NCBI GenBank assembly: GCA_007695095.1
Contig: REEL01000113.1
Coordinates: 1-53,794 of the forward strand
DNA length: 53,794 nt
Reading direction: 5' to 3'
Source of the DNA: Chitinophagaceae bacterium
GTDB taxonomy: Bacteria; Bacteroidota; Bacteroidia; Chitinophagales; REEL01
This document shows positions 1 through 53,794 of the stretch, one piece after another (position 1 is the stretch's first letter; the number at the start of each line of letters is the position of its first letter). A model generated the notes under the pieces. That model was not told the origin of the DNA, ran no database searches, and saw nothing but the letters and a program-made list of their open reading frames with translations. Both the position numbers and the translations under genes were made by a program.

Positions 1-95
1 GGCAACGGATTCACCGTCACTGTCGTTGATGCACTATTCTCGCACCCATTCGAGTCTACATAAGTGTATGTAATTAAGTGAGTGCCTATTCCTGC
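1..95. repeat. Near-identical internal repeat, copy 1
   Basis: Bases 1-95 match 676-770 at 94 of 95 positions (the difference is at 77/752). The offset is 675 bp, exactly 225 codons, so the frame is kept. The unit encodes the end of an Ig-like repeat (Y-V-D-S-NGC-E-NSAS). Neighbouring Ig repeats are much less alike, so this copy looks recently duplicated or homogenised. Confidence 0.95.
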
Positions 96-3000
96 GGCTA
101 CCGGTGAAAATACATTTCCTGTAACTCCGGATCCGCTGTAAACACCGCCTGTTGGTATGCCGCCCGTTAGTGTAAAGCTCCCCTCATCTATACAAACATC
201 ATTTATACTATCTAAACTAACTACCGGTAAATCGTAAACTTCAATGCCGGATACAGCCGTATCGCTACAGCCATTTATATCTGTGTATGCATAAAATATA
301 TCTATTGTTCCGGTACCATATAGCGAAGCATCAAACTCACTTACTATATTTCCATTTATGATATAATCTCCGCCTGTTGGTATGCCGCCACTTAACTGGA
401 ATACCGGTTCGTCTATACAAACTCCGTTAAATGAAATTAAACTAACTGTTGGCAAAGGATTTACTACCACTGAAATACTTGCGCTATTTGAACACCCATT
501 TGTATCTGTATACTCATAGACTATTGTATGGGTACCTGAACCGGTTAACGCAGGATCAAAATCAGTACTAATTACTCCATTCACAAAATAGGTACCTCCG
601 GCAGGTATGCCATTTGTCAATGGAACCGATGGGGCATCTGCACAAAAAGGTCCTATCGGATCTAAGCTTACCTGTGGCAACGGATTCACCGTCACTGTCG
701 TTGATGCACTATTCTCGCACCCATTCGAGTCTACATAAGTGTATGTAATTAAATGAGTGCCTATTCCTGCATTTGCAGCTGAGAAAACACCATTATTATC
801 TACACCCGTTCCGGAGTATACTCCTTGTGGATGTTGAGACCCTTCAGTTAAAACATATTGACTTTCACTTACACAAAATTCCGGTAGAGTATTTATAGAT
901 ACCGCAGGCAATTCAAATACTTCTACTTGTTTTGTAATTGACTCTGTGCAGCCTATGTCTGAAACAGCCGTTAATGTCACATCATAAACACCTGCTTGCG
1001 TATAAACGTGTACAGGGTTAGCAATATTTGAAACAGATCCATCACCTAAATCCCATGAATAACTTACGATTGTCCCTTCAGATATTGTAGTTAAATTAGT
1101 AAAGAAATTAACTTGATTTTCACATGCCGGAATATAAGAGAAATCAGGTTCCGGTAGAGGGCCGATATTAACTATGGTTGAATCACTTGCTGAACATCCG
1201 TTAGCATCTGTAAATTCATACACAATAGTAAACTGACCGAATCCTAAAGCAACCGGGTCTAATATATTTGTCTGAACTCCGTCAACTGTATAAACACCTC
1301 CAGCAGGAAAACCTATTTCTAAAACAATTGCTGTATCATTTTCACATAAGGGCCCGATAGAGTCTATAGTAACTAAAGGAAGAGGATTGACATTTATTGA
1401 AGCTGTATCTGTAGCCTCACAACCATTAGTATCTGTAAAAGAGTAAGTTATGATATGTGCTCCTACACCGGCATCTGCAGGATTAAATATATTTGAGCTA
1501 ACACCTGTTCCTGTATAGGTTCCACCTACAGGAGTTCCTCCGGTAAGTGTAAAAGGTTCATCATCAATACAGACATCTGAAAACACAGGTAAATCTACAA
1601 TAGGAATTGGCAAAACTTCTATTGTATTACTTGCAGTATCAATACATCCGTTTACATCTTCATAAGCATAAAAAACATTGGTTATACCAACTCCGTAAAA
1701 TGAAGGATCAAACTCTGTAACAACAATTCCATTTATCAGGTATGTTCCTCCTGAAGGAGCTCCACCGGATAATGTGAATGTGGGCTCATTTTCACAAACA
1801 TCAGCAAATGCATCTAATGTTACAGCCGGCAATGGGAGTACTTCTATCTGAACAGAATCACTACTTGTACAGCCTTCGCTATCTGTATATTCGTAAGTTA
1901 TTGTGAAAAAACCGGCTCCTAATGATGAAGGAGAAAAATCAACGCCGGGTGTTCCGTCAATAAAGTAAATTCCACCAACGGGAGATCCGCCACTAAGTGC
2001 AAAGTCATCATCAGATTCACAAACGGGTGCAAAAGGATCCAATGTAACTATAGGGCTAGATATTACTTCTATAGAAGTAGAAGCCGTATCAGAGCAACCA
2101 TTAGCATCTGTAAAAGCATAGAAAATAGTGCTTATACCAACTCCAAAAGCCGAAGGGTCAAATTCTGTTTCCACATTACCATTTACAATATAAATCCCTC
2201 CGGAGGGATTTCCTCCGCTAAGAGTTATTGGATCTGCATCTTCACATATATCTGCAAATGGAGATAAGGTAACTGTAGGGGTAGGATTCACTACTAAAGT
2301 TTGAGAAGCTGTATTTGGGCATAAAGAAATGGGATCTGTATATACATATTCAATTAAATAACTACCCGGACCATTCAAAGTAGGATCAAAATCAACACTC
2401 AAATTTCCATCAACAAAATAATCACCACCGGTAGGTAATCCTCCACTTAAAATTAAAATATCGTCCTCTTCACATAACTCTGAAAAACTACCTAAAGTAA
2501 CAATCGGTAAGTCTGAAACACTTACCGTTGTGGAGGCCGAATTTTCACAACCATTGGCATCAATGAATGTATAAGTAATTGTATGAGTACCAACTCCCGC
2601 ATCTGATGGGTCAAAAAATCCATTTGAATCTACTCCGGGGCCGGTGTATATCCCCTGAGGGTGATTAGAGCCTTCGGTTAATTCATATAAAGTGTCATTT
2701 AAGCAAAAATCAGGCAAATTACTTATTGAAACAACAGGTAAGTCAAACACTTCGATAGTCTGTGTTACTGTATCAGCACACCCTTCATCAGAAATTGCAA
2801 CTAAACTAACATCAAAGTTTCCGGATGCGGTAAAAATATTAAGCGGATTTTCAATTGTATCGGTATTACCATCTCCAAAATCCCAAAAATATTCCTGTAT
2901 ATTTCCACTTGATATCGTTGAAGTATTAGTAAATTGAACAGGGTTATCTATACAAGTTATACCGGAAGTAAAAGATGCTTCAGGCAATGAATTAACTGAT

Positions 3001-4310
3001 ACTGTCTCAGTAATACTATCAACACAGCCAAAATTAGTTTCTACGGTAAGAGTAACTTGATAATTACCACCCGCCGTAAAAGGATATGAGGGATTTTGGT
3101 CTGTTGAACTGCCTGTTCCATCTCCAAAGTCCCAAAACCAGTTAGCGATTGTACTTCCTGAAGGGTCTGTACCTAAAGTTGTATTGTCTGTAAAATCAAC
3201 TTCTATTTCAGCACACTCACTTACAGAAGAAAAGTCTACTTCCGGAAGAACATTTACATTAACGAAAGACTGAAAAAAATCTGTATTACCGCATACATTT
3301 GTCACTTCAAGGGAAACCGGATATGTACCCGGGTCAGAATAAATATAAAAAGGGTTTTGTTCAGTTGAAGACCCAACACCATCTCCAAAATTCCAGTTAT
3401 AAAGAACAATACTATCTTCTACAAAAGATGAATTATCCTGAAAAAAAATAGTGTCCCCAAAACATGCATCAGTAGCATTGAATGAGGCAATCGGATTAGT
3501 ACATGAAGTAACTACATTATACCCTAACCATTTCGCACTATCAGAATTAAAAACCCATGCAAGATCATTCGCATAAGAAAAGCCATACTGAAAAGGTACA
3601 TTTTCAGGTATTTGAGAAGAACCGGTATATGCTCCGGTTGAATTCACAAAATGTATACGCCTGTTAACCCTATCTAACAAACCATATTCCAGACCATTAC
3701 AATTGGTATAAATTACAGTATGTGGGTTTAATGAAGAAGTAGGTACAGGTAAACCGGTAACATCAAAAAAGCTGACAAAAGTATTATTTACTCTGTTGTA
3801 AATATAAATACTACCGTTAAAATAATATACAATTTGATTAGCATTTGGGTTTAAATCTCCCATTGATTGAGCACCGGGCTGAGCAGCACTGAGAAAAATA
3901 TTTCCTGTATTCTGAAGAAACCCATTTATATTTCTATCCGGATGATACAAACCTGACAAAGCAAAACCATTGACTTCTATGCTATCTGTCACCGGATTAA
4001 ACCAAGAACCTCTATAATCAAACGACCCAATAACCGTAGAAAAAATAGAATTTCCCATAGTGTCATAAGTCACTAAGCGTTCACTTGGAGAACCAATTTG
4101 ATATGAATAATACAAATCAAAATTCGGATCATAAACTACAGCTCCTTGAGGACCTGAAGTAAAATCCGGCGGAGTTAGTGTCTTCACTAATTCTGCGGTA
4201 TCAATTATACTGCAAGTAACTTGTGCCGTGGATGTTTTATGTATAACAAAGCTAAATGTAAACATAAGCACAGCATAAAAACTTAAGCAAATTTTCCTAT
4301 ATAAAACCAT
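1..4310 (-). CDS. Giant secreted PKD/Ig-like repeat protein, 3' end outside window
   Basis: An uninterrupted minus-strand frame runs from an ATG at 4310 off the left edge (about 1436 codons visible). The N-terminus reads as a signal peptide with a hydrophobic stretch ending near Thr-Ala-Gln (residue ~30). Residues ~35-270 form a non-repeated domain. Four PKD domains follow, each with a W-x-(F/L)GDG motif, three in a row and a fourth about 600 residues later. Eleven complete Ig-like repeats of about 75 residues carry the pattern GG-x-Y ... G-x-G ... Y-x-(Y/F)-x-D-x-NGC. Such proteins are surface adhesins or gliding-type T9SS cargo in Bacteroidota. A C-terminal sorting domain is expected but lies outside the window. 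Function is inferred from architecture only; the ligand is unknown. Confidence 0.85.
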   Translation of the reverse strand, partial: MVLYRKICLSFYAVLMFTFSFVIHKTSTAQVTCSIIDTAELVKTLTPPDFTSGPQGAVVYDPNFDLYYSYQIGSPSERLVTYDTMGNSIFSTVIGSFDYRGSWFNPVTDSIEVNGFALSGLYHPDRNINGFLQNTGNIFLSAAQPGAQSMGDLNPNANQIVYYFNGSIYIYNRVNNTFVSFFDVTGLPVPTSSLNPHTVIYTNCNGLEYGLLDRVNRRIHFVNSTGAYTGSSQIPENVPFQYGFSYANDLAWVFNSDSAKWLGYNVVTSCTNPIASFNATDACFGDTIFFQDNSSFVEDSIVLYNWNFGDGVGSSTEQNPFYIYSDPGTYPVSLEVTNVCGNTDFFQSFVNVNVLPEVDFSSVSECAEIEVDFTDNTTLGTDPSGSTIANWFWDFGDGTGSSTDQNPSYPFTAGGNYQVTLTVETNFGCVDSITETVSVNSLPEASFTSGITCIDNPVQFTNTSTISSGNIQEYFWDFGDGNTDTIENPLNIFTASGNFDVSLVAISDEGCADTVTQTIEVFDLPVVSISNLPDFCLNDTLYELTEGSNHPQGIYTGPGVDSNGFFDPSDAGVGTHTITYTFIDANGCENSASTTVSVSDLPIVTLGSFSELCEEDDILILSGGLPTGGDYFVDGNLSVDFDPTLNGPGSYLIEYVYTDPISLCPNTASQTLVVNPTPTVTLSPFADICEDADPITLSGGNPSGGIYIVNGNVETEFDPSAFGVGISTIFYAFTDANGCSDTASTSIEVISSPIVTLDPFAPVCESDDDFALSGGSPVGGIYFIDGTPGVDFSPSSLGAGFFTITYEYTDSEGCTSSDSVQIEVLPLPAVTLDAFADVCENEPTFTLSGGAPSGGTYLINGIVVTEFDPSFYGVGITNVFYAYEDVNGCIDTASNTIEVLPIPIVDLPVFSDVCIDDEPFTLTGGTPVGGTYTGTGVSSNIFNPADAGVGAHIITYSFTDTNGCEATDTASINVNPLPLVTIDSIGPLCENDTAIVLEIGFPAGGVYTVDGVQTNILDPVALGFGQFTIVYEFTDANGCSASDSTIVNIGPLPEPDFSYIPACENQVNFFTNLTTISEGTIVSYSWDLGDGSVSNIANPVHVYTQAGVYDVTLTAVSDIGCTESITKQVEVFELPAVSINTLPEFCVSESQYVLTEGSQHPQGVYSGTGVDNNGVFSAANAGIGTHLITYTYVDSNGCENSASTTVTVNPLPQVSLDPIGPFCADAPSVPLTNGIPAGGTYFVNGVISTDFDPALTGSGTHTIVYEYTDTNGCSNSASISVVVNPLPTVSLISFNGVCIDEPVFQLSGGIPTGGDYIINGNIVSEFDASLYGTGTIDIFYAYTDINGCSDTAVSGIEVYDLPVVSLDSINDVCIDEGSFTLTGGIPTGGVYSGSGVTGNVFSPVAAGIGTHLITYTYVDSNGCENSASTTVTVNPL
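676..770. repeat. Near-identical internal repeat, copy 2
   Basis: Second copy of the 95-bp segment at 1-95, in the same orientation inside the same coding frame. It lies at the end of the Ig-like repeat that follows the fourth PKD domain. Confidence 0.95.
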
Positions 4311-4552
4311 AAATCAGTAATTTCTTTTCTTAGTAATTTTCAAGTGTTAAAACAGCGTCTAAATTAGACAATTAAATTTAATTTAATATACTTTAGCAAA
4401 AGTTTAAAAAGTAATTTTTAAACTCCCCATTTTCATAATCAACTCTATTTTTGACAAACACGATGTAAATTTATACAATTTCCAAGATTATACCGATATT
4501 GTTTTATTATCCTGTTTATTTATTCTGATTAACTTTCAAAAAATTTTTATTT

Positions 4553-5308
4553 ATGAAAAATATATTCATTTTATTTTGCATCATTTCAATGTCTGCTACT
4601 GACATATACAGCCAAGGAATATTGGAATTGTTAAGAGAAGGTAGATCGTTGGAAGCCTCTGCTAATGAAGAAGAGGCACTAAAGGTGTTTTTAAGTGTTT
4701 TGGAAAGAAGTCCAAATAATCATGAAGCGCTATGGAATGTAAGCTTTTTATACTCAAGAATTGGACATCGTAAAGAAAACCATGAAGTAAAAGTACGTTA
4801 CTTTAATAAAGCTAAAGATTATGCTGAACAAGCATTACGTATAAACCCAAGAAATGAACAGTCTAACTATGTAATGGCAGTTGCTATGGGTAGAATGGCA
4901 TTAATATCCGGTGCAAGAGACAGAGTTGCTGCTTCAAGAGACATCAAAAAATATGCTGAGCAAACCTTGGAGGCTAATACTGAGCATGCAGGGGGGCATC
5001 ATGTAATGGGTCTTTGGCATTATAGAATGGCAAATTTGAGTTGGTCTGAAAGAAATGCAGCAAGAATATTATTTGGAGGTATTCCAGAAGGAGCAAGTGA
5101 TGAAGATGCTATTTATCATTTAAATAAAGCTGTTGATTTAGAACCCGGATTTTTATTGTATCAATATGATTTAGCAGATGTTTATATAAAACTTGAAAAT
5201 AAAAATCAAGCTAAAGAAATTCTTAAAAACCTGTTAAATCTTCCTAATAAAACAGCTGATGACCCAAAAATAAAGAAAGATGCGCAGGAGCTTTTAAATA
5301 GTTTATAA
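4553..5308 (+). CDS. Secreted tetratricopeptide-repeat protein
   Basis: The 251-residue protein begins with a signal peptide (hydrophobic residues 4-16, cleavage probably after the Ser-Gln near residue 21), so it should be periplasmic. Two or three TPR-like helical pairs are visible: residues ~27-60, a segment ~80-110 with the typical A-x-x-A-L-x-I-NP ending, and ~185-235 with a Y-x-L-A-D-x-Y-x-K-L pattern. TPRs mediate protein-protein contacts, so no reaction is implied. It stands alone, divergent from the giant repeat protein and convergent with the nqr operon, with a shared terminator between. The specific partner is unknown. Confidence 0.8.
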   Translation: MKNIFILFCIISMSATDIYSQGILELLREGRSLEASANEEEALKVFLSVLERSPNNHEALWNVSFLYSRIGHRKENHEVKVRYFNKAKDYAEQALRINPRNEQSNYVMAVAMGRMALISGARDRVAASRDIKKYAEQTLEANTEHAGGHHVMGLWHYRMANLSWSERNAARILFGGIPEGASDEDAIYHLNKAVDLEPGFLLYQYDLADVYIKLENKNQAKEILKNLLNLPNKTADDPKIKKDAQELLNSL

Positions 5309-5311
5309 ATT

Positions 5312-5341
5312 AAAAAAGCCACTTTATAAAGTGGCTTTTTT
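5312..5341. terminator. Bidirectional intrinsic terminator
   Basis: A perfect 30-bp palindrome (15-bp arms with core GCCACTTTA) is flanked by A and T runs. It sits between the convergent TPR gene and nqrF and can end transcription from both sides. Confidence 0.9.
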
Positions 5342-5365
5342 TTAAAATATATTTATTGGTAATTA

Positions 5366-6610
5366 TTAACTTCCAAAATCATCGAAGGCAATATTTTCTT
5401 CAGGAACACCTAAGTCTTCAAGCATTTTTAGAGATGCCTGTAACATTAAAGGCGGTCCGCACAGGTAGTACTCAACCTCTTCCGGTTCAGGATGAGTTTT
5501 CAAGTAGTTATCATAAAGTACCTGGTGAATAAAGCCTTGATAGCCGTCCCAATTATCTTCTTCTGCAGGCTCTGAAAGAGCAACATTGTACTTAAAATTA
5601 GGGAATTCTTCTTCTATTTTTCTAAAGTGATCGGTATAAAACAATTCTCTTTTAGAACGTCCTCCATACCAATATGTAACTTTTCTATTTGTCTTTTCAG
5701 TATGGAACAAGTGGAATATATGAGAACGTAAAGGAGCCATACCTGCACCACCTCCAATATAAACCATTTCTTTATCTGTTGGCTTAATAAAGAACTCTCC
5801 GTAAGGTCCGGAAATAACAACTTTATCGCCGGGTTTTCTGGTAAAGACATAAGAAGAGCAAATGCCGGGATTTACATCCATCCATGTATTTTTAGTTCTA
5901 TCCCATGGTGGTGTAGCAATTCTGATATTCAACATAATAATATCGCCTTCTGCAGGATGATTAGCCATAGAATAAGCTCTAAAAACTTCCTCATCATTCT
6001 TCATTTGCAAATCCCACATTTTAAACTGATCCCACTCATCCCGAAAGCGTTCTTCTATTTCCATATCTTTGAAGTCGCATACTATAGGAGGAACATCAAT
6101 CTGAATATAACCACCAGGTTCAAAGTCCATTGACTCTTCTTTAGGCAAACGAACAACAAACTCCTTGATAAAAGTTGCTACGTTGTGATTCGAAACAACT
6201 TCACATTCAAACTTTTTAATACCGAAGATTTCTTCAGGTACTCCTATCGTCATATTTTCACGAACTTTGACCTGACATGCTAAACGCCATTTTTCTTTTA
6301 CCTCTTTTCGAGATAAATGATTAGTTTCAGTAGGTAAAACCTCACCTCCACCTTCCATGACCTGACATTTACACATGGCACATGTACCTCCTCCTCCACA
6401 TGCAGAAGGAAGAAAAACACTCTTTTCAGATAAAACTGTAAGCAAAGTGGAACCCGGAGACACTTCCATTGGATTATCTTTATCTCCGTTTACTACTATA
6501 CTCACATTTCCTGCAGGAACTAATTTTTCTTTAGCATATAAAAGTACTGCTGTCAATAATGCCATCACTATCAGGAAAGCTATAATTGAATAAACAACCG
6601 TTAATACCAT
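5366..6610 (-). CDS. nqrF: Na+-translocating NADH:quinone reductase subunit F
   Basis: This is the electron-entry subunit, which oxidises NADH through FAD and a [2Fe-2S] cluster. The 414-residue protein has one N-terminal membrane helix (~residues 3-26). The ferredoxin domain carries cluster ligands Cys71, Cys77, Cys80 and Cys112, the spacing of characterised NqrF. The FAD motif RAYS is at 211-214, and the glycine-rich NADH motif ([10 protein letters not shown]) at ~284-293. The C-terminus is the aromatic tail FDDFGS. It is the last gene of the complete nqrABCDEF operon, 11 bp after nqrE, and its transcript would end at the palindrome around 5312-5341. Length and all motifs are normal. Confidence 0.98.
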
Positions 6611-6621
6611 ATCTTATATTT

Positions 6622-7212
6622 TTAAACTTTAATACCCATAAAACTCATAAATGCAAGTCCCATGAGTCCTGTAATAATAAATGCAATACCTAAGCCTCGC
6701 AAGGCCGGAGGAATACTTGAATATCTGACTTTTTCACGAATTGCAGCTAATGCTATTATCGCTAAAAAGAACCCAAATCCACTTCCTAATCCAAAGAAAA
6801 CTGATTCTCCGAAAGAATACTCTCTTGCAACCATGAATAATGAACCACCTAAAATAGCGCAATTAACAGTTATTAAAGGAAGGAATATTCCAAGAGAAAC
6901 ATAAAGTCCCGGAAAAGACTTTTCAATAAGCATTTCTAATAATTGAACCATCGATGCTATAACAGCTATGAATACAACAAAGTTTAGAAAAGTTAAGTCA
7001 ACTCCGAAAATTCCGGTTTCCTTCAATAGGTACTCATGTATTAACCAATTTGCAGGAACAGTAAAGCCCAAACAAAATATTACAGCAAGACCAAGTCCAA
7101 ATGCTGTATTAATAGTTTTTGAAACAGCCAGATAAGAACACATTCCTAAAAAGTAGGCTAAAACCATATTGTCTATAAAGGCTGAGCGAATGAAAACATT
7201 TACAAAATCCAT
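6622..7212 (-). CDS. nqrE: Na+-translocating NADH:quinone reductase subunit E
   Basis: This is an integral inner-membrane subunit of 196 residues with about six hydrophobic helices. It carries Cys25 (MCSYLAVS) and Cys118 (VNCAILGG), the equivalents of the cysteines that with NqrD hold the intramembrane iron-sulfur centre. It lies between nqrD and nqrF with 11-bp gaps. Length and sequence fit the NqrD/RnfA superfamily; the Nqr assignment rests on the operon. Confidence 0.97.
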
Positions 7213-7223
7213 ATTGTATTATT

Positions 7224-7871
7224 TTAAGATATATCAACTAATTTAGTATTTCTGGCTCTTTGCCACCAAATCATAAGACCTATAACAAACATTGCTGCTG
7301 CGGGTGTTAACATCATACCATTCTGAAAAAATTCAATTTCAGAAAGATAAGGAACCGCCCATCCAAATAATTCACCTTTACCAAAAAACTCTCTAAAAAA
7401 GGCTACACCAATCAAAATGATTCCATAGCCAATGCCGTTTCCTACACCATCGAGAAATGATGACCAAGGTTTATTACCCATTGCAAATGCTTCTAAACGT
7501 CCCATTACAATACAATTTGTAATAATTAGCCCAATGTATACAGACAACTGAGTGTACACATCATAACTAAAAGCTTTTAAGATTTGGTCTACTAAAATTA
7601 CCAAAAAGGCGATAACCGTAATCTGCACGATAATCCTTACTCTACTTGGAACCATTTTCCTGAGCAAGGATATAATTAAACTCGCAAAACCCATAACTGC
7701 AATAACGGCTAAAGTCATAACCATTGCAGGTTTGAGGGCAACTGTAACAGCAAGTGCTGAACAAATTCCTAACACCTGAACTGTTATTGGATTATTATCA
7801 TCTAAAGGGTCGGATAATAACTTTCTTTCTTTTTTCCCAAAAAGGGATTGTTTTTCTGCTGTAGTACTCAT
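7224..7871 (-). CDS. nqrD: Na+-translocating NADH:quinone reductase subunit D
   Basis: This is an integral membrane subunit of 215 residues with about six helices, the partner of NqrE in the same NqrDE/RnfAE superfamily. Cys37 (GICSALAV) and Cys120 (TNCIVMGR) match the conserved intramembrane cluster ligands. The first ~30 residues are a hydrophilic cytoplasmic extension with a Lys-Lys-Glu-Arg-Lys patch, only slightly longer than usual. The nqrC stop lies 3 bp upstream, which suggests translational coupling. Confidence 0.97.
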   Translation of the reverse strand: MSTTAEKQSLFGKKERKLLSDPLDDNNPITVQVLGICSALAVTVALKPAMVMTLAVIAVMGFASLIISLLRKMVPSRVRIIVQITVIAFLVILVDQILKAFSYDVYTQLSVYIGLIITNCIVMGRLEAFAMGNKPWSSFLDGVGNGIGYGIILIGVAFFREFFGKGELFGWAVPYLSEIEFFQNGMMLTPAAAMFVIGLMIWWQRARNTKLVDIS

Positions 7872-7874
7872 AAT

Positions 7875-8603
7875 TTATAAATTTACTTCGTCAACTTTAA
7901 TTCTGTCAAAAAAAGGTAAATATTTTTTCAAATCATCTCGTAGCATGTCTGTTACACCATCAGCAGTAACAGTAGCTCCTGTAAGGCCATCGACTTCATG
8001 ATCACTGTCTCTTGCTCCGCCTTTTCTTACATATATTGAAACGAATTCACCGTCATCATCTCTGATTTTTTTACCGATAAACTGGTCCTGAAACCAGTCG
8101 TCAGTAATTACAGCTCCAAGACCGGGTGTTTCAGCGGCATGACCAAATGAAGCCCCTGCTATGGTATTTAAGTCATCCTGCAGAGCAATAAAGCCCCATA
8201 TTTCATTCCATAGTCCGGATCCTCTCACAGGTACGATGTAAAACACTTCTCCATCATCACTTGTATATCTGTAAAGCGGAAGTTTTTGCTGTTCCAAGGG
8301 CTTCCTAACTTCTCTTCTGTGGTCAATCATTGAAGCTACGATAGGCTCTCCTTCATCATCTTTTTCAATTAAATTACCTTCGTGGTCTATGACCAATTCT
8401 TCAACCTGGCTTTCGTATACATCCAGAACTCTGTCTCTGTCTTCCATACCCACAGAACCCAAAATGTCCTGTTTATTGGCAAATGCAACATTAAAGTCCT
8501 GTCTTGGTTTTAAACCGGTTGCTGCCAATGCTAAAAGCAATGCCATTATGACTGTTAAAACAGCCATAAAAATTATCGTATAATTATTTGTATTAGACTG
8601 CAC
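7875..8603 (-). CDS. nqrC: Na+-translocating NADH:quinone reductase subunit C
   Basis: This subunit carries covalent FMN on a periplasmic domain. The 242-residue protein has one N-terminal transmembrane helix (~9-30) followed by an FMN-binding domain. The flavinylation motif is T-G-A-T with Thr211 as the expected phosphoester-linked residue (classical form S-G-A-T). The start overlaps the end of nqrB by 11 bp, which suggests coupled translation. FMN attachment needs an ApbE transferase, which is not in this window. Confidence 0.97.
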   Translation of the reverse strand: MQSNTNNYTIIFMAVLTVIMALLLALAATGLKPRQDFNVAFANKQDILGSVGMEDRDRVLDVYESQVEELVIDHEGNLIEKDDEGEPIVASMIDHRREVRKPLEQQKLPLYRYTSDDGEVFYIVPVRGSGLWNEIWGFIALQDDLNTIAGASFGHAAETPGLGAVITDDWFQDQFIGKKIRDDDGEFVSIYVRKGGARDSDHEVDGLTGATVTADGVTDMLRDDLKKYLPFFDRIKVDEVNL

Positions 8604-9798
8604 GACTTAACCTCCTTTTTATATTTGCTTGTAAAACGTAATGATCAATAAGTGGAGCAAAAACATTCATAAATAATATTGCCAACATCCATCCTTCCGG
8701 ATATGCCGGATTTAATACTCGAATTATCATACCTATTGCCCCTATTGAAAATCCATAAATCCATTTACCTACCTCGGTTTGAGCAGCTGTTACAGGGTCA
8801 GTAGCCATAAAGGCCATAGCAAAAAAGAAACTGCCTATTATAAAGTGATAATAAAACGGTACCTCCATAAACGGATTTAATGCCAGTAAGTTCAATATAA
8901 TTCCCATGAAAAGAGTTCCAATAATCATGGATAACATAATTCTCCAACTGCCAATTCCTGTAAAAATCAGAAGACCCGCGCCCACGAGAACAAATATTTT
9001 ATTCATTTCCCCAACGGAACCGGGTATAAAGCCCATTATCATATTGAAAACAGTATAATGCTCCGTTACAGCAGCCCAACCTCCGGTAGCGGCTAATGCG
9101 AGCGGAGTTGCCCCGGTCCAGCCATCAGCTAAAGCATTATTTTCTCCAACGTGAAGAAATCCGGCAAATATCTGATGTAAAAAATTGTAATCATAAGCTA
9201 CCCAAACTATATCGCCTGATATATGGGTCGGATAAGCAAAGAAAACGAAAACTCTGGCAGTTAGTGCAACATTTAATACATTCATGCCCGTTCCCCCAAA
9301 GGCTTCTTTAGCTATGATTACAGCAAATATTGTTGCAAAAGCAACCATCCATAAGGGAATATCCGGTGGCATAATCAAAGGTATGAGCATTCCTGAAACA
9401 AGGAACCCTTCTTCTACCTGATGTCTTTTGATAGCCGCAAACAAAAACTCAGTTGCTAATCCTGCAATATGCACTACTATAATTATCGGCAACAATTGCA
9501 AGAAGCCATACAAAGCTTTCTGTCCCAATCCGTCCAATAATCCCTCGTACATACCCATCGCAAAATAATGCTGATGGCCAATGTTAATAATTCCATGAAT
9601 CAGGCATAATTGCATGGCAATTACGACATGAAACATTGTCCTTTTTAAATCCATACCATCCCTGATATGTGTACCACTTTTTGTAGTATGGTTTGGCTGA
9701 AACAAAAAAGTTTCAATTGCATCATATGTGGTATGCAAAAACTTATTTTTCTCAGTTTTCTCTTTGACTGAATCAAGTAAATTACGTAATGGTTTCAT
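8593..9798 (-). CDS. nqrB: Na+-translocating NADH:quinone reductase subunit B
   Basis: This is the main membrane subunit. It carries covalent FMN and riboflavin and is central to sodium transport. The 401-residue protein has a cytoplasmic N-terminus with the family signature H-I-R-D-G-M-D-L-K-R near residues 44-53, then about ten membrane helices. The FMN site is T-G-A-T with Thr231, near the position of Thr236 in the Vibrio enzyme. It follows nqrA by 44 bp. No anomalies were seen. Confidence 0.97.
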   Translation of the reverse strand: MKPLRNLLDSVKEKTEKNKFLHTTYDAIETFLFQPNHTTKSGTHIRDGMDLKRTMFHVVIAMQLCLIHGIINIGHQHYFAMGMYEGLLDGLGQKALYGFLQLLPIIIVVHIAGLATEFLFAAIKRHQVEEGFLVSGMLIPLIMPPDIPLWMVAFATIFAVIIAKEAFGGTGMNVLNVALTARVFVFFAYPTHISGDIVWVAYDYNFLHQIFAGFLHVGENNALADGWTGATPLALAATGGWAAVTEHYTVFNMIMGFIPGSVGEMNKIFVLVGAGLLIFTGIGSWRIMLSMIIGTLFMGIILNLLALNPFMEVPFYYHFIIGSFFFAMAFMATDPVTAAQTEVGKWIYGFSIGAIGMIIRVLNPAYPEGWMLAILFMNVFAPLIDHYVLQANIKRRLSRAV

Positions 9799-9842
9799 AT
9801 TTTTTTGTTATACTTAAAATGAAATTAAATCATTTTGATAAT

Positions 9843-11558
9843 CTATTCTTGTTCTCTTATAAAATCCAAGCCTTCTTTCAGGATTTCCTGAACAGGTATT
9901 TTTGAAGTACACACAAATTCGCACAATGCTAAGTCTTCTTCAGCAACTTCATAAATTCCAAGGCCTTCTATTAATTCATAATCTCTTACCATAATAGCTT
10001 TTAACAACTGCTGCGGATAAATATCCATAGGTAACACTTCTTCATATTGACCGGTTACAACAAATGCTCTGCGTTCACCATGGGTATTGGTATTGACCTC
10101 AAACTCTTCCTGCGGGAAAAATTTCCAGGGGAATGTCTTTGATAAACTAGGTCTGGCATAACTTGGTAACAACCAACCTAAGAATTCATAAAAATCACCC
10201 TCCTCCAATACTGAAACCATATCACTGTAAAATCCTATATAGCCATCTTTTTCAATACTCTTTCCACTTAAAACATCACCTGATACTATTCTTGAATTTT
10301 CAAGCTCCAAATTGTCATTAATTATACCTTTGACATTAGCTCCAATATAGCTTTCAAAGTATGTGGGTTGCTTGATTGTCGGTCCTGCAGCAACCATCAT
10401 TTTTTTAGTATTATAAATACCTTCATTAAACAATCGTCCGATTATAACAACATCCTGAGGGTTTATTACCCAAACCACTTCACCTTTATTTATAGGATCC
10501 AGGTGATGAATCTGTATACCTACATTTCCTGCCGGATGAGGACCGGAGAACCAATTAATTTGTACGTTTTTAGCTTCTGTATAAGTTTTGGATGGCTTTC
10601 TGTCTGCTGTTAGGTTAAGATGTACTTTCCCTTCTGTAAGTTTGTTCAAAGCATTTATACCGGTCTGGAAGTCATGTTGCTTACCTTCCATTATGAAGTT
10701 GTAGTTTGGTGCCAAAGGAGCACTCTTAAAACCTGAAATGAAAATTGCCTTTGGTTTATCTTCAGGATTTGCTGTTAAGTTAAAAGGGCGTTGTCTTAAG
10801 AAAGCCCATGCGCCACTTTCAAGCAAGCTTTTAATAACTTGTTCTCTACTTAAATCAGTAGGATTAGCTTTAGTGAATTCACGAAAATTTATTTCTTTGT
10901 CAGCTAAAATTACGATTTCTTCAATTGCTCTTTTAGCACCTCTTCTTATTTCTATAACTTCCCCACTAACAGGACTTGTATAGTTTACATCCGGTCTTGA
11001 CTTGTCAAAAAACAAGGGATCGCCCGCTTTAACCTCGTCCCCTTCACTTACATGTAGTTTAGGTATAGGCTTAAGACCTACAAAATCTTTAGGATTAATC
11101 GCATAAGTTTCAGAGACAAAGTCATTTTTAACAACTTTTTTACTCCTTCCCTTTATCCGGATATCCATTCCTTTCTCCGTTTTAATAATTGTATCACTTC
11201 CTGCATAAGGGTGAATACTTTTCTGGGATGGAAAAATTTCATTGAAAGAAGGTAAAACAGAATAACCTTCATCCTCTTCTTCATCAAGTTCAGGTTTCCC
11301 TATATCACTTCTAACTTTTTCAGCGGTTACTTTTAAGAGCCGGTCAGTAAAAAACAGGATTCCAATTAAAATAATGCTTAAGGTTCCAATCAACAAAAAT
11401 AAAACAAGTCTATTTGTGTTTCCATCAAGAAACCCGCCTCCATCTTGTGCATACAAGTTCGATGAAAACAAAATTCCCAGTAAAAGGAATAAGGTTCGGT
11501 GAGGTTTATTGTAAATGGATTTTTTACAATTTCTTCTACTACTATTATGTTTTAACAT
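9843..11558 (-). CDS. nqrA: Na+-translocating NADH:quinone reductase subunit A with N-terminal membrane extension
   Basis: NqrA is normally a peripheral cytoplasmic subunit of about 450 residues implicated in quinone binding. Here it is 571 residues long. The normal domain begins near residue 125 (IIKTEKGMDIRIKG, like the usual N-terminus) and continues without a break. The preceding ~120 residues contain a signal-like hydrophobic segment (~22-38, ending in Tyr-Ala-Gln), a second strong transmembrane helix (~50-69), and an acidic linker (LDEEEDEG). No in-frame Met lies near the expected native start, so the extension appears genuinely translated. If inserted as it reads, the NqrA domain stays cytoplasmic but tethered. 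It is the first gene of the operon. Confidence 0.95.
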   Translation of the reverse strand: MLKHNSSRRNCKKSIYNKPHRTLFLLLGILFSSNLYAQDGGGFLDGNTNRLVLFLLIGTLSIILIGILFFTDRLLKVTAEKVRSDIGKPELDEEEDEGYSVLPSFNEIFPSQKSIHPYAGSDTIIKTEKGMDIRIKGRSKKVVKNDFVSETYAINPKDFVGLKPIPKLHVSEGDEVKAGDPLFFDKSRPDVNYTSPVSGEVIEIRRGAKRAIEEIVILADKEINFREFTKANPTDLSREQVIKSLLESGAWAFLRQRPFNLTANPEDKPKAIFISGFKSAPLAPNYNFIMEGKQHDFQTGINALNKLTEGKVHLNLTADRKPSKTYTEAKNVQINWFSGPHPAGNVGIQIHHLDPINKGEVVWVINPQDVVIIGRLFNEGIYNTKKMMVAAGPTIKQPTYFESYIGANVKGIINDNLELENSRIVSGDVLSGKSIEKDGYIGFYSDMVSVLEEGDFYEFLGWLLPSYARPSLSKTFPWKFFPQEEFEVNTNTHGERRAFVVTGQYEEVLPMDIYPQQLLKAIMVRDYELIEGLGIYEVAEEDLALCEFVCTSKIPVQEILKEGLDFIREQE

Positions 11559-11594
11559 TTGGTAAAATTTTAATCAACTCCAAATTACGCGCCA

Positions 11595-11602
11595 CAAAGG
11601 TA
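11595..11602 (-). promoter_or_regulatory. Probable nqr operon -7 box
   Basis: The minus strand reads TACCTTTG, an exact match to the Bacteroidota -7 consensus TAnnTTTG, about 36 bp upstream of the nqrA ATG. No good -33 TTG is present at the usual spacing (only a TTTA about 22 bp upstream), so the call rests on the -7 box and its position. Confidence 0.45.
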
Positions 11603-11796
11603 AAAATTTGTTTATTATTAGGGATAAACTATAGAATTTTTTGTGCGGAAAAACTAAATATTATTTTTTATAATAGTAAAAAAGTAAGTAACTACTATAG
11701 TGTAGCTGAAAAATATGATAATTAAATTCTCTTATTAAACGGCCTTACTAAATGAAAGTTCTAACTTTTTCTTACTTTTTTAAAAACTATTTATAT

Positions 11797-12171
11797 CTAC
11801 TTAATAAAAACACTCCCGTTATTAACCGGATTTACCCAATTTTCACTGGTATTAGATCTAATCCATAAAAAACTACCGTCTAATTTGTAATCATACAGAT
11901 AATCGGTATAGGTTCTTCCAAGCAAACGATATTCATAAAAAATTTTCCCGTCTTCAGCAGACACTCTGCTACGGGTTCCCAATGAAAAAATCTGAGAATT
12001 TCCACAGTAAACAACATCATTAGAAGTTACTTCAAAAGTACAGCCAGTCTTTGTTCGACTAAGCGGATTATCAATTTCATGCCATTTGCCTCTGATATCT
12101 CTATCAATTTTTGAACATGAAGTAATGGTTAAAAAGGAAGCCGAAATAATAACTAAAATTAAAAATTTCAT
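11797..12171 (-). CDS. Small lipocalin-like lipoprotein
   Basis: The 124-residue protein has a signal peptide and lipobox (LTITSC), so it should be lipidated and periplasm-facing. After Cys19 comes a G-K-W-x-E motif, as at the start of lipocalin-like domains, and a run of short beta-strand-like segments. It starts 15 bp after the thioesterase gene and is probably co-transcribed. Lipocalin assignment is tentative; the function is unknown. Confidence 0.7.
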   Translation of the reverse strand: MKFLILVIISASFLTITSCSKIDRDIRGKWHEIDNPLSRTKTGCTFEVTSNDVVYCGNSQIFSLGTRSRVSAEDGKIFYEYRLLGRTYTDYLYDYKLDGSFLWIRSNTSENWVNPVNNGSVFIK

Positions 12172-12186
12172 GAGCTTGTAATTTGA

Positions 12187-12708
12187 TTATTTAATAAAGA
12201 TAGATTTTAACTCTGTTGCATCTTCTGGTTTCATCCTGCCCGCCAAAACTAACCTTAACTCGCGTCTTCTCAAAGCTGCTTCATACAGTTTTTGCTCATT
12301 AGGAGTTTCAGGTACTAATGCCGGGACCGGTGTAGGCTTCATATTTGAATCTAAGGCTACAAATGTGTAAAAAGCCTCATTGCTTTTATATTTTTTCTTT
12401 GCAGGTACATCTTCGGCCCAAACCTCAATAAACGTTTCCAAAGAGGAGTTAAAGGCTCTGGTCACTCTGGCTTGAATGGTCACCACATCTCCCAGCTTAA
12501 TAGGATTTTCAAACGAAACATTGTCTACAGAAGCTGTAACAACCGGTTTTTCAGCATGCCTGGCGGCACTTATAGCTGAAGCCACGTCCATCCAATGCAA
12601 GATCTTACCACCGCGAAGATTATTCAAGGTATTGGTATCATTTGGTAATACAACTTCCGTCTTGATTGTTTGGCTGTCTTTTGGACTCTTCCCGGATTGT
12701 TTACTCAT
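12187..12708 (-). CDS. Hotdog-fold acyl-CoA thioesterase
   Basis: This hydrolyses acyl-CoA to free acid and CoA. The preferred chain length cannot be read from the sequence. The 173-residue protein has the ACOT/YciA-type signature: GGKILHWMDVASAISA (helix with the catalytic Asp), followed by A-S-V-D-N-V-x-F and P-I-K-L-G-D. I chose the ATG at 12708. An upstream in-frame ATG at 12777 would add 23 hydrophobic residues encoded by the tRNA terminator hairpin, which is implausible. The C-terminus carries an extra basic helix. It is followed by the small lipoprotein. Confidence 0.88.
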   Translation of the reverse strand: MSKQSGKSPKDSQTIKTEVVLPNDTNTLNNLRGGKILHWMDVASAISAARHAEKPVVTASVDNVSFENPIKLGDVVTIQARVTRAFNSSLETFIEVWAEDVPAKKKYKSNEAFYTFVALDSNMKPTPVPALVPETPNEQKLYEAALRRRELRLVLAGRMKPEDATELKSIFIK

Positions 12709-12750
12709 AAAACGATTTGATTGGAAACTTAATAATAAGTGCAAATATAA

Positions 12751-12783
12751 AAAAAATGGCCAACGTAAATTGGCCATTTTTTT
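12751..12783 (-). terminator. Intrinsic terminator after tRNA-Arg
   Basis: A 13-bp stem (core TTGGCCAT) with a six-base loop lies immediately 3' of the tRNA on the minus strand and ends in a T run. It separates the tRNA from the thioesterase gene. Confidence 0.85.
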
Positions 12784-12784
12784 G

Positions 12785-12858
12785 TGATCGCGACAGGATT
12801 CGAACCTGTGACCGACAGCTTAGAAGGCTGTTGCTCTATCCAGCTGAGCTACGCGACC
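12785..12858 (-). tRNA. tRNA-Arg (anticodon TCT)
   Basis: The 74-nt gene folds as a cloverleaf. The acceptor stem is GGTCGCG paired with CGCGATC (one G-T pair), the anticodon stem is ACAGC/GCTGT with loop CTTCTAA (anticodon TCT), and the T-arm contains GGTTCGAATCC. The discriminator base is A and CCA is not encoded. It reads AGA/AGG-type arginine codons. Confidence 0.97.
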
Positions 12859-12868
12859 AAAATTTTTG

Positions 12869-12876
12869 CAAAACTA
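12869..12876 (-). promoter_or_regulatory. tRNA-Arg -7 promoter box
   Basis: TAGTTTTG on the minus strand matches TAnnTTTG exactly and ends 10 bp before the mature tRNA 5' end, a sensible place for transcription start. The -33 region is T-rich (TTTTTT) rather than a clean TTG. Confidence 0.5.
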
Positions 12877-12984
12877 TAAAATATATTGCTGTTAAAAAAT
12901 CTTTTAAACAAAAAACTAAAGAAATATTCTGCTTTCGTTGTTTAAGCCTGAATTTAGGCTAATTTTAACTCTCAAACAGTAATT

Positions 12985-13665
12985 ATGACAACCGCAAGGG
13001 TAAATCCGAAAATTGAAAAAAGCTGGGAGGCGCTGCTCAAGGGAAGTTTCAAGGATCCCTATTTTCATGAAATAAAAAAGTATTTACTAAATGAAAAACA
13101 AAAAGGTAAGCTAATATACCCCCAAGCAAAAAATATTTTTAAAGCTTTTGACTTATGTCCGGTTGACCATGTTAAAATAATCATACTAGGACAAGATCCT
13201 TATCATGGAGAGGGACAAGCTCATGGTCTTTCTTTTTCAGTTCCTGATGGAATCAAGCCTCCCCCTTCTTTGAAAAATATTTTTAAAGAGATAATTGATG
13301 ATATCGGTGAACTAAACATAAAAAACGGTAATTTAGAAAACTGGGCAAAACAAGGTGTTTTATTATTGAATGCAATACTCACAGTAGAAGCATCTAAACC
13401 GGCTTCGCACAGTAAAATTGGATGGCATTATTTCACAAATTCAGTGATTACAAAATTATCTGAACAAAAAAGCAAGCTGGTATTTATGCTATGGGGAAAA
13501 TATGCTCAAGAAAAAATTCAAATGATTGATCAAAAAAAACATCTGGTTTTAACAGCCCCACACCCTTCCCCATTTTCAGCAGATAAAGGATTTTTTGGCT
13601 GCAAGCACTTTTCCAAAGCAAATCATTACTTAGTCAAAAATAATAAATCTGCGATAAAATGGTAG
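12985..13665 (+). CDS. ung: Uracil-DNA glycosylase, family 1
   Basis: This removes uracil from DNA to start base-excision repair. The 226-residue protein has the catalytic motif GQDPYH (residues 69-74, Asp71 as the catalytic water activator), a uracil-pocket segment LLLNAILTV (~127-135), and the HPSP loop (193-196) containing the minor-groove His. Length is typical of Ung. It stands as a single gene, divergent from the tRNA. Confidence 0.98.
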   Translation: MTTARVNPKIEKSWEALLKGSFKDPYFHEIKKYLLNEKQKGKLIYPQAKNIFKAFDLCPVDHVKIIILGQDPYHGEGQAHGLSFSVPDGIKPPPSLKNIFKEIIDDIGELNIKNGNLENWAKQGVLLLNAILTVEASKPASHSKIGWHYFTNSVITKLSEQKSKLVFMLWGKYAQEKIQMIDQKKHLVLTAPHPSPFSADKGFFGCKHFSKANHYLVKNNKSAIKW

Positions 13666-13716
13666 TTAATATAGTATTCGAAATTTACCTTAAAAAAGAT
13701 TAAACCAAAGTGGAAA

Positions 13717-16700
13717 ATGAATAAAATCAATCCTATTGATAAATTTCCTTCTGAACTGGATTTTTATAAACTACTGATAGAAGGTGTGCATGACGGAATT
13801 GTAGTTGTTTCTGAAAATCTGGAAATTTTAATTGTAAATGATTCCTTTTGTAAAATTACAGGATATAGTCAGAGTCAATTGCTGGGAAAAAAAATTAACC
13901 TGGTATTGGGATTAAATGAAGAACAAACATTAGCATCAAAGAAAAGAATAGAACTACGAAAAAAAGGGTTTAGAGAAAAATACATTTTCCATTTAAAAAG
14001 TCGTGATGGAGAATTTAAAAGATTTGAAGTATCTGCCAGCCCGGTTTTTGATAAAAACAATAACTTTATTGGTTCTATTGGAATACATAGGGATGTGAGC
14101 TTGGAAATTAGCCTAAGTCAGGAAAATCAACGATTAATCAATGCGGTAAATTCAGCTTCCGACATTATTCTGATAACTGACATATACACTAACATCTTAT
14201 ACCTCAATCAGGCAGGAATAAAATTTTTAAAGCTTACAGACTTTAAACCCGGAAAATATAATTTATCCAAATTTCTTTCCAAACCTTTTAAGAATAAGCT
14301 GAGTGAAGAAATTATACCCGCTCTATTGCAAAATGAGGCTTTCAAAGGTGAAGTGAATTTAAAAATCAACAATCGCCAGTTCAAAACTACAGCCAATATC
14401 AACTGTGTAATAAATAATAAAAATGAAATTGAAAATCTAACTATCGTATTGAGAGATATGTCTGAGTACGATACTTTAGTCAATGAAATAAATTTACTGG
14501 CTGAACTATCCGAACAAAGCAACTATCCGATTTTAAGAGTTGATAATAAAGGTAAAATAGAATATGCAAATAAAGCTTCACATATATTCTTTAATGATTG
14601 GGGCGTCAAAATAGGTGACAGTATTCCTATACTCTGGCATAAAAAAGTCACGAAAGTGATGGAAAATAGAATAGCTGCCAGTTTTGAATATACCCATGAG
14701 AGTAAAATTTTCGAAATAAATATTTCTCCCGTAAAATATCAGAAAAAAGTAAATATATATGCTTTTGAAATCAGTGAGCGTAAAAAAGCAGAAATGGCTC
14801 TCAAAGCAAGTGAAAACAGATTTAAAGCAGTTGTAAACGGTCAAACAGAAATGATAAGTCGGTTTTACCCGGACGGAACTCTGACATTTGTTAATAAAGC
14901 CTATGAAAAATATTTCAAAAAAAGCGAACAGGAGCTGTTCGGCCATAATTTTATTAATGCACTCCCTCAAAAACTGAAACAAAAGGCAAAAAAAGAGCTT
15001 TCTAAAATTACATTTAAAAATCCTAAAGTTGAGTATGAGGTCTCCTTTACAGATGAAAATGGAAAAAAAATATGGCAAAACTGGAAAAACTTCGGCATTT
15101 TTAATCCGGATTGCAATCTTGTAGAAATTCAATCTGTAGGCAACGATATTACACACACTAAACTTGCTGAAGAATCATTAAAAAATCAACTCAAAATTGA
15201 AGATTTAGTTACCGGCCTTTCTAACAAGTTTATAAATATTGAATACAATGAGATAGATAAATATATAAATATTTCTTTGAAAAAAATCGGGGCCTTTCTG
15301 GACGCAGACAGACTATCCATTTTCTTATTGGAAAAAGATCATTTAATCCGAAAATATACTTTTTATAAAGACCAGACTGATGCAACATTGCATCAGGAGG
15401 TAATAATTGACATGAAGTATTATTTCTGGTTTTTAGAAAACTTTAGGAAAGAAAAGATTTTCAGTATAAAAAATGCCTCAAATTTACCGGAAAGTGCAGA
15501 AAAAGAAAAAAAGCTGTTACAGCAATTAAATATTAGTGCAATTGCCGGGCTTCCCTTAGAGTATGAGAAAAAAATTATCGGCTTTTTTACTTTAGCTTTT
15601 TGCAAAGAAAAGCAATACTTTTCTACTGACCAGTTAAAAATGTTTAAAGTAATAACCCAGATGATTTCGAATGCTTTGGTCAAGAAAAAACAACAGGAAG
15701 TTAACCGAACACGAGCTAAATTTGAACAAATTATCAATAAATCAGCTGCCAAGTTGATAAATGCTCCCCTTGAAAAAATAGAGACTGAGATTAACCGCTT
15801 TATTAAATCCATTTGCAACTTAATGAAGTTTTCAACAGGTTTTTTTGTCCGTTATACAGAGCAAAGAGTTGACTTTACCCTTAATTATCAAGATTCAAAA
15901 AATGATAATAAAATTGATGGACTTTTAAACGCAATTGAAAATAATATTGAGTATTGGATAGCCAAAAAATTAACGGATGGAGAAGTGCTTATTATTAATA
16001 ATCTGTACGAAATACCGGAATCAGGAAAACTTACCAAACAGTTGGCGGAGAAGTTTAAAATTAATGGTTTCGTTATCTTACCTATTCATCTGCATAAAAA
16101 AATAGAGGGTGCATTTATTTTCACAGTAAAAGACCGGCAAAATGAGATATCAAAAGAAATAAGGCCACTTTTCAAAATAACCGGACAAATTATTGCAAAT
16201 GCTCAGGAAAGAAAATTATCCGAAACTATTCTCAGAGAGAAAGATGAACTATACAGAACTTTGGCAGCAAACATTCCTGATTCAGGGGTTTTAATTTTTG
16301 ATAAACTTTTAAACATCAAACTTTCTGAAGGAAAAAGCCTGGAAGCTTTTGATGTGCATCACGAGTTAATTGAAGGAAAAAAACTTTCAAAACTGCTGAG
16401 TTCTGAAAGTTTTGATATCTTAAATACTGCTTTTGAAGATGCCTTAAATGGTCAGGCATCAATTATTGAGAAAAAAGCGAATGATGAATACTTTCAATTA
16501 CAAATTCTACCAATAAAAACAGATAAAAAAGTTATTAAAACAGGAATGCTGATATCCCTGAACATTACCCGGCTAAAAAAGATTCAGAAAAAGCTTGAGA
16601 CTCAGGCATTAAACCTGAAAAGATCGAACGAAGAACTGGAAATGTTTGCTTATGCAGCTTCACACGACCTGCAGGAACCCCTCAGAATGATTTCAACATA

Positions 16701-17289
16701 TATTAATTTAATACAAAACAAAATTGGAAAGAATGAAGAGTTAGCTGAATTTATGCATTTTGTTACGGATGGTTCCTCCCGGATGCACCTTATGATCAAT
16801 GACTTACTGGAATTTTCACGCATTGATAAAAAAAACGATCAATTTACCCGTTTTACTCTTCAAAAAGTAATTGACATCGTAAACCTTAACCTCAAAGAAA
16901 CAATTGAAACAACTAATACTTCCATTTTTTATCCAAAAAAAACAATTGAGATAAATGGTGACTTTCTTCAAATTGTCAGGCTTTTTCAAAACCTGATTGA
17001 AAATGCTATAAAGTTTAGAAAAAACAATAAAGTCAACATTAACATTGATGCTAAAGATAAAGGAGAATATATACAGTTTTCCCTTTCAGATGACGGCATA
17101 GGTATTGAAAAAAGATTTTATAAAAAAATATTTGTAATGTTTCAGCGCCTTAACAGTAGAAAATCTTATAGTGGAACAGGTTTAGGTCTTGCCATTTGCA
17201 AAAAAATTGTTGAAAGACACAAAGGTGAAATTTGGGTAGAATCGAAAATTAATGAAGGAAGCACTTTTTATTTTAATTTAATAAAATAA
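13717..17289 (+). CDS. Multi-PAS/GAF sensor histidine kinase
   Basis: The 1190-residue kinase has no clear membrane helix, so it is probably cytosolic. Sensor modules in order: PAS (~15-130), PAS (~135-250), a PAS-like segment (~265-355), PAS (~365-485), two GAF-like domains (~500-655 and ~665-830), and a last PAS-like segment (~840-950). The HisKA motif is ASHDLQEPL with phospho-acceptor His983. The ATPase domain has the N-box (Asn1096), the G1 box DDGIGI (~1125-1130) and the G2 box GTGLGLAI (~1153-1160). There is no fused receiver. The two receiver proteins downstream are likely partners. The signal is unknown; the kinase type (HDLQEPL) is common in Bacteroidota and in bacteriophytochrome-like kinases. 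Confidence 0.95.
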   Translation: MNKINPIDKFPSELDFYKLLIEGVHDGIVVVSENLEILIVNDSFCKITGYSQSQLLGKKINLVLGLNEEQTLASKKRIELRKKGFREKYIFHLKSRDGEFKRFEVSASPVFDKNNNFIGSIGIHRDVSLEISLSQENQRLINAVNSASDIILITDIYTNILYLNQAGIKFLKLTDFKPGKYNLSKFLSKPFKNKLSEEIIPALLQNEAFKGEVNLKINNRQFKTTANINCVINNKNEIENLTIVLRDMSEYDTLVNEINLLAELSEQSNYPILRVDNKGKIEYANKASHIFFNDWGVKIGDSIPILWHKKVTKVMENRIAASFEYTHESKIFEINISPVKYQKKVNIYAFEISERKKAEMALKASENRFKAVVNGQTEMISRFYPDGTLTFVNKAYEKYFKKSEQELFGHNFINALPQKLKQKAKKELSKITFKNPKVEYEVSFTDENGKKIWQNWKNFGIFNPDCNLVEIQSVGNDITHTKLAEESLKNQLKIEDLVTGLSNKFINIEYNEIDKYINISLKKIGAFLDADRLSIFLLEKDHLIRKYTFYKDQTDATLHQEVIIDMKYYFWFLENFRKEKIFSIKNASNLPESAEKEKKLLQQLNISAIAGLPLEYEKKIIGFFTLAFCKEKQYFSTDQLKMFKVITQMISNALVKKKQQEVNRTRAKFEQIINKSAAKLINAPLEKIETEINRFIKSICNLMKFSTGFFVRYTEQRVDFTLNYQDSKNDNKIDGLLNAIENNIEYWIAKKLTDGEVLIINNLYEIPESGKLTKQLAEKFKINGFVILPIHLHKKIEGAFIFTVKDRQNEISKEIRPLFKITGQIIANAQERKLSETILREKDELYRTLAANIPDSGVLIFDKLLNIKLSEGKSLEAFDVHHELIEGKKLSKLLSSESFDILNTAFEDALNGQASIIEKKANDEYFQLQILPIKTDKKVIKTGMLISLNITRLKKIQKKLETQALNLKRSNEELEMFAYAASHDLQEPLRMISTYINLIQNKIGKNEELAEFMHFVTDGSSRMHLMINDLLEFSRIDKKNDQFTRFTLQKVIDIVNLNLKETIETTNTSIFYPKKTIEINGDFLQIVRLFQNLIENAIKFRKNNKVNINIDAKDKGEYIQFSLSDDGIGIEKRFYKKIFVMFQRLNSRKSYSGTGLGLAICKKIVERHKGEIWVESKINEGSTFYFNLIK

Positions 17290-17383
17290 TTGTTAGCCTA
17301 AAATGTAATTTTGAGCAATAAATTTGTTAAAAAAAAGAATGCTATAAGCCACTCTAATGTCAAAGCTCTTCTATTTTTGCTTT

Positions 17384-17818
17384 ATGCTTAAAAGAACCTA
17401 TAATATTTTATTGGTAGAAGACAACCCGGGAGATATAAGAATTATTAAGGAAGTACTTTCAAAAAGTCGATTTAGCACAAACTTAATTACTGTTTTTGAT
17501 GGTGAAGACGTAATCTCTTATCTTGAACAAGCTTCTTTAAAATTAAAATCTTTTCCGGATATTATAATTTTAGACTTGAATTTACCCAAATTAAATGGTA
17601 TTGAAGTTATTAGAGAGATTAAGAGTAAGAAGAAATTCCGGCAGATACCTATTATTATATTGACTTCTTCCAAATCAGATATTGATATAAATGATGCCTA
17701 TAAAAACTATGCTAACAGTTATATTGTAAAACCTATAAATTTCAATGATTACTCTGAGAATTTTCTAGAAATATTAGAATATTGGTTTAATATTGCAAGT
17801 CTTCCATACAGCAAATAA
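17384..17818 (+). CDS. Single-domain response regulator (Rcp1/CheY-like)
   Basis: The 144-residue protein is only a receiver domain. The acidic pocket is in VEDN (~11-14), the phospho-acceptor is Asp64 in LDLNLP, with Thr94 and Lys116 completing the site. It resembles the phytochrome-partner family Rcp1. I chose the ATG at 17384 because the sequence from there starts like the family; an upstream ATG at 17357 would add nine poorly conserved residues. It has no output domain, so it probably acts by protein contact or phosphorelay with the preceding kinase. Confidence 0.9.
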   Translation: MLKRTYNILLVEDNPGDIRIIKEVLSKSRFSTNLITVFDGEDVISYLEQASLKLKSFPDIIILDLNLPKLNGIEVIREIKSKKKFRQIPIIILTSSKSDIDINDAYKNYANSYIVKPINFNDYSENFLEILEYWFNIASLPYSK

Positions 17819-17903
17819 AAACATTAGATGAATTATTATTAATCATCTTTTATTATTAGCTTTGTCTTATAAGAAATAATCAAATACTTAATAATCAATA
17901 TCA

Positions 17904-18659
17904 ATGGAAAATACTATTAGAATTTTACTAATTGAAGACAATCCCGGTGATGCTTTTCTGATAAAATTCTATTTAGAGCAATCTTCAATTAAGAATTATA
18001 ATTTAATTCATGCTGAATTCTTATCATCAGCTTTAGATTTATTATCAAAAAATGAATTTGATATCATTTTATTAGACTTAAATTTACCTGACAGTGAAGG
18101 CATGAATTCTTTAAATGAAGTTCAGAAACATTCTGTTGACAGTGTGGTAATAGTTTTAACCGGACTAACAGATGAGGAGCTTGGCAAAGAAGCTATGCGC
18201 TCCGGTGCTCAGGATCTTTTGACTAAAGGTGAATTTGACGGTAAAGTTTTAAATTCTTCAATTCGGTTTGCCTTTGAAAGAAAACTTTTTCTTAGGAAGA
18301 TTAAATCTGTAACTATAGAAAAAGAAAGGGCTGACATAATTAATAATCTACTTTTTGAAAAAAAAGAATTTGTATACTTCAGTTATAATAAAATACAGGA
18401 CAATTTAGATTTTCACTATGGCGTGCCGACATTTTTCAAACTTTTGAATGAAGAAAGACCATATAATTTAAGGCATTTACTGCAACAGTTTCCTAAAGAA
18501 GAAAGTGAAAAAATATCTAAAGCTTTTGAAAAATGCTTTCAAACAAACAAACCACAAACAATTCAATTAAAAATGTTTGATGAAAAATTAGGAACTAAAG
18601 AGCTATTTATCACTAATTTAAAAAACGAAGAAAATATAATTACTGCCTGTCTGATGTAA
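17904..18659 (+). CDS. Response regulator with unclassified C-terminal domain
   Basis: The 251-residue protein has a receiver at residues 1-125 (IEDN at ~10-13, phospho-acceptor Asp58 in LDLNLP, Thr86, Lys108). A helical linker with the pattern I-R-F-A-F-E-R-K follows, typical of receivers joined to kinases or GGDEF domains. The remaining ~110 residues show neither kinase, GGDEF nor DNA-binding motifs and could be a degenerate PAS. It is the third gene of the kinase cluster and ends 2 bp from the convergent dihydroorotase stop. Confidence 0.85.
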   Translation: MENTIRILLIEDNPGDAFLIKFYLEQSSIKNYNLIHAEFLSSALDLLSKNEFDIILLDLNLPDSEGMNSLNEVQKHSVDSVVIVLTGLTDEELGKEAMRSGAQDLLTKGEFDGKVLNSSIRFAFERKLFLRKIKSVTIEKERADIINNLLFEKKEFVYFSYNKIQDNLDFHYGVPTFFKLLNEERPYNLRHLLQQFPKEESEKISKAFEKCFQTNKPQTIQLKMFDEKLGTKELFITNLKNEENIITACLM

Positions 18660-18661
18660 TT

Positions 18662-20002
18662 TTATCTTTCTTTTTCAAACAGTAAGCGTGCTCCTTTTGC
18701 TGCAGAAACCAATCTGCCATTTTCAACTATTAAGTTACCATTTACGAAAACTTTATCTATAGAGTTGGAGAAGGTGTATCCCTCTAAAGGACTCCAATTA
18801 CATTTATAATGTAAACTGTTTTTTTTAACCATAGTTTTATGCATACTATCTACCAAAACTAAGTCAGCAGCAAAGCCCTCCTTTATAAACCCTCTGTCTT
18901 TAAGTCGAAATGCTATTGCAGGATTATGAGACATCCATTGGACTAATTGCTCTATTGAAATTTCTCCTTTGTCCACATATTCCAACATCATCAACAAACT
19001 ATGTTGTACTAAAGGCAAACCGGAAGGAGCTGAGAGATATGGATTTTCTTTTTCTTCAATTGTATGTGGAGCATGATCTGTGGCAACCACATCAATCCTG
19101 CCGGACTTTAAGGCTGCCCAAACTCCCTGCTGATGCTTTTTGCTTTTAATAGCCGGATTACACTTTATTCTGGCACCTGATTCTTCATAATAGGAACTGT
19201 CGAACCACAAATGATGCACACAAGCCTCTGCTGTAATTCTCTTTTTTTCCAAAGCTAATGAATTATCAAATAGAAAAGTTTCGTCTTCAGTTGATATATG
19301 CAATACATGCAATCTGGCACCCCATTTTTTGGCAAGCTCCACCGCTTTAGAAGAAGATTTCAAACATGCATCTACAGAACGAATCTCAGGATGCATATGA
19401 AAGGGAATATCCTCTCTGTAATCTCGAATAGCCTTTTCAGTATTAGCACGAATAATCGCTTCGTCTTCACAATGCGTTGCTATTAAACCGGGCCATTTTG
19501 AAAAAATAGCTTCGAGAGTTTTGGAATCATCAACAAGCATATTCCCGGTTGATGAACCCATAAAAACTTTTAACCCACATACATTTTCCGTTGAAATTCT
19601 CAATGTCTCTTCTATATTTTCATTGGAAGCTCCAAAATAAAAACTGTAATTTGCCGGGGAACAAGCTGATGCAATTGCATATTTTTCCTCTAAAAGCTTT
19701 GCAGTAGTCGCCGGAGGACTAGTATTTGGCATTTCCATAAAAGAAGTAGTCCCGCCTATAACAGCTGCAATCGATTCAGTTGCAATTTCAGCTTTATGAG
19801 TTAAACCCGGCTCCCGAAAATGTACCTGATCATCAATTACTCCGGGTATTAAATATTTACCTTCGGCGAGAATTTCAGTTACTTTAAAGTTTGGGTTTAA
19901 AGAAGTATCAACCTTTTCAATAATCCCGTTTTTTATCAAAAGGTCACCTTCAAAGTTTTTTCCTTCATTTACTATTCTTGCATTTCGTATTAGGTAACTC
20001 AT
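18662..20002 (-). CDS. pyrC: Dihydroorotase (Bacteroidota type)
   Basis: This catalyses interconversion of carbamoyl-aspartate and dihydroorotate in pyrimidine synthesis. The 446-residue protein has the metal-site segment DDQVHFREPG (~56-65), in which the usual first His of the HxH motif is Gln; to my knowledge this is the normal Bacteroidota form, not damage. Later motifs include HCEDE, LHVLHIST and ATDHAPH. I chose the ATG at 20002, since the ATG at 20026 adds eight residues before the conserved MSYLIRNARIV start. It stands alone. Together with pyrG in this window it represents pyrimidine synthesis, but the two are not linked. Confidence 0.93.
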   Translation of the reverse strand: MSYLIRNARIVNEGKNFEGDLLIKNGIIEKVDTSLNPNFKVTEILAEGKYLIPGVIDDQVHFREPGLTHKAEIATESIAAVIGGTTSFMEMPNTSPPATTAKLLEEKYAIASACSPANYSFYFGASNENIEETLRISTENVCGLKVFMGSSTGNMLVDDSKTLEAIFSKWPGLIATHCEDEAIIRANTEKAIRDYREDIPFHMHPEIRSVDACLKSSSKAVELAKKWGARLHVLHISTEDETFLFDNSLALEKKRITAEACVHHLWFDSSYYEESGARIKCNPAIKSKKHQQGVWAALKSGRIDVVATDHAPHTIEEKENPYLSAPSGLPLVQHSLLMMLEYVDKGEISIEQLVQWMSHNPAIAFRLKDRGFIKEGFAADLVLVDSMHKTMVKKNSLHYKCNWSPLEGYTFSNSIDKVFVNGNLIVENGRLVSAAKGARLLFEKER

Positions 20003-20084
20003 AGTTTTTTTATTTCTGGATAGCAAAAATGTTATTTTTTTACTTTAATCAATCAATATAAAGGAATATTTATAAACATTACCT

Positions 20085-20092
20085 TAATTTTG
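20085..20092 (+). promoter_or_regulatory. Possible -7 box for the 20164 lipoprotein gene
   Basis: TAATTTTG matches TAnnTTTG exactly, 71 bp before the chosen ATG. There is no matching -33 TTG. The spacing would leave a leader of about 65 nt. Confidence 0.3.
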
Positions 20093-20163
20093 TTGTCATT
20101 ATGTCGGTTCTCATCTTTAATAAGTATGGGGTACTTTATTTGCACAAAAAAATACTTTTTTTC

Positions 20164-20694
20164 ATGAAATTTTTCACTTCTTACAAAAGAATTCAATTCG
20201 TTTCTGTTATACTTTTTACTCTTTACTTAAGTAGCTGTACCTACAAAGATGGTTTATTTCCACAAAAAGATAAAGAAGGCAAATTTGAAATAAGTATTCC
20301 TGATTTTATGTCTTCAACGAATCGGTTGAGCGAAGAAAGTAATTTTCAATACCAGAACAGATACCGCACAATTTACATGGTAATTGTTGATGAAAAAAAA
20401 AGTGATTCAAACCATTCCTTCTCTTCTTTTACAGAAGAAAATATACAGATTTTTGAAAATTCAGTTGATAGTCTGTTGACTGACTCTATATTTAACTTAG
20501 AAATTAATGGCCTAAATGCAAAACAATATAAAGCAGATGCTTTAATTACGGGCGAAGGTTTTTATTATTCACTTACATTTATTGAAAGTGAAACTGATTT
20601 TTATCAAATCGCTAAATGGACTAATCATAAAAGAAAGAAAGATTATGAGTCTCTTTTTGATGAAATGGCTCTTACTTTCAGAATATTAAATTAA
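20164..20694 (+). CDS. Lipoprotein of unknown function
   Basis: The 176-residue protein starts at the ATG at 20164, which gives a compact signal peptide with lipobox LYLSSC; the longer frame from 20101 would add 21 residues before it. The mature part is about 155 residues with mixed helix/strand character and segments like P-D-F-M-S-S and Y-Y-S-L-T-F. It resembles small PsbP/DUF1795-like lipoproteins only loosely. Function unknown. Confidence 0.75.
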   Translation: MKFFTSYKRIQFVSVILFTLYLSSCTYKDGLFPQKDKEGKFEISIPDFMSSTNRLSEESNFQYQNRYRTIYMVIVDEKKSDSNHSFSSFTEENIQIFENSVDSLLTDSIFNLEINGLNAKQYKADALITGEGFYYSLTFIESETDFYQIAKWTNHKRKKDYESLFDEMALTFRILN

Positions 20695-20724
20695 CTTAGT
20701 GCGATAAATTAATCTTAATTAACA

Positions 20725-21429
20725 ATGCAAGGGCAACCGCTTTTTTCTACCTTTCACAAAAGCACCCTCTTCTTACTCATAGTTAGTTTGTTACACCTCA
20801 GCGGTGCAATTTTAGAATCTGAAGTAAGCCGATATCTCACCAAACCTCTTTTAATGCCGATTTTAATTTTCGGCTTCTATTTTTCACTTACAAAACCATT
20901 AAACAGATTCAGTCTATTTATTTTAGTCGGTTTAATTTTTTCCTGGTTTGGGGATTTATTCTTAATGTTTGAAGGTCCTTTATTCTTTATCAGTGGCCTG
21001 ATTTCATTTTTTATCACCCATATTCTCTATTGTATAGCTTTTTATCAGGATTGGAAAAATGATATAAGTACCACCCCTGTATATAAAAACCCTGCTCTTC
21101 TGCTCCCTTTTTTGATTTTCTACGGGCTGCTGATTTATGTGTTATTCCCATATCTGGATGAAATGCTCATTCCTGTTTTAGCTTATGGGTTTATTATTAC
21201 TCTTATGGCAGTATTTGCTTTAAACAGGAAGGGAGTCAGCACTTCTTTTAGTTTTACCTATATTTTTATTGGCAGCATTTTATTCATTATTTCAGACACT
21301 ATCATTGCTGTAAATAAGTTTTACACAGATGTATATTTAAGTGAGTTCTTTATAATGCTTACCTATATTTCTGCACAATTTTTTATCGTAAGCGGAAGCT
21401 TAAGGCAAAAACAAACAATTAAATTATAA
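20725..21429 (+). CDS. YhhN/TMEM86-family membrane protein (lysoplasmalogenase-like)
   Basis: The 234-residue protein is almost wholly hydrophobic, with about eight predicted membrane helices. The family signature is visible: S-W-x-G-D-L-F-L-M, F-x-x-G-L-x-S-F-x-x-T-H-x-x-Y, and a late D-T-x-x-A-x-N-K. Members of the family hydrolyse the vinyl ether bond of lysoplasmalogens. Whether this bacterium makes plasmalogens cannot be judged here, so the substrate is uncertain. The downstream alpha/beta hydrolase (8-29 bp on) may belong to the same lipid-related operon. Confidence 0.85.
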   Translation: MQGQPLFSTFHKSTLFLLIVSLLHLSGAILESEVSRYLTKPLLMPILIFGFYFSLTKPLNRFSLFILVGLIFSWFGDLFLMFEGPLFFISGLISFFITHILYCIAFYQDWKNDISTTPVYKNPALLLPFLIFYGLLIYVLFPYLDEMLIPVLAYGFIITLMAVFALNRKGVSTSFSFTYIFIGSILFIISDTIIAVNKFYTDVYLSEFFIMLTYISAQFFIVSGSLRQKQTIKL

Positions 21430-21458
21430 ATACGGGAGTGAATCTCCAATTAAAAAAT

Positions 21459-22406
21459 ATGATTAAAAATACCGAAAAAGAAATTGATGAATATTTTTTG
21501 CGCATTTCTAAGAAAATGCAAATGCCTCCACTTTATAAGTCTTTTGAAAAAGATGCCATAGAAGTTAACGGGGAAAAAATTCACTTAGACATTTTAAGAA
21601 AAGGAAAAGATAAACCTACTATCGTTTTTATTCCGGGAACGGCTATATATGCAATGGTATTTACGGAGCTTCTATACAAGCTGGGTGAGGCCGGCTTTAA
21701 TATTGTAGGGTTTGACCCCAGGGGTCATGGAAGAAGTGGCGGAAAGAGAGGCAGTTATACTATCACTCAATTAATTGATGACACTCTGGCCGTTACAGAA
21801 TATGCTAAAAAACACTTCAATAATGATATAAGTTTATTCGGAAGCAGTCAGGGAGGTATCGTTGCCTTTTATATTTCAGCTATGAATCTACCGGATATAA
21901 AAAGCGTTGTCTGTCAAAATTTTGCTGATTTAACGGCTCCTGATATTAAAAGACTTTCACGTTTTCCTAAGTTGGCCGGCGTAGCAGCTCCTATACTGCA
22001 AAAAGTGGCTAAAATTGCACCGGAATTGCCGGTTCCCATTAATTTATATCTTGATTTATCTAAAGAAAAATTAAAACATTTTGGAGATTTCGAGAAGTTT
22101 ATTGACCAGGACCCGCTATCAATTAAATCTATACGGTTAAAAGCTTTGGCTTCACTTACAAATACGCCCTTACCAAAACCCATAGAAGAAATCAGTACTC
22201 CTATAATGGTTATACAAGGAACTTCTGATTTGATTTTTCCTGTATCTTACACGCGTAAATTATTTAACAAACTAACTTGCAAAAAAAAGCTACACTTATA
22301 TCCTAAACTTCATCATGCCATGTTGGCAGAAAATGTAGATGAGGTGCTTCCTCCCATTATTGAATGGTTAAATGAAATTCATGAAGTAGACTCGAAGAAA
22401 TCTTAA
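21459..22406 (+). CDS. Alpha/beta hydrolase, monoacylglycerol-lipase-like
   Basis: This is a 315-residue hydrolase from the ATG at 21459; a GTG at 21438 would add seven residues. The fold is shown by the oxyanion strand (FIPGTAIYA), the GFDPRGHGRSGG loop, the nucleophile elbow GSSQGG (catalytic Ser), an acid in GTSDLIFP, and a terminal His in LHHAML. It most resembles lysophospholipase/monoglyceride lipase types. It is directly downstream of the YhhN-family gene, and its 3' end overlaps the next convergent gene by 4 bp. Confidence 0.9.
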   Translation: MIKNTEKEIDEYFLRISKKMQMPPLYKSFEKDAIEVNGEKIHLDILRKGKDKPTIVFIPGTAIYAMVFTELLYKLGEAGFNIVGFDPRGHGRSGGKRGSYTITQLIDDTLAVTEYAKKHFNNDISLFGSSQGGIVAFYISAMNLPDIKSVVCQNFADLTAPDIKRLSRFPKLAGVAAPILQKVAKIAPELPVPINLYLDLSKEKLKHFGDFEKFIDQDPLSIKSIRLKALASLTNTPLPKPIEEISTPIMVIQGTSDLIFPVSYTRKLFNKLTCKKKLHLYPKLHHAMLAENVDEVLPPIIEWLNEIHEVDSKKS

Positions 22407-23119
22407 TTTTTTTCAGTTAAATATTCAGCAATACTCCTTTTAGTTATTGGCAGGAAAGTTTCTTTTCTGGGAACAGCATATTTACTTTCAGCCACAAAGG
22501 TGCAGGGGTTAGGTAAATCCTTTTTATTTTTAATCAAATCGGATTTTATATACTCGTAAGTAAAATGAATTTTCCGGGGATAATTTGTGATATACTTTGT
22601 GTTTACCGATTCAAATTTTTCATGTTTATTTTCAATAAAACTTATTTGATATTGATATACATCTGTATGTTTTTCAGAAGGTTCATACAACAAGATATAT
22701 CCTTCCTTTTTGTATATGGGAACTAATCCTACAGGTTCGAGCATAATTCCGGACTGAAAGAATTCATAGATTTCTTTACCGTTATCAACGCCTTTTTGAA
22801 TTCTGGGAATGGCAAATTCAAGAATTTCTTCGAGAACAGAAATCACCTGGTCATCAGAAAAAGTGTTTTCATATACAAACTTCAGTTGATCAAAATCTAT
22901 TTTACGGGCAATTTTTGGAAAAGCCTCTTTCGTAATTTTTTTAGTTTCATCTAATGAAATTAAATCCCTGTAATGCTGAATCATATCAGCTAAAGCAGGA
23001 AATAATTTGTGCTCCTTAAAATGTTTTTCTACTGATTTTAAATAGGCCAGTAAGATGTATTTTTTATACTCAAAATCCATCCAACCATCTGTCAACCAAC
23101 TCTCGTTTAAGCTTTTCAT
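22403..23119 (-). CDS. Conserved Bacteroidota protein of unknown function
   Basis: The 238-residue soluble protein starts at the ATG at 23119, giving MKSLNESWLTDGWMDFEYKK; an upstream ATG at 23233 adds 38 residues of unlikely sequence. It has no signal peptide. The N-terminal half is helical with many aromatic residues; the C-terminal half has charged strands. Similar sequences beginning L-N-E-S-W-L-T-D-G-W are, from memory, common in Bacteroidota, without a described function. It overlaps the hydrolase gene by 4 bp and is divergent from groES. Confidence 0.8.
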   Translation of the reverse strand: MKSLNESWLTDGWMDFEYKKYILLAYLKSVEKHFKEHKLFPALADMIQHYRDLISLDETKKITKEAFPKIARKIDFDQLKFVYENTFSDDQVISVLEEILEFAIPRIQKGVDNGKEIYEFFQSGIMLEPVGLVPIYKKEGYILLYEPSEKHTDVYQYQISFIENKHEKFESVNTKYITNYPRKIHFTYEYIKSDLIKNKKDLPNPCTFVAESKYAVPRKETFLPITKRSIAEYLTEKN

Positions 23120-23257
23120 ATACCTGTAGTTTTTAGAAAAAGATGTTGTAAATATTTTATACGAAAGATATTCTACAAAGTTCTCTATGAAGTATAACGT
23201 TAAACTTGTGTAAAAATGACATACAATAAACAAGATTTAAAGCAAGGCTGATAAACA

Positions 23258-23301
23258 TTCTGCAATTTTGTCAGAAAAAATGAATTGGCATAGATAGTGA
23301 T
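23258..23301 (+). promoter_or_regulatory. Candidate groESL control region
   Basis: An inverted repeat TTCTG-N9-CAGAA (23258-23276) is followed by TTGGCA (23285-23290) and, ten bases on, GTGAT. The latter pair loosely resembles a -24/-12 (sigma-54 type) promoter, though the -12 half is poor. No CIRCE repeat (TTAGCACTC-N9-GAGTGCTAA) is present. The region lies 48-91 bp before the groES ATG. Confidence 0.4.
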
Positions 23302-23348
23302 AGGTCATGTTGAATACAATATTATTATACTCAAAAAACATAAGTATC

Positions 23349-23633
23349 ATGTCAGAAAAAGCATTATCTATCAAGCCATTGGCAGACAGGATTGTTATTA
23401 AACCGGCTGAGGCCGAGGAGACCACAAAGAGTGGTATCATTATACCTGATTCAGCTAAAGAAAAGCCTCAAAAAGGCAAAGTAGTAGCTGTAGGAAACGG
23501 AAAGAAAGATGAGCCTGTAACTCTAAAAGTAGGCGATCAGGTTTTGTATGGCAAATATGCAGGTACAGAAATTACTGTTGAAGGTGAAGATTTTCTTATC
23601 ATGAGAGAGTCTGATGTATTTGCAGTAGTTTAA
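23349..23633 (+). CDS. groES: Co-chaperonin GroES
   Basis: The 94-residue lid protein closes the GroEL cavity. It starts at the ATG at 23349 ([19 protein letters not shown]); an in-frame ATG at 23307 would add 14 residues with no homology. The mobile loop (~residues 17-33: [16 protein letters not shown]) and the G[12 protein letters not shown] strand are intact. The length equals the usual ~95. It is followed 30 bp later by groEL in the normal operon. Confidence 0.98.
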
Positions 23634-25313
<1,680 letters not shown>

Positions 25314-25335
25314 CCCCAACCAGCCTTATATAATT

Positions 25336-25374
25336 AAAAAAAGCCTTTCACATTTTTGTGAAAGGCTTTTTTTT
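25336..25374 (+). terminator. groESL intrinsic terminator
   Basis: A 16-bp stem (core GCCTTTCAC/GTGAAAGGC) with a six-base T-rich loop and a T run lies 23 bp after the groEL stop. Confidence 0.92.
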
Positions 25375-25514
25375 GTTAAGCTATATTATTAAACATTATA
25401 AAACGAATTGATTGAACTATCTACCTAACAAATTTTAGTGCCTCAGATTTTTTTATATTTAACATTTATAACCTTAACTTCGTGTTAATATTTAGATAAC
25501 ATTAACTTAAGAAT

Positions 25515-26207
25515 TTGCTTCGATTTCTGTTCTTAACTATTTTATTAAATTCTGTAAGCATCATCTTTCTTAAAGCAGATGATGTTGTAAACACAAATTT
25601 CTTTCCCGGAATACGTGTATCTAAAGAGCTAAATAAAAATTTAGATTTTACTTTTAGATTCAGAAGTTTACAAAGCATTAGTGAACATAAAAAAACTGAA
25701 AGTAATTTTGATTACAGGCTGATTTATAATGATTTTTTCGGTTCTGTAAACTATAATTTTACTGAAAATTTAAATTTTACCATAGGTTTAACATATCGCC
25801 CTGTACATAAATCTGAAAATTTAATATTTCCCACCAAATCCATCGGTTATTCACATAAATCAGGTAAGCTGGAATTCCAACATAGACTGAAAGCAGACTA
25901 TTTTTTTACCGGAAAATTGAAAAATGATCTAAACCGTTTTAGATATAGATTTCGTATAAGCTATCCATTTTCACAAAATACCGAAATAAACTCACCGGAT
26001 TTAATAATAATTCTGGAGCCCATGTACTATTGGAATAGGAAGGCATCCTTTTTTATTGAAAATAGATTTTTCACAGGAGTTTCTTACCGGATAAATCCAA
26101 ATCACAATATTTTCAGTGGAGTAGAATATCGCAGCCGATTTGATGAAAACTCTATATTTTTCAATAATCGCCTCTTTCTAATCTTCCAATGGCAAATAAA
26201 TTTCTAG
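25515..26207 (+). CDS. DUF2490-family outer-membrane beta-barrel protein
   Basis: The 230-residue protein starts at a TTG codon (25515), preceded by an A-rich leader. A signal peptide (~1-21) is followed by alternating polar/hydrophobic strands rich in Phe, Tyr and Arg. It ends in a Phe (FQWQINF), as outer-membrane barrels do. The motif pattern N-x-F-x-x-G-x-R-x-S-K-E-L fits DUF2490, a family with no established function. It is monocistronic. Confidence 0.75.
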   Translation: MLRFLFLTILLNSVSIIFLKADDVVNTNFFPGIRVSKELNKNLDFTFRFRSLQSISEHKKTESNFDYRLIYNDFFGSVNYNFTENLNFTIGLTYRPVHKSENLIFPTKSIGYSHKSGKLEFQHRLKADYFFTGKLKNDLNRFRYRFRISYPFSQNTEINSPDLIIILEPMYYWNRKASFFIENRFFTGVSYRINPNHNIFSGVEYRSRFDENSIFFNNRLFLIFQWQINF

Positions 26208-26229
26208 TTACACACTTTCCGGTCTTTAA

Positions 26230-27423
26230 TTATCTTTTGATATATGGCTTTTTATTAAGTAAATACCAGTGATAAAAGTTTACTAATTGTTTTGACTCTT
26301 CTTCCCAATTCATTTCTTCCATGAATTTTTTATAACCATTTTGAGCATAGCGCAACCTCAACTCAGGTGAAGAGGTCAATTCACTTAATGCTTCTGAAAT
26401 TGTAGAAACATCTCTTTTTAAAACAGAAATTCCATTTTCACTTAAATCCATAAAACGTTCAGATTCCGGAAGGCCAACATCAAAAACCGCCATAGAGGAT
26501 GCAAAATAATTAAATAGCTTTATAGACGGGCCACCTAAAACATTATTTAAATCCGGTGTTTTAAAAATCAACCCTACGTTAGCTTCTGACAGAGCTTGGG
26601 GCACTTTTTCATAATTCAACCAACCCGTTTCTGTGATGTTTTTTTCAAGCTTATACTTTTCTATGTACTCATTCAGGTACTCTTTTTCCTCTCCGGATGT
26701 TTCACCTATTATTATAAGTTCAACTTCATTGCCCTTGTTTAAAACCTCAATAAAAGCTGCAAGCATTTCTTTTAACCCTCTGTTAAAGGGTATCAATCCT
26801 TCATGAGCAAGTACTGTTTTTTCGAAATTTTTCTTTTCCGGAGGAAAGTTAAAGTATTTTTTTTGCGGATAGTTGTAAATAACTTTCACTTTCATATCCG
26901 GATTCTGCTTCATCAGGTGCCCTCTTGTCATAGGGTTAGCCGTAATCATATATTGTAACTTTGGCAATAACAGCAATTTAATTAAGCTTTCTTTCCTTTT
27001 TGTTCCTAACCAGCTTTCATGCATGTCAAACACCAGCTTAGCATTTTGTAAACGGCTAACCACTTTTTGTCCTAAAAAAGCCGATGAAGGTTCATGGGCA
27101 TGATACACATCCGCATTTAGCTCCAGTGCTTTTTCAATAAACTTACTTGAAAAACTATCCCGAAAGCCTTTAAATAAAAACAAATCCAGTTTACTTTCAA
27201 CAAAGGGGACTCCTATTATTTTAACCCCTTGAATCTCAATCATTTCTTCCCCGCCGGGATTTAAAAGTTGCTTTTTACCCATATCCCACATGCCCCCGTC
27301 AGGTTCTGCCCGGCAAAGTATATACACATCAAAACCGGCTTCTTTTAAAGAACAAGCTTCCTTATAAAAAATCCGGTCATCTTTTGGTGAATGTTCCAGC
27401 GTAAGCATACAAACTTTTGCCAT
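26230..27423 (-). CDS. Glycosyltransferase family 4-like protein
   Basis: The 397-residue GT-B enzyme transfers a sugar from a nucleotide donor to an unknown acceptor. The N-terminal half holds D-D-R-I-F-Y-K-E-A and the HAHEPSS segment; the C-terminal half has a glycosyltransferase group 1 domain with N-x-G-L-I-F-K and a late G-P-S-I-K-L-F-N-Y-F motif around residues 295-305, near the usual nucleotide-sugar site. There is no membrane helix. It starts 1 bp after the GMC oxidoreductase stop, suggesting one transcript. It may act in capsule or surface glycan synthesis. Confidence 0.88.
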   Translation of the reverse strand: MAKVCMLTLEHSPKDDRIFYKEACSLKEAGFDVYILCRAEPDGGMWDMGKKQLLNPGGEEMIEIQGVKIIGVPFVESKLDLFLFKGFRDSFSSKFIEKALELNADVYHAHEPSSAFLGQKVVSRLQNAKLVFDMHESWLGTKRKESLIKLLLLPKLQYMITANPMTRGHLMKQNPDMKVKVIYNYPQKKYFNFPPEKKNFEKTVLAHEGLIPFNRGLKEMLAAFIEVLNKGNEVELIIIGETSGEEKEYLNEYIEKYKLEKNITETGWLNYEKVPQALSEANVGLIFKTPDLNNVLGGPSIKLFNYFASSMAVFDVGLPESERFMDLSENGISVLKRDVSTISEALSELTSSPELRLRYAQNGYKKFMEEMNWEEESKQLVNFYHWYLLNKKPYIKR

Positions 27424-27424
27424 T

Positions 27425-29023
27425 TTACTGAATTTTCCATTGTTTCTTAATGATATCAGCTCCTTTCTCCCCTATCATAATAGATGGTGCATTTGTATTT
27501 CCTCGCGTTACGGAAGGCATAACAGAAGCATCTACTACTCTCAGATTTTCTATACCGTAAACTTTCAACTCCTGATTGGTAACTCCTGTTTCTTCTGTAC
27601 CCATACGACAACTTCCTACAGGATGGTAAAGAGCTTCTGTGTTGGCCTTAATATACTCTTTTATTTCATCTATATCAGTCAATTCTTTTTCGGGCATAAA
27701 ATATGCCTGCTTATAGGGTTTTAATGGTTCGGCATTCATAATCTTTTGAGATAAGCTGAATCCCGCAGTTAATTTTTCCAGGTCAGTCTCATCTGCAAAA
27801 ATATTTGGATTGATAAGGGGTTTTTCATCCGGGTCAGATGATTTCAAAGCTACATTCCCTCTGCTTTTGGGTTTCACAAGTATAGTACCGAGAGAAAATC
27901 CGTTACCGGGTGGTCTGGTAAAACCATGATTCACAAAAAATACGGGACCAAAATGATATTGTATATCCGGTGCTGCAAGATTTTTATCCGTTCGCCAATA
28001 TCCTCCGCCTTCTGCTAAAATACTTGTTAAAGCTCCTTTCCTGTAAAATATATATTTTAGAAAATTTGATAAATTTTCAGCTGTGTCCAATGTTATGTTC
28101 TTATTGCACCTGTATATAAGGGGAACAACCGGATGATCCTGTAAATGTTGACCAACAGCCGGCAAATCATGTATACATTCTATTCCCAGATTTTTTAATG
28201 TATTTCCCCCTCCAATTCCTGACAGCATTAAGATTTGAGGGCTATTAAAAGCTCCGGCCGATAAAACAATCTCTTTCTCTGCAAAAAACTCCTGTATTCC
28301 GTTTTTTAAAGCTACTTTAACCCCAACTGCCTTTTTATTCTCTATCAATATTTTCAACACTTTTGCTCCGGTAAGTATAGTCAGGTTTTCTCTGTTTTTT
28401 ATCGGTTGTAAATAAGCTTTTGAAGGACTGCTTCTGACTCCATTAAGTTGAGTACATTGAAAAATACCTGAACATTCTTGTTCACATCCGGTATTAAAAT
28501 TATCTACATTCTTCAACCCATTTGCCTGAGCTGCTTCCAGATATTTATAAGTAAGTTCGTTGGGGTCTGATAAATTACAAACCTGTAAGGGGCCATTTTT
28601 CCCTATATTCTCACCATTCAGATCCTTATTGTTTTCAGCTTTTTTAAAAAAAGGCAAGACCTTCTCATAACTCCAATTCGTATTCCCTTCGGCGGCCCAT
28701 TCATTGTAGTCTTCCTTATGACCACGAATATAAATCATAGCATTAATGCTTCCGGAACCACCAAGTACTTTTCCTCTGGGAACGTATAATTTTCTGTTAT
28801 TTAAAAAAGGTTGAGCTATGGTCTCATAGTCCCAGTCGAGTGAAGTTTTAAACGTTTTAAAAAAAGCAGCCGGTACTTTCAGTTTCCAGTTGGTGTCTTT
28901 TTTTCCCGCCTCTAAAAGTAATACCCTGATATTCTTATTCTCGCTTAATCTGGCTGCAACAACGCATCCCGAAGAGCCTCCACCTATTACTATAAAATCA
29001 TACTTTTTCTGCACTTTATTCAA
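27425..29023 (-). CDS. GMC-family FAD oxidoreductase (choline dehydrogenase-like)
   Basis: The 532-residue flavoenzyme oxidises an alcohol, substrate unknown. It has the N-terminal FAD-binding IVIGGGSSGCVVAARLSE (~11-28), the first GMC signature around GGSGSINAMIYIRGH (~87-101), and the C-terminal catalytic HPVGSCRMG (His near residue 465) followed by N-T-N-A-P-S-I-M-I-G-E-K. This arrangement is closest to choline dehydrogenase/BetA, but no betaine genes are adjacent. It is the first gene of a pair with the glycosyltransferase. Confidence 0.92.
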   Translation of the reverse strand: MNKVQKKYDFIVIGGGSSGCVVAARLSENKNIRVLLLEAGKKDTNWKLKVPAAFFKTFKTSLDWDYETIAQPFLNNRKLYVPRGKVLGGSGSINAMIYIRGHKEDYNEWAAEGNTNWSYEKVLPFFKKAENNKDLNGENIGKNGPLQVCNLSDPNELTYKYLEAAQANGLKNVDNFNTGCEQECSGIFQCTQLNGVRSSPSKAYLQPIKNRENLTILTGAKVLKILIENKKAVGVKVALKNGIQEFFAEKEIVLSAGAFNSPQILMLSGIGGGNTLKNLGIECIHDLPAVGQHLQDHPVVPLIYRCNKNITLDTAENLSNFLKYIFYRKGALTSILAEGGGYWRTDKNLAAPDIQYHFGPVFFVNHGFTRPPGNGFSLGTILVKPKSRGNVALKSSDPDEKPLINPNIFADETDLEKLTAGFSLSQKIMNAEPLKPYKQAYFMPEKELTDIDEIKEYIKANTEALYHPVGSCRMGTEETGVTNQELKVYGIENLRVVDASVMPSVTRGNTNAPSIMIGEKGADIIKKQWKIQ

Positions 29024-29143
29024 TTTAAAAGTAAAGTTAAAAATCAGCAGAAATTAACTGTTATAATAATCAGTTAATTGTATAAATTTTAGTTTCTCTA
29101 AATGAAAAGGCAAGAAATAATGGTAAAAATCTTCAATTGGAGC

Positions 29144-29926
29144 TTACAGGAATACTTTTGCTAAATATTTTGATTTCCCGTCAGTAAGAATTATTAAATA
29201 AATTCCACTTAACTGAAGGGGTAAGGAAATTTCATCTGCCTGATTAATTCTTCCGCCATAAACAAACCGGCCCTGCAGATTATAAATATTTAACCTAAAT
29301 TGACCTGAAGACGTTATCCCGTCAGGCAATTCTATTTTTAAGATATGATCTCGAAGACTAAATGGGAGCTCTTTTATATTAGGTTCATTAACCGAGCTGA
29401 TGAAATCACCTGCATACATAAGACCTCCGGGAGTTTCCTTGATAGCAGAACTCAAAACTTTGAACGAAGGGTATGATTTAGTAAAATCTGCTCTTACATT
29501 TATCCAGCCAATATGAAACTTACCATCCCGCTGCAGTCTGACAGCAATAAAATAATCTTTGTTTGAATCAAACAATCCAATATTTTGAACTTCAGAATAT
29601 AAAACATATCCCCCATTTGACTTTATCCATTGCCCATCCATCAAATCATTTTTCTCAAAAGCTTTTACAACCTGTACAGAATAGTGATAAGCTGAAACCA
29701 CAAAAGATTTTGAACCGGTAAAAAATCTAAAAACATCTCCGGATGCAGTTTCCTGTAACTCTATTCTGGCATCGACTACTCCGTCATTAAACAAATCAAG
29801 CTCAATAGATTTTACAGGCTCTTGCTTACTTAGAGTAATGTTGTAATTATTATATACTACTTGTGCATTTAAGCTTGCAGTACAAGCAAAAATTACTAAA
29901 ATAGAGATTTGGATGACTCTCAGCAT
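29144..29926 (-). CDS. T9SS-exported protein of unknown function
   Basis: The 260-residue protein starts at the ATG at 29926, which gives a clean signal peptide ending Ser-Leu-Asn-Ala-Gln (~22). An upstream ATG at 29977 would add 17 residues. The central region is beta-rich with no recognised fold. The last ~75 residues match the type A T9SS C-terminal domain: F-R-L-N-I-Y-N-L-Q-G-R then L-S-G-I-Y-L-I. Export across the outer membrane by the type IX system is inferred; the system's genes are not in the window. Confidence 0.82.
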   Translation of the reverse strand: MLRVIQISILVIFACTASLNAQVVYNNYNITLSKQEPVKSIELDLFNDGVVDARIELQETASGDVFRFFTGSKSFVVSAYHYSVQVVKAFEKNDLMDGQWIKSNGGYVLYSEVQNIGLFDSNKDYFIAVRLQRDGKFHIGWINVRADFTKSYPSFKVLSSAIKETPGGLMYAGDFISSVNEPNIKELPFSLRDHILKIELPDGITSSGQFRLNIYNLQGRFVYGGRINQADEISLPLQLSGIYLIILTDGKSKYLAKVFL

Positions 29927-30024
29927 GATAAAGATTTGAAACATATACGTAAATTTAGTTTTGATAGTTACCATCATGGTGAAAGATTTTGAGTTGCTTT
30001 TTTTATCTTAGCAAAAAACTATTT

Positions 30025-30852
30025 ATGTATTATTCCTACGAAGAAGCTAAAGTTATTTTAGAAAAAAAATCTAAATATTTAGTAATTGACTATAAAGAGC
30101 ATGTTTTAAACATCACCTTAAACAGACCGGAGAAAAAGAATGCTATGGATGGGCTTTTTATGAGAGAGCTTGCTATGGCTTTAGCTTTTGCTAAGGGTAA
30201 TAATGACATACGAGTTGTTTTAATTAAAGCAAACGGAGATATTTTTTCGGCCGGTGCAGATTTGAAAGGCTTTGCCGGTAAACATAACGAGTCAGAAGAT
30301 AGTCCTGCTTTTGATAAAAATTCTAAAGTTATTTTAGGTGATGAATTTAAATCCATTTATAAGCCCTGCATTGCAAAAGTTCATGCTCCTGTGTATGCCG
30401 GGGGCTTTTTGATTTTGGGAGGCTGTACGCATGTCTTAAGCACACTTAAGGCTACATATACATTGCCGGAGGTAAAAAGAGGACTTTGGCCTTTTCAGGT
30501 AATGGAAAGTCTCATGGATATAATACCGTCCAGAAAATTACTGGATTGGTGTATGCTGGGTACAACTTTATCAGCTAACAAAGCATTTGAATATGGTATA
30601 GTAACACAGGTTACGCAAGATGAAGAAGATTTAGATCAATCTACTGAAAAACTCATAAAAGAAATCATTAGCAACTCTCCTACAGCCATAAGAATGGGTA
30701 TAAAAGCTTATCATGAACTTCAGGAGTTGAAAAAGAATGAAAGAAATACCTTTTTACATGGAAGGTTGCAGGAATTAATTCAATCTAAAGATGCACAAGA
30801 AGGTTTGCAGGCATTTCTTGAAAAGAGAAAACCGAAATGGACCGGAGAATAG
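30025..30852 (+). CDS. Enoyl-CoA hydratase/isomerase family protein
   Basis: This is a 275-residue crotonase-fold enzyme, starting at the ATG at 30025; the earlier in-frame ATG at 29989 adds only 12 poor residues. The fold signatures are TLNRPEKKNAMDG, the oxyanion-hole IFSAGADLKGF, and YAGGFLILGGC. The Glu that usually follows GGC is Thr here, whereas the second acidic residue (LPEVKRGLWP) is kept. Catalytic chemistry may therefore differ from classical hydration (isomerase, hydrolase or decarboxylase are possible). No beta-oxidation partners are next to it. Confidence 0.85.
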   Translation: MYYSYEEAKVILEKKSKYLVIDYKEHVLNITLNRPEKKNAMDGLFMRELAMALAFAKGNNDIRVVLIKANGDIFSAGADLKGFAGKHNESEDSPAFDKNSKVILGDEFKSIYKPCIAKVHAPVYAGGFLILGGCTHVLSTLKATYTLPEVKRGLWPFQVMESLMDIIPSRKLLDWCMLGTTLSANKAFEYGIVTQVTQDEEDLDQSTEKLIKEIISNSPTAIRMGIKAYHELQELKKNERNTFLHGRLQELIQSKDAQEGLQAFLEKRKPKWTGE

Positions 30853-30862
30853 AACAATACTA

Positions 30863-32536
30863 CTATTGTTGTAAATCTTTAGATCCGACATCATATTGCG
30901 GGAAAAACTCTTTCAATGTAGGGTTTAAAGATACCATTGTGCTTTCAATACCTGTAAACAACGATTTCCACCAGTAGTTAAAAATAAATTTTGTTTGATC
31001 TCTTTTAAAATCAATCTTACCGACTTTGAAATTTCCTCGCCTGTCCGGGTTAGAACCTTTAATAAGTAATCTGTTTCCCAATCTTGCTAAAACTCTCTTG
31101 AAAAAAATGAAGCCTTCCATATTTTCTGCTGAGATATCAAAAGTAACATCATCATAATAGAGTTCGAAATCACCTTTTGATGCAAAATTATCACCATAAA
31201 TATTAAAAAAACACTTTTGAACCAAACCATCCGTAATTCTTATACCGCTAAGAGGTTCCAGCATTGGATTAATAACATCAAATTTAAAAGATGCTGCGCT
31301 TCCGGACACTGTAAAATCGCCTTCTGAACTGCTAAGGTCATATTTAAATTTAGCCTTGATGAAAATTTCATCAAAAACATCAGATGAAGCGACTATGCCC
31401 ATTATATTTGTATCGGCAGTATCAGTGAAAACATTCGTCAGGTTATCAATTACAGCATTTAAATTATGAAAATTAATAACTCCCGGTTCGGCCTTGCCTT
31501 CAGCCACTTCCTCATATTGTATAAAAGCATCTTTTACAAACAAGCTGTCCAGTTTTATATCAAAAGGAATTGAAGAAACTAACTGTGCCGGCATTTTAGG
31601 CCTTCTTGTGTAATCAAAAGGAACATTTTTATCTCTATAGACATTTCCTTTCATACCATGAACAAATAAAGATTCTAAATACAACTCTCCATCTTTCAAA
31701 AACTTATTATAATCAAAACCGAACAAAATAATAGAGTCAAAAGTGAAATCCAAATGGTCATCCTGATATTCGAGCCTACCACTATATTCTATTTTGTCAT
31801 AATATGGATTGAAGCTTAGATTTGTTACCTTAAGCTCTTTTCCTCTGTTAAGAATTTCTATTTTTTTAGAATTGAATAAATAGTCACTTTCTCCTATTTG
31901 AAAAAATATATCCTCTCCCGAAAGTGATATCACAGACTCATCATCTAAATAAACGCCCTCTTTACTTACAGAAAAGTCAGCAGAAAAATTGAGATTTGTC
32001 ACTTCAAAAACTTTTTTCAAGTCTTCAACATCCAAAACCTGAACGTTTAAATTATTTATCTCCAGGTAGCGTAATGGAAAATCTGATTTATCATTTTTCT
32101 CTTCAGTTAATTGTTCGTCACTTTCTGAGTCACGATTTTGATAAATCAACAAATCAATTTCATTTACTACCAATTCAGATGGCAAAATTTCATAGCCAAA
32201 AACTTTTAAAACAGCAGTTCTACTCAACTGAATCGTAATATTTTTTATAGCAAATTCAGGCAAGAATGTAAATCCCATAGTATTTTCAGAACAATCTTTA
32301 ATATCCGATCTGATTTGTATATCGTCTATACTAATTTTATTAAAAAATGGGTTTACACTTATCTTTGATATCTCTATCTCAAGTGGGCAATTGTAATTTT
32401 CTGACCAAAACTTTTCCAACTCATCATGAATTTCCTTTTTAATCTGAGCGGTAATAAAAAAATAAATAAATGCATAAGCTGCAATTATAGCAAGAATTAT
32501 AAACCCGGCTATGTATAAGGCGCGTGGAAATTTCAT
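30863..32536 (-). CDS. AsmA/DUF748-like membrane-anchored protein
   Basis: The 557-residue protein has one N-terminal membrane helix (~8-30), followed by a long periplasmic region rich in beta-strand repeats (N-L-N-x-x-V, S-G-R-L-E-Y, F-D-F-x-x-I, I-K-A-K-F). That pattern resembles AsmA-like or DUF748 proteins, which are implicated in lipid transport between membranes. The assignment is by pattern, and an unrelated beta-helical protein is possible. It is convergent with the enoyl-CoA hydratase gene (10 bp). Confidence 0.7.
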   Translation of the reverse strand: MKFPRALYIAGFIILAIIAAYAFIYFFITAQIKKEIHDELEKFWSENYNCPLEIEISKISVNPFFNKISIDDIQIRSDIKDCSENTMGFTFLPEFAIKNITIQLSRTAVLKVFGYEILPSELVVNEIDLLIYQNRDSESDEQLTEEKNDKSDFPLRYLEINNLNVQVLDVEDLKKVFEVTNLNFSADFSVSKEGVYLDDESVISLSGEDIFFQIGESDYLFNSKKIEILNRGKELKVTNLSFNPYYDKIEYSGRLEYQDDHLDFTFDSIILFGFDYNKFLKDGELYLESLFVHGMKGNVYRDKNVPFDYTRRPKMPAQLVSSIPFDIKLDSLFVKDAFIQYEEVAEGKAEPGVINFHNLNAVIDNLTNVFTDTADTNIMGIVASSDVFDEIFIKAKFKYDLSSSEGDFTVSGSAASFKFDVINPMLEPLSGIRITDGLVQKCFFNIYGDNFASKGDFELYYDDVTFDISAENMEGFIFFKRVLARLGNRLLIKGSNPDRRGNFKVGKIDFKRDQTKFIFNYWWKSLFTGIESTMVSLNPTLKEFFPQYDVGSKDLQQ

Positions 32537-32679
32537 AAATTTAGTTTAAAAAATACCTCTTTCTAACTTGCAAAACTTACCCAAACAAAAATATATCAGG
32601 AATCCGACAAAATTGACTAAAAGACTTGATATTTAATCATTGAAAACATTACAACGATTATAAAGTGTCTTTATATACA

Positions 32680-32711
32680 AAGAGGTCGGAGTAATTTTAC
32701 TCCGACCTCTT
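32680..32711 (-). terminator. Terminator-like hairpin
   Basis: A perfect 15-bp inverted repeat (arms begin AAGAGGTCGG) with almost no loop lies 28 bp downstream of the stop at 32739. Only a weak T-run follows on the minus strand, so it is a terminator by position and stem strength. Confidence 0.65.
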
Positions 32712-32738
32712 AAAATTCTTATAATTAAATTATGATTC

Positions 32739-35700
32739 TTAGTCTAAGACTACTATTCTGTGGGTAATCATAGCATCTTCAGTTTGAATCTTTATAAAGT
32801 AAACTCCTTCAGCAAAACCATTCAAATTCATTGAATAAGTAGCATTTGACAAGTCAGTAAAGTCCCATCTTTCTTTAGTCTTTACTTGCTCACCTAACAA
32901 ATTGTATGCTGAGATATATGCATAATCAACTTCACTGCTGATTAATTCTATAAAAATTCTATCTCTTGTAGGGTTCGGGTATAAAGCAAATGCATTTACA
33001 AGCATTCCATCATTAATACCTACTGCTACATCATAATCTTCACAAGTCGGGTCTGAGCTTCCAAATATATTAGTAGCTGTTAAACAAACACTGTAGCTTC
33101 CTGATTGGAAGTGAGTTTTAACCGGATTCTGATTTGAGTTTTGAGTTCCGTCACTAAATTCCCATAACCATGAAGTCGGGTTATATAAAGAAGAATCCGT
33201 GAAACTAACTTGTCCACCACTTACAGTAAATCCGAATCTTGCCTCAGGCTCAGTATTAACGATAACTGTTCTTGTTTTAGTTGCTTCATTTCCGGCAGCA
33301 TCAGTAACAGTATAAGTTACTACATAGTCACCTCTTGCACTTGTATTAAGAGCTGAATCATCAATATTAATGCTACCATCAAGGTTACCATCACAATTAT
33401 CTTCAGCTGTTGCACCTTCCTCAGTATAAGCATCACCTAAGTAAACATATGCAGGATTATCACCTAAAAGAGTAATTTCAGGAGCTGTTACATCCGGATT
33501 AACAACCACATCTCTGGTCTCAATAACAGGAGGATTAACGCCATCTGTTACTTCATAAGTAATTGTATAGTTACCCGGTGTATTGATATCCACATTAGAT
33601 GTAATTGTTGGTGTTAAAATACCAAGGCAATTATCATAAGCTATAACACCCGGGTCAACAAAATCAGTACAAGCCTCAACATTTAGAGTTGCACTTCCTA
33701 CTAAAGTAATCATTGGTGGGTTATTGACCAAAATAACAACTCTTGTAACTGTAGTTGCAGCATTTCCTGCACCGTCACTTACGTCATACTCAACAGTGTA
33801 AGTACCTTCTACTCCCGGTACAATATTATTTGTAACAATAATTGAATTAGAAATATCACCATCAACATCATCATTGGCTGTAGCTCCGGGATCTATAAAT
33901 GGACTACATGCATCAATAGTGATCGTATCCGCTCCAATTAAGGAAATAGTTGGTGGTGTTACATCAGGTGCAGCCAACACATTTACAGTTCTGGTTACTT
34001 CACAAGCTTCATTACCTGCGGCATCAGTAACGCTGTAAGTCAAAGTATATGAACCCGCAGTACTTACATCAACAGTTCCATCAACAACTATGCTGGTTGT
34101 GATGTTTCCATCTAGATTATCATTAGCCGTAGCACCCGGATCTGTAAAAGGATCTCCAACAACTATACTCATAGGATTCTGGCCGTTTAAAGTAATAACA
34201 GGAGGTGTAATGTCTTCTGTAAAGTCAGAATCACTGAATTCAATATTTTGAATATAATGAAAATTAGTAGGGTCAGCATCGGAACCTGTAAAAGGATTCA
34301 ACTCTGCAAAAACAGTAGGAATAGTGTAAGTACTTCCTGAAACTAAAGTAGTTGTAGAGAATAATGTAAATAAAGCTCCACCATCCCAAACCTGGTCACC
34401 CTCTGTAAAGTTAACAACAGGAGTAGCTAAACCGGTAACAACATCATATCCTCTAACATGAAGGTTTGGTAAATCATTTGTACCACCTGTCACGTTAACA
34501 TCAGAGTCACCCCATCCGTAGAATATTTTAGTACCATCCGGTGATCTGGAAACCTGAGGCCTGTTGTCTTCTGATACATCAGAAGTGATTTGACCTCTGA
34601 AAGTTTCAACATCAGCAATCTTAATTGCCTGCCATTTGCAACCTGAAGTTGCATTGCTGAAATATGTGAAATTATAGATTGCTAAATCAGCTCCTTGTCC
34701 TGTAGTAATTGCATAATCGTTTCCATCTCCAACAATAAATGTTGCGTGAGGGTTTCCATTAATATCAACAGCTATGCCGGAATCAAAACCGGTTGTTGGA
34801 GTTAACGCCGGATCACCGCCTAACTTATCAAGTATGTTCGGGAAGTTTTCAAGATGCAATTCAATTGGTCCTGACCAGGTATTTCCACCATCCTGAGTTC
34901 TGTAAAAAATAGGGTTTAAAACGCCTCTTCCATTTGTTGAAATATCACCTGTCATAACTACCCAACCATATTGCCCTGATGGGTCAAAAGCCATGTTTAC
35001 AGCAGTTACCTGAGAGTTCCCCTGACTTTGGTAAAAGTTCGGGAAAATAATATCATTTACAACCCAGTTGATATCATTAGAAGTAGGATTCCAAAATCCC
35101 TGATAAATAATAATACCATCAGTGTTCATTCCATCCTGACTAGCACGGTCTACTGCCCAAAAAACACCTTGTGATCCATTTGACATACCGGAAGCAATTA
35201 GTACTTCATTATTATTGTATCCATAAAATGTTTCAGAAAAAGTCGTTGGGTCATTATCCAGACGTGCAGTACCTGCAACAGTTCCATCCCATGTACCACC
35301 GGCTCCAAACGGTAACCAGGCTCCCTTATAACCTAAGTATGCATTATTGGGGTCTACATTTCCCTGTGGATTATGAATGGCAACATTTGGGTATCTGCAT
35401 GCAAGGTCATTATTATTACCACTTGGGTTAAGAACTCCTACATCTGATGTCCAGTTGTCACCACCATCGGTAGAAACATCATAGCGATACTGTCCTACAT
35501 TATCATTCGGAAACTCATCCGGATTTGAACGGTGAATAAATACAACAGAGTTAATATCGTTATTTGCTGCCAGAGATCTAACTTCATTATTGATAATGGT
35601 AAAAAGGTTTCCGGCAGAACCTATTTGGACTGAAGAAACATTTCTTTCGCCACCACCTGCAATAACTCTGTTTTGCTTTTTGTACAAATGTGTTTCTTCA

Positions 35701-35855
35701 AAAGGAACACTTTGTTGACCGGGTGCCAAAGTTTCTAAATAATAAAATGGACTTTGCATTCTAACCTGCTCCTGACCATTTGTGTTTCCAGCAAAAATAC
35801 TTGTGCCAAAAAAGGCGAAAACAAGTGTTAATGCTACAGATAAATTTTTGTTCAT
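32739..35855 (-). CDS. Large T9SS cargo protein with BNR, DUF5011 and PKD domains
   Basis: The 1038-residue secreted protein has a signal peptide (~1-23). Residues ~50-545 form a propeller-like region with two Asp-box type sequences (S-T-D-G-G-D-N-W and T-Q-D-G-G-N-T-W). Four ~78-residue DUF5011/HYR-type repeats follow (~550-870; D-P-G-A-T-A-x-D and Y-x-V-T-D-x-A-G-N motifs). A PKD domain (~872-945; W-L-W-E-F-S-D-G-T) and a type A T9SS sorting domain (~960-1038, NPTRDRIFIEL) end it. It is probably released or displayed on the cell surface. The enzymatic role, if any, is unknown. Transcribed alone. Confidence 0.9.
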   Translation of the reverse strand: MNKNLSVALTLVFAFFGTSIFAGNTNGQEQVRMQSPFYYLETLAPGQQSVPFEETHLYKKQNRVIAGGGERNVSSVQIGSAGNLFTIINNEVRSLAANNDINSVVFIHRSNPDEFPNDNVGQYRYDVSTDGGDNWTSDVGVLNPSGNNNDLACRYPNVAIHNPQGNVDPNNAYLGYKGAWLPFGAGGTWDGTVAGTARLDNDPTTFSETFYGYNNNEVLIASGMSNGSQGVFWAVDRASQDGMNTDGIIIYQGFWNPTSNDINWVVNDIIFPNFYQSQGNSQVTAVNMAFDPSGQYGWVVMTGDISTNGRGVLNPIFYRTQDGGNTWSGPIELHLENFPNILDKLGGDPALTPTTGFDSGIAVDINGNPHATFIVGDGNDYAITTGQGADLAIYNFTYFSNATSGCKWQAIKIADVETFRGQITSDVSEDNRPQVSRSPDGTKIFYGWGDSDVNVTGGTNDLPNLHVRGYDVVTGLATPVVNFTEGDQVWDGGALFTLFSTTTLVSGSTYTIPTVFAELNPFTGSDADPTNFHYIQNIEFSDSDFTEDITPPVITLNGQNPMSIVVGDPFTDPGATANDNLDGNITTSIVVDGTVDVSTAGSYTLTYSVTDAAGNEACEVTRTVNVLAAPDVTPPTISLIGADTITIDACSPFIDPGATANDDVDGDISNSIIVTNNIVPGVEGTYTVEYDVSDGAGNAATTVTRVVILVNNPPMITLVGSATLNVEACTDFVDPGVIAYDNCLGILTPTITSNVDINTPGNYTITYEVTDGVNPPVIETRDVVVNPDVTAPEITLLGDNPAYVYLGDAYTEEGATAEDNCDGNLDGSINIDDSALNTSARGDYVVTYTVTDAAGNEATKTRTVIVNTEPEARFGFTVSGGQVSFTDSSLYNPTSWLWEFSDGTQNSNQNPVKTHFQSGSYSVCLTATNIFGSSDPTCEDYDVAVGINDGMLVNAFALYPNPTRDRIFIELISSEVDYAYISAYNLLGEQVKTKERWDFTDLSNATYSMNLNGFAEGVYFIKIQTEDAMITHRIVVLD

Positions 35856-36095
35856 AATAATTGGTTTAATTTTTCATTGATTCTAATATATTCACGCTAA
35901 AGTAACAAAATTAAAAATTTCATAACAATAAGCAAATAATATCAAAGATAGATTAAATTTTTGATAGCTTAAGAGTTTTTTAACTCTTTAAATTAGAATT
36001 AATGTATAGATTGTTTACAGCTGATTTTTTTCAACTGTTAGTTCTGTAGCCATGAAGTATGCAAAATGTAGCAAAAAAAAACTTATCAATTTCAG

Positions 36096-36581
36096 CTATT
36101 TCCAGGATTTGCTTACCCTAATCCTTTCTAAAAACTCTTCTAAACGGAGAAGACCTGAAGGAGCACCGTAGCCGTAATTTAAAATACGCTTTTCTTCTTT
36201 CTCTGTAAAAAAAGTTATTGCGCTTGCTGGTAAATCGGCAGGTATTTCCCTGTCCTTAGGGTACCTTTTAGCCATTTCTTCAAATTCAGAATTCTTAATT
36301 AATTCTTTTAAAAGTTCAAGTTCTTCAAAAGTTAATGATGCTGTAAATTCACCTGTTTTATCAAGGTTTCTTTTAGCATGATAAAATATATCGCCGTTTG
36401 AATCTACTAATAAGCTAAAAACCGGACAATCTCCAAAGCAAGGTGTTTTTTCATATTTAATCAAATATTCGACTTCCTCCAAATTATTATCTACTGTTGC
36501 TTTTTCAGCACCCTTACAAGAAATAAAAATAAACATTAATAATATCAGAAAATTGCTAAAATGTTTTTGGTTAAGTATCAT
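36096..36581 (-). CDS. DUF6438-family lipoprotein
   Basis: The 161-residue lipoprotein has a signal peptide and lipobox FIFISC (Cys ~22). The defining motif of DUF6438, PCFGDCP (~53-59), is followed by F-S-L-L-V-D-S-N-G and a helical region ending near Y-G-Y-G-A-P-S-G-L. The two close cysteines suggest a disulfide. Function unknown. It lies 60 bp after yidC on the same strand and may share its transcript. Confidence 0.85.
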   Translation of the reverse strand: MILNQKHFSNFLILLMFIFISCKGAEKATVDNNLEEVEYLIKYEKTPCFGDCPVFSLLVDSNGDIFYHAKRNLDKTGEFTASLTFEELELLKELIKNSEFEEMAKRYPKDREIPADLPASAITFFTEKEEKRILNYGYGAPSGLLRLEEFLERIRVSKSWK

Positions 36582-36641
36582 GATTAAACTTTTAAAATAA
36601 TGCTGCTAAAACCGTGCCTTTTTATGCTTTTCTGAAGATTT

Positions 36642-38534
36642 TTATTTTTTCTTATTGTCCTTAAGTTGCTTTTGTTGCTTGGCTATATCTTCCAATTTTT
36701 TCTGGAAGGCTGATTTTTTAACAGGTTTGCGTTTGTTATCCTGTATTTGTTTGTGAATTTTATCTTCATTAATAAAGAAGTGCTTTATTACCATTTGCTG
36801 TCCAAACGAAATCAAGTTGGTAAGGAAATAGTAAAATGTTAATGCAGCGGGGAAACTATTAAAAATGAATAGTAAAAACACAGGGAATATATAAGGCATA
36901 TACTTCATGGGTCCCTGTGCAGATCCGGTCATTTGTGCATTTGTTACAGCAAACAAAATGGATGAAGCGGTCATTAAAAGTGTAAATAAACTAACATGAC
37001 TACCATAAAATGGAATGGTAAAGGGTAAAGTCATTATTGAATCATAGGTAGACAAATCATCCGCCCATAAAAACCCTTCCTGCCTTAGCTCAATTGAGGC
37101 CGGAAAGAAATAATACATGGCAATCAAAATAGGCATTTGCAGCAACATTGGCAAACATCCGCCCAGAGGATTAACTCCTGCTTTTTGGAAAAGTTTTAAT
37201 TGCTCTGCCCCGAATTTTTGCTGGTCGTCTTTGAACTTCTCTCTTAACTCATCCAATTCCGGTTTTAAAACTTTCATTTTTGCCATCGACAAATATGATT
37301 TGTAAGTAAGTGGGAATAAGACCAACTTAATAATCAAAGTCAATAGAAAAATTATCATTCCGTAATTAGAAAAGTAATTATTCAGCCAGTTAAAAATAGG
37401 TATAATAGATACCCTATTGATAAACTTTACCCAAACAAAGAAACCTTTTCCAATATCTACCAGATTTTCTAAACCTAAATCATAAGAACGCAGTGTTTGA
37501 TAGTGATTAGGTCCAAAATAAAACTGCATATTGTATGCAACATCAGGGGTCTGATCAAAATTTAGTATCAAGCTTCCACTCATAGACCTCAGGTAATCCC
37601 CTTCCATTTGCTCAGAACTAGTGTTTCCCCTGTAAAAGCCGTCTTTAAAAATTAAGGTACTGTTAAAAAACTGTTGCTTAAAGGAAAGCCATTCAACACT
37701 GGATGAAAAAGCAGCTTCTGAACGTCTTCCGGTTCCCAGATATTCTACATCTTCATTTGTAAACCGATAAAAAACAGTTGTGTAACGACTTTCTGTCTCT
37801 ATATGCTTTTCAAGCCGCTTAATCTTCCTGTCCCACTGCATGGATAGGTATGCATTATTGCGAGGAATAATCTCATCAAAACCGGAAAGCAAAATATCAT
37901 AACCTATCTTATAATCATTTCCACTGATAGTGAATTTCTTTTCAAGATACCTGCCTTCGCCGGCTGAAAGTATCATGGAAAAAACTTTTGTGTCATTTCC
38001 GGTAACTTTAAACCCACTACTACTTGGCTCAAAATAAAGATTTGAGGTATTTATATCACGATTATTCGGGAGAAAGAACTGAAAGTCAATTTTGTTTTCA
38101 TCTGTACCTTCAAATAATACTAATGGATTTCCTAAGTAATCCTTATATTTTTTGAGTTCAACTTTGTGAATTTGAGCCCCTTTGGTTGATAATTCAATTT
38201 TTAATAAATCACTTTCCAGCGTAATAATTTCTTCTTCACCCTCTACTGCTCTGTAAAAAGGACCGTAACTTCTTATTAAATCTTCAAGAATGACATCATC
38301 AACTGATATCTCTGAAGTATCTTCAATTAATCTTTGAGAACCCTCTGTAATTCTACCACCATTTCCCGTTAATGGTTGTTCATCGTCTGATAACAAAGTA
38401 TCAGTAGGCATACTTTCCTGAATTCGCTCAGCTTGGGTGTCACGCGCTCTTTCAGCTTGCTTTTGATTATAATTAAAGTAAAAAATAAGCAATAAGCCAA
38501 TTAGTAAGACCGCAATCAGTGTATTTTTATCCAT
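36642..38534 (-). CDS. yidC: Membrane protein insertase YidC
   Basis: The 630-residue insertase places and folds inner-membrane proteins. It has an N-terminal helix (~6-24), a large periplasmic domain (~60-365), and the conserved five-helix core from ~residue 370 (S-N-Y-G-M-I-I-F-L, then L-G-G-C-L-P-M-L-L-Q-M-P). A Lys-rich C-terminal tail is expected to bind ribosomes. Length is normal for Bacteroidota. It starts 36 bp after pyrG, an arrangement common in the phylum. Confidence 0.97.
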   Translation of the reverse strand: MDKNTLIAVLLIGLLLIFYFNYNQKQAERARDTQAERIQESMPTDTLLSDDEQPLTGNGGRITEGSQRLIEDTSEISVDDVILEDLIRSYGPFYRAVEGEEEIITLESDLLKIELSTKGAQIHKVELKKYKDYLGNPLVLFEGTDENKIDFQFFLPNNRDINTSNLYFEPSSSGFKVTGNDTKVFSMILSAGEGRYLEKKFTISGNDYKIGYDILLSGFDEIIPRNNAYLSMQWDRKIKRLEKHIETESRYTTVFYRFTNEDVEYLGTGRRSEAAFSSSVEWLSFKQQFFNSTLIFKDGFYRGNTSSEQMEGDYLRSMSGSLILNFDQTPDVAYNMQFYFGPNHYQTLRSYDLGLENLVDIGKGFFVWVKFINRVSIIPIFNWLNNYFSNYGMIIFLLTLIIKLVLFPLTYKSYLSMAKMKVLKPELDELREKFKDDQQKFGAEQLKLFQKAGVNPLGGCLPMLLQMPILIAMYYFFPASIELRQEGFLWADDLSTYDSIMTLPFTIPFYGSHVSLFTLLMTASSILFAVTNAQMTGSAQGPMKYMPYIFPVFLLFIFNSFPAALTFYYFLTNLISFGQQMVIKHFFINEDKIHKQIQDNKRKPVKKSAFQKKLEDIAKQQKQLKDNKKK

Positions 38535-38570
38535 CTGTTTAAAGCATCAATTTTTTGGACTGCAAATCTA

Positions 38571-41121
<2,551 letters not shown>

Positions 41122-41140
41122 TAAAAATAATTTTTTAAGT

Positions 41141-41180
41141 AAAAAGCTGTCTTCAATAAAACGAAGGCAGCTTTTTTTTT
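41141..41180 (+). terminator. Intrinsic terminator after the PKD lipoprotein
   Basis: A 14-bp stem (core AGCTG/CAGCT, one T-G pair) with an eight-base loop and a long T run starts 19 bp after the stop codon. Confidence 0.92.
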
Positions 41181-41251
41181 GCATGTTTGGAAAGTTTAAA
41201 TTTTATTCAGTATATTTATAAGCAATTAACTAACAACCTTATATGTAAACT

Positions 41252-41449
41252 ATGATTGGGAATATAAATAAGCTGAAACCGGGTATAAGAAATATATTGA
41301 TTGGACTTAGCCTCATACTTGCATTTGGAGTTGCCGCAAATATTGAAATGCAAAACTTTCTGATGACAGCAGGTTTGTTCTTCTTAGTGTTTTTAGGATA
41401 CTGGTTAATAATAATTGCAATAACTTCGATATTTCTAAATAAGGATTAA
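41252..41449 (+). CDS. Small two-helix membrane protein
   Basis: The 65-residue protein has two hydrophobic helices (~13-30 and ~36-60) and a short basic N-terminus. Helix content, its own intergenic space and the preceding terminator suggest a real gene rather than a chance frame. No family was recognised. Confidence 0.6.
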   Translation: MIGNINKLKPGIRNILIGLSLILAFGVAANIEMQNFLMTAGLFFLVFLGYWLIIIAITSIFLNKD

Positions 41450-41547
41450 TCACCTTTTTTTGACCTTTACACTTAAAGATTTGTTTTTTTTAAATAAAAA
41501 ACTTTAAGTTCGTTTAAATTAATACCTTTTTATTTTTACTGCTACAA

Positions 41548-42351
41548 ATGAATAAAAGTATACTATCAAATTTACTTAGAAAAACCGGCTTGCTCCATCT
41601 TGCCGATAAAACGAAGTTTTTCCTTGAAAAAGTGAAAAACAAAAAGATTAATAATCAATTTAAAGAAGAACATCCGCATATAAAACTACCTCCCGATTAC
41701 TTAATTTACGAATCCTTTCAAATGAACTACCGGAAATATTATACCGGTGGAAAAGCTACCGCCAATTGGTTGACAGAGATAATTAGAAAACATACTGATC
41801 TGGAAGAAAAAACTATATTAGATTGGGGTTGCGGACCCGGAAGAATTATCAGGCATCTGCCTCAACTGACCAAAAATTGTAAACTTTACGGTACTGATTA
41901 TAATCAAAAAACTATTGATTGGTGTAAAAGAAATTTGGGAGGTATTCATTTTAACTTAAACAGCTTAGAAGCTAAACTACCCTATTCAGATGAACAGTTT
42001 GATATAGTTTACGGTATCTCGATTTTTACTCATCTCTCTGAAAAAATGCATAATGAGTGGTTTGATGAGTTATACAGGACGACTAAAAAAGGAGGTATTA
42101 TGTTATTTACGCTGCAGGGAGATAACTTTAAAGGAAAGCTTAGCGGGGCAGAATTAGAACAATATGAGAATAATAAATTAGTGATTAGAGGTGGAGTAAA
42201 AGAAGGGCATCGAATTTTTTCTGCTTTTCACCCAAAAGAATACGTAAAAAATTTATTTAAAAAAGCAGAAATTCTGGAACATATAGAACCTAAACCTATA
42301 AACAGACTGGACACGCCTCAGGATATATGGATAATTCGAAAAACTGCTTAA
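41548..42351 (+). CDS. SAM-dependent methyltransferase
   Basis: The 267-residue class I methyltransferase has motif I in LDWGCGPGRIIRHLP (~90-104), an acidic GTDYN for the adenosyl ribose (~115), and a motif IV-like F-D-I-V-Y-G-I-S-I-F-T-H-L (~150-162). No membrane segments. The substrate is unknown. The gene ends 4 bp inside the convergent OstA-like gene. Confidence 0.88.
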   Translation: MNKSILSNLLRKTGLLHLADKTKFFLEKVKNKKINNQFKEEHPHIKLPPDYLIYESFQMNYRKYYTGGKATANWLTEIIRKHTDLEEKTILDWGCGPGRIIRHLPQLTKNCKLYGTDYNQKTIDWCKRNLGGIHFNLNSLEAKLPYSDEQFDIVYGISIFTHLSEKMHNEWFDELYRTTKKGGIMLFTLQGDNFKGKLSGAELEQYENNKLVIRGGVKEGHRIFSAFHPKEYVKNLFKKAEILEHIEPKPINRLDTPQDIWIIRKTA

Positions 42352-43925
42352 TCTCTAACACCTGTTCTTTCACGACCACCACCGGCAGGTTGCTTTTCTT
42401 TTTGTTCTGTCTCTTCTTTTAGCAAAACAATTGGATTCAATAAATCAGCTTTAGATAATGGCCTGTACTCAGTTCTCCAGTTAAAACCACTTAAATGATA
42501 CTCTGATGGATGACTATTTCCAATCGGGTAAAATCCGGCTTCAGGGGATTGCCTGAAATGAATTCTTTCTATATTATTATCCAGAAAAAACAATGACATA
42601 CCGGCTGCTACAACACGATTGACACCTATATATCTGTCATTATCATCTTTTCCGAAATAAACAGACTCAGCATTTCCGGTTACTTCCATATTTTTCAGAC
42701 TTCCCTCCGCGAAATAACCGTGTATATGCCTGCCCTTTATCTGATTATAAACTTCATCTCCTTCATACTCAATTAAGAAGGCATTCCGAATTAATTCAAC
42801 TTCATCTAACTGATTATTCTTCATCATTATCAAAATCGTATCCCCACTTAGCTGAGTATTTTCCTGCCAAACTACCGGATTATACATCATTCTGATGATA
42901 CTATCTTCATAAGAAAAGCTCAGAGAATCAGCAAAACCCTGCAAGTCTTCTTTAAAAAAACGAGATTGACGATGTGCAATCAAATATCTGTTTTCCGAGG
43001 TATCAATGCCTGAGAATAAAGTGTCCGCCGTTAAGAATAATGTGTCATTATCCATTACGGACTTCATCATCGGTTTACGGGTTGCCATTAGCTGTTCGGT
43101 TTCACGATTGTAGATACCGTAATGACCACTAATTATTATTTTTTCAATAGTATCTGTCCATACAAAATAGCGCTCAGAAATTCCCTCTCCTGAATCAGCA
43201 TTGTAATGAAGACTATCACTCTCTAAAATCTGGTGACCGGAAACTACACGGGTATTTCGCCCAAAAACCCCTTCATCAGTTTTTGTGTTAAAAAATCCAT
43301 TATCACAGTAAATCACTTGCTGATCTGTTACTATACGGGTGTTTCTATAAAAAACCAATTGAGATTGACGTGTATTATATTTTAAGGTATCTGCAAAAAT
43401 TGTGTAGCCTTCATCTATTAGGATTACATTTTTATAAAACGTAGCCTGTTCATTAGCCATGTTTATAAAACCGCTTTCGCTTTTCAGGTTTAGGGTATTT
43501 TCAGTAAATTCTCCTCCCGAAAAATAATAAGCAACCTCTCTGTCTAAGTAATAATCTAAGATATGTGTTTTTAAAACTTTATTGCCTTCAACAATTCTGA
43601 CATTTCTTCTGGCTTCTACTTTTCTTCTGTCTCCAAAATAGAAAACAGTATCTGCAAACAACTCGGTAGTATCATTATGCACGACTCTTACATTTCCAAT
43701 AGCATCTACCCTATTAACATCTATGTAAAAAAAGGCTTTGTCGCAATACAAAATTGCATCATCCTGTTTAAGACCCACATTACCTTCAAGCAGTCTGGTT
43801 TTTTGCCCTCCACGCTCAGTCATCGTCAAGCGATCCGCATGAAGAATTTCCAATTGCTTAACTGCAAAAACCTCATTTAGCTGAAATAAAAACAGAATAA
43901 AAAAAAAGTGCTTTAAATAACGCAT
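42348..43925 (-). CDS. OstA/LptA-like outer-membrane biogenesis protein
   Basis: The 525-residue secreted protein has a signal peptide (~1-21). The rest is a long series of beta-jellyroll repeats of the OstA type: I-L-Y-C-D-K-A-F-F, V-D-A-I-G-N-V-R-V, D-T-V-F-Y, then several further turns to residue ~450. These match LptA/OstA-like proteins, which bind lipopolysaccharide in the periplasm. It is a Bacteroidota OstA-like variant, not classical LptD, because no C-terminal barrel is visible. The C-terminus is polar. Confidence 0.83.
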   Translation of the reverse strand: MRYLKHFFFILFLFQLNEVFAVKQLEILHADRLTMTERGGQKTRLLEGNVGLKQDDAILYCDKAFFYIDVNRVDAIGNVRVVHNDTTELFADTVFYFGDRRKVEARRNVRIVEGNKVLKTHILDYYLDREVAYYFSGGEFTENTLNLKSESGFINMANEQATFYKNVILIDEGYTIFADTLKYNTRQSQLVFYRNTRIVTDQQVIYCDNGFFNTKTDEGVFGRNTRVVSGHQILESDSLHYNADSGEGISERYFVWTDTIEKIIISGHYGIYNRETEQLMATRKPMMKSVMDNDTLFLTADTLFSGIDTSENRYLIAHRQSRFFKEDLQGFADSLSFSYEDSIIRMMYNPVVWQENTQLSGDTILIMMKNNQLDEVELIRNAFLIEYEGDEVYNQIKGRHIHGYFAEGSLKNMEVTGNAESVYFGKDDNDRYIGVNRVVAAGMSLFFLDNNIERIHFRQSPEAGFYPIGNSHPSEYHLSGFNWRTEYRPLSKADLLNPIVLLKEETEQKEKQPAGGGRERTGVRD

Positions 43926-44133
43926 TTATATTACTGTAAAAGTATTCATTAGTTTATTATTTACGTTGTTTTGTTTAATAGATTGTCCAATAATTAAAAT
44001 AACTTATTAGTTATCAACAGAAACACAAACAAATAAAAAAATATCTAAATAAATAAGCATTTAAATTGAACCATTTCCTTACAAATTTATTTAAAATTGC
44101 AGTCAAATCTTTATTTTCATAAAAAAACCTGTT

Positions 44134-46425
44134 ATGTACAAATACCTTTTATTCTTTATCATCTTTTTTTACGCTTCAGAAATTTATGCTCAAATGATTA
44201 CCATAAGTGGTAATGTAACGGAACAAGCAACAGGCGAAGACTTACCGGGTGCGAATATCCGTATTATAGATGAAAATAAGGGCACTTCTTCGAATATGTA
44301 TGGATTTTATTCAATTCGGGTACCCGCAGGGGACGTTAATATATCCGCCAGTTTCATAGGATTTGAAACTATGGAAGTTAGTTTTAGTGCAACAAACGAC
44401 ACAACCATTAACTTTAGATTAATTGAAGAGGGTGAGCAATTAGATGAAGTGGTTGTAAGAACCGACAGGGCGCAAGAGCGGGTTGAGTCTACTCAAATGA
44501 GTTCTGTCAGTTTACCCATCCAACAGATTAGGGAGGTCCCGGCTATTTTCGGAGAGGTTGATATTTTAAAAGTTGCTCAGCTTACACCCGGTGTACAGTC
44601 CGGCTCTGAAGGGAGCACGGGATTTTTTGTTCGGGGAGGTGGTTCAGATCAAAATTTAATCTTACTTGATGAAGCTACCGTATACAATGCTTCACACCTT
44701 TTTGGCTTTTTTAGTGTCTTCAATCCCGAAACAGTAAGAGGTCTTGAATTATACAAAGGAGGTTACCCGGCTAAATACGGAGGCAGATTATCCTCTGTAA
44801 TGGATATTCAACTGAAAGAAGGAAACAACCAAAAATACGGGGCTTCAGGAGGCTTAGGAATTATATCCTCCAGGCTTATGCTGGAAGGACCCATAGTTAA
44901 AGATAAATCTTCATTTTTGATTGCCGGCAGAAGGACTTATTTTGACATTTTCACCAGGGCAATTAATCAGGCGAATACAGATAACGAAAGTTTCACTCCA
45001 ATTCCGGACTACTATTTTTATGATTTGAATTTTAAAGCTAATTACAGGATTAATGACAATAACCGGGTATTTCTCAGTGCTTATTACGGAAAAGATGTTT
45101 TTTCATTTGGTTCCGGTATATTTAATATTGACTTTGATTGGGGAAATTTTACTACTACCGCCCGCTGGAATCGTGTATTCAACAGCAGACTATTTTCCAA
45201 TACAACTTTTACCTTCAGCAACTATAACTACAAAATTGAAAACTCTATAGATCAATTTGAATTTTCATTAGGCAGCCGAATACAGGATTTTAATTTTAAA
45301 ACGGATTTTGATTACTATATTTCTCCAAATCATAAACTGAACTTTGGTGCTTTTTACACTTATCATCAATTCATACCGGGAAGGTTCAGCGGCAGTAGTG
45401 AAGATGATGTAGTTGATTTCGATAATGAAGAAAATATTGATGCTCACCAGTTCGGTCTTTATGTCAGTGATGAGTTTGAGCCTTTTGAAGATTTGAAAGT
45501 CAATGTAGGTCTTAGATTATCAGCTTTTTATAACGAAAAATTTTACTGGAATTTAGAACCCAGAGTTTCTGCCAGATATTTATTAACCGAAACCCTTTCA
45601 CTAAAAGCAAGTTACACCGAAATGGCACAATACATTCACTTAGTAGCCAGTTCCGGTGCCAGCTTACCTACAGATATTTGGTATCCTTCAACTTCAGTGA
45701 TTCCACCTCAAAAAGCCAGACAAGCTGCTGTGGGAGTTACGAAAAACTTAGGTTGGCAATCTTTAAGTTTAAGCGGTGAAGTTTATTATAAATGGTTGCT
45801 GAACCAAGTAGATTTCAGAGATGGAGCTCAATTATTTTTAAACCCAAGACTGGAGGATGAATTTATCTTTGGAGATGGTTACAGCTATGGCTTTGAATTA
45901 TTTCTTGAAAAACAAAGAGGCAATACAACCGGCTGGATTGGTTATACCTGGTCTATATCAGAACGAACGTTTGAAGGTGTAAATAATGGGAATCCATTTT
46001 TCCCGACATACGACAGAAGACATGATATTTCAGTTGTTCTTTCACACAAAATTAATCGTCGCTGGTCTGTATCCGGAACATGGGTTTATGGTAGCGGCAG
46101 CCGGACGACTTTGCCGGTGGGTAGGTATTTAGTCTTTGACGTAGATGGAACCACTCCTTCAATTGTACCTGAATATACTGAAAGAAATAGTTTTCAATTG
46201 CCGGCCTATCACAGAATGGACTTAGGAGTAACCTATAACTTTTTCCCGAGATGGGGAGAAGGTGATTTAAACTTTGGCATTTACAATGTGTATAACAGAC
46301 GAAATCCTTTCTTCATCTTTTATGATGAAAATACGAACAATGATGGCGATATCACAGGCTATCAGGCAAAATTAGTGAGCCTTTTTCCAATAATTCCTTC
46401 AATCACCTTTAACTTCAAAATTTAA
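44134..46425 (+). CDS. TonB-dependent receptor with carboxypeptidase-like N-terminal domain
   Basis: The 763-residue outer-membrane transporter has a signal peptide (~1-19), a carboxypeptidase-regulatory-like domain (~23-108; D-L-P-G-A-N-I-R-I and G-F-Y-S-I-R-V-P-A-G), a plug (~120-220; F-F-V-R-G-G-G-S-D-Q-N), and a barrel of ~22 strands ending in an aromatic/hydrophobic strand (I-T-F-N-F-K-I). It is FecA/CirA-like, and the transported ligand is unknown. The DUF4249 lipoprotein starts 4 bp later, a standard Bacteroidota uptake pair. Confidence 0.95.
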   Translation: MYKYLLFFIIFFYASEIYAQMITISGNVTEQATGEDLPGANIRIIDENKGTSSNMYGFYSIRVPAGDVNISASFIGFETMEVSFSATNDTTINFRLIEEGEQLDEVVVRTDRAQERVESTQMSSVSLPIQQIREVPAIFGEVDILKVAQLTPGVQSGSEGSTGFFVRGGGSDQNLILLDEATVYNASHLFGFFSVFNPETVRGLELYKGGYPAKYGGRLSSVMDIQLKEGNNQKYGASGGLGIISSRLMLEGPIVKDKSSFLIAGRRTYFDIFTRAINQANTDNESFTPIPDYYFYDLNFKANYRINDNNRVFLSAYYGKDVFSFGSGIFNIDFDWGNFTTTARWNRVFNSRLFSNTTFTFSNYNYKIENSIDQFEFSLGSRIQDFNFKTDFDYYISPNHKLNFGAFYTYHQFIPGRFSGSSEDDVVDFDNEENIDAHQFGLYVSDEFEPFEDLKVNVGLRLSAFYNEKFYWNLEPRVSARYLLTETLSLKASYTEMAQYIHLVASSGASLPTDIWYPSTSVIPPQKARQAAVGVTKNLGWQSLSLSGEVYYKWLLNQVDFRDGAQLFLNPRLEDEFIFGDGYSYGFELFLEKQRGNTTGWIGYTWSISERTFEGVNNGNPFFPTYDRRHDISVVLSHKINRRWSVSGTWVYGSGSRTTLPVGRYLVFDVDGTTPSIVPEYTERNSFQLPAYHRMDLGVTYNFFPRWGEGDLNFGIYNVYNRRNPFFIFYDENTNNDGDITGYQAKLVSLFPIIPSITFNFKI

Positions 46426-46429
46426 TTAA

Positions 46430-47245
46430 ATGAGATTATATACCATAGTTCTTTCTGCACTTACACTTTTAATAGTTTCTTGTGAAAACATGCAGCAAGA
46501 TATCGAATTAGAACTGCCGGAATATGAAAATAAGTTAGTAGTGGAGTCATATCTGGAGCGAGGAAAACCATTTCGGGTTACCTTAACTGAAAGCCAGGCC
46601 TATTTTGATCAACCCGGAAATCCTGTAATTCAGGATGCACTAGTGATTATTACTTATGGAGAAAATACTGACACCTTAGAGTTTAACCCTTCTTTTTTAG
46701 ATTTAAACACTTTAAAGGTCTATAATTTTGTTTCTGAAAATACTGTACCTGAAGACTTTGACGGTCCATATACCTTATATGTAAAAGACAATAGCGGAAG
46801 AGAAGCCGTAGCGGAAACATCTTTTATTGAAGAATTAAATCTGGATACTATCAGACTACAATACAATAGCGAAAATGAGGTATTGCTCCTAATTTCATTC
46901 ACAGACCCACCGGTTGTAGCAAACTACTACCGATTAATTGTAAATAAAGACTCTTTAACGGCTGCACCGGATGTTTCCTTTCAACTTAGTGATGGTTCGC
47001 TTGATGGCGAGCAAATCACTTTAGGCACAGGCTATGATTATGAAATTGGTGATACGGTTTTTGTTACCCTTTTTCATTTGAGTGAAAAGTATTTCCGATT
47101 TTTGGCAACATCTTCTTCAGCTCAATCGGCTCAAGGGAATCCCTTCGGACAGCCCGGTGCAGTTGAGACAAATATCGAAGGTGGCTTAGGGATTTTTGTT
47201 GCTTTAACTTACGACAGAAGAAAACTAATCATCCCTGCAAAATAG
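46430..47245 (+). CDS. DUF4249 lipoprotein (receptor partner)
   Basis: The 271-residue protein has a signal peptide and lipobox LLIVSC (Cys18). After it come Ig-like strand patterns such as L-V-V-E-S-Y-L-E-R-G and V-T-L-T-E-S-Q, typical of DUF4249. This family is almost always next to a TonB-dependent receptor, as here (4-bp gap), so it probably serves as its surface or periplasmic accessory. It may contribute to substrate capture, by analogy with SusD-type lipoproteins but without homology to them. Confidence 0.9.
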   Translation: MRLYTIVLSALTLLIVSCENMQQDIELELPEYENKLVVESYLERGKPFRVTLTESQAYFDQPGNPVIQDALVIITYGENTDTLEFNPSFLDLNTLKVYNFVSENTVPEDFDGPYTLYVKDNSGREAVAETSFIEELNLDTIRLQYNSENEVLLLISFTDPPVVANYYRLIVNKDSLTAAPDVSFQLSDGSLDGEQITLGTGYDYEIGDTVFVTLFHLSEKYFRFLATSSSAQSAQGNPFGQPGAVETNIEGGLGIFVALTYDRRKLIIPAK

Positions 47246-47282
47246 CTAAGGCAAACAGCTTTTTAAATTTTAAAAATAAACT

Positions 47283-48257
47283 ATGAAAGCTTTTGTAACG
47301 GGAGGAACAGGATTTATTGGAATTAACCTCATACACCTTCTTGCCGAAAAAGGATGGGAAATTACCGTCTTGCATAGAAAAACCAGCAATCTGAATCCGG
47401 TAAAACTTCCGGGCATCCAATTTCAAGAGGGAGATGTTACAAATTTTGCGAGTATAATTAAGGCTATACCGGAAGGAACGGATGTGATTTTTAATTTAGC
47501 TGCCAGCACGAATACATGGTCAAAAAATAATAAACAACAGACTGAAATAAATAATTTAGGTACCCAAAACATGGTAAACGCCGCTTTGCAAAAAAAAGTA
47601 AAGCGATTTATACACACCTCTTCCATAGTAGCATACGGAATACATGACGCTGAAATTAACGAGAACACCCCTTCGAATGCAGAAAAATTAGATTTCAATT
47701 ATTCTATTACTAAGTTTCAAAGCGAACAGATTGTAAAAAATGCCGTGAAAAAAGGCCTGGATGCCGTGATTTTGAATCCCGCTAATGTGATTGGTCCCTA
47801 TGACTACCAAAACTGGGTCAGGATGTTTTTAATCATCAATGAAAAAGGAACACCGGGTGTCCCCTCCGGAAAAGCTTCCTTTTGCTATGTTAAAGATGTG
47901 GCTAATGCTCATATTTCAGCTTTCAAATCCGGGAAAATTGGTGAAAACTATCTTTTAGGCGGACCGGCACACTCATATATAGAGGTTATTAATAAAATTG
48001 AGACTTTATTAAATAAAAAAGTTTCTCAAAAAGTTACCCCTGACTTTCTCTTAAAAGTTTTTGCCGGAATAAACAATTCAATTTCAGCAATTACTTCTAA
48101 AAAACCCACACTTACCCCGGAAGAAGTTATACTCTTAACTGCCCGCATGACTTGTAAGTCACAAAAGGCAGTTGCCGACCTTAATTATAAAATATCCGAT
48201 CTTGATTTTATGCTTCAAAGCACTTTTGAATGGCTTAAATCTGAAAAGAAAATCTAA
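47283..48257 (+). CDS. NAD-dependent epimerase/dehydratase family protein
   Basis: The 324-residue extended short-chain dehydrogenase has the NAD(P) motif VTGGTGFIG (~5-13), an active-site Y-S-I-T-K (Y-x-x-x-K) with preceding S-S-I-V-A-Y-G, and the dihydroflavonol-reductase-like N-P-A-N-V-I-G-P. The substrate is unknown. It lies 37 bp after DUF4249 in the same direction, but similar genes usually stand alone, so co-transcription is uncertain. Confidence 0.88.
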   Translation: MKAFVTGGTGFIGINLIHLLAEKGWEITVLHRKTSNLNPVKLPGIQFQEGDVTNFASIIKAIPEGTDVIFNLAASTNTWSKNNKQQTEINNLGTQNMVNAALQKKVKRFIHTSSIVAYGIHDAEINENTPSNAEKLDFNYSITKFQSEQIVKNAVKKGLDAVILNPANVIGPYDYQNWVRMFLIINEKGTPGVPSGKASFCYVKDVANAHISAFKSGKIGENYLLGGPAHSYIEVINKIETLLNKKVSQKVTPDFLLKVFAGINNSISAITSKKPTLTPEEVILLTARMTCKSQKAVADLNYKISDLDFMLQSTFEWLKSEKKI

Positions 48258-48569
48258 ACGATAATTCTTTTAATAAATAACTCCTCGTAAATACTTTTTA
48301 CTAAAATCAGGATTCTTACTTGGTTCACCATATTTATTTTACTGATAAGCAATGATTATTAAAATATTTTTAAGTATATTTAACTTAACTTTATAAGGTC
48401 ACTGAGCTTGTTTTTTTAATTAATGCTTTTTGCTTTGTGCTATGCAATTGCATCTACGGTATAAAATCCGATAAAAGTATTTATCGCAAAAAATTAAAAA
48501 AATCAATTTCAAAGTACTTTGTAAGATTCAATTTTTATTAAAAACCAAAAACTACTAAAAACAATTATT
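48258..48569. other. Intergenic region without recognised feature
   Basis: No supported gene is seen over these 312 bp. The last part is A/T-rich and contains GTACTTTG, close to but not matching a -7 box. A promoter for the next gene is expected here but could not be placed. Confidence 0.6.
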
Positions 48570-49634
48570 ATGAAAAAATCAATTTACTTATTTCTAAGCC
48601 TTTTGTTTAGCTATAATGCTTTTGCACAAATTAGCATTTCAAAAGAAAATTTCCCTAAAATTGGAGACACCATAACATTAGCTAATGACACTACACAAAT
48701 TAGTATTGGCAGTGCCGGAGCGAATCAAATTTGGGACTTTTCCATGCTGGAAAATCACGGTGAATATTCAAGTTATTTTATCGACCCTGCAAACACTCCA
48801 TTTGCGAATTCTTTTCCAAACAGCAATATAGCCGTTATTTCAAGCGAAGACAGTGAAGAATTTTATGTATTCATAGATATTAGTGAGGATGGTATTTATT
48901 TACTGGGTTTTGCTGATAACAGTGAAACACCACCTTTTGTAGTAGAATTTGAAACACCAAGACAAATCTATGAGTTTCCTTTTACCTATGAAGATAATTT
49001 TTCACAATCTTACTCTGAGCTAATATTTCAGGACACAACCTCTCTTATAGGAGCAGATTCAGTAAGATTTTATCAAAAAACAGAAAGAGTAGTGTATATT
49101 GATGGATACGGGACTGTCTATCTGCCAAATGACACTTTAGAAGCATTGAGAGTCCGTGAAGTTGAATATAATGTAGATTCTACACAAGTTCTTTTTGGTG
49201 GTTCATGGACTAATTTAGAAGTATTAAGGGATACTTTTATTAGTTATCAATGGTATAGTGATCTTACAATTTCCGGTTGGGCATTGGTTACTATCAATCT
49301 AGATAATTATAATGATGTAAGCGGGACTGCTGAATGGTATGAAAACATACCTAATCAAATCAGTTCTGTACCAAACCGTATAAAAAATGATAACTTGATT
49401 TCAATTTATCCGAATCCGGCCAGTGAATATATTTCTGTAAAATTCGAGAAAAATACAGACAGTAACTACCGGTTAAATCTATACGATTTGAAAGGTCAAT
49501 TGATAAAAACTCAAAACATTAATCAGCAAAACAATAGAATTGAGCTTAATGGAATTTCAAAGGGTATGTACATTTATTCTATACAGAAAAACGGAAATAT
49601 CCCTCAGCATTTTGGGAAACTGAATATACAGTAA
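48570..49634 (+). CDS. T9SS cargo protein of unknown function
   Basis: The 354-residue secreted protein has a signal peptide (~1-19, ending Ala-Phe-Ala-Gln). The middle ~260 residues are beta-rich and acidic, with no recognised domain. The last ~75 residues are a type A T9SS sorting domain (S-I-Y-P-N-P-A-S-E-Y, then D-L-K-G-Q-L-I-K-T and G-M-Y-I-Y-S-I). It is expected on the surface or in the medium. Monocistronic. Confidence 0.85.
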   Translation: MKKSIYLFLSLLFSYNAFAQISISKENFPKIGDTITLANDTTQISIGSAGANQIWDFSMLENHGEYSSYFIDPANTPFANSFPNSNIAVISSEDSEEFYVFIDISEDGIYLLGFADNSETPPFVVEFETPRQIYEFPFTYEDNFSQSYSELIFQDTTSLIGADSVRFYQKTERVVYIDGYGTVYLPNDTLEALRVREVEYNVDSTQVLFGGSWTNLEVLRDTFISYQWYSDLTISGWALVTINLDNYNDVSGTAEWYENIPNQISSVPNRIKNDNLISIYPNPASEYISVKFEKNTDSNYRLNLYDLKGQLIKTQNINQQNNRIELNGISKGMYIYSIQKNGNIPQHFGKLNIQ

Positions 49635-49799
49635 GGTCTTAATAACAAATGGGTTGTACGTTTTTTCTTAGCTAAATTGGTGACTTTTTAAAAATATGCG
49701 CTTTTTTAAAATTTATTTAAGTCGCAAAATGATGTTAAATTTACATTTAGAGTAAAAGAAAATTTTCCTCTTTTTTAATTAACATCAGGAAAGAAATAG

Positions 49800-51782
49800 A
49801 TGCATCGCATATATATTATCATCTTTCTACTAACAGGTTTCCTGCTTTTCTCTTTAAGTCGTTGTGATACCGGCAAAAAAACAAAGAAAAAAACAGATCT
49901 AGTAGAAGATATTGAATGGCGCAACCTCCATGAAGGAGTAGAATATGTCGGGATGGCTACTTGCCGTTCTTGTCATGAAGATGTTTATGATGACTATATT
50001 CAAACCGGCATGGGCCGATCATTAGGATTAGCTACCCCGGATAGGAGTGATGCGCATTTTGGAGAGCATGTACTTATTAGAGATGAACATTCTAACTTAA
50101 ATTATTTCCCCTTTTGGGTTGAAGACTCCCTTTATATCCATGAGTTCAGAATTTTAGATGGAGATACTGTACATTCACGGAAAGAATACATACCCTATAT
50201 CATTGGATCTGGAAATCACACTAATTCACACCTCTTGGAAATCAATGGGTACATCTATCAGGCTCCTATAACTTTTTATACTCAAAAAGAAGAATGGGAT
50301 TTAGCTCCCGGTTTTGATGATGGGTTTAATACCCGTTTTGAGAGACTTATAGGACTGGAATGCATGAACTGCCATAATGCAAGACCTGATTTTGACTTCC
50401 TTTCTGAAAACAAATATCATTCTATTGCAAAGGGAATTGACTGTGAAAGATGTCATGGCCCGGGAGAACTTCATGTACGCGAAAAACTTGCCGGCATTGT
50501 AGTAGATACATCTGTTAAAGCCGACAATTCAATTGTAAATCCGGCAAGGCTAAATGTTGAACAACAGCTTAGCTTATGCCAAAGCTGTCACTTACAGGGT
50601 GTTGCTGTGCTGGAAGAAGGTAAAGAATTTACAGATTTCAAACCGGGCATGTATTTAAGCGATGTTCTAAATATATTTCTTCCAAGGTTTGAAGGGGCTG
50701 ATGATAAATTCATTATGGCTTCTCAGGCTGAGCGTTTGAGAATGAGTGATTGCTTTACTGTATCTAATTCTACTACTGAGCTTGTTGATATGAGTTGCAT
50801 AACTTGCCATAATCCCCACATAAGTGTAAAAAACACAGCTATTCAAACCTTCAACGCTGCCTGTATTGACTGTCATACTCAACAAAATCTGGCGCTTTGT
50901 TCAGAAACTGAAGAAAGGCTTATAGCCGCTGATAATGATTGCTCTTCCTGTCATATGCCAAAATCAGGTAGTATAGATATTCCGCATGTTTCCATAACAG
51001 ACCATTATATTCGTAAACATGCAAAAGGATATACTGAGGGAAATATCACTTATGAAGAAATTGAGACGATTAAAAAATTCATTGGTCTGGAAAGTATGAT
51101 TCAGCAGAACCCAACTGCGGTAATGACAGCCAGAGGCTATTTAACTTTTTATGAACGATTCAGTCCCAGAAGTTATATGCTTGACAGCGCGGCAAACTAT
51201 CTGTTTAGTCAAAATGTAAACCTTGAAAAAGAAGGCTTTGCAGCTGCGATTCATTATTATTTTTTAAAAGAAGACTTTTCATCCATCATAGACCTCAGCA
51301 GGAAAAGAAATATAAATACAATTAAAGATAGCTGGACGCTGTATAGAATTGGTGAAGCTTATTACTCAAGGGGACAATTCAATCAATCAGAAAAGTATTT
51401 TAAAGCATGTGTGCAGATAAAGCCACTGCATCTTGAATTTCAAAACAAACTGGCTGTAAACTATTTACAAACGGGCAATTTTGATGAAGCCAAAACAGTA
51501 TTTAAATTCATTATTGATAAAAATCCATACAACAAAGCAGCTCTTTCAAATTTAGGATTTATCTATTTTCAAGAGTTCCGTTTTGAAGAATCTGAAGATT
51601 TATTAACCAAGGCCGTCCGCTTAGACCCTGATTATGAAAATGCCGTATTTAATTTAAGTGCACTTTATTTAGAAACTGCCAATGTTCCAAAAGCTATTAG
51701 ACTATTAGAAAATTTTACCAGGCAGCACCCTGACAATCTTCAGGCCAGAGATTTTCTTCAACAAATAAGAAGAGGCGGGTGA
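49800..51782 (+). CDS. Heptaheme cytochrome c lipoprotein with C-terminal TPRs
   Basis: The 660-residue protein has an N-terminal signal with a possible lipobox (LFSLSRC, Cys22). Seven CXXCH heme motifs are visible: CRSCH (from Cys55), CMNCH, CERCH, CQSCH, CITCH, CIDCH and CSSCH, within roughly residues 55-390. It resembles cytochrome c554-type multiheme proteins. Residues ~510-655 form several TPRs (Y-x-x-G-Q-F-N-Q-S-E-K-Y-F, L-G-F-I-Y-F-Q-E). It probably carries electrons in the periplasm or at the outer membrane and binds partners via the TPRs. No reductase genes are adjacent. Confidence 0.92.
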   Translation: MHRIYIIIFLLTGFLLFSLSRCDTGKKTKKKTDLVEDIEWRNLHEGVEYVGMATCRSCHEDVYDDYIQTGMGRSLGLATPDRSDAHFGEHVLIRDEHSNLNYFPFWVEDSLYIHEFRILDGDTVHSRKEYIPYIIGSGNHTNSHLLEINGYIYQAPITFYTQKEEWDLAPGFDDGFNTRFERLIGLECMNCHNARPDFDFLSENKYHSIAKGIDCERCHGPGELHVREKLAGIVVDTSVKADNSIVNPARLNVEQQLSLCQSCHLQGVAVLEEGKEFTDFKPGMYLSDVLNIFLPRFEGADDKFIMASQAERLRMSDCFTVSNSTTELVDMSCITCHNPHISVKNTAIQTFNAACIDCHTQQNLALCSETEERLIAADNDCSSCHMPKSGSIDIPHVSITDHYIRKHAKGYTEGNITYEEIETIKKFIGLESMIQQNPTAVMTARGYLTFYERFSPRSYMLDSAANYLFSQNVNLEKEGFAAAIHYYFLKEDFSSIIDLSRKRNINTIKDSWTLYRIGEAYYSRGQFNQSEKYFKACVQIKPLHLEFQNKLAVNYLQTGNFDEAKTVFKFIIDKNPYNKAALSNLGFIYFQEFRFEESEDLLTKAVRLDPDYENAVFNLSALYLETANVPKAIRLLENFTRQHPDNLQARDFLQQIRRGG

Positions 51783-51914
51783 GGGAGAAAGTAGGCAGGA
51801 GGCAGTGGCAGTGGCAGTAGGCAGGATAGGAAGTCCCAAGAAAACCAAGTCCCAAGAGCCCAAATTCCAAGAAAGAAAAATGTCAAAATTATGATGGAAA
51901 ATGGAAAATCCATC

Positions 51915-51989
51915 GGGAGCACCCTGAAATCAGTTGTCACTCTGAGTGGCAGCGAAGAGTCTCCGTATTAATCTGTAGACAGCTTTCGC
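51915..51989 (+). repeat. 75-bp direct repeat, copy 1
   Basis: It matches 52209-52283 at 73 of 75 positions without gaps. The core GTCACTCTGAGTGGCAGCG is followed by AAGAGTCTCCGTATTAATC. Confidence 0.95.
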
Positions 51990-51996
51990 CCCAAGA

Positions 51997-52060
51997 GACC
52001 AAATTCCAAGAATTCAAAAATTCAAAGGTAGCAATATTATTAGCACGCTCATAAAAGGGA
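51997..52060 (-). repeat. 64-bp direct repeat, copy 1 (coding relic?)
   Basis: It matches 53731-53794 at 54 of 64 positions without gaps. Read on the minus strand, one frame keeps the peptide PFYERAN-x-IA in both copies. Some differences are silent third-base changes, as expected of an old coding fragment. Confidence 0.85.
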
Positions 52061-52208
52061 AAACCTAAAAAACTTCCGTCATTATGAGCGCGACTACCAT
52101 AAATATTGGATTTTGTACTTGCTCCTAAGTCGCGTGTAATAATCTCCTGAATAGAAAGAGCTGGAAATGGAAAAATTATGATGGAAAATAGCAAATGGCA
52201 AATGTATT

Positions 52209-52283
52209 GGGAGCTCCCTGAAATCAGTTGTCACTCTGAGTGGCAGCGAAGAGTCTCCGTATTAATCAGTAGACAGCTTTCGC
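52209..52283 (+). repeat. 75-bp direct repeat, copy 2
   Basis: Second copy of the 75-bp unit, 294 bp downstream of copy 1 and in the same orientation. The preceding AATTATGATGGAAAAT segment is also shared, but the bases between diverge. Confidence 0.95.
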
Positions 52284-52435
52284 TCTGCGTCTCGCGAGTG
52301 TAAGTCTTGAACAGCCTCCGGCTGGCATTCAATGTTCTAAGGTTATTTCTTAAATTAGATTTTACATAATGTCAAGTCCACTGACTTCGACTCCGCTCAG
52401 CCACCTATCTACCTATCAATTAGCTGTTTCAATGG

Positions 52436-52468
52436 AAATACGGAGATGCTTCCTAACGTCAGCATGAC
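52436..52468 (-). repeat. Related repeat in inverted orientation
   Basis: Read on the minus strand, this starts GTCATGCTGACG and ends GCATCTCCGTATT, matching the edges of the 75-bp unit (GTCACTCTGAGT ... GAGTCTCCGTATT). A third relative, CTGACTTCGACTCCGCTCAG, lies at 52381-52400. The group looks like a family of short intergenic repeats. Confidence 0.6.
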
Positions 52469-52653
52469 AGCTTGTTTGATGGCTGTACTTTTTCTTAAAA
52501 TTGTTAAAAGGGATTAGAAAAAAATCTTGAATACCATGCCTCTAAAATGATACTAAATTTTAGCCAAAAGTTGTTAAACATAATCACTTGCTTGTTGTGC
52601 AAACACATTAAAAATTGCGTATTTATAATTAACTTTGAGTAAAATAATGTGCT

Positions 52654-52884
52654 ATGGACAATTTGATAAAAAGAATTACAATTAATCCTAAAATTTGTCA
52701 TGGAAAACCTTGTATCAGAGGAATGAGATGGCCGGTAGAGGTAATTATCGATATGTTAGGTTCCGGTATGACTATTGAACAAATAATTGAAGACCATAAG
52801 GAATTAGAAAAAGAAGATATTTTAGCTTGTTTAAATTTCGCTAAGTTATATTTATCCGGTCACTCAATTAAGGACGTTGCCTGA
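52654..52884 (+). CDS. DUF433-family antitoxin
   Basis: The 76-residue protein is a typical DUF433 member: I-T-I-N-P-K-I-C-H-G-K-P-C-I-R-G near the N-terminus (~9-24), then a helix-turn-helix-like second half (Y-L-S-G-H-S-I-K at the end). DUF433 proteins act as VapB-like antitoxins and repress their own operon. Its stop codon shares one base with the start of the DUF5615 toxin gene (TGATG). Confidence 0.92.
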   Translation: MDNLIKRITINPKICHGKPCIRGMRWPVEVIIDMLGSGMTIEQIIEDHKELEKEDILACLNFAKLYLSGHSIKDVA

Positions 52885-53243
52885 TGAGATTTCTTTGCGA
52901 TGTCCATATATCTTATAAACTGACGAAATTTTTAATTTCTAAGGGCTTTGAATCTCTACATGTAAACGAAATTTTAGGAAAATCAGAGACTAAAGATTCA
53001 GAATTATGCAATTTTGCAAATCAAAATAATTATGTTATTATCTCTAAAGATTCGGACTTTAGAGATTCATATTTTGTTAACCAAACACCTAAAAAGCTAA
53101 TTAAAATTAATTTAGGAAATATCTCAAATCAGGCATTAATAAAAATTTTCAATGATCATATTGAGACTATACAAAAGCTAGATAGTAAATCTAATTTTTT
53201 ACTTGAAATAGATAAAGATGAAATTAATCTGATAGAATTATAA
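52884..53243 (+). CDS. DUF5615-family PIN-like toxin
   Basis: The 119-residue protein is a probable ribonuclease toxin with a PIN-like fold (Mut7-C/DUF5615). Acidic residues that could form the metal site are Asp6 in LCDVHIS, Glu35 or Asp39 in the S-E-T-K-D-S-E stretch, and Asp56 in S-K-D-S-D-F. Length is normal. It is translationally coupled to the DUF433 antitoxin. RNase activity is inferred from family, not from a demonstrated target. Confidence 0.88.
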   Translation: MRFLCDVHISYKLTKFLISKGFESLHVNEILGKSETKDSELCNFANQNNYVIISKDSDFRDSYFVNQTPKKLIKINLGNISNQALIKIFNDHIETIQKLDSKSNFLLEIDKDEINLIEL

Positions 53244-53286
53244 ATTTCAAAAAACCAAACAGAGAAAGTAATCAGTCCAAAAAATT

Positions 53287-53529
53287 TTATACCCACTTCC
53301 CATAAAGCTTATGTGCTTTTGAGTGAGGGTTTAATTTTCCGGAGTCTGCTTCTGCAATTCCTTTTTCAATAGCTTTTTTTTCTTCTTCCGGGATTTCTTT
53401 CCACCAATCTTTTTGACTTTCCTTATAAATCAGTTCTGAAATCTTTTCAAGAATCTCAATATCATCAAAAGTTGATAGCCATTGTATTAATTCTAACTTT
53501 TTATTTTGAAGTTCTAAATCTGTTCTCAT
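53287..53529 (-). CDS. Addiction-module antitoxin-like protein without adjacent toxin
   Basis: The 80-residue protein resembles Bacteroidota addiction-module antitoxins that pair with ParE/RelE toxins (K-L-E-L-I-Q-W-L-S-T-F near the N-terminus; DWW-x-E-I-x-E-E-E-K and G-K-L-N-P-H-S-x-A at the C-terminal half). It has no partner: only 43 bp separate its stop from the convergent DUF5615 stop, so no downstream toxin exists. It looks like a solitary antitoxin or remnant. Confidence 0.8.
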   Translation of the reverse strand: MRTDLELQNKKLELIQWLSTFDDIEILEKISELIYKESQKDWWKEIPEEEKKAIEKGIAEADSGKLNPHSKAHKLYGKWV

Positions 53530-53730
53530 CTATTTAAAGTTTTTACATACAAAGTTCATTCATCAAAGTGCTTTATCAAATTTACCATTATTTCTCCGTT
53601 AAAACGATTTATTTCTTTATATCGTCTGTCAAAGAGTTGAGTGAAATGGAATGTAGAACCCAAGAAAGAAAAATGGAAAAATTATGATGGAAAATATGCT
53701 TTGAAAGACCCAAGAGACCAAAATCCAAGA

Positions 53731-53794
53731 GCCCAAATTCCAAGAATACAAAAATTTAAGAACGGCAATTTTATTAGCCCGCTCATAAAAGGGA
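53731..53794 (-). repeat. 64-bp direct repeat, copy 2 (runs off the window)
   Basis: This matches 51997-52060, and the flanking CCCAAGAG-type units (53709-53730) and the AATTATGATGGAAAAT unit at ~53678-53693 are also shared. The two copies enclose the toxin-antitoxin locus about 1.7 kb apart. Confidence 0.85.

Follow-up and report, generated by a model that had tools for sequence, protein, structure and literature searches.

The NqrA subunit of the Vibrio cholerae Na+-NQR has no transmembrane (TM) helix; its C-terminal region is intertwined with residues 34-53 of NqrB, and it anchors NqrF through charge contacts (PMC9325719, PMC10643135), while the quinone site of this enzyme is located in NqrB (PMC10643135). 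That NqrA is devoid of TM segments has been put in general terms by a 2014 survey as well as by the structure papers (PMC4014512, PMC9325719). The subunit carries no cofactor and has no agreed function, and a review proposes that it either stabilises NqrB or positions NqrF (PMC12174285).

An NqrA of a different build is encoded in the window, by which we mean the whole stretch of 53,794 nucleotides analysed here. Its nqrA, the first gene of a complete and ordinary nqrABCDEF operon, occupies 9843-11558 on the minus strand and specifies 571 amino acids, in which the NqrA homology is preceded by 123 extra in-frame residues (residues 1-123, 11190-11558, minus strand). Homology to Pfam and NCBIfam models and to V. 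cholerae NqrA in PDB sets in at residue 124-125, nt ~11189, the Pfam NQRA_N match starting at residue 125; the whole protein scores 558 bits with NF003761 (cut-off 450) and 468 bits with TIGR01936 (cut-off 321), and in a PDB search V. cholerae NqrA matched the core with an E-value of 4e-87. The features of the locus are as follows.

5366-6610, minus strand: nqrF, with its own N-terminal TM segment (position and sequence)
6622-7212, minus strand: nqrE (position and sequence)
7224-7871, minus strand: nqrD (position and sequence)
7875-8603, minus strand: nqrC (family model)
8593-9798, minus strand: nqrB, with an ordinary N-terminus (family model and N-terminus comparison)
9843-11189, minus strand: NqrA core domain, residues 124-571 plus stop (NF003761, TIGR01936, Pfam, PDB)
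11190-11345, minus strand: predicted juxtamembrane helix and cytoplasmic linker with an acidic insert, residues 72-123 (D72, P103, spacer length)
11229-11261, minus strand: motif SVLPSFNEIFP, residues 100-110, consensus SxxPxxxExF (alignment A1)
11346-11408, minus strand: predicted TM helix (anchor), residues 51-71 (hydropathy, AlphaFold2 helix 47-86, kept in TM-only homologues)
11409-11447, minus strand: short loop, residues 38-50, predicted to lie outside, an orientation deduced from homologous loops nearly without Lys/Arg
11448-11558, minus strand: predicted signal peptide, residues 1-37, with a basic n-region and an h-region at 22-36 (sequence, homologue junctions, AlphaFold2 helix 19-38)
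11595-11602, minus strand: TACCTTTG, a -7 promoter element of Bacteroidota type, ahead of the long start (sequence, enrichment across loci)

The preliminary description of this DNA had placed some 120 extra residues, in frame and lacking an internal native-like start, ahead of the NqrA domain in an otherwise normal operon. All of this is borne out, the family-model and PDB boundaries giving 123 residues; its span of 11180-11558 was correct at the 11558 end, but the other end was about 10 nt off. Could the long start nevertheless be an artefact, with true translation beginning near the classical site, as it does in NqrA elsewhere in the phylum? We regard this as extremely unlikely. There is no in-frame ATG, GTG or TTG between codon 56 and Met131 of nqrA, and of these two bounding codons the former, a TTG, falls within the TM segment and the latter within the core motif EKGMDIRI. 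Moreover, 54 of 63 extended loci have the sequence TAnnTTTG, the established -7 element of Bacteroidota promoters, at most 120 nt ahead of the long start, where shuffled sequence would yield 4.7; the stretch of 120 nt that precedes the classical start position contained it in none of the 63. The extension is also conserved, and the same reading frame recurs in cultured strains. In three close pairs whose synonymous divergence could be measured, dN/dS was ~0.08-0.12 for the extension as against 0.04-0.05 for the core, so that, judged from these sequence comparisons, the extension is under purifying selection that is weaker than that on the core yet clear.

How widespread is this architecture? 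The distribution rests on samples, that of the order comprising 398 genomes, 153 of them with an NqrA above the cut-off; in a search of genome contigs, a single-protein query gave no match, and an alignment query gave matches from named organisms. A signal peptide plus TM segment, or a TM segment alone, was confirmed by reading in ~63 of the loci of the order, and the architecture of the extension is shared by 60-odd loci from seven families, including those of cultured Saprospiraceae (Phaeodactylibacter xiamenensis, Neolewinella aquimaris and Membranihabitans maritimus). The largest family, f18, is Saprospiraceae, which GTDB places in Chitinophagales; the extension is common there, and nearly all of the family's NqrA frames are 500-590 aa long. 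Beyond it, extended NqrA is present in families f1 (that of the window), f5, f6, f11, f19 and f22, whereas sampled members of f2, f7, f10, f12, f13, f14 and f17 start classically. Close homologues thus do not all start classically; had they done so, the extension would, by the criterion of the preliminary description, have been an artefact. The question of its spread, which that description had left unanswered, can be given a reply: it is common in Saprospiraceae and in six other families of the same order. Outside the order, in the sampled genomes of the class and of the phylum, nearly every NqrA frame measures 445-500 aa, a classical start was seen in the longer ones that were read, and extended NqrA was not found. 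Long frames elsewhere in the class (L084-L094) were considered as extensions and rejected, as they reflect either an open frame that happens to run on ahead of a classical start or an insertion inside the protein. Three loci of family f33 in the same class (L089, L090 and L091) combine a classical start with an internal insertion of ~50 residues after the second alpha/beta domain (the KSINDKYGQASDLF region of L090).

With regard to its history, the anchor originated within a single order of Bacteroidota; one gain, followed by loss and by replacement of nqrA from outside, is consistent with the data. On the core tree, the extended and non-extended states are separated by three changes (four when one long row is left out), and a constraint placing the extended rows and two nested losers in one clade gave a likelihood 12.6 above that of a quick search without constraint (p-AU 0.64). 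In genus g89, two genomes no longer have the anchor but still have the operon and a Saprospiraceae core; the anchor can therefore be lost without losing the enzyme, and is not essential. In genus g107 of f18 (L027-L033), the nqr genes were probably replaced by horizontal transfer, because the genus has a classical NqrA that falls outside the order in the tree and an NqrB whose N-terminus is of the outside type. One further locus, L026 (G063:C110, a 3.5 kb contig), has an NqrA that is very divergent for its genus (tree branch 3.3) and probably represents contamination or transfer.

Within the window's extension, two hydrophobic segments can be discerned, as had been described, although the first of them is most likely a cleaved signal peptide, leaving the mature protein with probably one TM helix. 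Segment 22-37 is moderately hydrophobic and is followed by a predicted cleavage site at A37|Q38, within NLYA|QDGG, and segment 51-71 is strongly so (Kyte-Doolittle 2.94). The alternative, implied by the two helices of the preliminary description, in which the first segment stays uncleaved and the two helices form a hairpin anchor with both termini inside, draws on the hydrophobicity of both segments and on AlphaFold2, which gives two helices (19-38 and 47-86; pLDDT 86-91 over residues 51-80, mean 89.8) ahead of an uncertain linker and a core of normal NqrA fold matching 7xk3_A and 8a1y_A. It appears unlikely, since the first segment is much less hydrophobic than the second, the loop between them is just a few residues long, an A/G/S-Q junction is found in 48 of 52 signal-bearing homologues, and in the TM-only homologues nothing precedes the helix. 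The latter number about 10, lie on several branches (e.g. MLTTVLIIVGVLLLLASILSITDNLIQIEAKK), and include two loci, L040 and L041, where the promoter element ends 24-25 nt before the ATG at which the TM segment starts, which therefore leaves no room for a signal peptide. A cleaved signal followed by a TM helix and a TM helix alone would amount to the same mature topology, with the N-terminus outside and NqrA inside. As to charge distribution, the first 12 residues of the signal-bearing homologues contain 2.4 Lys/Arg on average and the loop after the junction nearly none; the 20 residues after the TM segment contain 2.9 Lys/Arg versus 3.4 Asp/Glu, so that the positive-inside bias is weak.

In 53 of 63 homologues, 41-47 residues separate the TM segment from the core, pointing to a fixed distance from the docking site; the spacer of the window measures 52 and includes an acidic stretch (ELDEEEDE, residues 90-97). 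The acidic linker reported earlier is thus present, but as a local insertion that is not conserved in the alignment. A less probable reading is that the helix has a structural role as well, being packed at a fixed place in NQR and tuning the cytoplasmic module, a model that would fit the near-constant spacer, the near-invariant D72 and P103 and the SxxPxxxExF motif, and fits less well with the otherwise poor conservation of the TM and linker sequences and with the fact that loss is tolerated. A related and rather doubtful proposal is that the anchor helix packs beside the membrane subunits and alters movement of the NqrA/NqrF module, or links NQR to other respiratory complexes. Six loci (L022, L039, L052, L067, L082 and L083) have deviant extensions whose linkers of ~12-37 residues lack the usual SxxPxxxExF motif, and in these short-linker loci it is evident that the linker can be remodelled.

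Where might such an anchor have come from? Searches of Pfam and PDB for relatives of the extension returned no consistent match, no database family covers it, and the nqrA locus was the sole match when standalone copies were sought in the window's genome. The recurring best non-NqrA matches of the extension profile are the N-termini of CcoP, the cbb3 oxidase subunit, which in the same order display a signal peptide ending in A|Q, a short loop, a TM helix and a cytoplasmic segment, and profile comparison assigned the pair a probability of 94-96%. That the anchor was copied from CcoP is nonetheless distinctly unlikely. The likeness is limited to signal peptide and TM helix, vanishing when these are omitted (hhalign probability of 0.3-0.6% for the juxtamembrane part, which shows no relatedness), and the shared layout accounts for it equally well, so that common ancestry is unsupported; unlike the NqrA anchor, moreover, the CcoP N-terminus continues with another TM segment and a cytochrome c domain. 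A search for FixP_N in the window's genome gave no match at all. Separately, CcoP loci of several families (L180, L184, L185, L187 and similar ones) contain two successive signal-like/TM units before FixP_N in frames of 360-400 aa, as if a protein consisting of signal peptide and TM segment had been fused in front.

Taken together, the extension is probably a genuine N-terminal membrane anchor added to an NqrB-docking NqrA, a single pass with the N-terminus out and the C-terminus in, likely to aid targeting, assembly or retention. The signal peptide would bring nascent NqrA to the inner membrane and probably be cleaved at the A|Q junction; the following helix would then stay in the membrane with its N-terminus outside, and the linker and NqrA domain would thereby be left in the cytoplasm. 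There, to judge from the conserved core and NqrB N-terminus, NqrA presumably docks on NqrB and in turn holds NqrF, just as it does in V. cholerae, the anchor supplying what would be a second attachment beside this docking. The likely benefit would be that NqrA is targeted while it is being made, assembles more reliably and, together with NqrF, stays on the complex. The N-terminal docking segment of NqrB is intact in extended species, and NqrC and NqrF of the window still carry N-terminal hydrophobic segments of their own; the anchor is therefore an addition and not a replacement. A compensatory alteration of the NqrB N-terminus was considered and rejected, this region being unchanged. The tethering of NqrA that the preliminary description proposed is well supported by conserved architecture, promoter position, purifying selection and persistence of the TM segment where the signal has been lost, and an effect of the extension on NQR assembly may be called plausible. 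An altered quinone access, by contrast, found no support, given that the quinone site of the V. cholerae enzyme lies in NqrB (PMC10643135) and that the NqrB N-terminal region is unchanged.

The anchored NqrA is a real variant of a known enzyme, and apparently an undescribed one: full-text searches, which covered few subscription papers, returned no published description of it. Possession of an own anchor by the NqrA of much of a bacterial order, with its trimming or removal in single lineages, constitutes a natural experiment on the purpose of this subunit. The window's NqrA resembles that of V. cholerae (7xk3, 8a1y) in its core fold (35% identity, TM-score 0.94 by target length), operon context and NqrB docking region, and differs from it, the latter being held by NqrB alone, in its 123 extra residues with signal peptide and TM segment. 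With its TM segment at 51-71 it does not share the general NqrA trait of having none, and the anchored form is thus an exception to that statement. It has parallels in NqrC and NqrF of the same complex, likewise hydrophilic subunits tied by one N-terminal helix, of which NqrF also faces the cytoplasm; their anchors, however, are universal and have no cleavable signal peptide, whereas that of NqrA is confined to one order.
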